Shown piece by piece: positions 1 to 64,000 of a stretch of 64,000 nucleotides of DNA (positions are counted from its first letter, which is position 1; each line of letters opens with the position of its first letter). Made by a program: the position numbers and the translations under genes. The stretch lies in the NCBI RefSeq assembly GCF_014204835.1, contig NZ_JACHMD010000001.1, positions 248,001-312,000 on the forward strand. The letters are read 5' to 3'. This DNA comes from Microbacterium marinum. Lineage in GTDB: Bacteria > Actinomycetota > Actinomycetes > Actinomycetales > Microbacteriaceae. The notes under the pieces are model-generated. The model did no database searches. It was given only the letters and a program-made list of their open reading frames with translations, and was not told the origin of the DNA.

Positions 1-434
1 ACGTGGAACGGAAGGGGGGTGGCATGCACCAGCGTGACGGTGAGGATCCGCCACGGCTCGAAGCTCCCGCCCGGCAGCCCGGGATAGACGTACGCGCTGT
101 TGAAGAGGAGCAGGCCGCGAACGACCGGCCCGATCCCCGGAACCAACCCGATGAGGTACGCGGCGACGGTGACGATCAGAATCGCGTACGTCACGATCGG
201 ACGGTCGCTGCGCAGCTTCCGGGAGATACGTCCAGGAAGACGGCGCACGTTGTCCGCGCGCTGACCCTTCTGCTGCTCGGCCAGGCACTCCGGGCACACG
301 ACACCCACGGGCATCGGCGTCTGGCATTCGTGGCAGACCGTGCGCAGGCATCGCTGACAGAGCACGAAACTCTGGCGATCAGGATGCCGGTAGCAGAAGT
401 TGTCCGGGTTGCTCCGGGGATCGGTGGAGCTCAC
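1..434 (-). CDS. Rhomboid family intramembrane serine protease (N-terminal part, cut by window edge)
   Basis: I read this on the minus strand from a GTG at 434, seven bases after the stop of the upstream cyclophilin gene, so the two are probably co-transcribed. About 144 residues are visible. The N-terminus carries a cysteine-rich zinc-binding-like domain with CYRH, CQRC, CHEC and CPEC motifs (Cys 14, 26, 29, 34, 37, 47 and 50). A basic stretch and a first membrane segment (TYAILIVTVAAYLIG) follow, then the FEPWRILT/LVH region typical of rhomboids just before the edge. The catalytic GxSG serine and the histidine lie outside the window. A cytosolic zinc-finger-like N-terminus followed by a rhomboid core is common in actinobacterial rhomboids. 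The substrate is unknown. Confidence 0.85.
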   Translation of the reverse strand, partial: MSSTDPRSNPDNFCYRHPDRQSFVLCQRCLRTVCHECQTPMPVGVVCPECLAEQQKGQRADNVRRLPGRISRKLRSDRPIVTYAILIVTVAAYLIGLVPGIGPVVRGLLLFNSAYVYPGLPGGSFEPWRILTVTLVHATPLPFH

Positions 435-441
435 AGTGCGG

Positions 442-999
442 TCAGACGGCCGCGACGTCGATCGAGGAGATGACCACCGGCTCGATCGGACGGTCCTGCG
501 CGCCCGTGGGGACGGCGCTGATGGCGTCGACGACCGCGCGCGACGCGTCATCGGCGACCTCACCGAAGATCGTGTGCTTGCCGTTGAGCCACGGAGTCGG
601 GTCGGTGGTGATGAAGAACTGCGAGCCGTTGGTGCCCTCGGCCTTGCCCGTGATGGCGTTGCGGCGCAGGCCGGCGTTCGCCATCGCGAGCAGGTACGGC
701 TTGCCGAAAGACAGCTCGGGGCTGATCTCGTCGTCGAAGTTGTATCCCGGACCGCCGACGCCCTGACCGAGCGGGTCGCCACCCTGGATCATGAAGCCGG
801 GGATGATGCGGTGGAAGATGACGTCCTTGTACAGGGGGCCCTCGCCGGGCTTGCCGGTGGCGGGGTGGGTCCAGCTCTGCGAGCCGTCGGCGAGACCGAC
901 GAAGTTGGTGACGGTGCGCGGCGCCTGATCGCCGAACAGGTTGACGACGATGTCGCCGTGGTTGGTGTGCAGGGTCGCGACAGCGGAATGAATCGGCAT
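442..999 (-). CDS. Peptidyl-prolyl cis-trans isomerase, cyclophilin type
   Basis: This 185-residue protein starts at MPIHSAVATLHTNHGD. A second in-frame ATG nine bases upstream (MISMPI, at 1008) is possible. It contains the cyclophilin signatures FHRIIPGFMIQGGD, NGSQFFITT and LNGKHTIFGEV, and its length fits a single-domain bacterial cyclophilin. It catalyses cis-trans isomerisation of prolyl peptide bonds. No signal peptide is visible, so it should be cytosolic. The rhomboid gene follows after seven bases. Longer in-frame extensions upstream cross the divergent promoter region and are unlikely to be translated. Confidence 0.93.
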   Translation of the reverse strand: MPIHSAVATLHTNHGDIVVNLFGDQAPRTVTNFVGLADGSQSWTHPATGKPGEGPLYKDVIFHRIIPGFMIQGGDPLGQGVGGPGYNFDDEISPELSFGKPYLLAMANAGLRRNAITGKAEGTNGSQFFITTDPTPWLNGKHTIFGEVADDASRAVVDAISAVPTGAQDRPIEPVVISSIDVAAV

Positions 1000-1098
1000 A
1001 CTGATCATTCTCTCACCCGCAACCCCCTTGGCCGTCGGGATGCGTCTGGCAGTATGGGGACAAACGTCCCCGGATGACCCCGGAAAAGGGAGGGCACC

Positions 1099-1671
1099 GT
1101 GAGCCTCAACCGCAAGCGCAAGAAGGAACTCCGCAAGCTGCAGAACCAGGCAGCCAAGCTGTGGGAGACCCAGCAGGTCCTGGTCGGTCAGGCAGGTGAC
1201 GTCGCGCGCGAAGCCGGCCGCCAGCTCGGCAACTACAACCGCGAGCACGTCGTACCGACCGTGCAGCACTCGTACGACAAGTTCGCCGCCCCGTATGTCG
1301 AGCAGGGTGTCGAGACAGGGCGTCGCGTCCTGAACGGCGCGCTGGTCCCCGCTGCGGGCGCCGTCGTCGGAACCGCCCTGTCGGTGTGGGATGTGGCGAA
1401 CGACAAGCGCCACCGCCTGGCTCACGGCAAGAGCTTCGGCGACTTCGACGTCGCGAAGTTCAAGAAGAACGCCGCGAAGGCCGGCAAGAAGGCGACCAAG
1501 CAGTTCACCGTCGCCCCGCCCGCGAAGAAGGGCATCGGCGCCGGTGGCGTGATCGCCATCATCCTCGGCGTCGCCGCTACGGCCGGCGTGCTCTACGCCG
1601 CATGGCAGACCCTTCGTGCCGACGACGAGCTCTGGGTGGCGGACGACCCGCTGCGCGCCCCGGATGCCTGA
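1099..1671 (+). CDS. Conserved hypothetical membrane-anchored protein
   Basis: This 190-residue protein starts at a GTG preceded by AAAAGGGAGG. The N-terminus is strongly basic (SLNRKRKKELRKLQ). A long helical middle contains Tyr- and Val-rich stretches, followed by a Lys/Ala-rich segment. One hydrophobic helix lies near residues 147-168 (GVIAIILGVAATAGVLYAAW), and a short acidic tail DDELWVADDPLRAPDA ends the protein. No enzymatic motif is seen. The layout suggests a DNA- or membrane-associated structural protein, but the function is unknown. It overlaps the next gene (ATG at 1664) by eight bases, so translation is probably coupled. Confidence 0.8.
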   Translation: MSLNRKRKKELRKLQNQAAKLWETQQVLVGQAGDVAREAGRQLGNYNREHVVPTVQHSYDKFAAPYVEQGVETGRRVLNGALVPAAGAVVGTALSVWDVANDKRHRLAHGKSFGDFDVAKFKKNAAKAGKKATKQFTVAPPAKKGIGAGGVIAIILGVAATAGVLYAAWQTLRADDELWVADDPLRAPDA

Positions 1672-2161
1672 ATCGGCTTCTGCACCATCGGAGCGCGTCG
1701 CGGAAGCGGCGCGCTCCCGGTCTTTGGCGGTCGAATTCCGGGAACGGCCCGCCGCGAACAGCCTCGAAGACGCGGCGGAGCTCTTGGGTCTCCAGCCGTC
1801 CGACATCGTGAAGACGCTCGTGGTGAAGCGCAGCGATGACACCTACCTGTTCGCGCTGATCCCGGGTGATCGTGCGATCTCGTGGCCGAAGCTCCGCGCC
1901 GTGGTCGGCGTCAACAAGCTCCGCCTCCCGGAGGCCGCCCTCGCACTGGCTGCGACCGGATACGAGCGCGGCACGATCACCCCGATCGGAAGCACCACCG
2001 ACTGGCCTGTGTTCGCCGATGAGAGCATCGTCGGGCGCCGCATCGCCATGGGTGCCGGTGTTCACGGCTTCAGCCTGTTCGTGCAGGCGGACGACCTGAT
2101 CCGCGCCTACGGCGCGACCGTTGCGGACATCTCGGAGGAGATGTCGGCGCGTCAGGGCTGA
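1664..2161 (+). CDS. YbaK/EbsC-family aminoacyl-tRNA deacylase
   Basis: This 165-residue protein starts at MPESASAPSERV, overlapping the preceding stop. It has the YbaK/ProX layout: DIVKTLVVKR near the start of the catalytic fold, FALIPGDR, VGVNKLRLPE, and the GSTTDWPVFADESI and MGAGVHGFSL segments. Members of this family hydrolyse mischarged aminoacyl-tRNAs such as Cys-tRNA(Pro) in trans. The substrate cannot be told from sequence alone. The gene converges on the NUDIX gene, overlapping its 3' end by ten bases. Confidence 0.88.
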   Translation: MPESASAPSERVAEAARSRSLAVEFRERPAANSLEDAAELLGLQPSDIVKTLVVKRSDDTYLFALIPGDRAISWPKLRAVVGVNKLRLPEAALALAATGYERGTITPIGSTTDWPVFADESIVGRRIAMGAGVHGFSLFVQADDLIRAYGATVADISEEMSARQG

Positions 2162-2577
2162 GGCGACAGACCCGCCATCCTCATCGCGACGTCGACGAGG
2201 CCCACACGCGTCAGGTCGGGCACCTCAGCGAGGGGGAACCACGCCGCTTCGTCGGTGGATCCGTCGAGCTCGTTGCGAAGTTCACCTCCCACGATGTGTG
2301 CGCGGTACAGGATCCGGAGGGCGTGCAGCGCGTCGTGCCCGTGGAGACGGTCGCGCGCAGCGATCACGTGCGAGTCGACGCCGAGGATGCCGTCGAGTTC
2401 CACGTGAAACCCCGTCTCTTCGAGGACCTCCCGCACCGCGGCATCCGCGGGGTCTTCGCCCGCCTCGAGGCCCCCGCCGGGCATCGTCCAGGCGGGACGG
2501 CGTGCGTTGTTCCAATGCGCGAGGAGGATCCGATCGCCGTCGACGATGACGGCATACGCTGCGACCCTCATGTCCAC
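2152..2577 (-). CDS. NUDIX hydrolase
   Basis: This 141-residue protein carries a complete Nudix box, GGGLEAGEDPADAAVREV followed by LEETGF (G-x5-E-x7-R-E-x2-E-E-x-G), with WTMPGG before it. It would hydrolyse a nucleoside diphosphate linked to another group; the substrate is not determinable. The start is either ATG 2577 (MDMRV) or ATG 2571. A parS-like 16-mer near 2396-2411 lies inside the reading frame and is discussed separately. The gene is convergent with the YbaK-like gene. Confidence 0.88.
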   Translation of the reverse strand: MDMRVAAYAVIVDGDRILLAHWNNARRPAWTMPGGGLEAGEDPADAAVREVLEETGFHVELDGILGVDSHVIAARDRLHGHDALHALRILYRAHIVGGELRNELDGSTDEAAWFPLAEVPDLTRVGLVDVAMRMAGLSPQP

Positions 2578-2766
2578 GCCCTTACCCTATCGGGAGGGCT
2601 CGCGGGGCCGCGGGCCGGCTTCGTCCTGGCGTGCACCACAGCGGATGCGGAGGCTCGACACGCCGTGGTGAGAAGCGCCGCGCGGCGCGTAGCGGTCTCG
2701 ACTCCGCCGTTATGCACGAGAAGTGCATGTGAACGAGACGAACGCGGCGTGGCCAGGTGTAACGAA

Positions 2767-2792
2767 GAACGCCGGCCACGGGGCCGGCGTTC
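2767..2792 (-). terminator. Stem-loop terminator downstream of tRNA-Ala
   Basis: A perfect 11-bp stem GAACGCCGGCC / GGCCGGCGTTC with a 4-base loop (ACGG) lies just past the 3' end of the tRNA pair on the minus strand. A T-tract is weak, as is usual in high-GC actinobacteria. Confidence 0.65.
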
Positions 2793-2800
2793 GGAGATTG

Positions 2801-2873
2801 TGGAGCCTAGGAGATTCGAACTCCTGACATCCTGCTTGCAAAGCAGGCGCTCTACCAACTGAGCTAAGGCCCC
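2801..2873 (-). tRNA. tRNA-Ala (TGC anticodon)
   Basis: The 73-nt minus-strand sequence folds as a full cloverleaf. The acceptor stem pairs GGGGCCT with AGGCTCC, with discriminator A. The D arm is TTAGCTCAGTTGGTAGAG. The anticodon stem-loop CCTGC-TTTGCAA-GCAGG gives TGC, and the TΨC arm contains GTTCGAATC. CCA is not encoded. It follows tRNA-Ile by 14 bases and probably shares its transcript. Confidence 0.97.
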
Positions 2874-2887
2874 TCGATGGGTGAGAG

Positions 2888-2961
2888 TGGGGCTACCAGG
2901 ACTTGAACCTGGGACCTCTTCATTATCAGTGAAGCGCTCTAACCGCCTGAGCTATAGCCCC
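2888..2961 (-). tRNA. tRNA-Ile (GAT anticodon)
   Basis: This is a 74-nt minus-strand cloverleaf. The acceptor stem pairs GGGGCTA with TAGCCCC, discriminator A. The anticodon stem CTTCA/TGAAG encloses CTGATAA, giving anticodon GAT. The TΨC loop is GTTCAAGTC. CCA is not encoded. It is upstream of tRNA-Ala in the same orientation; an Ile-Ala tRNA pair beside gyrA is common in Actinobacteria. Confidence 0.97.
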
Positions 2962-3076
2962 GTCGTTGCCTGGCTTACGCCTGCAACCTCCAAGACTTTA
3001 CCCGAAGAGGCATCGGTTTGACGAATCGGGATGCCGCGCGGCCCCCGCCCTCCCGGCGTTCTGGTTTACTGGCGTC

Positions 3077-3787
3077 ATGACCGACACGATCCACGACGAA
3101 CCGCACGACGCGAAGATCGGCGAGAAGCTCAACTGGCTACGCGCCGGCGTGCTCGGCGCGAACGACGGCATCGTGTCGGTGGCCGCTGTCGCCGTCGGCG
3201 TCGCGGGCGCGACGACGCTCCTCGGGCCGATCGTGACGGCGTCGACGGCGGCTCTCGTCGGTGGCGCCATCTCGATGGCCCTGGGCGAGTACGTGTCGGT
3301 GAGCAGTCAGCGCGACACGGAGAAAGCGCTCATCGAGAAGGAACGTCGGGAACTCGCGGAGATGCCCGAGGAGGAGCTCGCCGAACTGACGGAGCTGTAT
3401 CGCCAGCGCGGACTGTCGGACGAGACCGCCCACCGCGTGGCGGTGGAGCTCACCGAGCACGACGCTCTCGCCGCGCACCTCGAGGTGGAGCTCGGTATCA
3501 ACCAGGACGACCTCACCAACCCGTGGCACGCGGCCCTGTCCTCTGCGATCGCGTTCACGTTGGGAGCACTGCTGCCGCTGCTGGCGATCCTGTTGCCCCC
3601 GCCGGAGTGGCGCGTGCCGACGACATTCGTCGCCGTCCTGGTCGCGCTTGCGGTCACCGGCACGGTCTCGGCCGCCCTCGGCGGTGCCGGCAGGGTGCGC
3701 GCCTCGCTGCGTCTGGTGATCGGCGGCGCGCTCGCGCTCGCTGTCACCTGGGTGATCGGAGTACTTCTCGGAACGACGGTGCTCTGA
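3077..3787 (+). CDS. VIT1/CCC1 transporter family protein (iron/manganese)
   Basis: This 236-residue protein starts at ATG 3077. It has the family hallmark LRAGVLGANDGIVSVAAV in its first helix and GGAISMALGEYVSVSSQRD in the second. A long charged cytosolic segment rich in Glu follows (EKERRELAEMPEEELAEL). Three C-terminal membrane helices complete the VIT1/CCC1 topology of about five helices. The family moves Fe2+ or Mn2+ across membranes, and the charged insert binds metal in the plant vacuolar member. Export of excess Fe/Mn is inferred here. The gene stands alone, convergent with the DUF3566 gene. Confidence 0.9.
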   Translation: MTDTIHDEPHDAKIGEKLNWLRAGVLGANDGIVSVAAVAVGVAGATTLLGPIVTASTAALVGGAISMALGEYVSVSSQRDTEKALIEKERRELAEMPEEELAELTELYRQRGLSDETAHRVAVELTEHDALAAHLEVELGINQDDLTNPWHAALSSAIAFTLGALLPLLAILLPPPEWRVPTTFVAVLVALAVTGTVSAALGGAGRVRASLRLVIGGALALAVTWVIGVLLGTTVL

Positions 3788-3800
3788 CCGTCGCGCGCGA

Positions 3801-4201
3801 TCAGTTCGAGGTGAAGCCGACCAGAAGGCCGCCGGTCACCTTGACCATCAGGTTGTAGATCCCGGCGAGAACGGCGCCCAGCACCGTCACCACGATCAGG
3901 TTGAGGATCGCGACGACGGCGGCGAAGGCCATCACCTGGGGAAGGCTCAGGACCGAGCCGAGGAGGAAGTCACCACCGGTCACGGCCGTCAGCAACTCAT
4001 CGACCTGGGTGATGAGCCCCGTTGACTGGATGACCAGGAACACAAGGAAGGTGGCGATGACCGTGACGATCGCGAGGGCGACAGCCGTGAGGAACGACAG
4101 CTTCACAGCCGACCAGAAGTCGACGTAGACCAGGCGCAGGCGCACCTGCTTCGCGTTCGTCTTGCTCGACGACTTCTTCGCCAGCTTGTCGGCTACCGTG
4201 C

Positions 4202-4205
<4 letters not shown>
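3801..4205 (-). CDS. DUF3566 membrane protein
   Basis: This 134-residue protein has a basic N-terminus ([19 protein letters not shown]). Two long hydrophobic segments follow (about residues 36-62 and 88-118), separated by a short extracytoplasmic loop. The pattern [17 protein letters not shown] and the Gly-rich second helix match DUF3566, which actinobacteria carry directly after gyrA. The function is not established. Its ATG overlaps the gyrA stop by four bases (ATGA), so it is co-translated with gyrA. Confidence 0.88.
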
Positions 4206-6760
<2,555 letters not shown>

Positions 6761-6807
6761 GTTCTCTCAGTCTTCGTTCGTCGTCGCGTCGCGCGGGATG
6801 CCGCGGC

Positions 6808-8904
6808 TCAGATGTCCAGGAAGCGGACGTCCTTGGCGTTGCGCTGGATGAATCCGCGCCGCGCCTCCACGTCCTCACCCATGAGCACCGAGAAGATCTC
6901 GTCGGCTGCCGCGGCATCGTCGATGGTGACCTGACGCAGCGTGCGCGTCTCGGGGTTCATCGTCGTCTCCCACAACTCCTTGGCGTTCATCTCGCCGAGA
7001 CCCTTGTAGCGCTGCACGCCGTTGTCCTTCGGAATGCGGTGGCCCGCGGCCTGGCCTTCCTTCAGCAGTGCGTCCCGCTCACGGTCGCTGTACACGTATT
7101 CGTGCGGGGCGTTCGACCACTTGAGGCGGTACAGCGGCGGCTGTGCCAGATACACGAAGCCGGCCTCGATCAGCCCGCGCATGTAGCGGAAGAGCAACGT
7201 GAGCAGCAGGGTCGTGATGTGCTGGCCGTCGACGTCGGCATCGGCCATCAGGACGATCTTGTGGTACCGCGCCTTCTCGACGGAGAAGTCCTCGCCGATG
7301 CCGGTGCCGAACGCCTGGATCATCGCCTGGATCTCTGCGTTGCCGAGCGCGCGGTCGAGCCGCGCCTTCTCGACGTTGAGGATCTTCCCGCGCAGGGACA
7401 GGATCGCCTGCCGTTCGGGGTCGCGCCCCGACACCGCGGAACCGCCTGCCGAGTCGCCCTCGACGAGGAAGATCTCGCTGATGGACGGGTCCTTGCTCGT
7501 GCAGTCCTTGAGCTTCTCGGGCATGGATGCCGACTCGAAGACGCTCTTGCGACGCGCCGTCTCGCGGGCCTTCCGTGCGGCGAGGCGGGCCGTGGCGGCA
7601 TCCACCGCCTTCATGATCACTCGCTTGGCCTGCGCGGGGTTGCGATCCAGCCAGTCGATGAGCTGGTCGCCGACGACCTTCTGGACGAACGCCTTCGCCT
7701 CGGTGTTGCCGAGCTTCGTCTTGGTCTGGCCCTCGAACTGCGGTTCGGAGAGCTTCACCGAGATGACGGCGGTGAGTCCCTCGCGGATGTCTTCGCCGGC
7801 GAGGTTGTCGTCCTTCTCCTTCAGGAGGCCCTTTTCGCGCGCGTACCGGTTGATGTGCACTGTGAGCGCGGCCCGGAAGCCCTCCTCGTGGGTACCACCC
7901 TCGTGGGTGTTGATCGTGTTCGCGAAGGTGAACACGTTCTCGGTGTAGCTCGAGGTCCACTGCATCGCGAGCTCGAGCGAAATGTGGCGGACAGTGTCCT
8001 CCGACTCGATCTCGATGATCTCCTCGTTGACGACCTCGGCCTTGCGCACCTTGTTGAGGTACTCGACGTAGTCGACGAGTCCGCGCTCGTAGAGGAAGTC
8101 GTCGTGACGCTGCTGCGTTTCGGACCCACCCTCTTCGAGGTCGACCACCGTCATCGCCGATTCGCGCTCGTCCGTCAGGGTGATCCGCAGTCCCTTGTTC
8201 AGGAACGCGGTCTGCTGGAAGCGCGTACGCAGGGTGTCGTAGTCGAAGTCGACCGTCTCGAAGATCTCGTCGTCGGGCCAGAAGGTGATGATCGTCCCGG
8301 TGCGGTCGCTCTCCTCGCCCTTCTGGAGCGGCGCCTCGGGCTTTCCGCCGGACGAGAAGCTCTGCCGCCAGATGTGTCCCTGACGTCCGATCTCCACCTC
8401 GAAGCGGGTCGAGAGCGCGTTCACGACCGATGATCCGACGCCGTGGAGACCGCCGGAGACCGCGTAGCCGCCGCCTCCGAACTTGCCACCGGCGTGGAGG
8501 ACCGTGAGGACGACCTCCACGGTCGACTTGGTCGGGTCGGACGCGTGGGGGTCGACGGGGATGCCGCGCCCGTTGTCGACGACGCGCAGGCCGCCGTCGG
8601 CGAGGATCGTCACGTGGATCGTGTCGCAGTACCCCGCGAGTGCCTCGTCGACCGAGTTGTCGACGATCTCGTAGACGAGATGGTGCAGACCGCGCTCACC
8701 CGTCGAGCCGATGTACATACCGGGGCGCTTGCGGACCGCTTCGAGACCCTCGAGGACCTGGATCGCGTCGGCGCCGTACTCGGCGGGGACACGCGTCGTG
8801 TCCGGGGTGGCGGCTGATTCAGGCGATTCGGGAGTCGGATCGACGTCTTCGGGAACGTTGTCTGAAGTATCTGACGTCATCGGTTTCGTGCGCTCCACAT
8901 TCAT
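6808..8904 (-). CDS. gyrB: DNA gyrase subunit B
   Basis: This is the ATPase subunit of gyrase (698 residues from ATG 8904; ATG 8880, [10 protein letters not shown], is an alternative). The GHKL ATP site contains [25 protein letters not shown] and [13 protein letters not shown]. The TOPRIM domain has [11 protein letters not shown] and [12 protein letters not shown]. The C-terminus ends with the [18 protein letters not shown] segment that contacts GyrA. The acidic N-terminal leader before [17 protein letters not shown] is typical of actinobacterial GyrB. A 100-bp gap separates it from the DUF721 gene, leaving room for a separate promoter. Confidence 0.98.
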
Positions 8905-9004
8905 CGTCCGGGGCTTGCCTCCAGTCTACCCGTATCCGGGCGCCGGACGCCGCTGAACGGCCCTGTGGCGCGCGGAAACCGTTCCGAAGGGTGCAGGACG
9001 TGGG

Positions 9005-9493
9005 TCAGCCGTAGGTATCGCGAGGGCCGCGCCCTGGAACGGCTCTGGGGCCCCATTTCCACGAGGGGACGTCCGGTCCGACGAAGCGGATCGTCTCCAC
9101 ACCCGCTTCCGGGAAGCGGCGGATCAACTCCGTGACGATCGTCGTGCGCATGAGGTGGAGGTTCTTCGCCCATGCCGTTGAATCGCACTGAACCGTCAGC
9201 GTCCCATCGCTCAACGCGACCGGGTCCGCGTGACGTGCGGTCTCCTCGCCTGCCACCTCGGCCCACTGCAGCACGAGGTCTTCGCGGGCCAGCTGCGGCC
9301 CCCACCCCGACTGACGCGTCAGATCGGTGATCAGATCGCCGAGCCCCTTCGGGTCGCGGCCCGGGGCGAAGGGCAGGTTGTCCTCGTCGACCTCCCGCCG
9401 GCGGCGACGACGCTTCTTCGCCGCGGACGGCTCCAGCCCTCGAAGGCGGAGGTAGGTCGCGGTGGTCTCCGGGATCTCGGACGAGTCACTCAT
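9005..9493 (-). CDS. DUF721 / DciA-family protein
   Basis: This 162-residue protein starts at MSDSSEIPETTA (ATG 9493; MPM at 9499 is possible). A basic run AAKKRRRRRREVDEDN precedes a C-terminal DUF721 domain with WAEVAGEETARHADPV, LTVQCDSTAWAKNLHLM and LIRRFPE. DUF721 includes DciA, the ancestral loader or partner of the replicative helicase DnaB in bacteria lacking DnaC/DnaI. A helicase-loading role is inferred from family and position. It overlaps the recF stop by eight bases and is translated in the dnaN-recF-DUF721 unit. Confidence 0.88.
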   Translation of the reverse strand: MSDSSEIPETTATYLRLRGLEPSAAKKRRRRRREVDEDNLPFAPGRDPKGLGDLITDLTRQSGWGPQLAREDLVLQWAEVAGEETARHADPVALSDGTLTVQCDSTAWAKNLHLMRTTIVTELIRRFPEAGVETIRFVGPDVPSWKWGPRAVPGRGPRDTYG

Positions 9494-10649
9494 CGGCATC
9501 CGTCACAATGGTGCCCGCCTCGACCCGCACCGTGCGGGCGCGCAGCGGCTCCGGGACATCGCCCTCCACCGCGGCCGTCACGATGACCTGCTCGAAATCC
9601 GCCACGACACCGGCGAGACGAGAGCGGCGATCGGCGTCGAGCTCGGCGAAGACGTCGTCGAGGATGACGATCGGGTCGCCCAGACGCAACTGGTCGCGCA
9701 GAAGCTGCGCCGACGACAGCCGAAGCGACAACGCCACCGACCAGCTCTCACCGTGCGACGCGTATCCCTTGACCGGAAGTCCGCGCAGACGGAGGAGCAG
9801 ATCATCGCGGTGCGGGCCGACGAGCGTCACCCCGCGCTCGAGCTCCTGAGACCTCTTGGCCATGAGACCCGCGCGGAACGCGGCCGCCGTGGCATCCGGA
9901 TCGGAGAAGACCGCAGCATCCGTCGCGGCGGCGTCTTCCTCGGGATCGGCGCCCGCGATGCTCGAGACCCAGTCGATCTGCGGGTCGTGGTCCGCGCCGG
10001 CGATCGCCTCATACGCGGCACGCAACGGGCCGGCCAGCTCCTCGGTCAGGCGGAGCCGAGCAAGCACGATCTCGGTGCCCAGCGAGACGAGCTTGTCGTC
10101 CCACACGTCGAGCGTCGTCAACTGCTCCGCCCGCAGACCGCGCGCACGCGCGGACTTCAGCAGCGCGGTGCGCTGCTTGAGCACCCGGTCGTAGTCGCCG
10201 AGGACGCCCGCCAGACGCGGCACCCGCTGCATGAGCAGCTGATCGGCGAAACGGCGACGCGCCGACGGATCGCCCCGCACGATCTGGAGGTCCTCCGGAG
10301 CGAACAGCACGACCTGCGCATAGCGCGGCAACTCCGACGTCCGCACCGGCGAGCCGTTGACCCGCGCCTTGTTCGACCCGGAGCGATTCAGCTGAGCCTC
10401 GAGCTGAATCCGCCGATCGCCATACCCGAGACGCGCCCGAACGAACGCCGCCTCCGAGCCGAATCGCACCATCGGCGCGTCCTGCGACACCCGATGCGAC
10501 CCGAGCGTCGCGAAATACCCGATCGCCTCGGCGAGATTGGTCTTGCCCTGGCCGTTCCGACCGACGACGACGTTCGGACCGGGAACGAGCGTCACATCGG
10601 CCGCCGCATAATTGCGGAAGTCGACGAGACTCAGGTGCTCCACGATCAT
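9486..10649 (-). CDS. recF: DNA replication/repair protein RecF
   Basis: This 387-residue SMC-like ATPase acts in recombinational gap repair with RecO and RecR. Walker A is GRNGQGKTNLAEAI (about 33-46), the signature region is LVGPHRDDLLLRLRG, and Walker B is IVILDDVFAELD. The first strand (VEHLSLVDFRNY) is the family hallmark. The gene starts 42 bases after dnaN and overlaps the DUF721 gene, as in most actinobacterial origins. Confidence 0.97.
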   Translation of the reverse strand: MIVEHLSLVDFRNYAAADVTLVPGPNVVVGRNGQGKTNLAEAIGYFATLGSHRVSQDAPMVRFGSEAAFVRARLGYGDRRIQLEAQLNRSGSNKARVNGSPVRTSELPRYAQVVLFAPEDLQIVRGDPSARRRFADQLLMQRVPRLAGVLGDYDRVLKQRTALLKSARARGLRAEQLTTLDVWDDKLVSLGTEIVLARLRLTEELAGPLRAAYEAIAGADHDPQIDWVSSIAGADPEEDAAATDAAVFSDPDATAAAFRAGLMAKRSQELERGVTLVGPHRDDLLLRLRGLPVKGYASHGESWSVALSLRLSSAQLLRDQLRLGDPIVILDDVFAELDADRRSRLAGVVADFEQVIVTAAVEGDVPEPLRARTVRVEAGTIVTDADE

Positions 10650-10691
10650 CGGATCATCCTCCTCCGGGAGTCCGACATCCCGGCAGGGACG

Positions 10692-11834
10692 TCAGCGCAG
10701 CAGCAGGTTGGGCTGCAGGAGGTACTTGAAGCTCTCCGGGGTGCCCGACGTCTGCGGGGTGATCAGCACCGGGCTCAGCTTGTTCGCGTTCTCGCTCGAC
10801 GTGAAGGTGATGCGGGTGAACTCGCTCTTCACCGCACCGAGCGCCTCGAGCAGGTACTGCGGGTTCAGACCCAGCGTGACCTCTTCGCCGGCGAGCGTCG
10901 CATCGACCGACTCGGTCGCGCGGGCCTGTTCGGTGCCCGCGGCATCCATCGACACACCCTCGTCGGAGAACGAGAACCGCAGCGGCGCAGACCGGTCGAG
11001 CACGAGCGACACACGACGCACAGCCTCGGCCAGCTCGGCCGTGTTGACGACCGCGTAGTGCTCGGTCTGAGCGGGGAAAAGCCGCCGGACCGGCGGGAAG
11101 TTCCCCTTGATGAGCAACGAGGTGACGGTCTTGTTGCCCGCCGTGAACGCGATGATCTCGCGGTCACCCGATCCCGAGAACGACACCTGGATGTCGCCGG
11201 CGTTCGAGAACGTCTTCCCGACCTCGGTGAGCGTACGGGCGGGAACCAGAGCCGTCGTCGACTCCTCGCGGGCCACCGCTCCGCTGTCGAAGTTGATCTC
11301 GCGAAGGGCGACACGGTAACGGTCGGTCGCCACCAGGCTCAGTTCGTTTCCGGTCACCTCGAGCTGGACGCCCGTGAGCACTGGGGTGACATCGTCGCGG
11401 GATGCCGCGAACGCGACCTGCGCGATCGCCGTCGAGAAGTCCGCGCCCGGGACGAGACCGGACTCACCGGAGACCTCCGGAATGGCCGGGTACTCCGCCA
11501 CCGGCATGGATGCCAGGGTGAAGCGCGCCGAACCGCACGTGAGGAGGATCTCGCCGTCGGCATCCTGCTGGATCTGGATCGGCGCATTCGGAAGCCGGGA
11601 TGCGATCTCGGACAGGAGACGTCCGTGGACGAGGATCGTCCCGGGCTCGTCGACCGTCGCTTCGATCAGAGTGCGAGCGGACGCCTCATAGTCGAAGGCT
11701 GCCAGAGACAGACCCGCCTCGGTCGCCTCGATGAGGACACCCGCGAGGATCGGCTGCGGATTGCGCTGCGGGAGCAGCTTGACCACGAAGGACACGGCTT
11801 CGCTGAAGACGTCGCGGTTGACGTGGAACTTCAC
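10692..11834 (-). CDS. dnaN: DNA polymerase III beta subunit (sliding clamp)
   Basis: This 380-residue protein has three DnaN clamp domains in tandem. It begins MKFHVNRDVFSEAVSFVVKL and ends SFKYLLQPNLLLR (the canonical end is YLIMPMRL-like). It forms the homodimeric ring that tethers polymerase III to DNA. It is the first gene left of oriC, and its promoter must lie in the 11,835-12,322 intergenic region. Confidence 0.98.
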   Translation of the reverse strand: MKFHVNRDVFSEAVSFVVKLLPQRNPQPILAGVLIEATEAGLSLAAFDYEASARTLIEATVDEPGTILVHGRLLSEIASRLPNAPIQIQQDADGEILLTCGSARFTLASMPVAEYPAIPEVSGESGLVPGADFSTAIAQVAFAASRDDVTPVLTGVQLEVTGNELSLVATDRYRVALREINFDSGAVAREESTTALVPARTLTEVGKTFSNAGDIQVSFSGSGDREIIAFTAGNKTVTSLLIKGNFPPVRRLFPAQTEHYAVVNTAELAEAVRRVSLVLDRSAPLRFSFSDEGVSMDAAGTEQARATESVDATLAGEEVTLGLNPQYLLEALGAVKSEFTRITFTSSENANKLSPVLITPQTSGTPESFKYLLQPNLLLR

Positions 11835-12322
11835 AGATGCTCCCTTGACGGCGTGATGGGCTCTCCCATGCTAGTGCCCTCGGTTCTCGACTCCGGAAGC
11901 GCGTTCTCCTCGCGTCGGAGGTGGTCGTCGACGAGTCGGCATCCGTGGAGCTCTCCCCAGGCCGTTCCCCTCAGGGTGATCGGATCGGCTTTCTAGAGAT
12001 GAAGATTTGTCATGGTGTTAACCGTTGTGGAAAGTGTGGATAACTCGAGCGATCCCGCTCGTGGAGCCGGAACCACATGCGTGTAACTTGTGCACGGGCT
12101 GCGGAAAGCGCGTGAACAGTGGCATCGACGTTGGCGACCGGTTGGCCTCGTCATCCACAGGACGTCGCCATTCGTTCACATTCGGAGGCGTCCGCCGCAC
12201 AGTTATCCACAGGCTTTCCACACTGTGGGAAACGCGCATGATGGGACCGACGCGGCATGCATGTCAAGTCGGATCGTCAGCCGACGACGTCGTAACGACG
12301 GTGCGACGGCGCTCGATCGGCG
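11835..12322. other. Chromosomal origin of replication (oriC), dnaA-dnaN intergenic region
   Basis: This 488-bp non-coding region lies between dnaA and dnaN. It has perfect DnaA boxes at 12035-12043 (TGTGGATAA) and 12203-12211 (TTATCCACA). Near-matches are at 12025-12033 (TTGTGGAAA), 12151-12159 (TCATCCACA), 12172-12180, 12215-12223 (TTTCCACAC) and 12224-12232 (TGTGGGAAA). An A/T-richer stretch near 11,993-12,022, beside the first boxes, is the best candidate unwinding element. The dnaN promoter also lies here. The low number of perfect boxes is compensated by many one-mismatch boxes, as in other high-GC origins. Confidence 0.9.
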
Positions 12323-13744
12323 TCAGCGCGCGGAACGGCCCAGCTGCGTGGTGATCTCGGAGACCTGGTTGTAGATCGAGCGGCGCTCCTTCATGAGCTC
12401 GCTGATCTTCTTGTACGCGTACATCACCGTCGTGTGGTCGCGGTTGCCGAAGAGCTGGCCGATCTTGGGGAGTGACAGGCTCGTCCGCTCGCGGCAGAGG
12501 TACATCGCGATCTGACGCGCGGTCGCGACGGACTGCGAACGGCTCGAGCCGTAGAGGTCGTCGACGGTGAGGCGGAAGTACTGCGCCGTGGCAGAGATGA
12601 TGTCGGTCGGTGAGATGACGTTCGCGTCGTCCTGGTCGACGATGTCGCGGAGCACGGTCTGCGCGAGCGAGATGTCGAGGTTCGAGCGGTTGAGGCTCGC
12701 GAACGCCGAGACGCGGATGAGTGCGCCCTCGAGCTCGCGGATGTTGCTCGACACCTTCGTCGCGATGTACTCGAGCACCTCGTCGGGAACCTGGAGCCGT
12801 TCGGACTGCGCCTTCTTGCGGAGAATCGCGATGCGGGTTTCGAGGTCGGGCGCCTGCACGTCGGTGATCAGGCCCCACTCGAACCGGCTGCGCATACGGT
12901 CCTCGAACCCGGTCAGGTGACGGGGCGGGACGTCGCTCGTGATGACGACCTGCTTGTCGTGGTCGTGCAACTGGTTGAAGGTGTGGAAGAACGCCTCCTG
13001 CGTCTCGGCGCGACCCTGCAGGAACTGGATGTCGTCGATGAGGAGGATGTCGACGTCGCGGTACCGGGCCTGGAACGCCGAGGCGCGGTTGTTGACGATC
13101 GAGTTGATGAAGTCGTTCGTGAACTCCTCGCTCGACACGTACCGCACCTTGATCCCCGCGTAGAGGTTGATCGCGTAGTCGCCGATCGCGTGGAGGAGGT
13201 GGGTCTTGCCGAGGCCCGAGTCGCCGTAGATGAAGAGCGGGTTGTACGCCTTCGCAGGTGCTTCGGCGACGGCGACCGCGGCAGCGTGCGCGAACCGGTT
13301 CGACTGGCCGATCACGAAATTGTCGAAGGTGTACTTCGGGTTCAGCCGGGTGTCGTTGCGGGATGCCGGTGCCGCGGGCTCGTGATACTCCTCGGCGGCA
13401 GGGCGGGCCGGCGTCGATGTCGGCGAGAGCGCGGACTGCACGGGAACGGGCGCGGTGAGGTGGCTGTCGACCAGTTCGGGATTGACCACGACGCGGAAGG
13501 TGGACGCGGCCGGCTCGGCGTCGACCTGAGCGAGTGCCTCCATGATCGGTCCGCGCAGCCGCTTGTTCAGCTGAGCGGCCGTCAGGTCGTTCGGCACGTC
13601 GAGGTAGAGCGTGCCGCTCATCACGCCCTGGGCGACCGCGAGGCTCAGGAAGCCCTGCATCTGCGGCGTGACCCGCTCGTCCGTGGCCAGCACATCGAGC
13701 ACGGCGGTCCAGACGGGGACATCCGGAAGGTGGTGCTCGGACAT
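12323..13744 (-). CDS. dnaA: Chromosomal replication initiator protein DnaA
   Basis: This 473-residue protein starts at [16 protein letters not shown]. Domain I (about 1-90) binds helicase and domain II is a short Pro/Ala linker. The AAA+ domain III has Walker [16 protein letters not shown], Walker [13 protein letters not shown], and the sensor region [18 protein letters not shown]. Domain IV ends with the DnaA signature [15 protein letters not shown]. It binds the boxes described for oriC and loads DnaB. In-frame codons upstream of 13744 run through DnaA boxes and are not used. Boxes at 13757 and 13792, just upstream of the start, suggest autoregulation. Confidence 0.98.
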
Positions 13745-14049
13745 GGCCCTCCCGAGTGTGGAAAAAGGTGTGCAAGGCTCTGTGTACAGCCTGTGGATAA
13801 CAGACCCGTTCACGCTAGTCATCGGCGACGAACACCGCAAAATCAACTGTAGATCGGGCCCGCGTGTCGTCGCCACGACGACCTGGCGACCGGTGGATAA
13901 TGTCCGGTCGGGCTGCGTCGGTTTGGGATCTCAGGAATCTCGACGTATCCTAAGTCGGTTGACTTATGCCCTACGGGGTGAGTCCCCCATGTACCTGTGT
14001 CCCCGGTCTTAGAGCGTTCGGGTGACCCCGCCCATCCGGAGTGATCTTC
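13745..14049. promoter_or_regulatory. dnaA-rpmH divergent promoter region with DnaA boxes
   Basis: This non-coding region carries a perfect DnaA box at 13792-13800 (TGTGGATAA) and near-matches at 13757-13765 (TGTGGAAAA) and 13892-13900 (GGTGGATAA). A perfect palindrome TAAGTCGGTTGACTTA lies at 13951-13966 in the part likely to hold the rpmH and dnaA promoters; it includes a TTGACT that could serve as a -35 box for rpmH. The boxes next to the dnaA start are the likely autorepression site. Confidence 0.75.
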
Positions 14050-14187
14050 ATGAGCAAGCGCACGTTCCAGCCCAACAACCGCCGCCGCGCCAAGAAGCAC
14101 GGCTTCCGCGCCCGTATGCGTACGCGCGCCGGCCGCGCCATCCTCTCGGCTCGCCGCTCCAAGGGGCGCACCGAGCTTTCGGCCTGA
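14050..14187 (+). CDS. rpmH: 50S ribosomal protein L34
   Basis: This 45-residue, very basic protein starts [20 protein letters not shown] and continues with [22 protein letters not shown], the L34 sequence. It is a structural protein of the large subunit. It is the first gene of the rightward rpmH-rnpA-yidD-yidC-jag-rsmG set that faces away from dnaA. Confidence 0.98.
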
Positions 14188-14197
14188 CCTTTCCACG

Positions 14198-14536
14198 GTG
14201 CTGACGCGCGGGAATCGCATCACCCGCGGGACGGACTACCGAGCCGTCGTCCGCGGCGGTGCCCGTTGTGCCGGTTCGCACACGGTCACCCACGTCGTCA
14301 GCACCTCCGAGCAACGCCCTCCACGCTTCGGCTTCATCGTGAGCAAGCATGTGGGGGGCGCTGTCGTTCGCAACACCGTTCGACGACGGCTCAAGGCGAT
14401 CTGTGCGGAGGCACTGCCCGATGTCAGGGTGGGCGCTGACGTGGTCATCCGGGCGCTTCCGACAGCGGCCACGGCCGACTTCTCGTCGCTGCGTGCTGAA
14501 GTGATCCGTTGTCTCGAGCGCAAGGCGGCGCTGTGA
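14198..14536 (+). CDS. rnpA: Ribonuclease P protein component
   Basis: This 112-residue basic protein starts at GTG 14198, ten bases after rpmH. It carries the RnpA motif region FGFIVSKHVGGAVVRNTVRR plus RLKAI, with the conserved RNR-type basic helix here as VRNTVRRRL. It binds the RNase P RNA and helps mature tRNA 5' ends. The stop overlaps the GTG of yidD. Confidence 0.96.
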   Translation: MLTRGNRITRGTDYRAVVRGGARCAGSHTVTHVVSTSEQRPPRFGFIVSKHVGGAVVRNTVRRRLKAICAEALPDVRVGADVVIRALPTAATADFSSLRAEVIRCLERKAAL

Positions 14537-14889
14537 GCTCCGCGACGCTGCCGTCCTACACGAGGGGCGAGGCCGTGCTCGACACGGCATCCCTTCCCTC
14601 GTCGATCCCGCTGCTCCCTCGCAACGCCGTCATCGGCTTCCTCCATGGTTACCGTGCGACGGTGTCCAAGGTGTACGGGGACGTCTGCAAGTACTACCCG
14701 TCGTGCTCGGCATACGCGCTGGGTGCCGTTCAGCAGCATGGAGCGGTGAAGGGTGCCGCCCTCGCCGCGGCTCGTGTGCTGCGGTGCCACCCCTGGGCGG
14801 CCGGCGGTATCGACGACGTTCCTCCTCACGCGCACTTCCGATACAACCTGACTTCGCACGGATTCGTCGTGCCCCGCAGAAAGGACTGA
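14533..14889 (+). CDS. yidD: Membrane protein insertion efficiency factor YidD
   Basis: This 118-residue protein starts at the GTG that overlaps the rnpA stop. It contains the YidD core CKYYPSCSAYALGAVQQHG and RVLRCHPWAAGGIDDVP. Its three conserved cysteines (CKYYPSC, RCHPW) and HGYRATVSKVYG helix are typical. It assists the YidC insertase at the inner face of the membrane. An upstream ATG at 14509 inside rnpA is possible but unnecessary. Confidence 0.93.
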   Translation: MSSATLPSYTRGEAVLDTASLPSSIPLLPRNAVIGFLHGYRATVSKVYGDVCKYYPSCSAYALGAVQQHGAVKGAALAAARVLRCHPWAAGGIDDVPPHAHFRYNLTSHGFVVPRRKD

Positions 14890-14892
14890 TCC

Positions 14893-16047
14893 TTGCTGGA
14901 TCTCTTCGCCGCGACCCCTACGCCGGCGGTCCCGACCCCGACCACCCCGCCCCCCGGTGATCCTGATTTCTTCAGCATCATCATGTGGCCCTTCAAGTGG
15001 GCCGTCGAGGCGATCCTCGTGTTTTGGCACTGGATCTTCACATCCCTCGGGATGCAGCCGGATACCGGTCTGACCTGGGTTTTGTCCATCGTCGGGCTCG
15101 TCATCATCGTGAGGTCGGCGCTGATCCCGCTGTTCGTGCGGCAGATCAAGAGCCAGCGGAAGATGCTCGAGCTCGCGCCCGAGATGCGCAAGATCCAGGA
15201 GCGTTACCGCGGCAAGACGGACCAGCTCTCTCGCGAGGCCATGAGCCGCGAGACGATGGCGATGTACAAGAAGCACGGAACGACGCCGTTCTCGAGCTGT
15301 CTCCCGCTGCTGGTGCAGATGCCGATCCTCCTCGGCATGTTCTACACGCTCAGCGACGTGAAGAAGCACGCCGAGTGGGGAGTCGGCGGTGTCGGATTCC
15401 TCGATTCGGAACTCACGAAGCAGTTCTACGACGCACAGCTGTTCGGCGTCGCTCCCCTGCACGTCAACATGATCGAGGCGATCAACGACGGTCAGACAGT
15501 CACCGTGGCGATCCTCATCGTCCTGGTCGTCCTCATGATCGTCTCGCAGTTCTTCACGCAGCTGCAGATCATCTCGAAGAACCTGTCGCCGGAGGCCAAG
15601 ACCGGCCAGGCGTACCAGATGCAGCGCATCATGCTCTACGTCTTGCCCCTCGCCTTCGTCTTCTCCGGCGTCTTCTTCCCGCTCGGCGTGGTCATGTACT
15701 GGTTCATCTCCAACCTGTGGACCATGGCACAGCAGTTCGTCGTCATCCGGAACCTCCCGACCCCCGGCTCCGAAGCGGCCAAGGCCCGCGACGAGCGGCT
15801 CGCCAAGCGCGGCAAGGCACTGGATGCCAAGGGCCGCGTCATCCCGCTCGAGAAGCACCAGGCCGAACAGCAGCGACTGTTCGAAGAGGCGCAGAAGGCC
15901 AAGGCCGAAGCGCCGAAGCGTCAGCAGCCGATCAGCAAGCAGCGCGCGAAGAAGCAGGCCCAGAAGGGCAAGCAGGACGGCACGTCCGCTCCGTCGCAGA
16001 ACGGGCAGACACCCGACGCCCCCACCCAGGGAGGGAACGCATCGTGA
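14893..16047 (+). CDS. yidC: Membrane protein insertase YidC/Oxa1
   Basis: This 384-residue protein starts at TTG 14893, three bases after yidD. A short Pro-rich N-terminus leads to the first membrane helix. The conserved core follows, with LPLLVQMPILLGMFYTL and the conserved Arg near IIVRSALIPLFVRQIKSQ that sits in the hydrophilic groove. The last helices contain VFFPLGVVMYWFISNLWTMA. A long Lys/Gln-rich cytosolic tail (about 285-384, KKQAQKGKQDG) could contact ribosomes. Gram-positive-type YidC lacks the large periplasmic domain, as here. Confidence 0.96.
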   Translation: MLDLFAATPTPAVPTPTTPPPGDPDFFSIIMWPFKWAVEAILVFWHWIFTSLGMQPDTGLTWVLSIVGLVIIVRSALIPLFVRQIKSQRKMLELAPEMRKIQERYRGKTDQLSREAMSRETMAMYKKHGTTPFSSCLPLLVQMPILLGMFYTLSDVKKHAEWGVGGVGFLDSELTKQFYDAQLFGVAPLHVNMIEAINDGQTVTVAILIVLVVLMIVSQFFTQLQIISKNLSPEAKTGQAYQMQRIMLYVLPLAFVFSGVFFPLGVVMYWFISNLWTMAQQFVVIRNLPTPGSEAAKARDERLAKRGKALDAKGRVIPLEKHQAEQQRLFEEAQKAKAEAPKRQQPISKQRAKKQAQKGKQDGTSAPSQNGQTPDAPTQGGNAS

Positions 16048-16547
16048 CGACTCCGGAGCAGACCACGGACGCGCGCGTCCCGGCATCCATCGAGCAGCTC
16101 GAAGAAGAGGGCGACATCGCTGCGGACTATGTCGAGGGCATCCTCGACATCGCCGACATCGATGGAGACCTCGCACTGGACGTCAAGAACGGCCGTGCAT
16201 ACGTCTCGGTGGAGAACGAGGACCCGGGCGCTCTCGCCGCCCTCTCGGACCCTGACACCGTCCAGGCTCTGCAGGAGCTGACGCGCATCGCCGTTCAGAC
16301 GAGGACGGGCCGCTTTTCGCGCCTGATCCTGGACGTCGCCGGCTCGCGCGATGCTCGGCAGGGTCAGCTCGCCAAGCTGGTCGAGCGCGCCGTCGCCCGT
16401 CTGGATGAGGGTGCGAGCCAGGCTTCTCTGCCGCCGATGTCGAGCTACGAGCGCAAGCTCATCCACGACATCGCGGCCGAGCATGGGCTGATCTCAGAGT
16501 CCTACGGCGAGGGCGCCGACCGCCACACGGTCATCCGACGTGGCTGA
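16044..16547 (+). CDS. Jag/KhpB-like KH and R3H domain RNA-binding protein
   Basis: This 167-residue protein starts at the GTG overlapping the yidC stop. A KH-like domain occupies the middle (YVEGILDIADIDGD to LILDVAGSRDARQ). A C-terminal R3H domain has MSSYERKLIHDIAAEHGL and SESYGEGADRHTVI (R-x3-H pattern). The family includes Jag/KhpB (EloR), RNA-binding partners of KhpA that affect cell elongation. The Jag N-terminal domain is absent, as in other actinobacteria. The 3' end overlaps rsmG by eight bases. Confidence 0.92.
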   Translation: MTTPEQTTDARVPASIEQLEEEGDIAADYVEGILDIADIDGDLALDVKNGRAYVSVENEDPGALAALSDPDTVQALQELTRIAVQTRTGRFSRLILDVAGSRDARQGQLAKLVERAVARLDEGASQASLPPMSSYERKLIHDIAAEHGLISESYGEGADRHTVIRRG

Positions 16548-17190
16548 CGTTTCACGTGAAACATCCGGCGTCGAGTCGGAGCCGACCGAGGCAGCAGCCC
16601 TGTTCGGAGCCCGAATCGACCTTGCCCGTCGATTCACGGCAGATCTCGCGGCCGAGGGAGAAGAAAGGGGCCTGATCGGGCCGCTGGAACTCCCCCGTCT
16701 GTGGAACCGTCACATCCTGAACAGCGCGATCGCAGCGCCCCTCTTCGCGTCGGGCTCGCGCGTCGGCGACATCGGGTCGGGCGCCGGGCTCCCCGGCCTT
16801 GTGCTGGCGATCGCCAGGCCGGATGTCCGGTGGGTACTGATCGAACCGATGGAGCGTCGCGTGGCATGGCTGACCGAACAGGTTCAGTCGCTCGGTCTCG
16901 ACAACGTCGAGATCGTGCGCGCCCGCGGTGAGGATTGGGACGAAGGCGCGACGTTGGACGCCGTCACGGCCAGGGCGGTAAGTGCGTTCCGCACTCTCAT
17001 TCCTCTGACCGCCCCGCTTGTCAGGGATGGCGGGGAGCTCGTCCTCCTCAAGGGCGCGAACGCAGAGAACGAGATCGGTGCTGCGGAGAAGCAGATCCGG
17101 AAGTTCCGTCTTTCCCACGTGCGCGTGGAGACGGTCGGGGTGGGCACGATCGCCGAGCCGACACGCGTCATCCGCGCCACCGTCCGCTGA
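16540..17190 (+). CDS. rsmG: 16S rRNA (guanine-527-N7)-methyltransferase RsmG
   Basis: This 216-residue Rossmann methyltransferase modifies G527 of 16S rRNA. Motif I is GDIGSGAGLPGLVLAI, preceded by LELPRLWNRHILNSA, the RsmG signature. LKGANAENEI near the C-terminus matches the family. It starts at GTG 16540 inside the jag end. Its fourth to eighth codons overlap a parS site (16548-16563), so the coding sequence and the partition site share bases. Confidence 0.96.
   Translation: MADVSRETSGVESEPTEAAALFGARIDLARRFTADLAAEGEERGLIGPLELPRLWNRHILNSAIAAPLFASGSRVGDIGSGAGLPGLVLAIARPDVRWVLIEPMERRVAWLTEQVQSLGLDNVEIVRARGEDWDEGATLDAVTARAVSAFRTLIPLTAPLVRDGGELVLLKGANAENEIGAAEKQIRKFRLSHVRVETVGVGTIAEPTRVIRATVR
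16548..16563. other. parS centromere site 1
   Basis: CGTTTCACGTGAAACA differs from the consensus TGTTTCACGTGAAACA at one position. It lies inside the start of rsmG and binds ParB for chromosome partition. Confidence 0.9.
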
Positions 17191-17209
17191 GGCCAGCGCC
17201 GCGCCGCGA

Positions 17210-17225
17210 TGTTTCACGTGAAACG
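17210..17225. other. parS centromere site 2
   Basis: TGTTTCACGTGAAACG has one mismatch to the 16-bp palindrome. It lies 20 bases after the rsmG stop, in the rsmG-parA intergenic region. Confidence 0.92.
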
Positions 17226-17278
17226 TTGTGACGGCATTCGCGTTCATCCTGATCGGTCCAGAAACGCTGTCTGGCACG

Positions 17279-17294
17279 TGGTTCACGTGAAACA
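17279..17294. other. parS centromere site 3
   Basis: TGGTTCACGTGAAACA has one mismatch to the consensus. It is 69 bases from site 2. Confidence 0.9.
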
Positions 17295-17336
17295 CCGGTG
17301 ACCGGCAGTGCCGCCGAACAGGGACCGCGCACTCGG

Positions 17337-17352
17337 TGTTTCACGTGAAACA
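17337..17352. other. parS centromere site 4 (perfect)
   Basis: TGTTTCACGTGAAACA is an exact match to the bacterial parS consensus. It lies about 95 bases upstream of the parA start, where bound ParB could also affect parAB transcription. Confidence 0.96.
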
Positions 17353-17445
17353 TGACCATCAGCGGCGCGGAAGACTGCGGCGCTGACGCGGACGGGGGAT
17401 GCCTCGACTACAGTGGGATGGTCCTCGACACGACAGGAGTTTCAG

Positions 17446-18372
17446 GTGCCGGAACCGGAGAATGCGACCGCCTCCGCACCCTTCTCACTCGACGACAGTC
17501 CGATTGCGCGAGAACTCGCCGATCTGGCGACTCGGCGCAAGGCGCTCGCGGAGGTGCACGTGGAGTTCGACGGATCGACCCGCGTGATCACGGTGTCCAA
17601 CCAGAAGGGCGGCGTGGGGAAGACGACCACGACCGTCAACCTTGCGGCCGGCCTCGCCTCCGTCGGTGCGCGGGTCCTCGTGATCGACCTCGACCCGCAG
17701 GGCAACGCATCCACGGCGCTGGGCGTGCCGCACAGCGCTGATGTGCCGAGCGTGTACGACGTGCTCATCGAAGAAGAGCCGCTCGCGGATGTCATCCAGG
17801 TGAGCCCGGAGTCGCCGAATCTGCTGTGCGCCCCCAGCACCATCCACCTCGCCGGCGCGGAGATCGAACTCGTGTCTCGCGTGGCGCGTGAACACCGTCT
17901 GCGGACGTCGCTCGAGACGTATCTCGCGGAGAATCACGTCGATTTCGTGTTCATCGACTGCCCACCTTCGCTCGGTCTGCTCACGATCAACGCGTTCACC
18001 GCTGCGGATGAGGTTCTCATCCCCATTCAGTGCGAGTACTACGCGCTCGAGGGACTGAGCCAGCTCCTGGGCAGCGTGTCGATGATCCAGAAGCACCTCA
18101 ACACCAAGCTGCACCTCTCGACGATCCTGCTGACGATGTACGACGGCCGTACGCGCCTCGCGCAGCAGGTGGCCGACGAGGTCCGCACCCATTTCCCGGA
18201 GCAGGTGTTGACCACGGTCATCCCGCGCTCCGTGCGCATTTCCGAAGCACCGAGCTTCGGCCAGACGGTCATCGCCTACGACGGGCAGTCGACGGGCGCG
18301 GTCGCGTATCGCGAGGCGGCGGTGGAGATCGTCGCCCGAGGTCAGCAGCAATCAACAGAAGGAGCCCGATGA
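17446..18372 (+). CDS. parA: Chromosome-partitioning ATPase ParA
   Basis: This 308-residue protein starts at GTG 17446, six bases after an AGGAG ribosome-binding site; an in-frame ATG at 17413 has no such site. The deviant Walker A motif is NQKGGVGKTTTTVNLA, Walker A' is VLVIDLDPQGNAST, and Walker B is DFVFIDCPPSLGLL. It forms the dynamic ATP-dependent gradient that moves ParB-parS complexes apart. An N-terminal extension of about 45 residues before VITVSNQKGG is usual in actinobacteria. Its stop overlaps the parB start (ATGA). Confidence 0.97.
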   Translation: MPEPENATASAPFSLDDSPIARELADLATRRKALAEVHVEFDGSTRVITVSNQKGGVGKTTTTVNLAAGLASVGARVLVIDLDPQGNASTALGVPHSADVPSVYDVLIEEEPLADVIQVSPESPNLLCAPSTIHLAGAEIELVSRVAREHRLRTSLETYLAENHVDFVFIDCPPSLGLLTINAFTAADEVLIPIQCEYYALEGLSQLLGSVSMIQKHLNTKLHLSTILLTMYDGRTRLAQQVADEVRTHFPEQVLTTVIPRSVRISEAPSFGQTVIAYDGQSTGAVAYREAAVEIVARGQQQSTEGAR

Positions 18373-19358
18373 TGGCCAAGCGAACCGGACTGGGCCGAGG
18401 TATCGGAGCCCTCATCCCCACGGCGGACTCTTCAGAGGCACGACCAGTCGACGTGTTCTTCCCGGGTGCGGCCTCGGCAGGGGACACGGATGCCGCTGAT
18501 GTCGCGGCCACGACTCCCTCCGCTGCGGCTGAGGATGCTGCCGAGCTCGTGGCCATCCCGGGCGCACGCCTCATCGAGGTGGATCCGCACGAGATCGTCC
18601 CCAACCCGCGCCAGCCGCGGACGAACTTCGACGCCGATGACCTGGCCGAGCTCGTCCACAGCGTCCGCGAGTTCGGCGTGCTCCAGCCCGTCGTCGTGCG
18701 GCGAAACGAGGACGGTAAGTACGAGCTCATCATGGGCGAGCGCCGTACCCGCGCTGCTCGCGAGGCGGGCCTCACCGCCATCCCGGCGATCCTGCGGGAG
18801 ACCGAGGATGAGTTCCTCCTCCGTGACGCTCTGCTGGAGAACCTCCACCGCTCGCAGCTCAACCCGCTCGAAGAGGCATCGGCCTACCAGCAGCTGCTCG
18901 AGGACTTCGGGATCACGCAGGAGGAGCTCGCCTCCCGCATCGGGCGGTCTCGCCCGCAGATCAGCAACACGATCCGGCTCCTGAAGCTGCCGGTGCCGGT
19001 GCAGCAGCGGGTGGCGGCCGGCGTGCTGAGCGCCGGTCACGCGCGCGCGATCCTGTCGCTCGACGATGTGGAGACCATGCAGCGTCTCGCGGACAAGATC
19101 GTGAACGAGGATCTGTCGGTGCGTGCGGCCGAGGCGGCCGCGAAGACCGTGGGGAACCGCGTCGTTGCCCCGCCGAAGGCCGGCGGCCGACGTGCGCACC
19201 TCGACGACGTCGCAGATCGGCTCGGCGACCGGCTGAATACGAAGGTCAAGATCAACCTAACGGCGAAGAAAGGCCAGATCATCGTCGATTTCGCGACGAT
19301 CCAGGACCTCAACCGCATCCTCGGGGAACTGGGTGAGACGGAGTACGGCGCGCTCTGA
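18369..19358 (+). CDS. parB: Chromosome-partitioning protein ParB
   Basis: This 329-residue protein starts MMAKRTGLGRGIGALIPT. The CTP-binding N-terminal domain has NPRQPRTNF and GERRTRAAREAGL. The central helix-turn-helix (EELASRIGRSRPQISNTIRL) reads parS, and the C-terminal dimerisation domain ends INLTAKKGQIIVDFATI. A low-complexity Ala-rich linker (about 30-65) follows the ParA-contacting N-terminus. It binds the five parS sites mapped here and slides on DNA as a CTP clamp. Confidence 0.97.
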   Translation: MMAKRTGLGRGIGALIPTADSSEARPVDVFFPGAASAGDTDAADVAATTPSAAAEDAAELVAIPGARLIEVDPHEIVPNPRQPRTNFDADDLAELVHSVREFGVLQPVVVRRNEDGKYELIMGERRTRAAREAGLTAIPAILRETEDEFLLRDALLENLHRSQLNPLEEASAYQQLLEDFGITQEELASRIGRSRPQISNTIRLLKLPVPVQQRVAAGVLSAGHARAILSLDDVETMQRLADKIVNEDLSVRAAEAAAKTVGNRVVAPPKAGGRRAHLDDVADRLGDRLNTKVKINLTAKKGQIIVDFATIQDLNRILGELGETEYGAL

Positions 19359-19416
19359 CGGACGGAGGTGCGGTCCCGACCGTCCGGTGGTTCTCAGACC
19401 CGCGTACCCTGGAAGG

Positions 19417-19752
19417 GTGACCAACGACCCCTCCCTGCCACGCCGCGCGAGCCTCGAGCTCCTGCGTGCGGAGGCCGCCGACGAACTGTCGGTGCTGGTC
19501 GAGGAGCGGTTGCGGGACGGCGAGGATCCGTGGGAGTTCATGGAGGATCTCCCCACGGTGGATGAGCTTGTCGTTCTGACGCTGCGCGCCGAGAACATCG
19601 CGGCCGATGGCGGGAATCGGCCCACCCACGCCCGCAACTACCGAGTGCTGAGGCAGATCGCGCTCGACTTCCCGCAGCTGAGCGCCGCGGTGTGGCGCCT
19701 GTTGGGCAGCGAGCCGCATCGGACGTGGGATCTGTCCGTCCGCGCATCCTGA
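19417..19752 (+). CDS. Conserved hypothetical protein
   Basis: This 111-residue protein starts at GTG 19417, next to GGAAGG. It is acidic and helical, with LRAEAADELSVLVEERL, DPWEFMEDLPTVDELVVL and NYRVLRQIALDFPQLSAAVWRLLG. No known motif is visible. It follows parB by 58 bases in the same direction and converges on trxA across a shared terminator. A role in segregation is possible by position only. Confidence 0.7.
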   Translation: MTNDPSLPRRASLELLRAEAADELSVLVEERLRDGEDPWEFMEDLPTVDELVVLTLRAENIAADGGNRPTHARNYRVLRQIALDFPQLSAAVWRLLGSEPHRTWDLSVRAS

Positions 19753-19802
19753 GATCTCGGCGAGAGCGCGCACGACCGAGCACGCCCACTCGCGAGCGCG
19801 AA

Positions 19803-19818
19803 CGTTCCACGTGAAACA
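19803..19818. other. parS centromere site 5
   Basis: CGTTCCACGTGAAACA has two or three mismatches, all in the left arm; the CACGTG core and right arm are intact. It lies downstream of parB in the convergent intergenic region. Confidence 0.75.
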
Positions 19819-19831
19819 TCCGTGGAAACGA

Positions 19832-19869
19832 CGAAGGACCCGCCGACAAGGTGTCGAGCGGGTCCTTCG
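19832..19869. terminator. Bidirectional terminator between the parB-side gene and trxA
   Basis: A perfect 12-bp stem CGAAGGACCCGC / GCGGGTCCTTCG encloses a 14-base loop. It lies between the convergent genes ending at 19752 and 19879 and can serve both. Confidence 0.75.
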
Positions 19870-19878
19870 AGGAGCGGG

Positions 19879-20202
19879 TCAGCCGATGTAGTCGGCGAGG
19901 TCCTGCTGGAGGGCGAACTTCGGCTTCGCGCCGATGATCGTCTTCTCGACCTCACCCTTGTTGAAGACCTTCATCGCGGGGATGGAGGTGATCTGGTACT
20001 CCATGGCGAGCTGCGGGTTCTCGTCGACGTTGAGCTTCAGAACCGTGATCTTCTCGGGGTTCTCGGCCTGGATCTCGTCGAGGATGGGGCCGACCATGCG
20101 ACAGGGTCCGCACCAGGCTGCCCAGAAGTCCACCAGAACGGGGCCTTCGGCGTCGATGACGTCCTGCTGCCAGGTGCTTTCACTCGTGGCCTTGGCGGTC
20201 AT
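19879..20202 (-). CDS. trxA: Thioredoxin
   Basis: This 107-residue thioredoxin has the active site WAAWCGPCRM and the cis-proline loop TSIPAMKVF. It reduces protein disulfides in the cytosol and is itself reduced by the thioredoxin reductase encoded 74 bases upstream on the same strand. Length and fold fit TrxA, with no signal peptide. Confidence 0.97.
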   Translation of the reverse strand: MTAKATSESTWQQDVIDAEGPVLVDFWAAWCGPCRMVGPILDEIQAENPEKITVLKLNVDENPQLAMEYQITSIPAMKVFNKGEVEKTIIGAKPKFALQQDLADYIG

Positions 20203-20276
20203 ATGTCTGTCTCCTTCGGAATCGACACGGTCGTGTCAGTGGGGAAAACGCGGGGGATACCGGAATTGTTCCGGGC

Positions 20277-21257
20277 TCAGGCGGGTGTGGGCAGGCCCTG
20301 GATTTCTGCGGCATCCTGTGCCGGGGCACCGGCGTCGCCGCGTGCAGCCAGGTAGTGCTCGAGATCGAGGGCGGCCACGGTGCCGCTGCCAGCCGCGGTC
20401 ACCGCCTGCCGGTACGTGGGATCGATGACGTCACCGGCGGCGAAGATCCCGGGGACGGACGTCTTGGACGTGCGACCGTCGACCTGGATCGTGCCGTGCT
20501 CGGTGATGTCGAGGACACCGTGGACCAGGTGAGTGCGCGGGTCGTAGCCGATGGCCACGAAGACGCCCTCGAGAGCCAGATCGCTCTCGCTCCCGTCGAC
20601 GGTGTTGCGCAACCGCACGCCGCTCACCGCGTCGTCGCCGAGGATGTCGACGACTTCGCTGTTCCAGACGAACTCGATCTTCTCGTTCGCCAGTGCGCGG
20701 TCCTGCATGATCTTCGATGCGCGAAGCTCGTCACGACGGTGGATGACGTAGACCTTGGAGGCGAACTTGGTGAGGAAGGTGGCCTCTTCCATGGCGGAGT
20801 CACCGCCGCCGACCACCGCGATCGCCTTTTCGCGGAAGAAGAATCCATCACAGGTCGCGCAGTACGACACGCCACGGCCCGAAAGGCGGGATTCGCCCTC
20901 GATGCCGATTTTGCGGGGCGCGGAACCGGTGGCGAAGACGACGGCCTCAGCCTCGTGCGTGACTCCGCTGCCGAGGGTGACCGACTTGATGTCGCCGGAG
21001 AAGTCGACCGCGGTGACGTCGTCGTAGACGACCTCGGTGCCGAACTTCTCGGCCTGCTCCTGCATCTTGGTCATCAGGTCGGGGCCCATGATGCCCTCGG
21101 GGAATCCGGGGAAGTTCTCGACCTCGGTCGTGTTCATCAGCTCACCGCCGGCCTCGACCGAGCTCGCGATGAGCAGGGGGGACAGGTTGGCGCGCGCCGC
21201 GTAGATCGCCGCGGTGTAACCCGCGGGGCCCGAGCCGATGATGATGACCTTGCGCAC
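20277..21257 (-). CDS. trxB: Thioredoxin-disulfide reductase
   Basis: This 326-residue flavoprotein starts at GTG 21257 after AGAAGGGA. The FAD motif is IIIGSGPAGYTAAIYAARA, the redox-active pair is SYCATCDGFFF, the NADPH motif is VVGGGDSAMEEATFL, and the C-terminal FAD segment is GIFAAGDVIDPTYRQ. It transfers electrons from NADPH to thioredoxin. Open codons continue upstream of the start but the sequence there is the complement of murJ-side DNA and is not TrxB-like. The order trxB-trxA downstream of murJ is typical of this group. Confidence 0.97.
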   Translation of the reverse strand: MRKVIIIGSGPAGYTAAIYAARANLSPLLIASSVEAGGELMNTTEVENFPGFPEGIMGPDLMTKMQEQAEKFGTEVVYDDVTAVDFSGDIKSVTLGSGVTHEAEAVVFATGSAPRKIGIEGESRLSGRGVSYCATCDGFFFREKAIAVVGGGDSAMEEATFLTKFASKVYVIHRRDELRASKIMQDRALANEKIEFVWNSEVVDILGDDAVSGVRLRNTVDGSESDLALEGVFVAIGYDPRTHLVHGVLDITEHGTIQVDGRTSKTSVPGIFAAGDVIDPTYRQAVTAAGSGTVAALDLEHYLAARGDAGAPAQDAAEIQGLPTPA

Positions 21258-21355
21258 GATGAATCCCTTCTCAATCGGGGCGATATCCTCGCCCCGACAC
21301 GTCCAACCAATGCTAGTCGTGTGGCATTCCACGACGCCTGGGCGTGCGGGGTGTC

Positions 21356-22972
21356 TCAGCGACCGGGAAGGAAACGGCGGAGGGCTCGGCCGGCGACGGC
21401 CAGTTCCGGAGTCCGGAACGCAGCGAGGATCGCGGCGTAGACGACGAGTGTCGTGCCACCGATCAGGGCAGCGCCGAGGATGCCGAGGAATCGGTCGGAC
21501 GCGGACCAGCCCGACGTTCCCCCGAACAGGAGGAACATTCCCCAGCCCGCGGCCCCTGCCGGGATCGCCGCCAAGACGAACCTCGCGATGGCGGCGAACG
21601 CAGGTCCGAGGCCCAGCGCCCCGATCTTCCGACGGAGCAGAGTCAGGGCAAGGGCGAACTGAGCGAGGTTCGCGATCGACTGGCCGAACGCGATCGCGAC
21701 GGCGAGCCAGGCGATGTCGAGTGCGCCACCTTTCACGAGTGCCGAAGCCGTGATCGCGGTGACGATCACGACGGCGGCCTGGACGGCGGTGTAGAAGAAG
21801 GGGGTACGGGTGTCCTTGAGCGCGTAGAACGTGCGCTGCACGCCGAACTGAAACGACAGAGGCAACAGCGCGACGAGGAACGCGGCGAGGACCCAGGAGA
21901 AGGCCACCGCATCGGCGGCATCCTTCGAGAAGATGCGTGACAGGGGCACGATGGCGGCGATCATCGCAGCGAGGACGCCGACCATGAAGATCCCGACGGT
22001 GCGGGTCAGGGAGCCGAGATCGGCGGTGACCGCTTCTGTCCGCCCTTCGGCGACGTGCTCGCTGAGCTTCGTGTAGTACGGGGTTCCCAGCGACAGGACG
22101 ATCACAGAGAAGGGGAGCATGAACAACAGCCAGGCTTGTTGGAGGCTGGCATTCGCGGCGTCCTGGCCGGATGCCGCGCTTACGAGATAGGCCTGCACCG
22201 CGCCGGCGATCTGGCCCACGATCACCATCAGGAACGTCCACCCGGCAAGACGTCCGATGTGGCGCAGACCGATGCCGCGCCACCGGAAGTCGGGTCGGAC
22301 ATGCAGGCCTGCCCGCCGCCAGAACAGCAACAGGATGCCGGCCTGCACGACGACACCGAGGGTGGCTGTGCCTCCCATCAGGGCGATCATCGCGGGAGTC
22401 CAGCCCGTCGCGTCTTCGTAGAGGCCGTACAGCGCGATGAAGACACCGAAGCCGGCGATCGACACCACGTTGTTGACGATCGGCGACCACGCGTAGGGGC
22501 CGAAGATGCGACGGGCATTCAGCACCTCGCCGACGAGCGCGTAAAGCCCGTAGAAGAACAACTGAGGTAGGCACCAGTACGCGAGCGAGAGGGTGAGGGC
22601 CTGTGCCTCTTCGCTGAACTGCCCGGCGTAGATCTGCACGAGGACAGGGGCCGCCAGGAGTGCCAGGGCGGTCGCGATCGTGAGGACGACCACGCCGAGC
22701 GTGAGGAGCTTGGAGACGAACGCGCTGCCGCGATCATCGTGGGTCTTCACGGCCTTCACGATCTGCGGGACGATGACGCCAGCGAGCAGACCGGACGAGA
22801 TCACGGTGAAGACCGTGTTCGGCATCTGGTTCGCCGCGCCGAACGCGTCAGCGGCGTGCGAGCCGATGAGGCCGACAGCGGCCGTCATGACGATGTTGCG
22901 GATCAGGCCCGTGACGCGCGACACCATCGTGCCCGCGGCGACGGTCGCGCTGGCCCTACCCAGCCCGGCCAT
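21356..22972 (-). CDS. murJ: Lipid II flippase MurJ (MviN)
   Basis: This 538-residue protein has about 14 membrane helices. It starts MAGLGRASATVAAGTMVSRV followed by TGLIRNIV, the MviN signature. It flips lipid II across the membrane for peptidoglycan synthesis. Unlike mycobacterial MviN there is no cytosolic kinase-like C-terminal domain; the protein ends at RALRRFLPGR. It overlaps the 3' end of the DUF6049 gene by 17 bases, so both are co-translated. Confidence 0.94.
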   Translation of the reverse strand: MAGLGRASATVAAGTMVSRVTGLIRNIVMTAAVGLIGSHAADAFGAANQMPNTVFTVISSGLLAGVIVPQIVKAVKTHDDRGSAFVSKLLTLGVVVLTIATALALLAAPVLVQIYAGQFSEEAQALTLSLAYWCLPQLFFYGLYALVGEVLNARRIFGPYAWSPIVNNVVSIAGFGVFIALYGLYEDATGWTPAMIALMGGTATLGVVVQAGILLLFWRRAGLHVRPDFRWRGIGLRHIGRLAGWTFLMVIVGQIAGAVQAYLVSAASGQDAANASLQQAWLLFMLPFSVIVLSLGTPYYTKLSEHVAEGRTEAVTADLGSLTRTVGIFMVGVLAAMIAAIVPLSRIFSKDAADAVAFSWVLAAFLVALLPLSFQFGVQRTFYALKDTRTPFFYTAVQAAVVIVTAITASALVKGGALDIAWLAVAIAFGQSIANLAQFALALTLLRRKIGALGLGPAFAAIARFVLAAIPAGAAGWGMFLLFGGTSGWSASDRFLGILGAALIGGTTLVVYAAILAAFRTPELAVAGRALRRFLPGR

Positions 22973-25049
22973 CGGATCTCACCCCTCCCCGCCGACGGCG
23001 ACGGACCGTGCGGACGATGCCCAGAACGACGAGGGCGGTCACCAGGACGCTCAGCCCGATCATCGCGGCGGACTCCCACTCGGCCTGGACCGAGACGCTG
23101 TACGTCTGCCGTTCGCCGAGGTCGACGCCTCCCGGGGTGCGCAGCTGCAGGTCGATCGAAGACCGTCCGCTGCCGACGAGTGCCTCCACCGGCACCTGGA
23201 CGCGCGCCGTCTGCTCGGCGCCCACGACGACCGTCGTCTCGCCGGTGAGGACGAGTCGGGCGTCGTTGGGGGTGACGAAGAGGTCGACGGTGGCAGGCCA
23301 GGGGAGGTCGTTGCGCACCGTGAACGGCAGGACCGCGTTGGACCCCCAGAGGTCGATGTCCTGCCCCGGCACGAGAGCGACGCCGTCCGACCAGGCCGCG
23401 ATCCGCGCCTGATGCGCGACGATCGCCTCCGCCCAGTCTTCCGGTGAGGTCGACCACGCGTTGCCCAGGAGCTGGAGCTCGGTCGCCCGCTCGTTCGCGC
23501 GCAGCAGGTCGGGGTCCTCGAGGACGGCGGCCACCCGGTTGAGGTCCGGGCCCGCATCGATGAAACCGGCGAGGGCGGCTGCGCGCGCGGCATCCGCGTC
23601 GACTGGATCGAGCGTGACCCGGACGGCATCTTCCGCGACGAGGGAGTCGAGTCCGGACGACACCCGGGCGGGGAGACCGGCGACCGCGAGGATCGTGTCG
23701 CGCAGCGCTGCGCTCGAGCGGCCGTCGGCACGATCGACGGTCACCAGCAGCGGGCCGGATGCCGCTGCGAGCGTCGTGCGAGCGGTCAGCGCCGAGAGCA
23801 GCGCGGCGCGCTCCGTCGGCGCGTCCGTCGTGGAGGCCTCGAGGAGATCGGCGGAGAGGTCGGAGTCGTAGACGAGCAGCTCGGCCTCGCCGGCGACGGC
23901 GCGGGTGGCCGAGCTCTCATTGACGACGGAGTCGGGAAGGACGATGAGGGGCGAGCCGGATGCCGCGGCGGAGGTGCCGAGCCCGCTCAGGGTTTCGGCG
24001 ACCTCGGCGCCGGCTGTTCCCGTGGCCGGCCAGTACACGGCATCCCGCGTCGCGCCCACTTCGAGAAGCTGCTCGGGGGTGGGGAGGACGGGGGCGCCGG
24101 GCGTGGGGCTCGCCGCCGGGGTGTCACCGTCGTCGGTGCCGGCCGTGTCCGGAGGATCGAAGTTCGCAGGGTCGAGATACGGCGCGAACGACGTCATCTG
24201 GAGCGGAGCGTCGAGCCCCGCTCCGACCTGTGCGGCCAGATCGGCGTCGCCGTACTGCAGGGCGAAGCGCTCGTTGGGGAGCGCCATGAGTCGGTCGAGC
24301 CATTCCTCGGCGGTCGCAGGAGCCGAGGAGCCGAGGGCACGGATCGACGCGGCGATCGCGGGGTCGACGGCGAGGATGGCCGGGGTGGCGGTGACGGCGT
24401 CGAGCTGGGCCGTGAGGGAGCCGTCGGGCCCGGTCAGCTCGGTCAGCGCCTCGGCACCCAGCATGCCCGTCGAGATGGCGCCCGCGGTGATCGGGACGAT
24501 CACGCCGACGCCGGCGGCGCCCGACGCGGATCGCGGCTTCACGATCACCGTCCGCGTGGACACGCTCTCGCCACCCGTGTCGTAGGTGGCGCGGATCGGA
24601 TACACGCCGGCGGCCAGGTCATCGATCCCGGTGTCGTCGTCATCGAGCGCCAGGGTCGCGTTCGCCTCGCTCTGGGCGGCGACGGCGTCGACGTCGGTGG
24701 TCGAGATCTCCACGAACGACCCCGAGGCATCGCCGGCGGTGAGCCACGCGTCGAGCGCGCCCTCCGTGGTCAGACGGCGTGCACCGCGTTGGATGACCAG
24801 TTCGCCCTCGGCGAGGGCGTCGGCGCCGGGATTGACCGTCGTAACCGACAGGACGAGGGACTGGCCGCTCGCCACGACGCCCTGATTCGACGGTGCGACG
24901 GTGAATCCGACGGGCTCCTCGTCGGAAGTCGCCGCGGCCGCCGGGAGCGGCGCGAGCAGGCCGATCGCGACGGCGGCGGTCACCAGCGGGCGCGCCCAGC
25001 GGCGGCGGTTCGCGGCGCGGCGGTCCGCGACAGACGGGGAGAAGGTCAT
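22956..25049 (-). CDS. DUF6049 family extracytoplasmic membrane-anchored protein
   Basis: This protein has about 697 residues from ATG 25049; an in-frame ATG at 25088 would add 13 residues before the signal peptide. A signal peptide is clear: RRAANRRRW, then VTAAVAIGLLAPLPAAAATS. The large exported part has beta-rich segments and a Thr/Pro linker with TAGTDDGDTPAASPTPGAP. A single C-terminal membrane helix (AAMIGLSVLVTALVVLGIV) precedes a basic tail RTVRRRRRGG. DUF6049 genes are found beside murJ in actinobacteria, so a cell-envelope role with MurJ is inferred. The catalytic function, if any, is unknown. Confidence 0.85.
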   Translation of the reverse strand: MTFSPSVADRRAANRRRWARPLVTAAVAIGLLAPLPAAAATSDEEPVGFTVAPSNQGVVASGQSLVLSVTTVNPGADALAEGELVIQRGARRLTTEGALDAWLTAGDASGSFVEISTTDVDAVAAQSEANATLALDDDDTGIDDLAAGVYPIRATYDTGGESVSTRTVIVKPRSASGAAGVGVIVPITAGAISTGMLGAEALTELTGPDGSLTAQLDAVTATPAILAVDPAIAASIRALGSSAPATAEEWLDRLMALPNERFALQYGDADLAAQVGAGLDAPLQMTSFAPYLDPANFDPPDTAGTDDGDTPAASPTPGAPVLPTPEQLLEVGATRDAVYWPATGTAGAEVAETLSGLGTSAAASGSPLIVLPDSVVNESSATRAVAGEAELLVYDSDLSADLLEASTTDAPTERAALLSALTARTTLAAASGPLLVTVDRADGRSSAALRDTILAVAGLPARVSSGLDSLVAEDAVRVTLDPVDADAARAAALAGFIDAGPDLNRVAAVLEDPDLLRANERATELQLLGNAWSTSPEDWAEAIVAHQARIAAWSDGVALVPGQDIDLWGSNAVLPFTVRNDLPWPATVDLFVTPNDARLVLTGETTVVVGAEQTARVQVPVEALVGSGRSSIDLQLRTPGGVDLGERQTYSVSVQAEWESAAMIGLSVLVTALVVLGIVRTVRRRRRGGVRSDGRAG

Positions 25050-25181
25050 GGCGAGGTCGATTTCCTGTGCGATCCATGACCGCACCATCGGAGCGAGTCT
25101 ACGGCGCGGTGGCTGCGAACCCGGGGATAGCCTGCGTGTGCCCCGCTCGTTGCGAGGGCGGTGGCACGGTTGAATGGGACG

Positions 25182-26705
25182 GTGAGTGACACCGATCTGC
25201 CGGATGCCGCGCTCGTCGCCGCGCTGCGTGACGATCTGACCGCGGCGGGATACACGGCCGACGCCGTCCGAGCGGCGTGGGGGCCGCTTGCCGACGCGGC
25301 GACCGGGCGCGGACTGCTCGGGCCAGCACTGCGGGCGCTCGATGCCCGTGACGATGCGCTCGCGACGCTGTCACGGCTGCTGTTCCTGGGGTCGGCGGCG
25401 TCCGTCACGGCTGTCGACCGCGCGCTGCCGACGCTGGGCGTCGCCGGGGCCGAAGCCCTCGGGCTCGTGCGGGTCGACGGCGATGCGGTGTCGCCGCTCG
25501 TGCTGCTGCGCCCGCAAGACGTCGAGGATGCCGCGGGCGCGGAGCACTGGTGGATCGTGAGCGACCTCGACGAGGCGGCGCTGGGCGGTGCCCTGCCGAC
25601 GGGGCACGTGCTCGGGGTGGGTGGAGCGTCACTCACCCTCGCCGGGCTGCAGCTGACGACGCCGGCCGAACGCGTGCTGGACGTCGGCACCGGTTGCGGG
25701 ATCCAGGCCCTTCGGGCGCGCCGTGCCGCGCCGCATGTCGTGGCGACGGATGTCTCGGAGCGGGCGCTCCGTTTCACGGCTCTCAACGCCGCCCTGAACG
25801 GACTCGACGGCATCGAGACGCGGCATGGGAGCCTGTTCGCGCCCGTGGCGGGCGAGACGTTCGACCGTGTCGTGTCGAATCCGCCGTTCGTCATCACGCC
25901 GCGCGTCGCGGGGGTTCCCGAGTACGAGTACCGCGACGCGGGGTTCGCGGGCGACGAGCTCGTGGCGGCCTTCGTGTCGGGCGTGGGAGACGTCCTGCGC
26001 CCGGCGGGCACCGCGCAGCTGCTCGGCAACTGGGAGTACCGCGACGGCGAGGACGGTCTTGATCGGGTGCGCGGCTGGGTCGCGGCATCCGGTGTGCCGC
26101 TCGACGCCTGGATCGTCGAGCGCGAGCAGCTCGACCCGCTCGCGTACGCCGAACTCTGGGTGCGCGACGGCGGGACCACACCGGGGAGCCCCGAATACGC
26201 AGGGCTCATCGACGCCTGGCTGCAGGACTTCGCGCAGCGACGCGTCACGGCGATCGGGTTCGGGTACCTGCTGCTGCGTCGGACGCCGATCGGGATGCCG
26301 CCGCTCGCGCGCTACGAGAGAGTCGGACAGCCGGTCGCGGGCGCTCTCGGCCCGCACCTCGGCGAGGCGCTGTCGGCGTGGGATCGGCTGGGCATCCTCG
26401 ACGACGACGCGCTCGCGGAGTCGACGGCGATCGTCGCGACCGATGTGACCGAGGCGCGTCATCATCGGCCCGGCGAGGAAGATCCCACCGTGATCGAGCT
26501 GCGGCAGGGCGGTGGCTTCGGCCGGGTGCTCGACGTGGATCCGGCGCTGGCGGCGCTCGTGGGGGCGTGCGACGGCGACCTCGCGGTGGGGGTGCTCATC
26601 GACGCGATCGCCGATCTGCTCGAGGTGGATGCCGCGGCGCTGCGCGCGGATCTCCTCCCACGGGTGCGCGAGCTGGTCTTCACCGGCTTCCTCCGCCTGG
26701 CCTGA
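25182..26705 (+). CDS. Class I SAM-dependent methyltransferase (HemK/PrmC-like NPPF type)
   Basis: This 507-residue protein starts at GTG 25182 (VSDTDLPDAAL); an upstream GTG at 25161 is possible. An N-terminal winged-helix-like domain (about 1-140) precedes a Rossmann domain with motif I ERVLDVGTGCGIQAL, VVATDVSERALRF and the NPPF motif in RVVSNPPFVITPRV, which is typical of N-methyltransferases acting on amino or amide nitrogens. The C-terminal part of about 120 residues resembles no domain I can name. The target is unknown. It is divergent from DUF6049. Confidence 0.85.
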   Translation: MSDTDLPDAALVAALRDDLTAAGYTADAVRAAWGPLADAATGRGLLGPALRALDARDDALATLSRLLFLGSAASVTAVDRALPTLGVAGAEALGLVRVDGDAVSPLVLLRPQDVEDAAGAEHWWIVSDLDEAALGGALPTGHVLGVGGASLTLAGLQLTTPAERVLDVGTGCGIQALRARRAAPHVVATDVSERALRFTALNAALNGLDGIETRHGSLFAPVAGETFDRVVSNPPFVITPRVAGVPEYEYRDAGFAGDELVAAFVSGVGDVLRPAGTAQLLGNWEYRDGEDGLDRVRGWVAASGVPLDAWIVEREQLDPLAYAELWVRDGGTTPGSPEYAGLIDAWLQDFAQRRVTAIGFGYLLLRRTPIGMPPLARYERVGQPVAGALGPHLGEALSAWDRLGILDDDALAESTAIVATDVTEARHHRPGEEDPTVIELRQGGGFGRVLDVDPALAALVGACDGDLAVGVLIDAIADLLEVDAAALRADLLPRVRELVFTGFLRLA

Positions 26706-26753
26706 TCCCGATGCCGCCGGGGCGGATTGCACGCCGCAGATAGGCTCGTAGGC

Positions 26754-28181
26754 ATGCTGAACATGGTCGACGGTCTCGCGCGCCTGGGGGCGCTCGCCGA
26801 GGCTCCCGTGACCGCGCTCCTGGCTCGTGCCTTCGCCGACGCGGGGTACGAACTGGCCATCGTCGGCGGTCCGGTGCGCGACGCACTGCTCGGTCGGCGC
26901 ACGAACGACCTCGACTACACGACCAACGCCCGCCCCGACGACATCCTCCGCATCGTCAAGCCGCTCGCGACGGCGACGTGGGACATCGGACGCGCGTTCG
27001 GGACCATCGGGGCGAAGGTCCGTGGCGAGCAGGTGGAGATCACCACATACCGGGCAGACAGCTACGACGGCGTCACCCGCAAGCCCACCGTCGCGTTCGG
27101 CGACACGCTCGAGGAGGACCTCTCCCGCCGCGACTTCACCGTCAACGCGATGGCGCTCCGGGTGCCGGGCCCCTCTCTCGTCGATCCGACCGGGGGTGTG
27201 GAGGACCTCGTCGCGGGGCGGCTGCGGACACCAGCCGATCCCGACGTCAGCTTCGGCGACGATCCGCTGCGCATGCTGCGCGCGGCCCGGTTCGCCAGCC
27301 AGCTCGGCATGGTCGTCGCCGACGACACGACCGAGGCCATGACGCGCCTGGCCGCGACGCTGTCGATCGTCAGCCCCGAGCGGGTGCAGGGCGAGCTCGT
27401 GAAGCTGCTGTCCACGGACGCGCCGGACCGCGGCATCCGTCTTCTGGTGGACACCGGCCTGATGGAGCTGTTCCTCCCCGAGGTGCCCGCGTTGCGCCTC
27501 GAGGTCGACGAGCACCATCACCACAAGGACGTGTACGAGCACTCGCTGACCGTGCTGTCGCAGGCGATCGGTCTCGAGCGCGAACGGCACGGCGACGCGG
27601 CTCCCGACGTGACGCTCCGTCTCGCGGCGCTCCTGCATGACATCGGCAAGCCGGCGACGCGCAAGCTCGAGAAGGGCGGCGCGGTCAGCTTTCACCACCA
27701 CGACGTCAAGGGCGCGCGTATGGCGCGCAAGCGGTTGCAGGCGCTGCGGTTCGACAGCGCGACGATCGACGCTGTGGCGCAGCTGATCGAGCAGCACCTG
27801 CGATTCTTCGGGTACGCGGAGGGCGCGTGGACCGATTCGGCCGTGCGCCGATACGTGCGCGACGCCGGCGATCAGCTCGAGCGGCTCCACATCCTGACCC
27901 GCGCCGATGTGACCACGCGCAACAAGCGCAAGGCGAACCGGCTGCGGACGGCGTACGACGACATCGAGTCGCGCATCGCCCTGCTCGCCGAGCAGGAGGA
28001 GCTCGACGCCATGCGTCCCGAGCTCGACGGCAACCGCATCCAGGAGCTGCTGGGCATCCCGCCTGGGCGCGAGGTCGGCGAGGCGTACCGCTACCTGCTG
28101 GACATCCGGCTCGACGAGGGCCTCATCGGCCCGGATGCCGCGGAGCAGCGCCTGCGCGAATGGTGGTCTGCCCGGGGCTGA
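26754..28181 (+). CDS. CCA tRNA nucleotidyltransferase / poly(A) polymerase family
   Basis: This 475-residue protein starts at ATG 26754 (ATG 26763 is also in frame). The class II nucleotidyltransferase head contains IVGGPVRDALLGRRTNDLDY with the catalytic DLDY carboxylates, and EEDLSRRDFTVNAMAL. It is followed by the RNA-binding neck and body. A C-terminal HD domain carries LLHDIGKPATR and FHHHDVKGARMA. Actinobacterial enzymes of this layout add or repair tRNA 3'-CCA. That fits the local tRNA genes, which lack encoded CCA. Confidence 0.93.
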   Translation: MLNMVDGLARLGALAEAPVTALLARAFADAGYELAIVGGPVRDALLGRRTNDLDYTTNARPDDILRIVKPLATATWDIGRAFGTIGAKVRGEQVEITTYRADSYDGVTRKPTVAFGDTLEEDLSRRDFTVNAMALRVPGPSLVDPTGGVEDLVAGRLRTPADPDVSFGDDPLRMLRAARFASQLGMVVADDTTEAMTRLAATLSIVSPERVQGELVKLLSTDAPDRGIRLLVDTGLMELFLPEVPALRLEVDEHHHHKDVYEHSLTVLSQAIGLERERHGDAAPDVTLRLAALLHDIGKPATRKLEKGGAVSFHHHDVKGARMARKRLQALRFDSATIDAVAQLIEQHLRFFGYAEGAWTDSAVRRYVRDAGDQLERLHILTRADVTTRNKRKANRLRTAYDDIESRIALLAEQEELDAMRPELDGNRIQELLGIPPGREVGEAYRYLLDIRLDEGLIGPDAAEQRLREWWSARG

Positions 28182-28268
28182 TCCCCGAGTGGGGAGCACT
28201 CCCCATGGGCCGTCGCGCCCGCGCTGGTTAGGGTGGACGGACCGACCGCACCCTGTTCGGAGGCCCTG

Positions 28269-28580
28269 ATGGACGTCCTGCTCGACCGAGACCGACTGCG
28301 CGACGCACGCGACACGCTTCGCAGTGCCGAGACCGCGTTCAAGAACGCCTCATCGATCAACGACTCGCTCGAGTCGGCGATCGACAACCCGCACGGGAAG
28401 GATTCCCTGCGCGACCGGGTGGGGTGGTTCGAGGCGAACTGGTCGGGAAACCGCGAGGATCTGACCGAGATGATCGAGAATGTCCGCAAGGGGCTCTCGT
28501 CGATCATCCAGGGCTGGGACGAGTGGGAAGCCGAAGCCAGCGCCCAGCTCGAGCAGATGGGCACGGAGGACGGATCCTGA
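28269..28580 (+). CDS. WXG100-like small helical protein, first gene of a T7SS-like operon
   Basis: This 103-residue, entirely helical, acidic protein starts MDVLLDRDRLRDARDTL. A central W-S-G turn at residues 58-60 (EANWSGNRED) separates two long helices, the WXG100/EsxA layout, and the length is also typical. WXG100 proteins are partners or substrates of type VII (Esx) secretion. The stop overlaps the ATG of the next gene. No EccC/EssC ATPase is present nearby, so any secretion machine must be encoded elsewhere. The family assignment is mine from the motif and context. Confidence 0.65.
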   Translation: MDVLLDRDRLRDARDTLRSAETAFKNASSINDSLESAIDNPHGKDSLRDRVGWFEANWSGNREDLTEMIENVRKGLSSIIQGWDEWEAEASAQLEQMGTEDGS

Positions 28581-29758
28581 TGTCGCTCCTGCACCGCTCG
28601 CCCGACGGCAACGAACTGCGTCAGTTCGCCGGGAATCCCGAGATCATCGAGAAGACCGCGGGTGACTACAAGACGCTCGGTGAGGCGATGGCCACGACCG
28701 CCGACACCCTCCGCGACATCGCGGACTCGCAGATCAGCATGGGCACGAACCGGCTGAAAGAGGATGCCGACAAGCTCGAAGGCGACCTGCGCAAAGCCGC
28801 CGTCCGCTACGAGGAGACCGGCATCGCTTTGGAGCCGTACGGTCCCGCGCTGGCGGACGCGCGCCACGCGTACACGACCCATCGCAGCGCGATCACCGTG
28901 GCGATGGAGGCATACCGCACGGCGCTGAATGCGTCCTTCGCCCCTGTCACGCCGACCCCTGATGCGCCCGCCGACGACGGTCCGACCCCGGCCGAGACCC
29001 TCGAGGCCGCCGAGCAGGATCTGCGCGACGCGTGGAAGCCCTTCGACACCGCCTTTTCGACGTGGGAGTCCGCCTATGAGAAGGCCGCCGACGGGGTGGC
29101 GGAGGCGATGGATGCCGCCGACAACGACGACGGCAAATGGGACTGGATAGCCGATGCGCTGAAGATCATCGGCTACGCGATCATCGTGCTCGCCGTCGCG
29201 GCCCTGTTCGTGGTGTCGAGCCCGTGGTCGTCGATCATCCTCGCGGCCACGATCACCCTCTCCGCGGTGCACCTGGCCGGCACCGCCTATCTCTACGCGA
29301 ACGGCAAAGCGTCGCTCTCCGATGTGTTGTGGAGCGCGTTCGGTCTGGTCACCGCCGGCGCCGGCGGTCTCCTCGCCCGCGGCGTGAACGCGGCCGCGCG
29401 CCCCGGCAGCAGCATCCTCAACGCCTCCAACCTCGCGCAGGACCTTCCCGTCTTCACTCGAGGAGCCCGAGGCTTCTCGATGCCGAGGATTCCCTCCGGG
29501 CTGAGCGTGAACCCGTTCTCCACCCTCATGCGCGGGCAGAGCTGGGCGGTCCTCAACAAGTGGGGTGGAAACCTCACCCAGTGGGCGTCGACCCCGGCGC
29601 GCAGCGGCACGATCGCCGCAGCGTGGGGTGACATGGTGGTCGAGGCTGTGCCGAAGATCGGTGCGCGCGGGTGGGCGAGCCTCGGCAACTGGATCGCCGG
29701 GACCGGCGGCGGCGTGTTCACGAGCACGCCGTTCTACACGCCGGTGGGACGCCCGTGA
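28580..29758 (+). CDS. Putative T7SS-secreted / membrane-inserting protein
   Basis: This 392-residue protein starts MSLLHRSPDGNELRQFAGNP. Residues 1-120 form an N-terminal helical domain (EKTAGDYKTLGEAMATTADT and so on) like the putative T7SS signal domains at the start of actinobacterial polymorphic toxins. A Pro-rich hinge follows (PVTPTPDAPADDGPTPAE), then a second helical section with a WxxA pattern. Three hydrophobic segments lie at about 194-213, 217-240 and 247-268. The last 120 residues (GGNLTQWASTPARSG) match no toxin domain I recognise. It could be a pore-forming effector or a structural component. It is coupled by 4-bp overlaps to both neighbours. Confidence 0.6.
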   Translation: MSLLHRSPDGNELRQFAGNPEIIEKTAGDYKTLGEAMATTADTLRDIADSQISMGTNRLKEDADKLEGDLRKAAVRYEETGIALEPYGPALADARHAYTTHRSAITVAMEAYRTALNASFAPVTPTPDAPADDGPTPAETLEAAEQDLRDAWKPFDTAFSTWESAYEKAADGVAEAMDAADNDDGKWDWIADALKIIGYAIIVLAVAALFVVSSPWSSIILAATITLSAVHLAGTAYLYANGKASLSDVLWSAFGLVTAGAGGLLARGVNAAARPGSSILNASNLAQDLPVFTRGARGFSMPRIPSGLSVNPFSTLMRGQSWAVLNKWGGNLTQWASTPARSGTIAAAWGDMVVEAVPKIGARGWASLGNWIAGTGGGVFTSTPFYTPVGRP

Positions 29759-30360
29759 GCGACGGGCGGGTGCACGCGGGTTTCACCGATCTCTCACCGG
29801 TCACCCGGAACCGGGCGAGGCTGCCCGGCGGGCTCGGACGGATCCGGTTGATCTTCACGGTGTGCGCGATGTTCGCGGCGGCACAGTTCATCGTTCCCCT
29901 CGTGGCACGGCTCGCGCTCAACGGCGGGCGCGTCTGGCCGACCGACGACGAGCATTCGCTCTGGGGGTCGGCGATCGACGACCGCGTCCTGAGCGTGCCG
30001 GCGTGGCTCACCGTCGCCACGGGAGCGGTGGGGATGGCGGCGGCGCTCGTCTACCTTCTGCGCGGCAGGAGCGCCGTGGGCGCCGATGCGCCGTACGTCA
30101 GTCTCGTGTCTCTGTTGCTCTTCGGAGGTTTCCCGTGGGCCATCGCCGCTCTTGACGCCGACCCGACGGGGATCATCCGCACCCCCGGTCCCGAGGGCTA
30201 CCCCATCGGATGGCACTGGGTGCTGACCCCGCTGGCGGCGGTCGTCCTGATCGTCGGCATCGTCGCGTCCGTGCGCTCCGGCGCCGCGGCGCGGAGGCGC
30301 CGGGAGGCCGGTCGCGCGCTGCGCGCCTCAGCCCGTGACCGTCGGCAGGATGGCGCATGA
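29755..30360 (+). CDS. Hypothetical integral membrane protein of the WXG-like operon
   Basis: This 201-residue protein starts at the GTG overlapping the previous stop. Four hydrophobic helices are visible (FTVCAMFAAAQFIVPLVARL; VATGAVGMAAALVYLL; YVSLVSLLLFGGFPWAIAAL; VLTPLAAVVLIVGIVASV), followed by a basic tail RRRREAGRALRASARDRR. No catalytic motif is seen. By position it could protect the producer membrane (immunity-like) or help export. The assignment is inference only. Confidence 0.65.
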   Translation: MSDGRVHAGFTDLSPVTRNRARLPGGLGRIRLIFTVCAMFAAAQFIVPLVARLALNGGRVWPTDDEHSLWGSAIDDRVLSVPAWLTVATGAVGMAAALVYLLRGRSAVGADAPYVSLVSLLLFGGFPWAIAALDADPTGIIRTPGPEGYPIGWHWVLTPLAAVVLIVGIVASVRSGAAARRRREAGRALRASARDRRQDGA

Positions 30361-30962
30361 GCCTGCGAGCCGAGCTGGGGGCGGAGCGACCGCCCGCGGG
30401 TTACACACTGCTGACACCGCCGGACTGGGGGCGTTTCCCCGCCACGACGGAGGGGCGCGACGAGCTGATCCGACTGATGTCGAGCCGGTTCAAGGCCGTC
30501 GGTCGCCCCGATCTCGATGCGGAGACACGCTCGATGGTGCACCGGCAGTGGCAGCGGATGCAGTCCGCGAACGTGATGGAGATCTTCCTGCCGGTCGAGC
30601 CCGCGCGCGAGGGCGCGACGCCGATGAGTGTCGCGGCGTCCCCGTGGGTCGCAGCGGGTGACTTCGAGTCCGACCTGAGGGGCCGAGCCGGTGCGGAGCG
30701 CCCAGTCGAGCGCGTCGAGCTCCCCGAACCGGGAACGGTGTTCCGCTGGGTCGCGGAGCGGCCCGGACCCGAAGGGATGGCGGAGCTGTTCGCGCGGGAG
30801 ATCTCCTACGTCGTCCCGTTCCCCGGTCGCGCGCCCCGACGCGGCGTTCTGCTGATGGCCTCGATCGTGCACCTGGGGGTCGAGGAGTCGGGGCAGGCAC
30901 TCGAGGCATTCACGACTCTGGCGGACGCCATGGTCTCGACGTTCCGTTGGCGGTTCGCATGA
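30357..30962 (+). CDS. Hypothetical cytosolic protein of the WXG-like operon
   Basis: This 201-residue protein has no signal peptide or membrane helix. It starts MSLRAELGAERPPAGYTLLT and reads DWGRFPATTEGRDELI, then later EISYVVPFPGRAPRRGVLLM. The fold looks mixed alpha/beta with a central sheet, and I do not recognise the family. It is tightly coupled (ATGA overlaps) between the membrane protein and the last gene. A chaperone or immunity role, similar to small partners of T7SS effectors, is possible. Confidence 0.65.
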   Translation: MSLRAELGAERPPAGYTLLTPPDWGRFPATTEGRDELIRLMSSRFKAVGRPDLDAETRSMVHRQWQRMQSANVMEIFLPVEPAREGATPMSVAASPWVAAGDFESDLRGRAGAERPVERVELPEPGTVFRWVAERPGPEGMAELFAREISYVVPFPGRAPRRGVLLMASIVHLGVEESGQALEAFTTLADAMVSTFRWRFA

Positions 30963-31465
30963 GCATTCCCGACGGGTGGCTCCCGATCCCCTTCGCCCTG
31001 ACGGCCGACGCCGCCGAAGCGGTGGCGCCCGAACTGCTCGCCGCGAGCGGGGCGGTACCCGGTGAGGGTGCGGACGTCGACGAGGCGACCCACTTCCTCG
31101 CCGCAGCGATGGCTCGGCTGCCCGTGACCACTCGTGTCGCGGCGCGGATGTGGCACGGGTTCGGCGAGGTGGCGACCGGTGTCGTCGCCGACCTCTCCGT
31201 CGAAGAGCGAGCGGCCGACACGCTCGACGCGGCGGCACCGGCGGACTTCCCCCATGCCGACCTGCAGCGCCGGGAGGCCCACGACGACGGCGCCCTCGTC
31301 ACCCTGTCGGTCGTAACGCCGGCCGGGGCGCCCGAGGTGGCCTTCCTGCTGCGGGTGCAGGTGCCGACCTCGGACGGCCTCGTGCGGATCGTCGACGTGC
31401 TCGATCGCGACACGCGTGCCCTGGGCGCCGTGTGGGACGACGCGCTCCAGCTCGCGCGGGGCTGA
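30959..31465 (+). CDS. Hypothetical protein, last gene of the WXG-like operon
   Basis: This 168-residue soluble protein starts MSIPDGWLPIPFALTADAAE. Its arrangement, an N-terminal Pro-containing start, helices, then strands ALVTLSVVTPAGAPEVAFLL, parallels the preceding gene product. The two may be distant paralogues. No motif is recognised. It ends 17 bases before the convergent azoreductase gene, closing the five-gene operon. Confidence 0.65.
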   Translation: MSIPDGWLPIPFALTADAAEAVAPELLAASGAVPGEGADVDEATHFLAAAMARLPVTTRVAARMWHGFGEVATGVVADLSVEERAADTLDAAAPADFPHADLQRREAHDDGALVTLSVVTPAGAPEVAFLLRVQVPTSDGLVRIVDVLDRDTRALGAVWDDALQLARG

Positions 31466-31481
31466 TCGCCCGATCCTGCTC

Positions 31482-32129
31482 TCAGGCGGCGCGGGATGCC
31501 GCGAGCGTGCGCCCCGCGGTCACGGCGGCCTGCTCGGCATCCGTCTTCAAGGCAGCGGCGGCATCGGCGAACGCGTCGAGTGCCGGATTCACGCCCACGA
31601 GTGTGAACGGGCGGTGCACGACAGTCAGGTCGAGGCCCCAGACGTCCTCGAAGACGCGTCGCAGCCAGCCGGTCGAGTGGTCCCAGCCCTCCTTGGGGCT
31701 GCCCGGCTCGTAGTTGCCGCCGAGCACGGTCACCAAGGTGGCGGGCTTTCCGCGGAGGGCGGTGCCCTGTGGGTCGATGCGCGGGTCGGTGTAGGCCAGG
31801 TCGAACCAGGCCTTCACGTGCTGCGAGACCCCGTAGTTGTAGAGCGGGACGGTGAACAGCAGGGCGTCGGCGCCGATCAGCTCGTCAGCCAGCAGGGTGC
31901 GCAGCGCGATCGCCTCGCGCTGCCCGTCGGTGTGCTGGTCGGCCGGGGTGAACCCGGAGGTCACCGAGTCGCGCCACGCCGTCGCGGGGATCGGATCGGC
32001 GGCGACGTCGCGTCGCACGACGGAGCTGTCGGGGTGCGCGGCGAGCCATTCGGCCTCGACGAGGTCGCCGAGGGCGCGGCTGGCAGACGTGGCGGGCAGG
32101 ATGCTGGCATCGAGGCGGAAGAGAGTCAT
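31482..32129 (-). CDS. FMN-dependent NADH-azoreductase / flavodoxin-fold quinone reductase
   Basis: This 215-residue protein starts MTLFRLDASI. It has the AzoR/acyl-carrier phosphodiesterase-like layout: an N-terminal strand with a phosphate-binding Ser-rich loop (LPATSASRALGDLV), LLFTVPLYNYGVSQHVKAWF (the PMYNF-like FMN motif), and VTVLGGNYEPGSPK. It reduces quinones or azo compounds with NAD(P)H. The divergent HxlR-type regulator 72 bases away probably controls it, as for many azoreductase genes that respond to electrophiles. Confidence 0.88.
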   Translation of the reverse strand: MTLFRLDASILPATSASRALGDLVEAEWLAAHPDSSVVRRDVAADPIPATAWRDSVTSGFTPADQHTDGQREAIALRTLLADELIGADALLFTVPLYNYGVSQHVKAWFDLAYTDPRIDPQGTALRGKPATLVTVLGGNYEPGSPKEGWDHSTGWLRRVFEDVWGLDLTVVHRPFTLVGVNPALDAFADAAAALKTDAEQAAVTAGRTLAASRAA

Positions 32130-32201
32130 GTGCTTCTCCGATCAAAGTGACTATGAAAAACAAAGCGGCTTCGGGAACGCTAGCACGGATACGATGGAGG
32201 C

Positions 32202-32531
32202 ATGACCGAAGAGCACCACGCACGGCAGTGCGACGCCGCGGTCTCCCACGCCTTCTCGGTGCTCGGGAAGAGATGGAACGGCATGATCCTCGACGTCCTC
32301 GGCGAGGGCGCCCTCTCGTTCGTCGGGCTGCGGCGCGCCGTCTCCGGCATCAGCGACGCCGTCCTGTCCGATCGACTCACCGAGCTGAGCGACGCCGGGC
32401 TCCTGGACAGGCGCGTCGACCCAGGCCCCCCGGTCGCGGTCGCCTACGTCCTCACCGACGCGGGAACACGACTCATCCCCATCCTCAGCCAGCTGGGTGA
32501 GTGGGCCGACGGAAACCTGACGAGGCGCTGA
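32202..32531 (+). CDS. HxlR-family winged-helix transcriptional regulator
   Basis: This 109-residue protein starts MTEEHHARQCDAAVSHAFSV. It has the HxlR DUF24 pattern: an early Cys (Cys10), LGKRWNGMILDVLGEGALSF, the recognition helix region RAVSGISDAVLSDRLTELSD, and the wing GLLDRRVDPGPPVAVAYVLT. Several members sense electrophiles through the conserved N-terminal cysteine. It is divergent from the azoreductase gene, its likely target. Confidence 0.9.
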   Translation: MTEEHHARQCDAAVSHAFSVLGKRWNGMILDVLGEGALSFVGLRRAVSGISDAVLSDRLTELSDAGLLDRRVDPGPPVAVAYVLTDAGTRLIPILSQLGEWADGNLTRR

Positions 32532-32554
32532 CGCGCTCGGCGACCCACGGAGCC

Positions 32555-32983
32555 ATGACCAGGACCCGCACCGCGAGCGCCGCTCTGCTCCTCCTCGCGC
32601 TCACCGCAGCGCTCACCGCAGCGCTCGCCGGCTGCGCCGGCGGCCCCGACGCGCCCCCCTCGGGAGACTCTGCCGGCGCGTGCGCCGCCCCCATCGTGAC
32701 GGTCACGCCTGCCCGGGCCGCCCCGGGTGAGGAGATCACCGTGTCGGGATCGAACTGGGGACCGTGCAACGACACATCGAAGGCATCCGACCCGGCATGG
32801 CCGGAAGCGGCGATCACGTGGCAGCAGGACCTCAGCGAGCAGGAGCTCGGCACGGCGGCGATCACCGACGGTGCCTTCACGACCGCCGTCACGGTTCCCG
32901 GGGACGCGGTCGGAGGCCTCGCCACCCTCCACGTCCGTGCCGGTGAGTTCACCCTCGACGCGGGCGTCGACATCACCGACTGA
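32555..32983 (+). CDS. Small lipoprotein
   Basis: This 142-residue protein starts at ATG 32555. A type II signal peptide (LLLLALTAALTAALAGC) has a lipobox LAGC, giving an N-acylated Cys. The mature part has an Ig-like segment (VTPARAAPGEEITVSGSNW) similar to domains in other actinobacterial lipoproteins, plus one further Cys pair (CAAPIV, GPCND). It would be anchored outside the membrane. The function is unknown. The gene lies 23 bases downstream of the HxlR gene. Confidence 0.8.
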   Translation: MTRTRTASAALLLLALTAALTAALAGCAGGPDAPPSGDSAGACAAPIVTVTPARAAPGEEITVSGSNWGPCNDTSKASDPAWPEAAITWQQDLSEQELGTAAITDGAFTTAVTVPGDAVGGLATLHVRAGEFTLDAGVDITD

Positions 32984-33041
32984 CCCACCCTCGCGGGCGG
33001 GCGGGTCGACGCCTACACTGGCGGCATCCGCTCCTTCGACG

Positions 33042-34382
33042 ATGATCGGAGCCGCCGTGCCGTCGCCGTGGTCCACCTACACCGAGGTCGCTCCCGACAC
33101 CTCGCGTCTGCTCGTCGAGCGCGCCCACGACGAGCTCCTCGCCGGGAACCTCGGCGATCGCCGGCTGGGCGACGTCCGTGCGCTCGTGCGCGACTCATGG
33201 CGGAGGTCGCTGGCGTCGTCGGTCGGAGCGGAGAGCCTGCCCCGCCTGGATCTCACCGCCGACGAACTCGAGGACTACCGCCGGGCGCACCCCCTCGCAG
33301 GCGTCATGCAGATGGTGCGGTCGCTGCTCCTCCCGGGGTCCGCGGAAGACTCCGGGGTGGTCGTCGCCGTCGGCGACGCCTCGGGACGACTGCTCTGGGT
33401 CGAAGGAGACCGCGGCGTCCGCAGCCTCACCGGGGACATGGGATTCGTCGCGGGGTCGAACTGGTCCGAAGCCGAGGTCGGCACCTCCGCCCCCGGAACC
33501 GCCCTCGCCCTCGACCGCGCCGTGCAGATCCGACAGGCTGAGCACTTCAACCGCTACGTCCAGCCGTGGTCGTGCACCGCCGCCCCCGTCCATGACCCCG
33601 AGACCCGGCGGCTGCTCGGGGTCATCGACGTCACCGGAGGACCCGAAGCGGTGACGCCGCAGGCGCAGCTGCTCGTCGACGCGACGGCGCGCGCCATCGA
33701 GAGCGAGCTGCTCGTCGGACGGCTGCGCTCCCGCGCCGAGGCGCCCCGGCGCCGAGCCCCCCGCGCCGCGACCGTCCGGCACGCGACCCTGCGGGTTCTG
33801 GGGCGCGACCGGGCGCTGCTCGAGACGGAGGGGGATGCCGCGGCATCCGTCCTCGAGCTCAGTGCACGACACGCGGAGATCCTGCTCATGCTCGCCAGCC
33901 ACCGGGAAGGCCTGTCGGCCGAGGCGCTCGCCGACCTCGTCTACGGCGAGCCCGCGGTCGAGACCCTGCGTCCCGAGATGGTGCGGCTGCGCAGGGTGCT
34001 CGAGAAGCAGGCGCCTCAGCTCGTGCCGCTGTCGCGTCCGTACCGGCTGCCGGCGGAGCTCGAGACCGACGTGCAGCACGTCGTGTCGCTGCTCGACCGC
34101 GGGGCGCACCGCGTCGCGCTCGCCGCGTACACCGGGCCGGTGCTGCCGGACTCGGTCGCCCCGGGCGTGGAGGAGCTGCGCGCCTCGGTGCGGGCCACCC
34201 TCCGCGAGTCGATGATCGGCGAGGCCGGCGTCGAGGCGCTGCTCGCCTACGCCGACAGCGCCGACGGCCGAGAGGACGCCGAGGTGCTCGGCCTGTGCCT
34301 GCGGATGCTGCCGCCGCGCTCCCCGCGTCGCCCTGGGCTGGTCGCTCGGCTCGAGGCGCTCGGCGCCGAGACGACGACCTGA
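33042..34382 (+). CDS. GAF-domain transcriptional regulator (AcoR-like N-terminus), likely activator of the aldehyde dehydrogenase
   Basis: This protein has about 446 residues; GTG 33057 (VPSPWSTYTEV) is an alternative start. The N-terminal AcoR-like region has VRALVRDSWRRSLAS and a GAF domain (about 90-220: VVVAVGDASGRLLWVEGD, GTSAPGTALALDRAVQI, DPETRRLLGVIDVTGG). Instead of a sigma-54 AAA+ domain it has a C-terminal winged-helix-like region (LSARHAEILLMLASHREGLS, YGEPAVETLRPEMVRLRRVL). This short form is common upstream of acetaldehyde/aldehyde dehydrogenase plus DUF779 genes in actinobacteria. Control of the adjacent gene is inferred. Confidence 0.85.
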   Translation: MIGAAVPSPWSTYTEVAPDTSRLLVERAHDELLAGNLGDRRLGDVRALVRDSWRRSLASSVGAESLPRLDLTADELEDYRRAHPLAGVMQMVRSLLLPGSAEDSGVVVAVGDASGRLLWVEGDRGVRSLTGDMGFVAGSNWSEAEVGTSAPGTALALDRAVQIRQAEHFNRYVQPWSCTAAPVHDPETRRLLGVIDVTGGPEAVTPQAQLLVDATARAIESELLVGRLRSRAEAPRRRAPRAATVRHATLRVLGRDRALLETEGDAAASVLELSARHAEILLMLASHREGLSAEALADLVYGEPAVETLRPEMVRLRRVLEKQAPQLVPLSRPYRLPAELETDVQHVVSLLDRGAHRVALAAYTGPVLPDSVAPGVEELRASVRATLRESMIGEAGVEALLAYADSADGREDAEVLGLCLRMLPPRSPRRPGLVARLEALGAETTT

Positions 34383-34402
34383 TCAGGGAGCCCTCAGTGC
34401 CG

Positions 34403-34426
34403 GCGCAACCGGATGCAACGTTGCGC
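34403..34426. promoter_or_regulatory. Inverted repeat upstream of the aldehyde dehydrogenase, candidate operator
   Basis: GCGCAAC (34403-34409) and GTTGCGC (34420-34426) form a 7-bp inverted repeat with centres 17 bases apart. A nested palindrome GCAACGTTGC lies at 34415-34424. It is about 70-90 bases before the ATG of the dehydrogenase and just after the regulator gene, a fitting site for that regulator. Confidence 0.45.
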
Positions 34427-34493
34427 GGCGTAGCGTGCGCGGCATCCGAGTTCGCGGCGGAGCCGCCGCGACCATGACGTCGAAGGAGACAGC

Positions 34494-36041
34494 ATGACCA
34501 TCGTCGAAGAGGGCGTCTCGAGCGTCTACGCCGCACCGGGCCAGCGGGGAGCGGTCGCCGACTACCGGCCGAGGTACGGCCACTACATCGGCGGCGAGTT
34601 CGTCGAACCGATCAAGGGCGAGTACTTCGAGAACATCACCCCCGTCACCGGAAAGCCGTTCACCGAAGTCGCGCGAGGCACCGTCGAAGACATCGACCGG
34701 GCCGTCGACGTGGCGTGGAAGGCATTCGAGTCGTGGAAGCGCACCACTCCCGCCGAACGCTCCGTCATCCTCAACAAGATCGCCGACAGGATCGAGGAGA
34801 ACCTCGAGAAGATCGCCGTCGCGGAGACCTGGGAGAACGGCAAGCCCGTCCGCGAAACCCTCGCCGCCGACATCCCGCTCGCCGTCGACCACTTCCGCTA
34901 CTTCGCCGGTGTGCTGCGCGCGCAGGAGGGCTCGCTCAGCCAGATCGACGAGGACACCGTCGCCTACCACTTCCACGAGCCCTTGGGAGTGGTCGGTCAG
35001 ATCATCCCCTGGAACTTCCCGATCCTGATGGCCACGTGGAAGCTCGCACCCGCCCTCGCCGCGGGCAACTGCGTCGTCATCAAGCCGGCCGAGCAGACTC
35101 CCGCATCACTGCTGTTCCTCTTCGAGATCATCGGCGACCTGCTTCCGGCGGGCGTCGTCAACATCGTGAACGGCTTCGGGATCGAGGCGGGCGCGCCGCT
35201 CGCGCAGCACAAGCGCATCCGCAAGGTCGCCTTCACCGGTGAGACCACGACCGGCCGGCTCATCATGCAGTACGCATCGCAGAACCTCATCCCCGTCACG
35301 CTCGAGCTCGGCGGCAAGAGCGCGAACGTCTTCTTCGACGACGTGGCGCGCGACCGCGACGCCTATTACGACAAGGCGCTCGAGGGCTTCACGTTCTTCG
35401 CGCTGAACCAGGGCGAGGTGTGCACGTGCCCGTCACGCGCTCTCATCCAGCGGTCGATCTACGACCAGTTCCTGGGCGACGGCCTCGACCGGGTCTCGAA
35501 GATCGTGCAGGGCAACCCGCTCGACCCGGCGACCATGATCGGTGCGCAGGCCTCCAACGACCAGCTGGAGAAGATCCTCAGCTACATCGACATCGGGAAG
35601 CAGGGCGGCGCCAAGCTGCTCGCCGGCGGTGAGCGGGTCGACCTCGGCGGCGACCTGAGCGGCGGATACTACGTCGCGCCGACGGTGTTCGAGGGCACGA
35701 ACGACATGCGGATCTTCCAGGAGGAGATCTTCGGCCCCGTGGTGTCGGTGACGAGCTTCGACGACTTCGGCGACGCGATCGACATCGCCAACGACACCCT
35801 CTACGGGCTGGGTGCGGGCGTCTGGAGCCGTTCGGCCGACACCATGTACCGGGCGGGCCGTGCGATCGAGGCCGGTCGGGTGTGGACGAACACGTACCAC
35901 CAGTACCCCGCCCACGCGGCCTTCGGCGGGTACAAGCAGTCGGGAATCGGACGCGAGAACCACCTGAAGATGCTCGATCACTACCAGCAGACGAAGAACC
36001 TCCTCGTGTCGTACGCCGAGAGCGCGATGGGCTTCTTCTGA
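34494..36041 (+). CDS. NAD-dependent aldehyde dehydrogenase (acetaldehyde type, ExaC/AldB-like)
   Basis: This 515-residue protein has all ALDH hallmarks: [43 protein letters not shown], catalytic Glu at about 271 in VTLELGGKS, and catalytic Cys at about 310 in [13 protein letters not shown]. It ends with [20 protein letters not shown]. The GEVCTCPSR form is typical of the ExaC/AcoD branch that oxidises acetaldehyde and similar aldehydes. A strong RBS (GAAGGAGACAGC) precedes ATG 34494. DUF779 follows after 11 bases, and the GAF regulator precedes it. Confidence 0.95.
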
Positions 36042-36052
36042 ATCGGCATCCC

Positions 36053-36439
36053 ATGGTCGACACCGCTTCAGGCAGGGTCGCCGTCTCCCCGGAGGCGGCG
36101 GCTCTGCTGCGCACCCTCACCGCGCAGCACGGCCCGCTGATGTTCCATCAGTCGGGAGGATGCTGCGACGGCAGCGCGCCGATGTGCTACCCCGTCGGCA
36201 TGTTCCTGACCGGCCCCGGCGACGTGCTGCTGGGCACGGTCGAGGTGGGGCTGGACGACGGGATCGAGGTGTACATGTCGGCATCCCAGTTCGAGTACTG
36301 GAAGTACACGCACCTCACCATCGACGTCGTCCCGGGCCGCGGCGCGGGCTTCTCCGTCGAAGGGCCGACCGGGATGCGCTTCCTCACCCGGTCGCGGATG
36401 CTCACCGCGGAAGAACTCGAAGCCGTCGGGCTCGCCTGA
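36053..36439 (+). CDS. DUF779 protein
   Basis: This 128-residue protein starts MVDTASGRVAVSPEAAALLR. The hallmark is a Cys-rich motif FHQSGGCCDGSAPMCYP (three Cys) followed by EVYMSASQFEYWKYTHLTID. DUF779 is encoded next to aldehyde dehydrogenases across bacteria, and the clustered cysteines suggest metal binding or a redox role. The function is not known. It shares the transcript with the dehydrogenase and ends at a strong terminator. Confidence 0.93.
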   Translation: MVDTASGRVAVSPEAAALLRTLTAQHGPLMFHQSGGCCDGSAPMCYPVGMFLTGPGDVLLGTVEVGLDDGIEVYMSASQFEYWKYTHLTIDVVPGRGAGFSVEGPTGMRFLTRSRMLTAEELEAVGLA

Positions 36440-36456
36440 TCCGTCGGCTTGCCTGA

Positions 36457-36506
36457 CCCACGAAACGCGCCCCTCCCGGCGGACCGAAGGGGGCGCGTTT
36501 CGTGGG
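36457..36506. terminator. Strong bidirectional terminator
   Basis: A perfect 17-bp stem, CCCACGAAACGCGCCCC (36457-36473) with GGGGCGCGTTTCGTGGG (36490-36506), encloses a 16-base loop. It lies between the convergent DUF779 and lipoprotein genes. Confidence 0.88.
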
Positions 36507-36514
36507 CGTGTGTG

Positions 36515-37060
36515 TCAGCCGGTGCAGACGTCGCTCAGGCCCTGGGTCGAGTCGACCAGGGCGCTCGAGGTGTCGGTCAGGCCGCTCGCGGCCTCCTGGA
36601 TCGCCTCCTGGTCCTGTGCGTCCACCGCGTCGCTCACCTGGCCGAAGAGGGTCTCGAAGTCGCTCCACGCGGTCGAGTAGGCACCGAACGCCTCGGCGAC
36701 CTCGGGGTTGGTGACCTGCGTCGAGATCTCATCGATCCGCGTGCCCACCTGACCGAACAGTTCGCGCGCGCCGCTGGTGTCGCCCGACTGGACGGCCTCG
36801 GTCAATTCGGTGCTGGCGTCGTTGATCTGCGTCGAGACCTCGGTGAGCTCCGACTGGACCAGGGCGCACGCGTCGGCAACGCTCTGGTCGCCGGCGGGAG
36901 CCTCCGACTCGGTCTCCGTCGATTCGGGCGCCTCGGCCTCGGCGGAGCTGGAGGTGTCCTCGGTGTTCGAGGGAGCCGACGGCGATGCGCACCCCGACAG
37001 GGCGAGAAGAGCGATGGCGGCGGCGGCGAGGCCGCTCGAAACGGTCAGCGAACGGGGCAT
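36515..37060 (-). CDS. Small secreted lipoprotein, acidic, helical
   Basis: This 181-residue protein starts at MPRSLTVSSGLAAAAIALLA, with lipobox LSGC (C27). A Ser/Glu-rich acidic linker (SSSAEAEAPESTETESEAPA) follows, then a helical domain of about 120 residues (VQSELTEVSTQINDASTELT) with a Cys near each end (DACALV, SDVCTG) that could form a disulfide. It should sit on the outer face of the membrane. The function is unknown. Longer reading upstream of 37060 runs into non-coding DNA. Confidence 0.8.
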   Translation of the reverse strand: MPRSLTVSSGLAAAAIALLALSGCASPSAPSNTEDTSSSAEAEAPESTETESEAPAGDQSVADACALVQSELTEVSTQINDASTELTEAVQSGDTSGARELFGQVGTRIDEISTQVTNPEVAEAFGAYSTAWSDFETLFGQVSDAVDAQDQEAIQEAASGLTDTSSALVDSTQGLSDVCTG

Positions 37061-37273
37061 GTGATTGTCTCCTTGGTCTCGGCGGGGTGCACACCAAGAT
37101 CTCAAGGCCCCCCGACTCGCATCGACGCTACCCGCCACCTCGAACGATGCCCACCCGGTGCGCGCCGCGCGTGCCGTGGTTATACTCCGGGCGGTTCGGC
37201 GATGCTCGGCACCGTAAGCCATCGTTCACCCGCTCGCCACCCCGGCGTCACGATCGCTTGTGAGGATCGCGGA

Positions 37274-38251
37274 GTGCCGAAGCCGATCGTGACCGTCATC
37301 CTCCCCGCGAAGGATGCCGGCGCCTTCATCGGTACCACCCTCACGACGCTCGCGCGGCAGTTCGACGATCCCTCACGGCTGCGGCTGGTGGCGATCGACG
37401 ACGGATCTCGCGACGACACCGGCGCGCAGATGCTCCACTACGGGGAGCGCTTCGACCACGTCCAGGTGATCGCGAACACCGACCCGGTCGGATTGGCGGC
37501 GGCGCGGAACCAAGGGATCGCGCGGGTCGACACCGAGTACTTCTGCTTCGTGGACGGCGACGACTGGATGCAGCCCGGCCGTCTCGAGGCGCTTATCGAT
37601 ACGATGCGCGATCTGGAATGCGATTTCGTGCGTACCGACCACCTCGCCGTCACCGACGCGCAGCGCCGCCACGTGCGCGCGCCGTATCCGTGGCGCGGCA
37701 TCGTGTCGCCGGCGCGGAACGCCATCCTCCCTGCGGAGGAGAACTCGATGGTCGACTACCCCTATGCCTGGGCGGGAATGTTCCACCGCCGTGTGATCGA
37801 CGAGGGGCTCGCAGAGTTCCCCGCCGGCTTGCACACGGCGGAGGACCGACCCTGGATCTGGCGCCTCCACCTCTCCGACGCCACGTTCGCCGTCGTGGAT
37901 GCGCCTGCGATCCTCTATCGCCGTGGGGTCAGCACCTCCCTCACCCAGGTCTTCGACCGGCGCCAGCTCGATTTCGTCCCGGCGCTGGCTCAGGCCTATG
38001 AACTCGTCGATGCGGATCGGGATGCCGACCTGTATCGCCCCAAGATCGTCGCGACGATCCTGGCGATCTGCTCGCACCACCTCTTCCGTGCGCGCGCAAT
38101 GAGTGCCCCCCACCGCGCGGAACTGCGCACGGGTCTTCGCGAGCTCCTTCGGCCCATCCCCGCATCCGAGCTCGACGCAGCGCTCGCCCGGCTCTCCGAT
38201 CGCCGGCGGCGCCTGCTCGCGCGAACGGTGCGGGAGGTGCGCCGCGCATGA
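37274..38251 (+). CDS. Family 2 glycosyltransferase, first gene of the nonulosonate glycan locus
   Basis: This 325-residue protein starts at GTG 37274. It has the GT-A fold: VTVILPAKDAGAFIGTTLTT, VAIDDGSRDDTG, NQGIARVDTEYFCFVDGDDW (with the DGDD metal site) and AGMFHRRVIDEGL. A C-terminal helical part of about 110 residues follows. It transfers a sugar from a nucleotide donor, with unknown specificity. The stop overlaps the ATG of the polysialyltransferase-like gene by four bases, so all five genes to 43021 probably form one operon making a surface glycan. Confidence 0.88.
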   Translation: MPKPIVTVILPAKDAGAFIGTTLTTLARQFDDPSRLRLVAIDDGSRDDTGAQMLHYGERFDHVQVIANTDPVGLAAARNQGIARVDTEYFCFVDGDDWMQPGRLEALIDTMRDLECDFVRTDHLAVTDAQRRHVRAPYPWRGIVSPARNAILPAEENSMVDYPYAWAGMFHRRVIDEGLAEFPAGLHTAEDRPWIWRLHLSDATFAVVDAPAILYRRGVSTSLTQVFDRRQLDFVPALAQAYELVDADRDADLYRPKIVATILAICSHHLFRARAMSAPHRAELRTGLRELLRPIPASELDAALARLSDRRRRLLARTVREVRRA

Positions 38252-39600
38252 CCCAGATCTTCGTCCTCAACTCGACGTTCGGTCTGATGACGGCGGTCGC
38301 GGCGATCGACTCGGGTGCGATCGCACCGACCGGCGGGCCGCGCATCCTGCTGACGGTCAATGCCGCGATGGTTCCGGAGGCGACCCCGAGTCTCGAGGAC
38401 ATCCCGCACCTCGCCGCCCTCCTCCGGCGATTCGACCGCGTCGAGTCGCTGGGTGCCCTCGTCGCCCCCGTCCTGCCGACCCAGTGGGAGCCCGGTCCGG
38501 AGGACCTCGCCGTGCTCGAGAGGCTGCTCCGCCGGGTGTGGGGGATCGGATCGGCACGTGTGCAGCTCTTCCTGCAGAGCCCGCAGGTGCCGCCGTCGCG
38601 GACGATGGCAGCGCTGTTCGCGGGCGCGGAGCTCACCGTCGTCGGCGACGGTCTCATGACCTACGCGCCCCTGCGCGTCACCCTTCCGAACGCGACGCTC
38701 TCGCGCATGACCGGCGTCGTCTACGCCGACATCGTCCCGGGAGTCGAGCCCTTCGTGCTCGCGGAGCGCGGCATCGCCCGCCACCCCGTGCCGATGGACC
38801 GCCTGCAGGTCGTCGTCGACGAGGTCGCGGCTGACGTCGTCGACCCCGAGCTCGCGCGCCTGGCCCAGGACCCGGCACCGACGGTGCTCGTCCTCGGGCA
38901 GTACCTGGCCTCGCTCGGGCTCGTCAGCGCGAGCGAAGAGCATGCGATGCAGGCCGAGATGGTCGAGCGCGCCCGTGCGTGGCATCCCGCTCGCATCGTC
39001 TTCAAACCGCACCCGTCCGCTCCGCCGACACTGTCCGACGCGGTCGTGGTGCGTGCACGCGAGCATGATCTCGACGTCGTCGTGTACGAGGGCGATGTGC
39101 CCGCCGAGATTGTCGCCCAGCGCCTCGGCGTCACGGCGGTCGTCGCGGGGTTCTCGACCGCTCTTCCCACCCTGCGCGCGCTCGCCGGCACGCCGATTGC
39201 GTCGGTCGGGAATGCCGAGTTGCTCGCTCGCTTCGACCCGTATGAGAACAGCAATCGGATGCCGGTGACGATCGTCGACGCGCTGACGCGCGACGACTCG
39301 CCGGCGACATCCCTCGCGGACCTCGTCGCGATGACCGCGTACACGATGCAGCCGCGGCTGATGCGTCACCTGCGTCCTCTCGCGGTGAAGACGATCGCCT
39401 CGATGAGCGCCGCCGAGCGCGCCCGCTACATCGGGGAGCGGCGGCTGACCGAACTCCGGCTTCCCGGCGCGTCGGATCGGCTGGCGACGCGCGTGCGATT
39501 TGCGCCGGACGCCGTCAGCAAGATCGAACAGGCGCGCCTCGTGGCGCGTGGCGCACGGCGCCGCGCCGCGCGGGCGTGGAAGGAGCTGAAGGGCCGATGA
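38248..39600 (+). CDS. Polysialyltransferase-family protein (POLYSIA, PF07388-like)
   Basis: This 450-residue protein starts MTQIFVLNSTFGLMTAVAAI, the N-terminal pattern of bacterial alpha-2,8-polysialyltransferase-like enzymes. It has the GT-B catalytic features ELTVVGDGLMTYAP (DG near Asp/Glu), VFKPHPSAPP (the HP motif that binds CMP) and VVAGFSTALPTLRALAG (the S/T-S/T pair). These are the sialyl motifs of the GT38/GT52 type. It would polymerise or add a CMP-activated nonulosonic acid. Neighbouring CMP-nonulosonate genes support this. The identity of the sugar is inferred. Confidence 0.82.
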   Translation: MTQIFVLNSTFGLMTAVAAIDSGAIAPTGGPRILLTVNAAMVPEATPSLEDIPHLAALLRRFDRVESLGALVAPVLPTQWEPGPEDLAVLERLLRRVWGIGSARVQLFLQSPQVPPSRTMAALFAGAELTVVGDGLMTYAPLRVTLPNATLSRMTGVVYADIVPGVEPFVLAERGIARHPVPMDRLQVVVDEVAADVVDPELARLAQDPAPTVLVLGQYLASLGLVSASEEHAMQAEMVERARAWHPARIVFKPHPSAPPTLSDAVVVRAREHDLDVVVYEGDVPAEIVAQRLGVTAVVAGFSTALPTLRALAGTPIASVGNAELLARFDPYENSNRMPVTIVDALTRDDSPATSLADLVAMTAYTMQPRLMRHLRPLAVKTIASMSAAERARYIGERRLTELRLPGASDRLATRVRFAPDAVSKIEQARLVARGARRRAARAWKELKGR

Positions 39601-40748
39601 CAGAGATCTCCGTCGTCGCCGTGATCCCCGCGCGCGGCGGGTCGAAGGGCGTTCTCCGCAAGAACCTCCGCAGGATCGGCGGCGTCCCCCTGGTCGTGCG
39701 CGCGGTGCAGGCGGCGGTGGCCGCGGCATCCGTTGATCTGGTCGTGGTGTCGACCGACGACGATGAGATCGCCGCCGCGGCCCGCGCCGCCGGGGCCCGC
39801 ATCGTCGAGCGGCCCGCAGAACTCGCGGGCGACACCGCCTCGTCGGAGTCGGCGCTGCTGCACGCGCTCGATGTGCTCGCCGGCGAGGGCGTCGAGCCCG
39901 ACGTCGTCGTCTTCCTGCAGGCGACGTCGCCCTTCATTCCCGTCGATGGCATCGACCGCGCGGTCGAGGCGGTGCGCGGCGACTACGACACCGCATTCGC
40001 CGCCCATGAGACGTACGGGTTCCTGTGGCGCCGCGACGAGACCTGTGCGGCGGCGGCGATCAACCACGATGCCGCCCACCGCCCCCGGCGTCAGGACCGG
40101 GAACCGCACTACCTCGAGACCGGGGCGTTCTACGCGATGGATGCCGCTGGCTTCCGCCTCGCGCTGCACCGCTTCTTCGGTCGGACCGCCGTCATCGAGG
40201 TGCCCGAGCGCAGTGCGATCGAGATCGACGACGAGCACCAGCTCGCCGTCGCGGGAGCGCTGGCACCCCTGGTCGACGCGCCGGAGCGACTCGACGTCGA
40301 CGCCGTGGTCACCGACTTCGACGGCGTGCACACCGATGACAGCGCCCTCGTCGACAGCGAGGGCCGCGAGCTGGTGCGCGTGAGCCGGTCGGACGGCATG
40401 GGTGTCGCGTTGCTGCGCCGTGCAGGGGTGCTGCTGCTCATCCTCTCGACCGAGACCAACCCGGTCGTCCGGGCGCGCGCCGAGAAGCTGCGGGTCCCCG
40501 TCCGCCACGGCGTCGAGGACAAGGCGTCCGCGCTCACCGCCTGGGCTGCCGATGCCGGTCTCCGGCTCGATCGGGTCGCCTACCTCGGCAACGACGTCAA
40601 CGACCTGCCCGCCATGTCGCTCGTCGGGTGGCCCGTGGCGACCGCCGACGCGCACCCTGCCGTCCGGGCGGCCGCACGCGTCGTCCTGCAGCGGCGAGGC
40701 GGCCACGGAGCGGTGCGGGAGCTGGCCGACCGCGTGTTGCGCGACTGA
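39597..40748 (+). CDS. Bifunctional CMP-nonulosonate synthetase (NeuA-like) / KdsC-like HAD phosphatase
   Basis: This is a 383-residue fusion. The N-terminal domain (about 1-225) is an acylneuraminate cytidylyltransferase: VVAVIPARGGSKGVLRKNLR (CTP loop), FLQATSPFIPVDGI and PHYLETGAFYAMD. The C-terminal domain (about 235-383) is a KdsC-like HAD phosphatase: VVTDFDGVHTDDSALVDSEG (nucleophile Asp in DFDGVHTD), LLILSTETNP and VAYLGNDVNDLPAM. The phosphatase would remove the 9-phosphate before activation with CTP. Such fusions occur in nonulosonate pathways. It overlaps the preceding stop by four bases. Confidence 0.92.
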   Translation: MTEISVVAVIPARGGSKGVLRKNLRRIGGVPLVVRAVQAAVAAASVDLVVVSTDDDEIAAAARAAGARIVERPAELAGDTASSESALLHALDVLAGEGVEPDVVVFLQATSPFIPVDGIDRAVEAVRGDYDTAFAAHETYGFLWRRDETCAAAAINHDAAHRPRRQDREPHYLETGAFYAMDAAGFRLALHRFFGRTAVIEVPERSAIEIDDEHQLAVAGALAPLVDAPERLDVDAVVTDFDGVHTDDSALVDSEGRELVRVSRSDGMGVALLRRAGVLLLILSTETNPVVRARAEKLRVPVRHGVEDKASALTAWAADAGLRLDRVAYLGNDVNDLPAMSLVGWPVATADAHPAVRAAARVVLQRRGGHGAVRELADRVLRD

Positions 40749-40850
40749 CAGCAGTCGGTGAGACCACGGCCACCCGTGGTTCAGTGCGCGTTCACCGCCC
40801 GCGCGGACCCTGAAGAGGTGCGCGCATCGGCGTGTGCGGAAGGGAACACC

Positions 40851-41723
40851 ATGACCGTCACCATCGGATCCCACGTCATCGGCGGAGGGCGCCCCGTCTA
40901 CGTGATCGGCGAGATCGGCCTCAACCACAACGGTGACGTCGACATCGCCAAGCGGCTCATCGACGTCGCCGCGAAGGCCGGCGCGAACGCCGTCAAGTTC
41001 CAGAAGCGCACCCCCGAGATCGCCACGCCGCCGCACATGCGCGCCACCCCGCGCGAGACGCCGTGGGGCACGATGACCTACCTCGAGTACCGCCACCGCG
41101 TCGAGTTCGACCGCGACCAGTACATCGAGATCGGCGATCACGCGACGATGCTCGGGCTCGACTGGTTCGCCTCGCCGTGGGACGTGCCGAGCGTGGACTT
41201 CCTCGAAGACCTGAACGTGGTCGCCCACAAGGTGGCATCCGCCAGCCTCACCGACATAGAGCTGCTCGAGGCGCTGCGCGCGACAGGCAAGCCCGTCATC
41301 CTCTCGACGGGCATGTCGACCATCGCCCAGATCGACCGCGCACTCGAGGTCCTCGGCACCGACCGCACCGTGCTCATGCACGCGACGTCGACCTACCCGA
41401 TGGAGCCCGAAGAGGCGAACCTCAAGACGATCGCGACCCTCCGCGACCGCTACGCCGGCATCCCCGTCGGCTATTCGGGGCACGAGCGCGGGCTGCAGAT
41501 CTCGCTCGCCGCCGTCGCCCTCGGCGCCGTCGCGGTGGAGCGCCACATCACGCTCGATCGCACCATGTGGGGCTCCGACCAGGCGGCATCCCTCGAGCCC
41601 ACCGGCCTCGAGCACCTCGTCCGCGACATCCGGGTCATCGAGACGGCGCTCGGCGACGGCGTGAAGCGCGTCTTCGACGGCGAGCTCGCTCCGATGGCGA
41701 AGCTGCGGCGCGTCCCGGCATGA
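40851..41723 (+). CDS. N-acetylneuraminate/Kdn-9-phosphate synthase (NeuB-like), without SAF domain
   Basis: This 290-residue protein starts at ATG 40851 after GGAAGGGAA. The NeuB TIM barrel is complete: VYVIGEIGLNHNGDVDIAKR, NAVKFQKRTPEIA, DWFASPWDVPSVDFLE, KPVILSTGMST, LMHATSTYPM, VGYSGHERG and AVERHITLDRTMWGSDQAAS. It condenses PEP with a six-carbon sugar or its 6-phosphate to form a nine-carbon acid. The usual C-terminal SAF/antifreeze-like domain of about 60 residues is missing: the protein stops after the barrel (VFDGELAPMAKLRRVPA). Its 3' end overlaps the next ATG by four bases. Confidence 0.92.
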   Translation: MTVTIGSHVIGGGRPVYVIGEIGLNHNGDVDIAKRLIDVAAKAGANAVKFQKRTPEIATPPHMRATPRETPWGTMTYLEYRHRVEFDRDQYIEIGDHATMLGLDWFASPWDVPSVDFLEDLNVVAHKVASASLTDIELLEALRATGKPVILSTGMSTIAQIDRALEVLGTDRTVLMHATSTYPMEPEEANLKTIATLRDRYAGIPVGYSGHERGLQISLAAVALGAVAVERHITLDRTMWGSDQAASLEPTGLEHLVRDIRVIETALGDGVKRVFDGELAPMAKLRRVPA

Positions 41724-43021
41724 CCTCCCGCAGCGATCGTCGGCCCCGCCTGCGCGTGGTGGCGATCGCCGACGCCGATTCGTTCGTGAAGTGGGGGGCG
41801 TGGCTCATCGACGCCGTCCCCGGCATCAGTCGTCACCTCGTCCTCGTGCGCACCCCGCTGACGGTCAGCGAGGCGCAGCTCGAGTCCGCGCTCGCCGGCA
41901 CCTCGTTCGACACGGATGCCGTGACGAGACTCGACTTCGACGCGGTGGCATCCTGGCTCACGCACGACCGCCCCGACGTCGTCGTGCTCGCCGGCCGGGG
42001 GCCGTTCGTGCGCCTCCTCGGGACGCAGATCGACCGTGTGCACCCCCGTCCGGTGGTCGTGTCGGGGATGCCGGGAGTCTCGATCCCAGCGATGCGCGGC
42101 GCCGCGCAGTACCGCCGTCACACCGACCTCTTCGTCGTGCACTCACGTCGAGAGATGCGCGCGTTCAGCGAGCTGTCCGCGAAGCTGTCGCTGCCGCTGG
42201 ACATCACCCTCGCGACGCTCCCGTACGCGCGCCGGCGCTCCGTCGCGGGAGGAACCGACCTCGTCTTCGCGGCGCAGGCCCTCGTGCCGCGAACGCGGGA
42301 GGAGAGGATCCGCCTGGCGGACATCCTCCGCCAGGCCGCTCTCGCGGATCCGAACCGGCGGGTCGTGGTGAAGCTCCGCTCGCGCCCCGGCGAAAGCGAG
42401 ACGCACGGCGAGCAGTTCGGCTTCACCGGCCTCCTCGCCGATCGGCCGGACAACCTCGTCTTCTCGCACGCGCCCATGTCGGAGGCGCTCACGACCGCCG
42501 CCGGCCTCGTGACCGTGAGCTCGACGGCGGCGCTCGAGGCGATCGCGGCGGGGGTGCCCGTCATCGCGCTCGACACCTTCGGGGTCTCCAAGCACAACCT
42601 CAACACCGTGTTCGAGCGGAGCGGTCTGCTCGGTTCGGCGGACGACGTGGTCGCCGGCAGGTTCCGGCATCCCAATGCCGTCTGGATGCGCGACAACTAC
42701 TTCCACGATGCCGACGAGTCCACCTGGTGGGGTCGGGTGGAACGGCTGGTCGCCAAGCGTCGGGCGGGGAATCTGCCGCCGCGTCGTGTGCCCGTCCCAC
42801 GCGGGGGCGCGCTGCACGCCGCATGGCACCGCAAGAGCGTGCTGGGCAGTGCCGACCGGACCGTCTCCGGTGCCGTCGCCGTCGCAGTGGTCGGTCCCGT
42901 GGTCCGCGCGCTCGTCGCCCTCCGTCGACGGGGGCGCGTCGGCGCGGGGTCGTGGCGCGACACCGCCTCGGATTTCACCCTCACGCCGTCGCACACGGCG
43001 AGCCCGGTGCCGCTGCGCTGA
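41720..43021 (+). CDS. DUF6716 putative glycosyltransferase
   Basis: This 433-residue protein starts MTSRSDRRPRLRVVAIADAD. It resembles GT-B enzymes related to polysialyl- and teichoic-acid-type transferases: VVSGMPGVSIPAMRG, HTDLFVVHSRREMRAFSEL, LVTVSSTAALEAIAAGVPV (nucleotide-sugar binding helix) and ALDTFGVSKHNLNTVFE. Actinobacteria keep this family next to NeuB/NeuA genes. It probably adds a further unit of the same glycan. A C-terminal stretch AVAVAVVGPVVRALVALRRR may associate with the membrane. It is the last gene of the locus. Confidence 0.8.
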   Translation: MTSRSDRRPRLRVVAIADADSFVKWGAWLIDAVPGISRHLVLVRTPLTVSEAQLESALAGTSFDTDAVTRLDFDAVASWLTHDRPDVVVLAGRGPFVRLLGTQIDRVHPRPVVVSGMPGVSIPAMRGAAQYRRHTDLFVVHSRREMRAFSELSAKLSLPLDITLATLPYARRRSVAGGTDLVFAAQALVPRTREERIRLADILRQAALADPNRRVVVKLRSRPGESETHGEQFGFTGLLADRPDNLVFSHAPMSEALTTAAGLVTVSSTAALEAIAAGVPVIALDTFGVSKHNLNTVFERSGLLGSADDVVAGRFRHPNAVWMRDNYFHDADESTWWGRVERLVAKRRAGNLPPRRVPVPRGGALHAAWHRKSVLGSADRTVSGAVAVAVVGPVVRALVALRRRGRVGAGSWRDTASDFTLTPSHTASPVPLR

Positions 43022-43022
43022 G

Positions 43023-44135
43023 TCAGCGCAGCAGCCCGAAGAACCCGGCCTGGAAGGCGAAGAAGACCACCGCGAACACCCCGACCACCACGATCGCGAC
43101 CCACGGGACACCTCCCTGCAGTCGGCGGCCCTGCGGGGCGACGCCGATCGGCGGGCGGAGCGCCTGCGCGGGCGGGGTGAAGGGCAGGGATGCCGCGCCC
43201 GCGGCATCCTGCGTCATCGGAACGGAAGGTGCGGCAAGGCGATCATCGCGCCACCGCTCCCACTGCCCGAGCTTGTCGAGCAGCGCACCGACGACGGAGA
43301 ACAGCCACGCCCACGTGTTCGGGTCGAGCGTCGAGAAGTCGCGCTTCGCGTAAAGGAACAGCCAGTCGTCGACGATCTCCACGTCGAGCTCCGCGGCGTG
43401 ATCGATGAAGCGGGCCATGATGTCGGGCGTGAAGAGGTAGAGGGCATCCTGCTCGTACCCCTGCGGGCAGTAGAGGGCGAAGTGCCGGTCGAAGTCGCCC
43501 TCGAGGCTGAGCCGCTGGTCCTTGTCGAACACCCGCGGCAGGTTCGAGCCGAAGAGGGCGTTGTTGCCGACCGCGTCGAGGACGATGTGCGGCAGGGGCG
43601 AGGCGAGCTTGATGGCGACGTACCCCCAGCGGTGCGTCGTCTTGTTCTTGCCCGAGCCGGTCGTGTACCGGTAGTTCGCGAACTCCACGAAGCGGGGGCG
43701 CTCGCCGCGCACGATGTCGTTCGCCTGTCGCGAGCTGCCCTGGCCGAAGATCATGCCGGGCAGCGACGGGGCGACGGACTGCGGATACCAGGTGAGTCCG
43801 TTCGCCTGCGCGAACCGGTCCAGGCGGTACCAGCGCTCAGCTGAGCCGCGGACGCCCCGCACGATGAGCAGCGTCGCGCCCACACCCACGGCGCCGATGA
43901 CCAGGAGGACGGCGAACGACCCGAACCCGCCGCCCTGTGAGGCCGAGACGATCGCGCCGACGACCGTGTTCAGCAACGTGAACCCGAAGAACAGCGCCGC
44001 GACCACGCCGAGGACGATTCCCGCGGCGCCGCTGCCGCGGGGCGCGCGGCCCGAGGCGATGAGCTGCGCGCGGTACGCCTTCACCGTGGCGCGATCGACC
44101 GGCTCGGTCAGGGGCGTCGGGTCGAAGCTGCTCAT
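43023..44135 (-). CDS. Hypothetical membrane protein with cytosolic domain
   Basis: This 370-residue protein starts MSSFDPTPLTEPVDRATVKA. Two N-terminal membrane helices (GIVLGVVAALFFGFTLL, FAVLLVIGAVGVGATLLIV) precede a cytosolic domain of about 220 residues (YRLDRFAQANGLTWYPQSVA, WGYVAIKLASPLPHIVLDAV, DWLFLYAKRDFSTLDPN). One C-terminal helix (VPWVAIVVVGVFAVVFFAFQ) ends the protein. Proteins of this layout are common in Microbacteriaceae and unassigned. It converges with the glycan locus with only one base between stops. Confidence 0.8.
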   Translation of the reverse strand: MSSFDPTPLTEPVDRATVKAYRAQLIASGRAPRGSGAAGIVLGVVAALFFGFTLLNTVVGAIVSASQGGGFGSFAVLLVIGAVGVGATLLIVRGVRGSAERWYRLDRFAQANGLTWYPQSVAPSLPGMIFGQGSSRQANDIVRGERPRFVEFANYRYTTGSGKNKTTHRWGYVAIKLASPLPHIVLDAVGNNALFGSNLPRVFDKDQRLSLEGDFDRHFALYCPQGYEQDALYLFTPDIMARFIDHAAELDVEIVDDWLFLYAKRDFSTLDPNTWAWLFSVVGALLDKLGQWERWRDDRLAAPSVPMTQDAAGAASLPFTPPAQALRPPIGVAPQGRRLQGGVPWVAIVVVGVFAVVFFAFQAGFFGLLR

Positions 44136-44295
44136 GCCCGCCACCGTACCGGGCGGGTGTGTTCCGGCTGTGTCCGCCGCGGTCTTGGGTATCCCGCGTG
44201 CACAACGGCGGACGCTGAGGCCCACTCGTCGGCGTGTCGCAGTCGGTGCGCGGCTTGTCGCACACGGGATCCGCCGCCGTGCACGGCGTGCGGGG

Positions 44296-45294
44296 TCAGG
44301 GTTTCAACGGGTCGGGGATGTCGTAGCCGAGCACCGTGTCGGCGGGGATCTCGGCGGCCTCGAGGCCCGGATCGGCCACGAGAGCTGCAACGAGCTCCGC
44401 CGATCCACCGACGATCGTCGAGTCGAAGTCGATCTCGCCGACCAGGACCCACGCGTGGTCCGCGGGCCAGATCAGGTTCGGGCTCTGCGCGCCGGGCGGG
44501 AACCCGTGCGCTTCGCTTTCGAGATCGCGCCAGGGCACGCTCAACGCCCAGTCTTCGGCGGTGAACGCCGAGACCCCGCCGGCGAACAGCACGAAGTCGC
44601 GGTTCGGCAGCCGCAGCCGCGGACCTTCGGAGATCTCCTTCGAGAGGATGCCCTCCTGCCAGGTGCGCCTGCGGAACACGTTGTTCCACACGTCCTTCAC
44701 GCTGCCGCCGAGCATCGCGTTATGACGATCCAGTGCGGCGTCCGACTGGTCACTCGCCTGATAGAAGGCGCGGGACGGACCGATTCCGAGATGCCCGACG
44801 AGACCGCCCCTTCCTTCCCAGAGGGCCACGCCACCGGCATCCGGCGTGCGGGTGTGGCGAGCGAGCACGCGAGCGAGCGAGGCGAGAAGGTCGGCCGGCA
44901 GCGCCCCCTCGCTGGGGTCGTGGTAGCGCCACCCGTCGGCGTCGCGCGGGTCGTCCTCCCGATTCGCGAGCGGGTCGAACCTCGCGAGGGAGTGCCACTG
45001 CGCCAGCGGATGCATCGTCGTCCCGAGCGCGGCCGCGGCCTGCGCCCAGGTGACTCGTTCGGTCTCGATCTCCAGCTCGGGATGCCGCTCCGAGAACTCC
45101 GTCCATGCGCGGTCGTCGGAGTACGGTGCATCCGGCCAGGCCGCACCGTGGGGCCGGTCTCGGGATGCCGGGTGGAACACCCGCGCGTACGCCTCGAACC
45201 CTCGCGGCACGACGTCGTGCATGGTCCCGCGCCACGGGTCGTCGATGCGCTCGCGCAGCCAGTCGCCGGCAGAGACATCGCGGGTCCACTCCAT
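44296..45294 (-). CDS. Conserved hypothetical soluble protein
   Basis: This 332-residue acidic protein starts MEWTRDVSAGDWLRERIDDP (ATG 45294; GTG 45303 also in frame). No signal, membrane helix or catalytic motif is recognised. Conserved-looking segments include DPWRGTMHDVVPRGFEAYAR, PNLIWPADHAWVLVGEIDFD and GSVKDVWNNVFRRRTWQEG. I see similar proteins as uncharacterised in Microbacteriaceae. It is divergent from rpsF. Confidence 0.78.
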   Translation of the reverse strand: MEWTRDVSAGDWLRERIDDPWRGTMHDVVPRGFEAYARVFHPASRDRPHGAAWPDAPYSDDRAWTEFSERHPELEIETERVTWAQAAAALGTTMHPLAQWHSLARFDPLANREDDPRDADGWRYHDPSEGALPADLLASLARVLARHTRTPDAGGVALWEGRGGLVGHLGIGPSRAFYQASDQSDAALDRHNAMLGGSVKDVWNNVFRRRTWQEGILSKEISEGPRLRLPNRDFVLFAGGVSAFTAEDWALSVPWRDLESEAHGFPPGAQSPNLIWPADHAWVLVGEIDFDSTIVGGSAELVAALVADPGLEAAEIPADTVLGYDIPDPLKP

Positions 45295-45323
45295 GGTCGC
45301 CACGGTACCCGGACCCGCTGTGG

Positions 45324-45433
45324 TTGGCGGCGTGCGGCATCCGCTAGACTGTTGTGGTTGTCTGCCTGCGTTTCGGCGCAGATTCCGCGGACACGTGCAT
45401 CAACCCTCCTGATGCCGGGAACCGCCCGGCATC
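45324..45433 (+). promoter_or_regulatory. Promoter and structured leader of the rpsF operon
   Basis: A plausible -35 TTGGCG (45324-45329) and -10 TAGACT (45345-45350) precede a leader of about 110 bases. The leader has a perfect 9-bp hairpin GATGCCGGG-AACCG-CCCGGCATC (45411-45433), 27 bases before the rpsF ATG. A strong RBS (AAGGAGG) follows. Ribosomal S6:S18 autoregulatory leaders sit at this location in other bacteria. I cannot confirm that motif here. Confidence 0.5.
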
Positions 45434-45459
45434 CGTTCTAGTCCGAAGGAGGTGGGTTA

Positions 45460-45825
45460 ATGACGCACATCCACCAGTACGAACTCATGGTGATCCTCGA
45501 CCCCGAGGTCGACGAGCGCCAGGTCGTACCCAAGCTCGACGGGTTCCTGAAGGTCATCACCGCTGATGGTGGCTCGATCGACAACGTCGACGTGTGGGGC
45601 AAGCGCCGTCTTGCTTACGAGATCCAGAAGAAGAACGAGGGCATCTACGCCGTCGTCAACTTCACGGGTACCAGCGAGGCCACGCAGGAGCTCGACCGTC
45701 AGCTCAAGCTGAACGAGCAGATCATGCGCACCAAGGTCCTCCGCGCCGAGGAGGCGATCGCTCAGGTCGCCGCCGAGAAGGAGCGCGCTGAGGCCAAGGC
45801 TGCCCGCAAGGCTGCGAAGGCCTAA
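45460..45825 (+). CDS. rpsF: 30S ribosomal protein S6
   Basis: This 121-residue S6 starts [20 protein letters not shown], with the family motif [20 protein letters not shown] and a charged C-terminus ([16 protein letters not shown]). It binds 16S rRNA with S18. It heads the rpsF-ssb-rpsR-rplI operon; ssb starts six bases after its stop. Confidence 0.98.
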
Positions 45826-45830
45826 GGCTC

Positions 45831-46346
45831 ATGGCCGGCGAGACCATCATCACGGTCGTGGGGAACCTCACGGCGGACCCCGAGCTGCGGTACACGCAGA
45901 ACGGTCTCCCCGTCGCGAACTTCACGATCGCGTCGACGCCCCGCAGCTTCGACCGTCAGGCGAACGAGTGGAAGGACGGCGAAGCGCTGTTCATGCGCGC
46001 GTCGGTCTGGCGCGAGTTCGCTGAGCACGTGGCCGGCTCGCTCACCAAGGGCATGCGGGTCGTCGCGACCGGCCGCCTGAAGCAGCGCTCCTACCAGGAC
46101 CGCGAAGGCAACAACCGCACGGCGATCGAGCTGGAGGTCGACGAGATCGGCCCCTCGCTCCGGTACGCCACGGCGCAGGTCACCCGTGCCGCCAGCAATG
46201 GCGGCGGCGGGAACTTCGGCGGCGGCGGTGGACAGCAGTCGCGTCCGCAGGTGCAGCAGGACGAGCCCTGGGCGACGCCCGGGACCTCCGCTCCTGACGC
46301 ATGGAGCGCGCCCGGGACGAGCTACGGCGACGACACCCCGTTCTGA
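45831..46346 (+). CDS. ssb: Single-stranded DNA-binding protein
   Basis: This 171-residue SSB has an OB-fold N-terminal domain ([58 protein letters not shown]). A Gly-rich linker follows ([15 protein letters not shown]), and the acidic tip ends DDTPF, which recruits partner proteins. It protects ssDNA in replication and repair. It lies between rpsF and rpsR, as is usual. Confidence 0.97.
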
Positions 46347-46356
46347 ATCGAATTCC

Positions 46357-46379
46357 GGATGCCGCGAGGCGCGGCATCC
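46357..46379 (+). promoter_or_regulatory. Hairpin in the ssb-rpsR spacer
   Basis: A perfect 9-bp stem, GGATGCCGC-GAGGC-GCGGCATCC, sits ten bases after the ssb stop and 20 bases before the rpsR start. It may tune mRNA stability or act as a partial terminator. Its arm uses the GGATGCC word that recurs across the window. Confidence 0.55.
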
Positions 46380-46399
46380 ACATCTCTTAAGGAAGACAC

Positions 46400-46654
46400 A
46401 TGGCTGGAAAGGCAACCGGCGATCGCCGCAAGCCGCGGAAGGGCGCGAAGAACGCCGCTCCCGCGAAGGCGATCCGCGTCGGCGTCATCGACTACAAGGA
46501 CGTCGCAACGCTTCGTAAGTTCATCTCGGAGCGCGGGAAGATCCGCGCCCGTCGTATCACCGGAGTCTCGGTGCAGGAGCAGCGTCTGATCGCCAAGGCG
46601 ATCAAGAACGCCCGCGAAATGGCGCTCCTGCCCTACGCCGGCGCTGGCCGGTAA
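46400..46654 (+). CDS. rpsR: 30S ribosomal protein S18
   Basis: This 84-residue S18 starts [20 protein letters not shown], with [20 protein letters not shown] and [20 protein letters not shown]. No Cys cluster is present, so it is the zinc-independent (C-) form. It follows ssb and precedes rplI by 11 bases. Confidence 0.97.
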
Positions 46655-46665
46655 GGAGCACCGAC

Positions 46666-47118
46666 ATGGCAAAGCTGATTCTCACGAACGAGGTCGCCGG
46701 GCTCGGTAGCGCCGGCGACGTCATCGAGGTCAAGAACGGGTACGCCCGCAACTACCTCATCCCCCAGGGCTTCGCTGTGGCCTGGACCCGCGGTGGCGAG
46801 AAGCAGGTGGCGTCGATCCGCGCCGCCCGCGAGTCGCGTGCGATCCACGACCACGAAGAGGCCGTGGCCCTCAAGAACACGCTCGAGTCGAACACGGTCA
46901 AGCTGACCGTGAAGGCCGGCGCCGAGGGTCGCCTGTTCGGTTCGGTCAAGCCGGCCGACGTGGCCGACGCCGTCAAGGCCGCCGGTCTGGGTGACCTCGA
47001 CAAGCGCAAGATCCACATCACCGCGCCGATCAAGGCCGTGGGCGAGCACGAGGCGACCATTCGTCTGCGTGACGACCTCACCGCTGCGATCACGCTGCAG
47101 GTGGTTGCCGCCAAGTAA
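46666..47118 (+). CDS. rplI: 50S ribosomal protein L9
   Basis: This 150-residue L9 starts [20 protein letters not shown], with [17 protein letters not shown] and the C-terminal domain [19 protein letters not shown]. It binds 23S rRNA and reaches toward the L1 stalk. It is the last gene of the rpsF operon and ends before a strong terminator. Confidence 0.97.
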
Positions 47119-47133
47119 TTCTGGCGCGCACAC

Positions 47134-47178
47134 GGATGCCGCGGATCTGACCCTTTCGGGGCCGGGTCCGCGGCATCC
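47134..47178 (+). terminator. Terminator after rplI
   Basis: The stem GGATGCCGCGGA (47134-47145) pairs with TCCGCGGCATCC (47167-47178). Further partial pairing (TCTGACCC / GGGTCCG) shortens the loop. It lies 16 bases after the rplI stop. Confidence 0.8.
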
Positions 47179-47233
47179 GCGCGTTGGGGGACGTCGTGCC
47201 TGATCCATCCCCTCCGCGGCCCGATGGCCGCCC

Positions 47234-47321
47234 GTGCGGAAATGCAATGGATCGGGGGCGGCGCGCCGCATCCAGGAGGCCATGGACGGCGTGTCGCCTG
47301 CCTCGCATTGCATTCGCGCAC
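47234..47321. other. Long imperfect inverted repeat, candidate structured element
   Basis: GTGCGGAAATGCAATG (47234-47249) pairs with CATTGCATTCGCGCAC (47306-47321), 14 of 16 positions, with an unpaired core of about 56 bases. The core has its own GC-rich self-complementarity (GGCGGCGCGCCGC near 47257). It lies between the rplI terminator and the terminator of the minus-strand surface protein and contains no gene. Confidence 0.5.
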
Positions 47322-47340
47322 GCGTCATGGGCGCGGGCGA

Positions 47341-47372
47341 GGGGCGGATGCCACCGTCGCGGCATCCGCCCC
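47341..47372 (-). terminator. Terminator of the chaplin-like repeat protein gene
   Basis: A perfect 12-bp stem GGGGCGGATGCC / GGCATCCGCCCC has an 8-base loop. It begins ten bases beyond the minus-strand stop at 47383. Confidence 0.8.
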
Positions 47373-47382
47373 TGTCACCCGG

Positions 47383-48939
47383 TCAGACCGTGCGGCGGCG
47401 ACGGATCAGCAGCGCTCCGGCCGCGATCAGTGCGCCGGCGAACAGCGGGGTGAGCAGCGACGCGGTGCCGCCGGTCTCCGCGAGCGCCTCAGCGCTCTCC
47501 GCCGTCATCTCCGCACCGACAGCACTCGGCGTGCCGGAGCCGGGAATCTGGTCGTCGGTGCCCAGCCCGGGCTCGTCGCCCGGCACGGTACCGGGGTCAA
47601 CGCCCGGGTCCGTCGGGTCCGTCGGGTCGGTGGGGTCCGTCGGGTCCGTCGGGTCGGTGGGGTCCGTCGGGTCCGTGGGGTCCGTCGGGACCGTGGGAAC
47701 CGTCGGGACCGTGGGAACGGTCGGCGTGGTGGTGTCACCGCTGTCGGTCGAGCTGTCGCCGATGACGGAGACGGCGGTGTCGCCGACCGTCACAGGGATG
47801 TCGATCGGCAGGATCACCTGGGTTCCGCTGCCCGTTCCGTCCTCGCCCGACGTGCTCGGCGCCCCGGGGCCGGTGGTGCCGGTTCCGGTGGTGGTGTCGT
47901 CGCTGGTGGTCGAGCTGTCGCCGATCACGGAGACGGCGGTGTCGTCGATGGTCACGGGGATGCCGATCGGTGCGACGACCTGGGTTCCACCGGCGGTGCC
48001 GTCTTCACCCGAGGTGGTCGGTGCGCCGGTGCTGGAGCCGGTTCCGGCAGTGCCGGTGGTGGTGTCACCGCTGGTGGTCGAGCTGTCGCCGATCACGGAG
48101 ACGGCGGTGTCGTCGACGGTCACGGGGATCCCGATCGGTGCGACGACCTGCGAGCCGGATGCCACACCGTCGCTGCCCGAGGTGGTCGGTGCGCCGGTGG
48201 TGGTACCGTCCGTGCCCGCGGTGGTGGTGTCACCGCTGTCGGGCGAGCTGTCGCCGATGACCGAGACGGCCACGTCGTCGACGCTCACCGGGACGGTGAC
48301 GGGTGCGACGACCTGGGTGCCGCTGGCGGTCCCCTCGGCTCCGTCGGTGGTGGCGGCAGGAGTGCCTCCGCTCTCTGTGGCCGGTGTCGCCGCGCCGGCG
48401 TCGCCGCTGTCGGTCGAGCTGTCGCCGATGACCGAGACGGCCACGTCGTCGACGCTCACCGGGACGGTGACAGGTGCGACGACCTGGGTTCCGCTGGCAG
48501 TGCCGTCGGAACCGCTCGTCGACGGCTCCGATTCCGCGGGTGCGGCCGGTGCGGCATCCGTCTCGTCCGACGACTCGGTCGAGCTGTCGCCGACCACGGC
48601 GACAGCCACGTCACCGACCGAGATCGGAACGGACACATCGACGAGCGCCTGCGTACCTGACGCGGTGCCATCGGAACCGTCGGTGGTGGGAGCCGACTCC
48701 GCGGGCGCTGCCGGTGCGGCATCCGTCTGGTCGGAGGATTCCGCCCTGCTGTCGCCGATGACCGAGACGGCGACGTCGCCCAGGTCGACGGGTACATCGA
48801 CGTTGATGATGGATTGGGTCCCGGAAAGCAGACCGTCCTCCCCTGAGGTCTCCGCAGCGTTTGCCGCTGCGGCGCCGAAGAGCGTGATGCCTCCGGCCAC
48901 GAGCGTCCCGAGAAGGACGCGCTTGCACATGGCGTTCAT
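47383..48939 (-). CDS. Surface protein with seven chaplin-like repeats and a LAETG sorting signal
   Basis: This 518-residue protein starts at ATG 48939 (RBS GGAGAGATGAA). A signal peptide (CKRVLLGTLVAGGITLFGAA) is followed by seven repeats of 48-62 residues. Each carries a core like GTQVVAPVTVPVSVDDVAVS, then VIGDSST. This core resembles the chaplin pattern of Streptomyces (VQVPVHVPVN-NTVSVIG) but has Asp in place of Cys. Between repeats are Ser/Thr/Asp-rich linkers. A (TVP)n(TDP)n spacer precedes the C-terminal wall-sorting signal LAETGG, a hydrophobic helix, and RRRR. LAxTG is the motif of class E sortases of high-GC actinobacteria. It should be covalently attached to the wall. Confidence 0.85.
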   Translation of the reverse strand: MNAMCKRVLLGTLVAGGITLFGAAAANAAETSGEDGLLSGTQSIINVDVPVDLGDVAVSVIGDSRAESSDQTDAAPAAPAESAPTTDGSDGTASGTQALVDVSVPISVGDVAVAVVGDSSTESSDETDAAPAAPAESEPSTSGSDGTASGTQVVAPVTVPVSVDDVAVSVIGDSSTDSGDAGAATPATESGGTPAATTDGAEGTASGTQVVAPVTVPVSVDDVAVSVIGDSSPDSGDTTTAGTDGTTTGAPTTSGSDGVASGSQVVAPIGIPVTVDDTAVSVIGDSSTTSGDTTTGTAGTGSSTGAPTTSGEDGTAGGTQVVAPIGIPVTIDDTAVSVIGDSSTTSDDTTTGTGTTGPGAPSTSGEDGTGSGTQVILPIDIPVTVGDTAVSVIGDSSTDSGDTTTPTVPTVPTVPTVPTDPTDPTDPTDPTDPTDPTDPTDPTDPGVDPGTVPGDEPGLGTDDQIPGSGTPSAVGAEMTAESAEALAETGGTASLLTPLFAGALIAAGALLIRRRRTV

Positions 48940-49036
48940 TTCATCTCTCCAAAAGTGTGAAAACTGACGGCGCAGAGTGCGCCATGGCGCGGATGCGCCG
49001 GGGACCGTGCCGCACGAAGGGGCGGCCGGGTCGCCG

Positions 49037-50116
49037 TCAGTCGGGAGAGACGTCGGTGTCGAAGAAGGGGGCCGGAAGAGCGTCATCGCTGCCCGGCATT
49101 CCTCGACGCACCCAGGCACGGTGTGCGAAGAGGAAGGCGAACGGCAGCACGGCGCTCAGACCGGCCACACCTCCGAAGCTGGACGAGAAAGCCGCGGGTG
49201 TCGCTGCCCCGCCACCGAGGGCGGGCGCCGACATTGGGAAGACGAGGTCGTGCAGGAGGACGACGGTGATTGAGCCGACGGTTGCGCCGGCGGCGCTCAA
49301 CGCATCCCCGAAGGTCACACGTGTGTCAGCGAAAGGCAGAATGCCGCCAGTGCGTGCGCCCGCGGCAGTCGCACTGGAGATGGTGTCAGCGCCAACGACA
49401 GCGGGAGCAGCAGCGACTGATCCGGGAATGGGCGCCACTGATCCGGGCGAAGTCGGAAGGCCGTTCTCGCCGGCTCCGCCGTCCACGAAACCCGCCCCCG
49501 GGGAGGGCGCAACGGGATCGATCGCGGGGGTCAGTGCCTCCGAGATCGGAGTCGTGATCGGGGCGATCACTGCGTCGTTCACGGGTGCAACGACGTCGTC
49601 GATCACACCGCTGACGGGCTCCAGGACGGGCGCCACGACAGCGTCGACCGTCTCGAGCACTGGCGTCGCCACCGGCGTGACGACCTTCTCGGTGACCGGC
49701 TGGACGACGTTCTCGACCACGGGCTTCACGACCGGCGCGACGATGTTGTCTGCGATGGGCTTCGCGACCGGCGCGACGACCTTGTCGGCGACGGGCTTCA
49801 CGACCTTGTCGGCGACGGGCTTCACGACCGGCGCGACGACCTTGTCGGCGACGGGCTTCACGACCTTGTCGGCGACGGGCTTCACGACCGGCGCGACGAT
49901 CTCGTCGGCGACGGGCTTCACAACCTCGTCCACGACGTCGCTGACCGGTGCGGTGAGTGACCGGAGCACCCCACCTTCTGATGACCCCTCGTCCTTTGCG
50001 TGCGCCGCGGACGGGGAGAGGATCGTGACGAGCGCGGCCCAGAGGAGAGCGAAGCCGACGCCGGCGATCGCCAGAACGACGAATCGAGTGCGTGCACGGA
50101 ATGCCACGGTATCCAC
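49037..50116 (-). CDS. Secreted/membrane protein with VVKPVADK repeats
   Basis: This 359-residue protein starts at GTG 50116, six bases after GGAGG. An N-terminal hydrophobic signal (FVVLAIAGVGFALLWAALVT) is followed by about 15 imperfect copies of an 11-residue repeat like VVKPVADKVVA (residues about 60-180), with alternating Val/Pro. A Pro/Ala linker and one or two C-terminal hydrophobic segments (VGSITVVLLHDLVFP, AGLSAVLPFAFLFAHRAW) end the protein. The repeat period suggests an extended filament-like stalk. It lies 97 bases upstream of the chaplin-like gene on the same strand, and the two may be co-expressed at the surface. Function unknown. Confidence 0.75.
   Translation of the reverse strand: MDTVAFRARTRFVVLAIAGVGFALLWAALVTILSPSAAHAKDEGSSEGGVLRSLTAPVSDVVDEVVKPVADEIVAPVVKPVADKVVKPVADKVVAPVVKPVADKVVKPVADKVVAPVAKPIADNIVAPVVKPVVENVVQPVTEKVVTPVATPVLETVDAVVAPVLEPVSGVIDDVVAPVNDAVIAPITTPISEALTPAIDPVAPSPGAGFVDGGAGENGLPTSPGSVAPIPGSVAAAPAVVGADTISSATAAGARTGGILPFADTRVTFGDALSAAGATVGSITVVLLHDLVFPMSAPALGGGAATPAAFSSSFGGVAGLSAVLPFAFLFAHRAWVRRGMPGSDDALPAPFFDTDVSPD
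49741..49920 (-). repeat. 60-bp tandem repeats inside the VVKPVADK protein gene
   Basis: The blocks 49801-49860 and 49861-49920 are 58/60 identical, and 49741-49800 is a more divergent copy. Each 60-bp block encodes about two 10-residue PVADKVV units. The near identity suggests recent slippage or unequal crossing over. Confidence 0.85.
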
Positions 50117-50556
50117 AGGTCACCTCCCACGATGGATCATCGGGACGCGAACCGATACGGCCGCGTCTGCGGGGTGCCTGGAGCCAAGAGATTACGCCCG
50201 GATTCTCTGCTTGACAAGAGGGGCGTCGTCCGGACTTTCCCGCGCCACGCCAGGCCGAAATTCTCATTTGACATGCGCGGACTTTTACACATGTCGTCGC
50301 GAAAGCGTGAACCTTCAACCGGTGGTTTAACCACATCCCTCATCCACAGGCTGTGGAATGGCAAAGCCCAGATCAGGCAGTAAAGCGAAGGGCTCAGCCG
50401 GCAAGGCTTTCGACGTTTTCCACAGGCACTGCTCACAGGGTCGACGGCGTTTCACGCAATCTCTCCACAGAGTTATCCACAGGGTGGTTTGCGAGGGTCG
50501 GAGGCCCCTCATAACGTGTCGGGAGGCCATCCAGCTGGCCGGGGAAAAGGGGATTC
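50117..50556. promoter_or_regulatory. dnaB upstream region with clustered DnaA-box-like sequences
   Basis: This is 440 bp without a supported gene. It contains a perfect DnaA box at 50473-50481 (TTATCCACA) and near-matches at 50340-50348 (TCATCCACA), 50416-50424 (TTTTCCACA) and about 50462-50470 (TCTCCACAG). A bare TGTGGA lies at 50352. The left half, next to the GTG at 50116, should hold the promoter of the minus-strand repeat protein. The right half should hold the dnaB promoter. Confidence 0.65.
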
Positions 50557-51927
50557 ATGTCGATTGCGGATCTGTCGGACGACCGCCTCGGCGGACCCCG
50601 CGGAGCCGAGCGAGTCCCGCCGCACGACATGCTCGCAGAGCAGAGCACCCTGGGCGGCATGCTGCTTTCCGGCGACGCGGTCGCCGACGTCATCGAGGCG
50701 CTTCGCGGCACCGATTTCTACGTGCCCAAGCACGAGCTCATCTTCGAAGCGGTCCTCTCGCTGTACTCGCACGGTGAACCCACCGATGTCGTCGCGGTCA
50801 CCGACGAGCTCATCAAGACCGGCGACCTACAGCGAGCCGGCGGTGCGGACTACCTGCACTCGCTGACCTCGATCGTTCCGACCGCAGCGAACGCCGCGTA
50901 CTACGCGTCCATCGTCCGCGAGCGGGCTCTGCTGCGACGGCTCGTCGAAGCCGGCACCCGGATCGTCCAGATGGGCTACAACGGCCAGGGCGAAGCGCTC
51001 GACCTCGTCAACAACGCGCAGGCCGAGATCTACTCCGTCACCGGTGCCGAGCAGTCCGAGGACTACGTCCCGCTGCAGGTGGCCGTCGACGCCGCCGTGG
51101 AGGAGATCGAGGCGGCGCGGGGTCGAGACGGTCAGATGACCGGCATCCCGACCGGGTTCCAGGGCCTCGACGCTCTCACCAACGGTCTCCACGGTGGCCA
51201 GATGATCGTCGTCGCGGCGCGACCCGCGATGGGTAAGTCCACGCTCGCGCTCGACTTCGCGCGCGCTGCGGCGATCAAGCACAACCGCCCGACCGTCTTC
51301 TTCTCGCTCGAGATGGGCCGGAGCGAGATCGCGATGCGCCTCATGAGCGCCGAGGGCGCGGTGCCGCTCCAGAGCATGCGCAAGGGCATGCTCGACAGCC
51401 GCGACTGGACGACGATCGCGTCGACCCGCGGCCGCATCAACGATGCCCCTCTCTACATCGACGACAGCCCGAACATGACGCTGGTCGAGATCCGGGCGAA
51501 GTGCCGAAAGCTGAAGCAGCGCGTCGGCCTCGAGATGGTCGTCATCGACTATCTCCAGCTGATGACGAGCGGAAAGCGCGTCGAGTCCCGCCAGCAGGAG
51601 GTCTCGGAGTTCTCCCGTGCGCTGAAGCTTCTCGCGAAGGAGCTGCAGGTCCCGGTCATCGCCCTCTCGCAGCTGAACCGTGGCCCCGAGCAGCGCGCGG
51701 ACAAGAAGCCCGCGATCAGCGACCTGCGTGAGTCGGGGTCCATCGAGCAGGATGCCGACATGGTGATCCTGCTGCACCGCGAGGCCGCCTACGAGAAGGA
51801 CAGCCCCCGCGCGGGCGAAGCCGACCTGATCGTGGCCAAGCACCGTAACGGTCCGACCGACACCGTCGTCGTCGCCTTCCAGGGTCACTTCTCGCGCTTC
51901 ACCGACATGGCCGTCGGGATGGACTGA
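50557..51927 (+). CDS. dnaB: Replicative DNA helicase DnaB
   Basis: This 456-residue hexameric 5'-3' helicase starts MSIADLSDDRLGGPRGAERV. The N-terminal DnaB domain has LAEQSTLGGMLLSGDAVADV. The RecA-like domain has Walker A VVAARPAMGKSTLALDFAR, H1a/H2 FFSLEMGRSEIAMRL, Walker B MVVIDYLQLMTSGKR, and the arginine-finger segment SDLRESGSIEQDADMVILLH. No intein is present, unlike several actinobacterial DnaB proteins. The stop is only six bases from the first accessory sequence. Confidence 0.97.
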   Translation: MSIADLSDDRLGGPRGAERVPPHDMLAEQSTLGGMLLSGDAVADVIEALRGTDFYVPKHELIFEAVLSLYSHGEPTDVVAVTDELIKTGDLQRAGGADYLHSLTSIVPTAANAAYYASIVRERALLRRLVEAGTRIVQMGYNGQGEALDLVNNAQAEIYSVTGAEQSEDYVPLQVAVDAAVEEIEAARGRDGQMTGIPTGFQGLDALTNGLHGGQMIVVAARPAMGKSTLALDFARAAAIKHNRPTVFFSLEMGRSEIAMRLMSAEGAVPLQSMRKGMLDSRDWTTIASTRGRINDAPLYIDDSPNMTLVEIRAKCRKLKQRVGLEMVVIDYLQLMTSGKRVESRQQEVSEFSRALKLLAKELQVPVIALSQLNRGPEQRADKKPAISDLRESGSIEQDADMVILLHREAAYEKDSPRAGEADLIVAKHRNGPTDTVVVAFQGHFSRFTDMAVGMD

Positions 51928-51932
51928 CGCCT

Positions 51933-52003
51933 TGTAGGGATCTTTCTGAAATGTCCATTTCGCAGTTGAAATGTCCACGCGATGTCCATATGGACATTTC
52001 GGA
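51933..52003. repeat. IS-end-like repeat copy A (TGTCCATATGGACA module)
   Basis: The sequence begins TGTAGGGATC (51933-51942) and runs through TGTCCATTTCGCAG (51952-51965) to the palindrome TGTCCATATGGACA (51983-51996). The same 51-bp module, with a few differences, recurs at 60557-60607. The inverse decamer GATCCCTACA lies at 60324-60333. Multiple TGTCCA copies in direct and inverted orientation look like the end of an insertion sequence. It starts immediately after dnaB. Confidence 0.55.
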
Positions 52004-52559
52004 CGCCGGCCGACCGTCGCGATCATGTGGGCGGCGGTTTCACAGCGCCTCAGCTTCTCTGCTGGATCGCGGCTACGCGATGTCTCCCCTTTCACGTCTG
52101 AGTGGCCATCGGTCTGATCGGGCCATGAGCAGGATCAGTTTCGCGCGTCGCCCCCGCCCTCTGGTTCCGCGCTGCGGGCGTCATCGTCGTGGCAGGCTTC
52201 TTCGCGTCGTTGGTTACCGGTGTCTGCTGCCCCGGCGCCCCCGCCAGCGGAACATCGACGTGCGGAACGTTCGAGCGCTTGACCGCCGGGATCGACAGAT
52301 CACGTGGCTCTGGCTCGCACGGACGGTCATCGTAGGCGCCATCGCGGCGCTCGAGGTGGGCGTCTTCGGTCGAGTCACCCTTGGCCGACTTCCTTGCGGG
52401 CATGGCACTGTTCGGGAGCTCGAGCGGACGCAGGGAGGTCATGAAATTGCCTTTCGCGGATAGCGGAGGCGATGAACGCTGCGTTCACCTATGGTTGGGG
52501 TCGTGGTCGCATTGCGCCCATACGATGTGCGGCGAACCCGAAAGGTGATCACCGGCTAC
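52004..52559. other. 556-bp stretch without a supported gene
   Basis: No frame has both a start with RBS and recognisable similarity. One plus-strand frame (about 52,131-52,330) reads like a membrane segment, GVIVVAGFFASLVTGVCCPG, followed by SGTSTCGTFERLTAG. It has a stop in front (TGA 52124-52126), no good start, and ends at a stop. A second frame then shows another hydrophobic run (TVIVGAIAALEVGVFG). This is consistent with a small membrane-protein gene broken by frameshifts. The minus-strand frame 52092-52442 is low in plausible structure. Confidence 0.35.
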
Positions 52560-53482
52560 ATGAACTCGCCCCTCAACGAGCCGCCGCTCGGCGGAACCAT
52601 CGACCACATCCTCTCGATCCTGCCGTCGCTCGTACCGAGCGCGCAGCGCGTCGCCCGCATCTGCGCCGAGCGACCCCACGACGTGGTCGACATGTCGGGC
52701 GCCGACCTCGCCGAAGCCGCCAACACGTCGCCGGCCACCGTCAGCCGCACCGCCCAGGCGCTGGGGCTGCGCAGCTTTCAGCACCTGCGCATGCTGCTCG
52801 TGCGTGACCTCGCCGCCGACGCCACCGCCGCGCCCGACGCACCCGCCGGCACCGAGGGCTTTCTGCGGTGGCTGGCCGAGGGGCGGGTGGGATGCTGCAG
52901 ACCGCGCTCGCCTCGATCGACCCGGTCGCGTTCGACGCCGCTGCCGACGCCATCGCCCGCGCGCCGCGCCTGCTGATCTCGGGCACCGGCGCCTCGCACG
53001 CCGCCGCCCAGGCGTCGGCCGTCGCGTTCGCCGTCAACGGCCGGCCCTGCGAAGCGCCCGCTGACGGCGTGGTCGCCCACCTCACCGCCCGCGTGCTCGC
53101 CCCCGGTGATGTGTGCCTCATCGTCAGCTCGAGTGGCGCCAACTCGGTGACCCTCGCGGTTGCGGACGCCGCCGTCGACGCCGGCGCCACCGTGATCGGG
53201 GTCACGAGCTTCGCCCGTACCCCGCTCACCACCCGCGCCGACCACCTGCTCGTCGCCGGTGCGCGCTTCCAGGCGTGGGATCAAGGCATTCTCGGCAGCG
53301 GGCTCGTACAGCTGCTCGTGCTCAACGCCCTGCAGATCGCCGTCGCCGACCGCATGAGCGACGCCGCCGACCGCGCGCGCCTCGCGGTGCGCGAAGAGGT
53401 GCTCGACATCGTCGCCGACGACGGCTCCGACGCCGAGGCATCCGACGTGCCAGACGTTATCGACCACGGCGATGGGCGTTGA
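52560..53482 (+). pseudogene. MurR/RpiR-family SIS-domain regulator, frameshifted
   Basis: The first part starts at ATG 52560 (MNSPLNEPPLGGTIDHILSI) and contains the RpiR helix-turn-helix (LAEAANTSPATVSRTAQALG). The second part, in another frame, has the SIS sugar-phosphate domain (LLISGTGASHAAAQASAVAF, CLIVSSSGANSVTLAVADAA). The frame changes between about 52,868 and 52,905. Both halves together would make a normal regulator of about 280-300 residues. RpiR proteins sense phosphosugars, which fits the adjacent ABC and phosphatase genes. It may be inactive, or a sequencing error may be involved. Confidence 0.8.
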
Positions 53483-53520
53483 CACTCCGTTTGCAGGAAA
53501 TTCACTTTCCTCGATTGCAA
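53479..53520 (+). promoter_or_regulatory. Promoter and RpiR-type operator before the ABC transporter remnant
   Basis: A TTGACA -35 box (53479-53484) overlaps the stop of the regulator. It is followed by GGAAATTCACTTTCC (53496-53510), an inverted repeat flanked by TTGCA (53491-53495) and TTGCAA (53515-53520). GAAA-N5-TTTC-type palindromes are typical RpiR targets. The 3' neighbour begins at 53585. Confidence 0.6.
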
Positions 53521-53584
53521 TAGCTCTGCAAGCGGATTTCGCGGGAAGGCCCCGGTTCGTCAGGTCGCTTGCAGAAGGCGACTC

Positions 53585-54418
53585 ATGGGAACGATCCAGC
53601 TCTCTGGTGTCGGTCGCTCCTTCAAGAGCACCGCCGCCGTCAGTGATATCGACCTGATCATCGAAGACGCCGCCGCGCAGATCACCGAGTCCACCGGTGC
53701 CCCCTCGATGAGCGCGTCGTGCGTGATCACCGGCGGCAGCTGGTGCATGCAGGGCCTCTTCCTCTCGAACGGCGCCCAGGTGCTGAGCGATGACCGCACG
53801 ACGATCGAGTTCGGCTCGGACGCCGCGATCGATACGGTCGCGACCTTCACCGAGATGTACGAGGACGGCGTGCTCACCAACGAGGACTTCACCAGCCAGT
53901 ACGAGGCGTTCGCGCAGGGGAAGACCGCGATCCACGTCAACAGCTCGGCCCTGCAGGGCGCGTTCATGATGGGCGCCGAGGCCGGTGGCTGGACCCTCGA
54001 CGCTCACACCCTGCCCGCGTTCGGAGACCAGGCGGTCGTGCCCACCAACTCGGGCTCGTTCCTCGCGATGTTCGCCACCGACCCCGCCAAGCAGGCCGCC
54101 GCGTGGGAGCTCATGCAGTTCATGACCAGCCCCCGCGCCTACGAGATCATCTCGACCCAGATCGGGTACCTACCGCTGCGCAGCAGCATGGCCGACGAGG
54201 GCGGACCGCTCTATGACTGGGTCGAAGCCAACCCGCTCGTGAAGCCCAACCTCGAGCAGCTCGACGCGCTCGAGCCGTGGGTGTCGTACCCCGGCGACAG
54301 CTACGCCCAGGTCGACCAGGTGCTCGCCACCGCCATCGAAGACGCGGTCTTCTACGGCGCCGACCCGGCCGCCACTATGACCGAGGCCGCCGAGCGCGCG
54401 CAGGGGCTGATCGAATGA
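53585..54418 (+). pseudogene. ABC transporter remnant: ATPase N-terminus fused to the C-terminal part of a substrate-binding protein
   Basis: An open frame of 277 codons starts with MGTIQLSGVGRSFKSTAAVS and DIDLIIED. This is the first beta-strand region of an ABC ATPase, but the Walker A that should follow is absent. From about codon 29 the sequence is the C-terminal portion of a solute-binding protein of the sugar/glycerol-3-phosphate type (AAAQITESTGAPSMS, ITGGSWCMQGLFLSN, MQFMTSPRAYEIISTQIGYL). The deletion must have removed most of the ATPase, the permeases and the start of the binding protein, joining near 53,668-53,676. The protein has no signal peptide and cannot act as a transporter. 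Confidence 0.82.
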
Positions 54419-55245
54419 CCATCGACCTCGACCTGACGCCTTCGGCGACGGATGCCGCGGCCGCTTCGTCGCCGGATGCCGCGACCGCGGCGCCTCGTGA
54501 GCGTCGCCACGCCGTGGCCGGCCTCTACAACCTGCGCGACACCGGCGGCTACCGTGCAGCCGGCGGCACCAGCCGGTGGGGCAAGCTGCTGCGGTCAGAT
54601 GCTCTGCACCGCATCGACGCGACCGGTCGCGACCGGCTGGCCGAGATCGGCGTCGCCCACATCATCGACCTGCGCGGCGGCGACGAGCGCGCCACAGCGC
54701 CGAGCGCGGTCGACGGGCTCGAGGTCACCGTGCACCACCTGCCCGTGTTCGACGACGCCGACCCGGCCGCGCAGGCCACCACGCACGTCGGACTCGTGCC
54801 CGTCTACGACCACATCGTCGACGAGCGCGGGGCGCAGCTGGTCGACGCGATCCGGGTGATCATCGCGGCTGACGACGACGACGCGGTGCTCGTGCACTGC
54901 ACCGCCGGCAAAGACCGCACCGGTCTCGTCGTGGCCTTCGCGCTCGCCGCCGCCGGGGTCGACCGCGACGACGTCGTGGCCGACTACGCCGCCACCGCCG
55001 AGAACCTGCGCGGCGAGTGGTCAGACGCGATGACCGCCGTCTTCGAACAGCGCGGCATCGAACTGACCGCGGGAATGGTCGAACTCATCACCGAGAGCCC
55101 CGCCGAGGTGCTCGAGGCGCTGCTCGAGCGCATCGACCGCGAGCACGGGTCGATCAGCGCCTACCTCCTCGCCCACGGACTCACCCCCACCGAGCTCGAG
55201 CGTCTCACCGCCGTGATCATCGACCCCGCCGCCACCGCGGTCTGA
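54415..55245 (+). CDS. Tyrosine-type protein phosphatase
   Basis: This 276-residue protein starts at ATG 54415, overlapping the previous stop. It has the bacterial tyrosine/serine phosphatase pattern: NLRDTGGYRAAGGTSRWGKL, LLRSDALHRIDATG, HIIDLRGGDER, and the catalytic P-loop VHCTAGKDRTGLV with Cys162 and Arg168. A low-complexity Ala-rich start of about 28 residues precedes it. These phosphatases accept phosphotyrosine or phosphoinositides. Its place behind an ABC transporter and before a phosphodiesterase suggests dephosphorylation of an imported phosphate ester. This gene is intact. Confidence 0.88.
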   Translation: MTIDLDLTPSATDAAAASSPDAATAAPRERRHAVAGLYNLRDTGGYRAAGGTSRWGKLLRSDALHRIDATGRDRLAEIGVAHIIDLRGGDERATAPSAVDGLEVTVHHLPVFDDADPAAQATTHVGLVPVYDHIVDERGAQLVDAIRVIIAADDDDAVLVHCTAGKDRTGLVVAFALAAAGVDRDDVVADYAATAENLRGEWSDAMTAVFEQRGIELTAGMVELITESPAEVLEALLERIDREHGSISAYLLAHGLTPTELERLTAVIIDPAATAV

Positions 55246-55263
55246 TCGGAAGGAACACACACC

Positions 55264-56169
55264 ATGTCGCACATCGCGAGCCAGCATCCCGCTCCCGAGC
55301 ACTTCATCCTGCATGTCTCTGACACCCACTTCGTGGGCGACGGCGACCTGCTGCACGAGCGCATCGACAGTGACAAGAACCTCGCAGAGCTGTTCGACGG
55401 CTTCACCAAGGCCAACGCCCGCCCCGAAGCGATCGTGTTCACCGGCGACCTCGCCGACACCGGCCGCCCCGACGCCTACGAGCGCCTGCGGGCCATCGTC
55501 GAGCCCGCCGCCGAGAAGCTCGGTGCCCAGGTGATCTGGGTGATGGGCAATCACGACGAGCGCGTCGCGTTCCGCCGCGGCCTGCTCGACGAGGAGGCCG
55601 ACCAGTCCGAGCCCGTCGACCGCGTCTACGACGTCAACGGTCTGCGCATCATCGCGCTCGACTCGACGGTGCCCGGGCAGCACCACGGCGAGATCAGCGA
55701 CGAGCAGTTGGCGTGGCTGCGCCGCGAGCTCGAAGTCCCCGCGCCCGACGGCACCCTCATCGCGCTGCACCACCCGCCCGTGCCGAGCCCGATCGGGCTC
55801 ATCGCCCTGGTCGAGCTGCGCGACCAGGAGCGCCTCGCCGAGGTCATCCGGGGCACCGACGTGCGCGGCATCCTGGGCGGTCACCTGCACTACTCGACCA
55901 CCAGCACGTTCGCGGGCGTGCCCGTGTCGGTCGCGTCGGCGACCTGCTACACGCAGGACCTCGCCGTCGCCTACCCCGGTGCCCGCGGCCAGGACGGCGG
56001 CCAGTCCTACAACCTCGTGCACGTCTACGGCGACCGGGTGCTGCACTCCGTCGTGCCGATCGGGCAGTTCCCGACCGTCTACGAGATGACTCCCGAGATG
56101 CTCGAGGCGTTCATGAACATGACCCCCGACGAGCAGCTCGCCGCCGTCAACGCGTCGGCGGGAGAGTAG
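55264..56169 (+). CDS. Calcineurin-like metallophosphoesterase (CpdA/GpdQ class III phosphodiesterase type)
   Basis: This 301-residue protein has all five metal-binding motifs: HVSDTHFVGD, VFTGDLADTGRPDAY, VMGNHDERVAF, ALHHPPVPSP and GGHLHYSTTSTF. The class III cyclic nucleotide / glycerophosphodiester phosphodiesterase family (CpdA, GpdQ, Rv0805) has this arrangement. No signal peptide is visible, so it is cytosolic. Together with the phosphatase and ABC remnant it suggests a former glycerophosphodiester or phosphosugar catabolic operon. Confidence 0.9.
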   Translation: MSHIASQHPAPEHFILHVSDTHFVGDGDLLHERIDSDKNLAELFDGFTKANARPEAIVFTGDLADTGRPDAYERLRAIVEPAAEKLGAQVIWVMGNHDERVAFRRGLLDEEADQSEPVDRVYDVNGLRIIALDSTVPGQHHGEISDEQLAWLRRELEVPAPDGTLIALHHPPVPSPIGLIALVELRDQERLAEVIRGTDVRGILGGHLHYSTTSTFAGVPVSVASATCYTQDLAVAYPGARGQDGGQSYNLVHVYGDRVLHSVVPIGQFPTVYEMTPEMLEAFMNMTPDEQLAAVNASAGE

Positions 56170-56223
56170 TCAGCCCGTGAACAATAATGTCTCGTATCTA
56201 CATCTCCTCGAACGGAGCAGTTC

Positions 56224-57390
56224 ATGACGGATTCCACGCTCGGCGCAGTCTCTGCGACCGCGATCACGAACACCAGGGTCTTCGACGGACACAGTCTGAG
56301 CGCCCCCACGACGGTCGTCGTCCAGCCCGACGGGCGCATCGGTGACGTATCAGCGGATGCGGTCGTCGTCGGTGCCGCTGTCGTCAACGCGGAAGGTACG
56401 GTGCTCCTTCCTGGCCTGATCGACTGTCACATGCACCTGAAGGGGCGCGAGTCCCTCGAGACGCTCGCCACGTACGGTGTCACCACCGGCCTGGACATGG
56501 CGACATGGCCCGCATCACAGTTCCAGTCGTTGCGGGGACTGAGGGGAGTCGCTGACTTCCGCACCGCCGGCATGGCGGCGACATCTCAGGGCAGCACGCA
56601 CAGCCGCATTCCGACCTATCCGGACGTCGCGCTGGTCGATTCCCCCGACAAGGCGGAGCGGTTCGTCGAGGTGCAGGTGGCAGACGGGGTGGATTACATC
56701 AAGATCATCGCCGATCTGCCCGGTCCCACCCAGGACGTGCTCGATGCACTCGTGGCTGCTGCGCACGCGCGGGGGCTCAAGGTCATCGCGCACGCAGCCC
56801 TGTACGAAGCTGTGCGTATGAGCCTCGCTGCGGGGGCCGACATGATCACCCATGCTCCACTCGACCGCGCGCTCGACGATGCGACGGCTGAGACGATGCT
56901 CGCCCAGGGCACGGTGTTCATCCCGACCTTGACGATGATGAAAGGCGTCGCCGCGAATCTCACCGCAGCGGGCGTTCCCGGTGTGAGCTATGCACACGCC
57001 CACGAGAGCACGCGCGCGATGCATGCCGCGGGCGTTCCGGTCCTGGCCGGCACCGACGCCTACATCGGGTCCTTCACACGGGCATCGCCGCCATACGGCG
57101 AGAGCATGCACGACGAAGACGCCTACATCGGGCTCCTCGAACGGGCAATGCCGCCATACGGCGAGAGCATGCACGACGAACTCGCTCTGCTCGTGGACGC
57201 CGGCCTGTCAACAGCCGAAGCGCTGCGCGCTGCCACCTCGACGGCCGCGCACGCGTTCTCACTCGACGATCGGGGGGCGATCACCCCCGGATTGCGAGCC
57301 GACCTCGTGCTGGTGGACGGCGATCCGCTCACCGACATCGCTGCCGCGCGTCGCGTTCTGCGTGTGTGGTGCGGCGGCATCGAGGTGTGA
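56224..57390 (+). CDS. Amidohydrolase family protein with a 21-residue tandem duplication
   Basis: This 388-residue metal-dependent hydrolase has a cytosolic amidohydrolase fold: VLLPGLIDCHMHLKGRESLE (HxH metal pair), KIIADLPGPTQ (metal-bridging Lys), LKVIAHAAL and DMITHAPLDRAL (His ligands), and AGVPVLAGTDAYIGS (Asp ligand). It ends with ITPGLRADLVLVDGDPLTDI. Residues 278-319 contain a near-duplicate block DAYIGxxxRAxPPYGESMHDE twice in tandem, just after the catalytic Asp. One copy is expected, so the gene probably acquired an internal 63-bp duplication. Substrate unknown (imidazolonepropionase-like/prolidase branch). Confidence 0.85.
   Translation: MTDSTLGAVSATAITNTRVFDGHSLSAPTTVVVQPDGRIGDVSADAVVVGAAVVNAEGTVLLPGLIDCHMHLKGRESLETLATYGVTTGLDMATWPASQFQSLRGLRGVADFRTAGMAATSQGSTHSRIPTYPDVALVDSPDKAERFVEVQVADGVDYIKIIADLPGPTQDVLDALVAAAHARGLKVIAHAALYEAVRMSLAAGADMITHAPLDRALDDATAETMLAQGTVFIPTLTMMKGVAANLTAAGVPGVSYAHAHESTRAMHAAGVPVLAGTDAYIGSFTRASPPYGESMHDEDAYIGLLERAMPPYGESMHDELALLVDAGLSTAEALRAATSTAAHAFSLDDRGAITPGLRADLVLVDGDPLTDIAAARRVLRVWCGGIEV
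57055..57180 (+). repeat. 63-bp tandem duplication within the amidohydrolase gene
   Basis: The first copy (57055-57117) and second copy (57118-57180) both begin GACGCCTACATCGGG and end with CCGCCATACGGCGAGAGCAT plus GCACGACGAA. The middle differs at about nine or ten bases. The frame is preserved. Confidence 0.95.
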
Positions 57391-57412
57391 GGGCGTCCTC
57401 TCGACCGCGGTG

Positions 57413-58059
57413 TCACTCCACGGCGGTGTTCGCGCCGTGGTGCCACGCGAGCACCCGGTTCTCGACGACGATGAGCAGCAGGTTGAACACGTACCCGAAG
57501 ATCCCGATGAGCACGATGCCCGACCACATGTCCGTGATCGCGAACGACCTCTGCGACTGAAGAACGAAGACGCCGATCCCGTTGCCTCCCGCCATCATCT
57601 CGCTCACGACGACCATGATGAGCGCGAGCGAAAGACTCGTGCGCATTCCGGCAAAGATCTGCGGAGCTGCCGCGGGAAGTGCGACCTGCAACTCGTAGCG
57701 GAACCAGTGGATGCCGTACACCCGGGCGGTCTCGCGCAGTCCGGGGTCCATTCCTCTGATTGCAGCTTCGGTATTGAGGAGCACGGGCCAGAGGCAGATG
57801 AAGGTGATCAGAATCACCTTCGCGGTGTCGTCGAGGCCCAGCACGATGATGACGAGGGGAATCAACGCGACCGCAGGGATCGCGCGCAGGAACTCGAGCA
57901 CGGGTGCGAACATCGCCTGGAGGCGGTGCGCCTGACCGAGAACGAACCCCACGACCACGCCGATGACCACAGCGCCGATGAACCCGATCATCATCCTGGA
58001 AAGACTCGGCAAGACGTCGCTCGCCATCCGCGCGAAGAGCCAGTTCTCCTGGAAAGCGA
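57413..58059 (-). pseudogene. ABC transporter permease (nitrate/sulfonate/taurine type), 5' end lost
   Basis: This frame reads to its normal C-terminus (HHGANTAVE). It shows the BPD_transp_1 domain with the EAA-like loop (GMDPGLRETARVYGIHWFRY, ALPAAAPQIFAGMRTSLSLA), characteristic of SsuC/TauC/NrtB. The 5' end stops at the target site of the IS5-type element (58,060): only AFQENWLFARMASDVLPSL of the N-terminal part remains. The first membrane helix is lost. An internal ATG at 58027 could give a 204-residue fragment, unlikely to function. No ATPase or binding-protein partner is present nearby. Confidence 0.85.
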
Positions 58060-58063
58060 CTAG

Positions 58064-59003
58064 GGCGTGTCTCCCAAAGGTTTGGGCTGGTCGCTGGAAC
58101 GCTCGGTGTGTGTCTCGAACGGAGTTGCTGACTGATGCGCAGTGGGAGCTGATTGCTCCGTTGATGCCGTCCTCGCAGGGGCGTCGTGGTCGGCCGTTCG
58201 CCGATCATCGCACCGTGGTGGAGGGCATCATCTATCGCTACCGGACCGGGATCGCGTGGCGGGACTTACCCGGGTGCTTCGGGCCGTGGCAGACGGTGTG
58301 GAAGCGGCACCGCCGCTTCAGCGGTGATGGGACGTGGGACAAGATCCACAGCGTCCTGCTGGCCCATGCCGACGCCGCCGGGCTGATCGACTGGGAAGTC
58401 TCGGTGGACTCCACGATCAACCGCGCCCATCAGCACGCCACCAACCTGCCCCGGGACACAGGGGGACCTGACGAATTACACGAATCTGCGCATCGAGCCG
58501 CCTGATCACGCCATCGGCCGCTCCCGCGGCGGCCTGTCGACGAAGATCCACCACCTGTGCGACGGGAACATGCGGCCGCTGGTGATGCTGCTCGGGCCCG
58601 GGCAGGGCGGGGACTCCCCGATGTTCGAGCACGTGATGAACGCCCTGCGGGTACCGCGCCTGGGTGGGGGCCGGCCACGCACCAGGCCCGACCGGGCGCT
58701 GGGTGACAAGGCTTACTCTTCCCGGGCCAACCGCAAGCTGTTGCGCCGGCGCGGCATCCAGGCCGTCATCCCCGAACGCGATGATCAGATCGCCAACCGC
58801 AAGCGCCGCGGCGCCAAGGGTGGTCGCCCGGTCACCTACGACACCGAGGCCTACAAGCGCCGCAACGTCGTCGAGCGCGGATTCAACATCTTCAAGCAAT
58901 GGCGCGCCTTGGCCACCCGCTACGACAAACTCGCCCTGACCTATCGCGGCGGCGTCGTCCTACGCGCCATCACCATCTGGCTCAAGGCTTTAAGAGACAC
59001 GCC
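58064..59003 (+). mobile_element. IS5-family insertion sequence (940 bp), with CTAG flanks
   Basis: Terminal inverted repeats are GGCGTGTCTC at the left end and GAGACACGCC at the right, with further imperfect pairing inward. Both ends are flanked by CTAG (58060-58063, 59004-59007), the apparent target duplication. Between them lie two overlapping transposase frames. The element interrupts an ABC permease gene on the left. The sequence to the right does not continue that gene. Confidence 0.88.
58110..58505 (+). CDS. IS5-family transposase, N-terminal frame
   Basis: This 131-codon frame starts at GTG 58110 (VSRTELLTDAQWELIAPLMP). It contains the IS5-type helix-turn-helix region RRGRPFADHRTVVEGIIYRY and the first catalytic Asp in EVSVDSTINRAHQHA. 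It ends at a stop at 58503-58505. Downstream the correct reading continues in the +1 frame after a G-run at 58461-58465, the likely programmed frameshift site. Confidence 0.88.
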   Translation: MSRTELLTDAQWELIAPLMPSSQGRRGRPFADHRTVVEGIIYRYRTGIAWRDLPGCFGPWQTVWKRHRRFSGDGTWDKIHSVLLAHADAAGLIDWEVSVDSTINRAHQHATNLPRDTGGPDELHESAHRAA

Positions 59004-59007
59004 CTAG
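58468..59007 (+). CDS. IS5-family transposase, C-terminal frame
   Basis: This frame continues the DDE domain. Examples are SRGGLSTKIHHLCDG and LVMLLGPGQGGDSP, the second catalytic Asp in RALGDKAYSSRA, and the Glu in RRNVVERGFNIFKQWRAL. Its stop codon TAG (59005-59007) lies in the CTAG flank, so the element relies on its target site for the stop. No independent start is evident; it is produced by frameshifting from the first frame. Confidence 0.85.
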   Translation: MTNYTNLRIEPPDHAIGRSRGGLSTKIHHLCDGNMRPLVMLLGPGQGGDSPMFEHVMNALRVPRLGGGRPRTRPDRALGDKAYSSRANRKLLRRRGIQAVIPERDDQIANRKRRGAKGGRPVTYDTEAYKRRNVVERGFNIFKQWRALATRYDKLALTYRGGVVLRAITIWLKALRDTP

Positions 59008-59065
59008 CGCCCGGGTATTGTCGGCACGATGCCGTTGCCGCGTATCCGTTGTTGAAGGGGTGAGT

Positions 59066-59719
59066 ATGTCTGCTGTTGTTGCGCGACTTGACGTGGACCT
59101 CACGGATATTGAGTGCATTGTGAAGGTCACGCGGCCACTGGTCGGAGTACCGGACTCCGTGAACTGGACGGAGTTGCCGTCGGGCGTCGCGAAGATCTCC
59201 GCTGACGCGACGTTGTACATCTTCGATGACGACGACGAGGGGGAGCCGGAGCGTCGTGTCATCGCGCGCGCTACTGCGTACACCGTCGACCTCGACCGGG
59301 TGGGTGACGTCGTTGACGTGTTCGATCAAGTAGGCGGCGAAGCATTCGAGATCACCGAGTCGATTCTCGGTGATGAGAACGTCTTCGAGTGGCTCGACTC
59401 CCGCGATCCGCTGGTTGGCGAGCAGGTGTCGCAGCTCGTGATCGTCGAGGGCGTCTTTGTGGAGCCACCGTACCGGGGTCAGCGCCTTGGTCCACGTCTG
59501 CTCACGACGCTGGTGGAGACGGTGACCGGCACGGGGAGGGAGACTCTCATCGTTCTCCGCGCGCAACCGGTGCCGTGGGAGCACCTGTCCGAGATCGAGT
59601 TTCGGCGCTCCCGAAAGAAGGTCGCTGCGTCGTACGAAAGCGTCGGGTTTGCGCACTTCCGGGACAACATCTATTGGCGTCACAACGCGTTCGTCGGGAC
59701 CGAGAACCTCGAGGCGTGA
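59066..59719 (+). CDS. GNAT-like acetyltransferase, divergent
   Basis: This 217-residue protein starts at ATG 59066 after GAAGGGG. The middle has acetyl-CoA loop-like sequence VEGVFVEPPYRGQRLGPRLL (R/Q-x-x-G-x-G/A). This is followed by GRETLIVLRAQPVPWE and the C-terminal strand SYESVGFAHFRDNIYW, which is the usual GNAT end. The first 90 residues (VARLDVDLTDIECIVKVTRP) are unlike typical GNATs. The target is unknown. It lies right beside the IS5-type element. 271 bases of non-coding DNA follow, in which I see no gene. Confidence 0.7.
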   Translation: MSAVVARLDVDLTDIECIVKVTRPLVGVPDSVNWTELPSGVAKISADATLYIFDDDDEGEPERRVIARATAYTVDLDRVGDVVDVFDQVGGEAFEITESILGDENVFEWLDSRDPLVGEQVSQLVIVEGVFVEPPYRGQRLGPRLLTTLVETVTGTGRETLIVLRAQPVPWEHLSEIEFRRSRKKVAASYESVGFAHFRDNIYWRHNAFVGTENLEA

Positions 59720-59990
59720 GTCACGCCCCCGGGTATTTGGGAACCTTCAGGTCGACCTCCCCGGCCAGGTGGCGAGCGTCGTCGGGCGGGTCCAGTTGCG
59801 GCGGGCGGTGCGCTCCGTGGTGAGATCGTGCGGAGCGGCAACGATCCACACGGTCGCTTCCCGCGTCGATCAGATCCGACGAGCCCTCACTGACTATCAC
59901 CACGATGGCTCACCAACGTCTACGACGAAGACAACCCGGCCGGATCCTCCACCACACCAGGGGACAGGACCATCAATCAAGAAGGGTTTC

Positions 59991-60284
59991 TCATGCAGTC
60001 AGCGCCTCGAGGATGAGACCGCGCACGTGATCAAAGTCGAGGTCGGCCGGAAGCTGGAGCCACGCGTTCTTCTGACCCTTGTAGTGTGTCCCGACGCCGG
60101 CGTCAACGAGAGCCGCCGTGCGCATTGGGTCAAGCTTCACCACCACCTGCCCGCCGCTGGTCATGGCGCGCACGGCGCCACTGCTGCTTCCCGAGACGAT
60201 GAGACTGCCGCGGTGGTTCCGTGACACACCGTCAAGCGCAGTCATCTCGTGAGCGATCGTGTCGAACACTTCATCCCCAGTCAT
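59991..60284 (-). CDS. TfoX/YjbR-like small protein
   Basis: This 97-residue protein starts MTGDEVFDTIAHEMTALDGV (ATG 60284). VVVKLDPMRTAALVDAGVG followed by NAWLQLPADL and a helix DFDHVRGLILEALTA matches the TfoX N-terminal/YjbR-like pattern. These are small DNA-binding-like or unknown proteins. No neighbours suggest a role. Confidence in the family is moderate. Confidence 0.55.
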   Translation of the reverse strand: MTGDEVFDTIAHEMTALDGVSRNHRGSLIVSGSSSGAVRAMTSGGQVVVKLDPMRTAALVDAGVGTHYKGQKNAWLQLPADLDFDHVRGLILEALTA

Positions 60285-60323
60285 CACGGTTCTCCCTTCA
60301 TGCGCGGTCGACGACCCCAAAGC

Positions 60324-60503
60324 GATCCCTACAGGTGGCCCTCAGAAGAAGTGTCCCACTCAGGCTCCTTCACGCGGAAGACCACGGCGCGCAACGCTTC
60401 GGGCGCAGAGCTGCGGATCAAGGCCGCCGGGTTACCGGCTCGCAAAACGTTGGAGGACTTCGATTGGGATGCGCAGCGGAGGGCGCTCGCAGACCAGTTC
60501 TGA
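60324..60503 (+). pseudogene. Relic of IS21-type istB (ATPase helper) gene
   Basis: The open frame ends with LRIKAAGLPARKTLEDFDWD and AQRRALADQF, close to the conserved N-terminal motif of IstB helper ATPases (LPARKTLEDFDF). Only about 40 residues match, and the AAA+ core is missing. The decamer GATCCCTACA at 60324-60333 is the inverse of the sequence beside dnaB, so the relic may belong to the same lost element. Confidence 0.5.
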
Positions 60504-60556
60504 CGACCGACAGCAGTTCATCGTCAGCCGGTTCCTACAGATGTCACGCTCCGAGT

Positions 60557-60607
60557 TGTCCATTTCGCAGGGGAGATGTCTACGCGATGTCCATATGGAC
60601 CTTTCGG
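60557..60607. repeat. IS-end-like repeat copy B
   Basis: The sequence from TGTCCATTTCGCAG to the CGATGTCCATATGGAC palindrome and CTTTCGG matches the copy at 51952-52003 apart from a few base changes. It lies about 55 bases after the istB relic stop. Confidence 0.6.
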
Positions 60608-60686
60608 GGCATTGGGGCGAGTCGCTTCGGTGGGATTCGCAAAAAACGTCGAGACGCCGACTGACCGGCGCTCGTAGATTCGAAGC

Positions 60687-60971
60687 GTGTCCTCAGTCGT
60701 CCTTCCACTCACCGCTCAGCGGCATGCGGAACGTGTGAGCCGGGCACTTCACTGGATGGAGGAGCGTCTCGAGGAGCCGGTGACCCTCGCCGAGATCGCG
60801 GCGGTCGCTGGTCTTTCGCCGCATCACTTTCACCGCGTCTTCCGTGCGGTCGTGGGTGAGAACCCGAAAGCGCACCTGCGCCGGTTGCGGCTTGAGCGAG
60901 CGGTCTACCGACTCAAAGTCAGTACGGACACGGTGCTGCACATCGCGTTGGAATCGGCCGCGTCCGTTTGA
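60687..60971 (+). pseudogene. AraC-family regulator, truncated at the IS256-type element
   Basis: This frame starts at GTG 60687. It reads ALHWMEERLEEPVTLAEIAA, then LSPHHFHRVFRAVVGENPKA, and LRRLRLERAVYRLKVSTDTV, the first helix-turn-helix of an AraC domain. The second helix-turn-helix should follow TVLHIALE but the sequence ends SAASV-stop at 60971, one base before the inverted repeat of the IS256-type element. Only about 94 residues of the expected 280 or more remain. Confidence 0.85.
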
Positions 60972-62356
60972 GTGGTGGTCTTTCGCTTCGTTGCGATGAT
61001 CAGCTGTCGTTAGTTTAGGCGGCGGTGATCTCGGGGAGTATCACCGCCTCGTCGATGGTGGGGGTGGTCGCGGTGAGCTCGGTCATGGAGGCTTCGGAGA
61101 AGTAGCGGCGGTCGGCGGCTTCCCATTCGTCGTGTTGCTCGACGAGGACGGAGCCGGCCAGGCGGAGCAGGGCGGCGTTGTTCGGGAACACGCCAACGAC
61201 GTCGGTGCGGCGCTTGATCTCCCGATTGAGGCGTTCCAGCGGGTTCGTGGACCAGATCTGTCGCCAATGCCGGGCGGGGAACGCTTTGAACGCGAGGATG
61301 TCGTCACGGGCGTCGGTGAGCATCACGGCGGTCTTGGGGTGGACGCGCTCGATCATGCGCACGACTTCGTCGAACTGGGCATCGATGTGCTCGGCGTCGG
61401 GTTGGGCGAAGATCGTGCGGATCACGCTGGCGACCATCTCCTGCCGGCCCTTCGGGAGGGCGGTCAGGACGTTGCGCATGAAGTGGACGCGGCAGCGCTG
61501 CCAGGCGGCGCCCTGCAACACGGTCGCTGCGGCCTTCTTCAGTCCGGCGTGGGCGTCGGAGATCACCAGCTTCACCCCGCCCAGACCTCGTGTCTTCAAC
61601 GAGCGCAGGAACTGCTTCCAGAACTCCTCGGTCTCGCTGTCTCCGACATCGAAGCCCAGCACGACCCGCCGCCCGTCAGCGGCGACGCCGATCGCGACGA
61701 CGACCGCCTGGGACACGACACGGTGGTCGATGCGGACCTTGCAGTAGGTCGCGTCGAGGAACACGTAGGGGTAGGCGATGTCAGACAGCGAGCGGTCGCG
61801 GAACGATGCGACCTCGGCGTCGAGCCCTTGGCAGATGCGGGACACCTCGGACTTCGAGATGCCAGTGTCAGCGCCGAGCGCTTTGACGAGGTCATCGACC
61901 TTCCGGGTTGAGACGCCGTGGAGGTAGGCCTCCATCACGACCGCGAACAAGGCTTGGTCGACCCGGCGGCGCCGCTCCAGCAGCGACGGGAAGAACGACC
62001 CCTGCCGCAACTTCGGGATCCGCAACTCCAGATCCCCAGCCGTGGTCGACAGCACCCGCGGCCGGGAACCGTTGCGGGTAGTCGTGCGCTCGCTCGTGCG
62101 CTCGTAGGGGGCGGCGCCGATGAATGCGGCTGTCTCCGCGTCGATCAGCTCCTGGTAGAGCCGCTCGGTCGCGGCTCGGATGCGGTCGGTGGTGCCGGTG
62201 AGCTTCAGTTCCCCGAGCAGCTCGAGGAGGGCAGACTGGTCAAGAGCCATCGTGCGGTGTCGTCTTTCTGTGTGAGTTCTTGGTCGTTCTCACTGACCAT
62301 CGCACGATGGCTCACCCCGTCGCGGTCACGACGCCGCGGGCCCGAAAGACCACCAC
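60972..62356 (-). mobile_element. IS256-family insertion sequence
   Basis: The 14-bp perfect inverted repeats GTGGTGGTCTTTCG (60972-60985) and CGAAAGACCACCAC (62343-62356) bound an intact minus-strand transposase. The 8-bp flanks differ (CCGTTTGA left, CCCGCGGG right), so no target duplication is seen. The element is probably a recombination boundary. Confidence 0.8.
61015..62250 (-). CDS. IS256-family transposase (Mutator-like), intact
   Basis: This 411-residue protein starts MALDQSALLELLGELKLTGT. Catalytic residues are Asp in YVFLDATYCKVRIDHR, Asp in KLVISDAHAGLKKAAA and Glu in STNPLERLNREIKRRTDVV, with the H-bearing CRVHFMRNVL between. The N-terminal part includes AAPYERTSERTTTRNGSRPR, typical of IS256. 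The gene is complete and could be active. Confidence 0.95.
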   Translation of the reverse strand: MALDQSALLELLGELKLTGTTDRIRAATERLYQELIDAETAAFIGAAPYERTSERTTTRNGSRPRVLSTTAGDLELRIPKLRQGSFFPSLLERRRRVDQALFAVVMEAYLHGVSTRKVDDLVKALGADTGISKSEVSRICQGLDAEVASFRDRSLSDIAYPYVFLDATYCKVRIDHRVVSQAVVVAIGVAADGRRVVLGFDVGDSETEEFWKQFLRSLKTRGLGGVKLVISDAHAGLKKAAATVLQGAAWQRCRVHFMRNVLTALPKGRQEMVASVIRTIFAQPDAEHIDAQFDEVVRMIERVHPKTAVMLTDARDDILAFKAFPARHWRQIWSTNPLERLNREIKRRTDVVGVFPNNAALLRLAGSVLVEQHDEWEAADRRYFSEASMTELTATTPTIDEAVILPEITAA

Positions 62357-62523
62357 CCCGCGGGACTCCAGGCCCGGTAGCCGGGGAACGACTGGGCCCG
62401 GCCGGTGAAACCATGCGCCCACTCGGTGAGATCGTCCAGCCGCCCCCTGTGCGTCAGGATGGGGTGAGACACCAGCACTGCTGACCTTCGCACTGCACGG
62501 GGCGAGAACGGACCAATACTGAG

Positions 62524-62928
62524 ATGACGATGACGGTTGCTGACGTCGGCACCGATGATGGGGCTATGGCTCCTCGTGCTGACCGGCCCAAGAGGCGGAC
62601 GTTCACCGCCGAGTTCAAAGCGGCGATCCTGGCCGAGTACGACGCCGCGGACCGCTCTGGGCGTGGGGAGATCCTGCGCCGGGAGGGCCTGTACACCTCC
62701 CACATCATCGAGTGGCGCAAGGCCGCGGCCGCCGGCTCGCTGTCCGGGCTGGGCAGCAAGCCGCGGGACCGGCGCGAGCGGGAGCTGCAGGCGCTACGGG
62801 CCCGGGCGGAGAAGGCCGAGGCCGAGCTGGCCAAGACCAGGGCGGCGCTGGACCTGATGGGAAAAGCACACGCGCTCTTGGAGACGCTCTCCGAGAGCGC
62901 GGACAAGCCGCCGCGGTCGCCGCGGTGA
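62524..62928 (+). CDS. IS3-family transposase OrfA
   Basis: This 134-residue protein starts at ATG 62524 (ATG 62566, MAPRADRPKRRTFTAEFKAA, is an alternative). It has a helix-turn-helix (FTAEFKAAILAEYDAADRSG, GLYTSHIIEWRKAAAAG) and a leucine-zipper-like region (RELQALRARAEKAEAELAKT). It overlaps orfB by four bases. Confidence 0.88.
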   Translation: MTMTVADVGTDDGAMAPRADRPKRRTFTAEFKAAILAEYDAADRSGRGEILRREGLYTSHIIEWRKAAAAGSLSGLGSKPRDRRERELQALRARAEKAEAELAKTRAALDLMGKAHALLETLSESADKPPRSPR

Positions 62929-63502
62929 TCAACCCGGCCGTCGACGGGCTGGCCGAGCACGTCGGCACCGCGGCTGCGTGCGCGCTGCTGGGTCGCTCCC
63001 GCGCCAGTCACTACCGGGCCAAGAACCCGCCACCGCCACGTCCACGGACACCGCGGCCGGCACCGGCGAACAAGCTGTCCGCCGCCGAGCGGGCCCACGT
63101 GCTGGCCGTGTTGACCAGCCAGCGGTTCGCGGACAAGTCGGTCGCCCAGGTCTGGGCCACGCTGCTGGACGAGGGCACCTACCTGTGCTCGATGTCCACG
63201 ATGCACCGGATCCTGCGCGAGCACGACATGGCCGGGGAACGGCGCCGGCAGGCGAGCCACCCGCCCCGGACCCGGCCCGAGCTCGTCGCGACGGCGCCGG
63301 GGCAGGTGTGGAGTTGGGACATCACAAAGCTCAAGGGGCCGGAGCGGGGCGTGTACTACGACCTGTACGTCGTGCTCGACATCTTCTCCAGGTTCGTCGT
63401 GGGCTGGACCATCGCGGCCCGCGAGGACGCCGAGATCGCCAAGAACCTGCTCGAGCACGCCATGGGCATCCATGGCGTGCCGGAGGCGATCCACGCCGAC
63501 AG
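62925..63502 (+). pseudogene. IS3-family transposase OrfB, 3' part lost
   Basis: From GTG 62925 the frame reads VINPAVDGLAEHV and later WSWDITKLKGPERGVYYDLY (first catalytic Asp) and VVLDIFSRFVVGWTIAARED, to EAIHADSE (second Asp, at about 63,500). The expected RGTSMTSK and the final DDE Glu are missing. The frame then runs into IS110 left-end sequence. The IS3 element is therefore cut by the next insertion and inactive. Confidence 0.88.
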
Positions 63503-63572
63503 TGAGACTGTTCGTGCTGGTGTTCTCAGGGGTCCTGACCCTCACAGCGATGGACGCGCAAGGATGCTGGTG

Positions 63573-63659
63573 CCGGGTGTTCTCAGGGGTTCCTGACCCT
63601 CACGCCGATCGACAACTGCTGTCTTTCCACGGATCTGTCGGTCCCCTGAGAACACCCGG
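63573..63659 (+). ncRNA. Candidate IS110 bridge RNA segment with 17-bp hairpin
   Basis: CCGGGTGTTCTCAGGGG (63573-63589) and CCCCTGAGAACACCCGG (63643-63659) are perfectly complementary over 17 bp, with a 53-base loop. A second small hairpin (GAGGCGTCACGCCTC) follows. A direct copy of GGTGTTCTCAGGGGTCCTGA lies at about 63519-63538. Its place just upstream of an IS110 transposase fits a bridge RNA. The exact ends are not known. Confidence 0.5.
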
Positions 63660-63791
63660 TGAGGCGTCACGCCTCGCCGCCGGAGTGACCTAAGGAGAGC
63701 CTGCGCCAACAGGTGCTCATCACTGTCTTGTCCGCCGGTCTGGTCGAGCGCGGTGCCGTTCCCCGCCCATGCGTACAGATCGGAGCACGAC

Positions 63792-64000
63792 ATGACCATC
63801 ATCCCCGACGCCGGCAAGCAACCTCAATCGCGAGCGTTGGTGTTCGCCGGCGTCGACACTCACAAGGAGATCCACGTCGCCGCGGTCGTCGACGAGACCG
63901 GGACGGTTCTCGGGACGCATAGCTTCTCCACGACTCGCGCGGGCTACCGGGCTCTGCTGGCATGGGTGCGCAGTCACGGCGTGTTGGTGCGGATCGGGAT
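63792..64000 (+). CDS. IS110-family transposase (N-terminal part)
   Basis: The frame starts at ATG 63792 (MTIIPDAGKQPQSRALVFAG) and continues VDTHKEIHVAAVVDETG, the RuvC-like DEDD start of IS110 transposases, and SFSTTRAGYRALLAWVRSHG. It runs off the window at residue 69. The first catalytic Asp is in AGVDTHKEIH. Confidence 0.9.
   Translation, partial: MTIIPDAGKQPQSRALVFAGVDTHKEIHVAAVVDETGTVLGTHSFSTTRAGYRALLAWVRSHGVLVRIG

What the first reader, a model, noticed from the sequence alone, without database searches (positions are those of the whole stretch)
37274..43021. Compact five-gene nonulosonate polymer locus with a POLYSIA-family transferase and no epimerase
The five genes are coupled by 4-bp overlaps, apart from a 102-bp gap before the synthase gene. 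Seen: NeuB-like synthase, NeuA-like cytidylyltransferase fused to a KdsC-like HAD phosphatase, polysialyltransferase-family protein, DUF6716 transferase, GT2. Known: Kdn synthesis in Bacteroides needs only a Kdn-9-P synthase, a phosphatase and a cytidylyltransferase, while Neu5Ac, legionaminate and pseudaminate also need NeuC-type epimerases or amino-sugar enzymes. None of those is here. Known: some actinobacteria carry teichulosonic acids that contain Kdn-type sugars. Inference: the locus makes and polymerises a Kdn-type nonulosonic acid as a wall glycan.
Basis: partly seen in the sequence, partly recalled or inferred. Interest (0 to 1): 0.75.

Follow-up and report, generated by a model that had tools for sequence, protein, structure and literature searches.

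The report
Likely Kdn wall-polymer operon in Microbacterium
A five-gene operon in a Microbacterium-like bacterium most likely makes a sialic-acid-like sugar called Kdn from ordinary mannose phosphate and builds it into a phosphate-free wall polymer, of a sort known from Streptomyces, perhaps when phosphate runs short.

Summary
Five genes, three 4-bp overlaps, one 102-bp gap: confirmed. The Kdn reading is well supported, not shown. The genome (3.12 Mb, complete) has one NeuB and no match to NeuC/WecB, AGE or NanE, no sugar-type DegT aminotransferase, and a ManA. The synthase lacks the SAF domain whose Arg314 contacts ManNAc in Neisseria NeuB. In 120 family genomes, 37 short synthases have NeuC nearby in 0 and DUF6716 in 36; 14 SAF synthases have NeuC in 6 (five loci) and DUF6716 in 0. 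The HAD domain keeps the Kdn-9-P phosphatase markers. The 'polyST' models best onto a known polysialyltransferase. Core: NeuA(-HAD), short NeuB, DUF6716; GT2+polyST is a variable cassette. Five Streptomyces-type loci carry the same set, and Streptomyces makes Kdn teichulosonic acid. New: GTTCACC, the Streptomyces PhoP-box core (recalled), is the commonest 7-mer before the operon (28/30 and 24/29 related loci), forms a perfect repeat before a pstS-type gene of this genome, and also sits in the 102-bp gap. Complication: DUF6716's model resembles UDP-GlcNAc 2-epimerases, but their catalytic residues are missing. Verdict: new member of a known kind; wall chemistry untested.

The parts
37224..37252 (+). 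PhoP-box-like element before the operon: one exact core GTTCACC and two degenerate 11-nt units
   Evidence: three-unit score 15 of 21, reached by 24 of 2000 random windows of 220 nt; GTTCACC in the 200 nt before the operon in 28 of 30 polyST-type loci
37274..38251 (+). Family 2 glycosyltransferase (GTG start), predicted hexosyltransferase of the repeating unit
   Evidence: PF00535 90 bits; in the 132 family loci homologues over 300 bits occur only with the polyST (31 loci)
38248..39600 (+). PF07388 polysialyltransferase-family protein, predicted CMP-Kdn transferase or polymerase
39597..40748 (+). CMP-nonulosonate cytidylyltransferase fused to a KdsC-like HAD phosphatase (domains about 39597-40271 and 40272-40745)
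   Evidence: HAD has Glu56/Arg64/Lys67 equivalents of BT1713
40779..40796 (+). Second PhoP-box-like repeat GTTCAGTGCGCGTTCACC inside the 102-bp gap (2 mismatches)
   Evidence: GTTCACC in the 200 nt before NeuB in 16 of 59 related loci
40851..41723 (+). SAF-less NeuB-family synthase (290 aa), predicted Kdn-9-phosphate synthase
   Evidence: PF03102 265 bits, no SAF; TIGR03569 255 bits, under cut-off 400
41720..43021 (+). DUF6716, GT-B fold, predicted CMP-Kdn transferase, near-obligate partner of the short NeuB
   Evidence: PF20471 412 bits; model pLDDT 92.5; 36 of 37 short-NeuB survey loci

Best explanation
The operon is a teichulosonic-acid (Kdn wall polymer) locus. Proposed route: ManA gives mannose-6-P; the short NeuB condenses it with PEP to Kdn-9-P; the HAD domain removes the phosphate; the fused NeuA makes CMP-Kdn; DUF6716 and the polyST, both GT-B, transfer Kdn, and GT2 adds a hexose, giving an anionic polymer that genes elsewhere export and fix to the wall. 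PhoP switches it on in phosphate shortage, so that a phosphate-free polymer stands in for teichoic acid. Shown: gene content, family assignments, missing epimerases and sugar aminotransferases, specificity markers, co-occurrence, conserved upstream motif. Inferred: substrate, product, order of transfers, wall location, PhoP control.
For: Own genome, 99.99% complete: NeuB 1, Epimerase_2 0, AGE 0, NanE 0, ManA 1; nine partial DegT matches of at most 34 bits, of which the eight scanned are amino-acid PLP enzymes. Short NeuB has no SAF (0 of 10 scanned, 117); all 14 SAF-length NeuBs of the family have it, with invariant R315-P316. SAF Arg314 of Neisseria NeuB contacts ManNAc, and R314A is inactive (PMC6795526 passages). 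Epimerase_2 is no commoner in short-NeuB genomes (14 of 37) than in others (30 of 83; p=1.0, 108). HAD markers 84/85, 85/85, 84/85 (58). PolyST fold. DUF6716 in 37 and short NeuB in 37 of 120 genomes, both in 36. Five Streptomyces-type loci hold the same genes; Streptomyces teichulosonic acid has Kdn (PMC7831098, PMC11481543 passages, 27, 28) and its cluster SCO4873-SCO4882 is called a PhoP target (PMC13011467 passages). GTTCACC upstream in 28/30 and 24/29 loci against 1/118 coding windows; perfect repeat before a pstS-type gene.
Confidence: 0.74

Rival explanations
1. DUF6716 is a hidden UDP-GlcNAc 2-epimerase (NeuC stand-in), so that the locus makes Neu5Ac or a relative, not Kdn.
Against: NeuC residues that are invariant in A3 and that I recall as catalytic (D81, E106, D113, H188) align with R93, a gap, R126 and Ala in DUF6716 (the N-terminal half is aligned with low confidence). 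Pfam at E 10: Glycos_transf_1 in 29 and Capsule_synth in 20 of 57 members, Epimerase_2 in 1 at E 0.16. ManNAc from such an epimerase would not need a 9-P phosphatase.
Confidence: 0.1
2. The locus makes CMP-Kdn, but Kdn is only a side group or cap on another wall polymer, glycolipid or protein; there is no Kdn polymer.
For: 25 or 26 of 37 short-NeuB survey loci (one hit is marginal) have neither polyST nor the ~300-aa alternative, so DUF6716 must suffice there; PF07388 membership does not prove polymerisation.
Against: The window has the polyST+GT2 cassette, also present in the five Streptomyces-type loci; in Streptomyces coelicolor Kdn belongs to the repeating unit of the wall polymer (PMC7831098 passage).
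Confidence: 0.2
3. The operon makes another nonulosonate or an octulosonate (legionaminate, pseudaminate, Kdo).
For: PseF is the best NCBIfam model for the NeuA domain (113.6 bits, cut-off 205.7).
Against: The genome's DegT matches are amino-acid enzymes (eight of nine scanned); the NeuA domain matches CMP-sialate synthetases of the PDB (80-115 bits) far better than KdsB (32 bits or less); the HAD carries the Kdn-9-P and not the Kdo-8-P markers.
Confidence: 0.04

Closest known systems
Streptomyces teichulosonic-acid cluster SCO4873-SCO4882 (Ostash et al. 2014, seen only as a citation in PMC13011467 and PMC8003754)
   Same: Five Streptomyces-type loci examined here (L203-L207) carry short NeuB, NeuA, DUF6716, GT2 and polyST together; the cluster is reported as PhoP-controlled and the polymer as Kdn-containing
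   Different: Here five genes on one strand; the Streptomyces-type loci are divergent and add a ~300-aa sialyltransferase-like gene; identity of those loci with SCO4873-4882 was not tested
Bacteroides thetaiotaomicron Kdn pathway (BT1713, BT1714; and Prymnesium parvum, PMC6200933 passages)
   Same: Synthase, HAD 9-phosphatase with Glu56/Arg64/Lys67, CMP-sugar synthetase; Man-6-P as start
   Different: Phosphatase fused to the cytidylyltransferase; the BT1714 sequence was not on hand, so the synthases were not compared
Leptospira sialate synthase (PDB 6ncs; organism recalled)
   Same: Best solved relative of the synthase (172.8 bits; chain of 290 aa)
   Different: Leptospira interrogans is reported to have a synthase-phosphatase fusion for Neu5Ac (PMC3438082 passages); here the phosphatase sits on NeuA
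Bacterial polysialyltransferase (PDB 5wc6/5wcn, Mannheimia recalled) and PF07388
   Different: 12% identity; about 100 C-terminal residues lie outside the match; activity unknown

Membership tests
Kdn-9-P pathway (B. thetaiotaomicron type) | HAD phosphatase with Glu56, Arg64, Lys67 (markers recalled from Lu et al. 2009, not held; PDB chains 4hgq and 4hgr are changed at 56 and at 56+67) | tested here: met
   all three in the window; 84, 85 and 84 of 85 domains
Kdn-9-P pathway (B. thetaiotaomicron type) | No ManNAc source or amino-sugar enzymes needed; mannose-6-P available | tested here: met
   no match; amino-acid enzymes only, 8 of 9 scanned; ManA present
Kdn-9-P pathway (B. thetaiotaomicron type) | NCBIfam equivalog cut-off of Kdn-9-P phosphatase (NF058599, 180 bits) | tested here: not met
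   99.6 bits, best model for the domain but under cut-off
Kdn-9-P pathway (B. thetaiotaomicron type) | Synthase uses Man-6-P, not ManNAc(-6-P) | not testable with these tools
   Needs enzyme assay
Sialate synthase NeuB (TIGR03569 equivalog) | C-terminal SAF domain with the ManNAc-contacting Arg; score over 399.65 | tested here: not met
   No SAF; 255.2 bits
Teichulosonic-acid locus | Gene set of Streptomyces-type loci (short NeuB, NeuA, DUF6716, GT2, polyST) | tested here: met
   (five loci)
Teichulosonic-acid locus | Sequence identity with SCO4873-SCO4882 | not tested
   S. coelicolor record not on hand
Teichulosonic-acid locus | Kdn in a wall polymer | not testable with these tools
   No chemistry; searches listed no paper on it for this genus
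Teichulosonic-acid locus | PhoP-box control | tested here: inconclusive
   Conserved GTTCACC, three-unit scores, perfect repeat at one pstS-type gene; binding not shown; window pair pattern not significant alone
Bacterial polysialyltransferase PF07388 | Profile over gathering score and polyST fold | tested here: met
Bacterial polysialyltransferase PF07388 | D/E-D/E-G and HP motifs (recalled) | tested here: inconclusive
   HP invariant (H255-P256); the first motif reads GDG
UDP-GlcNAc 2-epimerase (NeuC/WecB), for DUF6716 | Catalytic Asp, Glu, Asp/Glu, His (recalled) | tested here: not met
   N-terminal part aligned with low confidence

The most novel reading that the evidence does not exclude
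NeuA(-HAD), the SAF-less NeuB and DUF6716 form an ancient, PhoP-controlled Kdn module shared by Streptomyces, further families of the class and Microbacteriaceae, in which DUF6716 is a new family of CMP-Kdn transferases that arose on the epimerase-like GT-B fold, while a swappable slot (polyST+GT2, or a ~300-aa sialyltransferase-like protein) sets the polymer's structure.
Probability: 0.45. Interest if true: 0.65.

Novelty: new member of a known kind. Interest (0 to 1): 0.5.

Why it matters
Teichulosonic acids have been described mainly by chemistry, and the papers seen here tie genes to them only in Streptomyces. If right, a three-gene signature (SAF-less NeuB, NeuA-HAD, DUF6716) predicts Kdn polymers from genomes alone across actinobacteria, gives DUF6716 a function, and extends the phosphate-saving swap of wall polymers to another large family. 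It would also mean that the public name 'N-acetylneuraminate synthase' for these proteins is misleading.

Tried and rejected
DUF6716 as epimerase: see rivals; rejected on residues, not on fold. An epimerase elsewhere: no Epimerase_2, AGE or NanE match in the genome. DUF6716 against polyST and polyST against NeuC by hhalign: nothing (E 0.2 and 0.37). Pfam gives the ~300-aa alternative (A4, 20 members) no convincing family even at E 10; it has DDG and PHRRE stretches and a weak match to the polyST profile (E 0.0098, probability 4.2%). The ORF upstream of NeuA in Curtobacterium L043 has no Pfam family. Promoter and terminator scans found nothing. The PstS-like match over the family cut-off (L217/L220) has no PhoP box; the second (L221, 190.9 bits, cut-off 205; PBP_like_2 in Pfam; lipoprotein-like leader read by eye) has one. 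Fold searches: families absent from the lists are not excluded. Paper searches for Microbacterium nonulosonates, DUF6716 and Kdn in Microbacteriaceae gave nothing on point; the nearest is PMC6106888, whose passages predict sialic-acid and KDO additions from genes in Pontimonas. PF01238 found no ManA part; PF20511 did. Three survey loci repeat named ones (L141=L074, L155=L043, L156=L071), so the 132 family loci are 129 distinct.
Full report
What is there. The five genes are as described: GT2, PF07388 polyST, NeuA fused to a KdsC-like HAD, a NeuB-family synthase and DUF6716, with ATGA overlaps at three junctions and a 102-bp gap before neuB. The window is C1:248001-312000 of a 3,124,335-base single-contig genome, 99.99% complete. 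The nearest named synthases are from Microbacterium (94%, M. dauci; 93%, M. oleivorans).

No known source of an amino sugar. The genome has one NeuB, no match to Epimerase_2, which covers NeuC and WecB, none to AGE or NanE. DegT gives nine partial matches, over Pfam's cut-off of 19.8 but at most 34.3 bits and over 76-174 of 360 positions; the eight that were held as loci score with NCBIfam as sulfhydrylases, cystathionine synthase, amino-acid aminotransferases and serine hydroxymethyltransferase. One mannose-6-P isomerase match is present (61.5 bits; PF01238 gave none). So the known routes to ManNAc, legionaminate and pseudaminate precursors look closed and mannose-6-P open.

A different synthase. 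It ends at residue 290 without SAF domain. In Neisseria NeuB this domain's Arg314 contacts ManNAc, and R314A is inactive (PMC6795526, passages). By the HMMER alignment to 1xuu Glu25, Lys53, Gln55, Lys129, Tyr186, Ser213, His215, Glu234 and His236 are kept, Thr110, Phe112 and Asn184 read Ser, Trp and Ser, and Asn74 falls at a gap (residue list from that paper, except Lys53 and His236, recalled). The best solved relative is 6ncs, a 290-aa chain.

A natural contrast. Among 120 evenly drawn genomes of the family, 50 have NeuB, 54 matches. All 54 were fetched with up to 7 kb on each side and sorted by script: 37 short, 14 SAF-length, 3 of 632 aa. A NeuC profile hits near 0 of 37 short and 6 of 14 SAF-length proteins, in five loci (p=1.7e-4); DUF6716 near 36 of 37 short and none of the other 17 (p=4e-13). 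All 14 SAF-length proteins have SAF and an invariant Arg-Pro in that region (R315-P316); all 14 match both the PseI and the NeuB model, and the first is over the PseI cut-off (the others' scores were not listed). Over whole genomes Epimerase_2 (44 of 120) is present in 14 of 37 short-NeuB genomes and 30 of 83 others (p=1.0; 14 and 28 over the cut-off, p=0.68). DUF6716 is in 37 genomes and short NeuB in 37, both in 36; exceptions G060 (DUF6716 only, a 90-contig draft) and G027.

The phosphatase. Aligned with BT1713 (PDB 3e81), the window's HAD keeps Glu56, Arg64 and Lys67, which I recall as Kdn-9-P markers from Lu et al. 2009 (not held); 3n1u in the same output has Ala and Gln for the first and last. 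In the 85 HAD domains found in 132 family loci the counts are E 84, R 85, K 84, all on the NeuA ORF. But 12 of 37 survey loci and 20 of 80 named loci have none nearby. In Prymnesium, too, no phosphatase was found in the transcriptome (PMC6200933 passages).

Core and cassette. In the 132 family loci (129 distinct) the gene before NeuA is a polyST in 32 (GT2 beside it in 31; the contig of L025 begins at the polyST), or a ~300-aa protein (A4; invariant VESPLQ, DDG, PHRRE) in 30, one of these weak; never both. hhalign links the two weakly (E 0.0098, probability 4.2%). In the survey the polyST is in 3 of 37 short-type loci, one of them the window. So the core is NeuA(-HAD), NeuB and DUF6716. The 80 named loci (best 80 of 586) are close relatives and overstate the polyST (29 of 80).

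Streptomyces. DUF6716 is in 41 of 196 genomes of the class, 16 of them in one genus (g100) of 6-11 Mb genomes. Of 14 larger loci fetched, the five of g100 (L203-L207) all carry short NeuB, NeuA, DUF6716, GT2, polyST and the ~300-aa protein; the HAD profile hit four of the five, not L205 (layout of L203 and L206). Of the 120 proteins listed for the L203 synthase, those named by NCBI are Streptomyces, one Streptomycetaceae, so g100 is taken to be Streptomyces. The other nine loci: L214 and L216 have all seven profiles, L210 all but NeuA (stretch begins inside the HAD ORF), L212 and L213 have NeuA, HAD, NeuB and two DUF6716 but no polyST, and L208, L209, L211 and L215 show no NeuB in the stretch. 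Streptomyces coelicolor teichulosonic acid contains galactose and Kdn (PMC7831098 passage; PMC11481543 passage), a Promicromonospora polymer glucose and Kdn (PMC6801904 passage), and the S. coelicolor cluster SCO4873-SCO4882 is described as PhoP-controlled (PMC13011467 passages; S. lividans proteins, PMC8003754 passages). In contrast, PMC13274773 (passages) doubts that another polymer, a teichuronic-acid-like one of S. griseus, merely replaces teichoic acid. That L203-L207 are SCO4873-4882 is inference.

PhoP box. Ranking all 7-mers in the 200 nt before the operon, GTTCACC comes first in both operon types: 28 of 30 (polyST type; L157 left out, L025 has no GT2) and 24 of 29 (alternative type; L171 left out; L141 repeats L074), against 1 of 118 coding windows and about 3% expected. 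Before NeuB, inside the operon, it is in 16 of 59. By a two-unit score (GTTCACC twice at 11 nt), 11 of 14 or more is reached in 30 of 32 and 19 of 29 loci, 11 of 131 regions before NeuB, and 113 of 3000 random windows. GTTCACC at 11-nt spacing is the Streptomyces PhoP box (recalled; paper not held). Before one of two PstS-type genes of this genome stands the perfect repeat GTTCACCTGTCGTTCACC; the other has none. Between DUF6716 and GT2 the five Streptomyces-type loci have two-unit scores of 10, which are not unusual (620 of 3000 random windows reach 10), but three-unit scores of 14-16, reached by 68 (14) to 12 (16) of 2000; exact GTTCACC on either strand in 4 of 5. Limits: the loci are related; in the window alone the pair pattern is not significant (8 found, 5 expected), and GTTCACC occurs 18 times (7 expected).

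Verdict. A new member of a known kind: most likely a Kdn teichulosonic-acid operon under phosphate control. Kdn chemistry, wall location, PhoP binding and the share of work between DUF6716, polyST and GT2 remain to be shown.

Noticed in passing
L165, L167, L168 (632-aa ORFs): Three family genomes have a NeuB of 632 aa; the one scanned (L165) is NeuB + SAF + xylose-isomerase-like TIM barrel, perhaps a synthase fused to a sugar epimerase.
   Followed up: partly
control genomes: The E. coli control genome gives a DUF6716 match over the cut-off, the only one of 14 controls; not explained.
   Followed up: no
L146 (G027; contig length equals the 1,760,810 bases given for Pontimonas salivibrio in PMC6106888's abstract): Short NeuB and NeuA-HAD but no DUF6716 match in the genome, so another transferase must serve there.
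   Followed up: partly
P0241, P0322: Natural fusions of the short NeuB: with a HAD-type hydrolase domain (P0241) and with a NeuA-type domain in Streptomyces sp. ISL-43 (P0322), in line with one pathway.
   Followed up: no
L171, L012, L075, G057: Broken or split frames: NeuB in L171, DUF6716 in L012, NeuA and NeuB in L075, a stop in one DUF6716 of G057; described only.
   Followed up: no
L065:7834-8742 and homologues (A4): A ~300-aa family without Pfam entry, with VESPLQ, DDG, PHRRE and SS..TTL stretches, looks like an undescribed sialyltransferase-type family tied to DUF6716 loci.
   Followed up: partly
window 45460-47118: Right of the operon lie the genes of ribosomal protein S6, SSB and ribosomal protein L9, so the locus sits next to housekeeping genes.
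   Followed up: yes
window 47383-49119, minus strand: A 578-aa protein matches the chaplin repeat family ChpA-C (59.9 bits), with repeats of the kind VSVIGDSS and an LAETG-like end (read by eye).
   Followed up: partly
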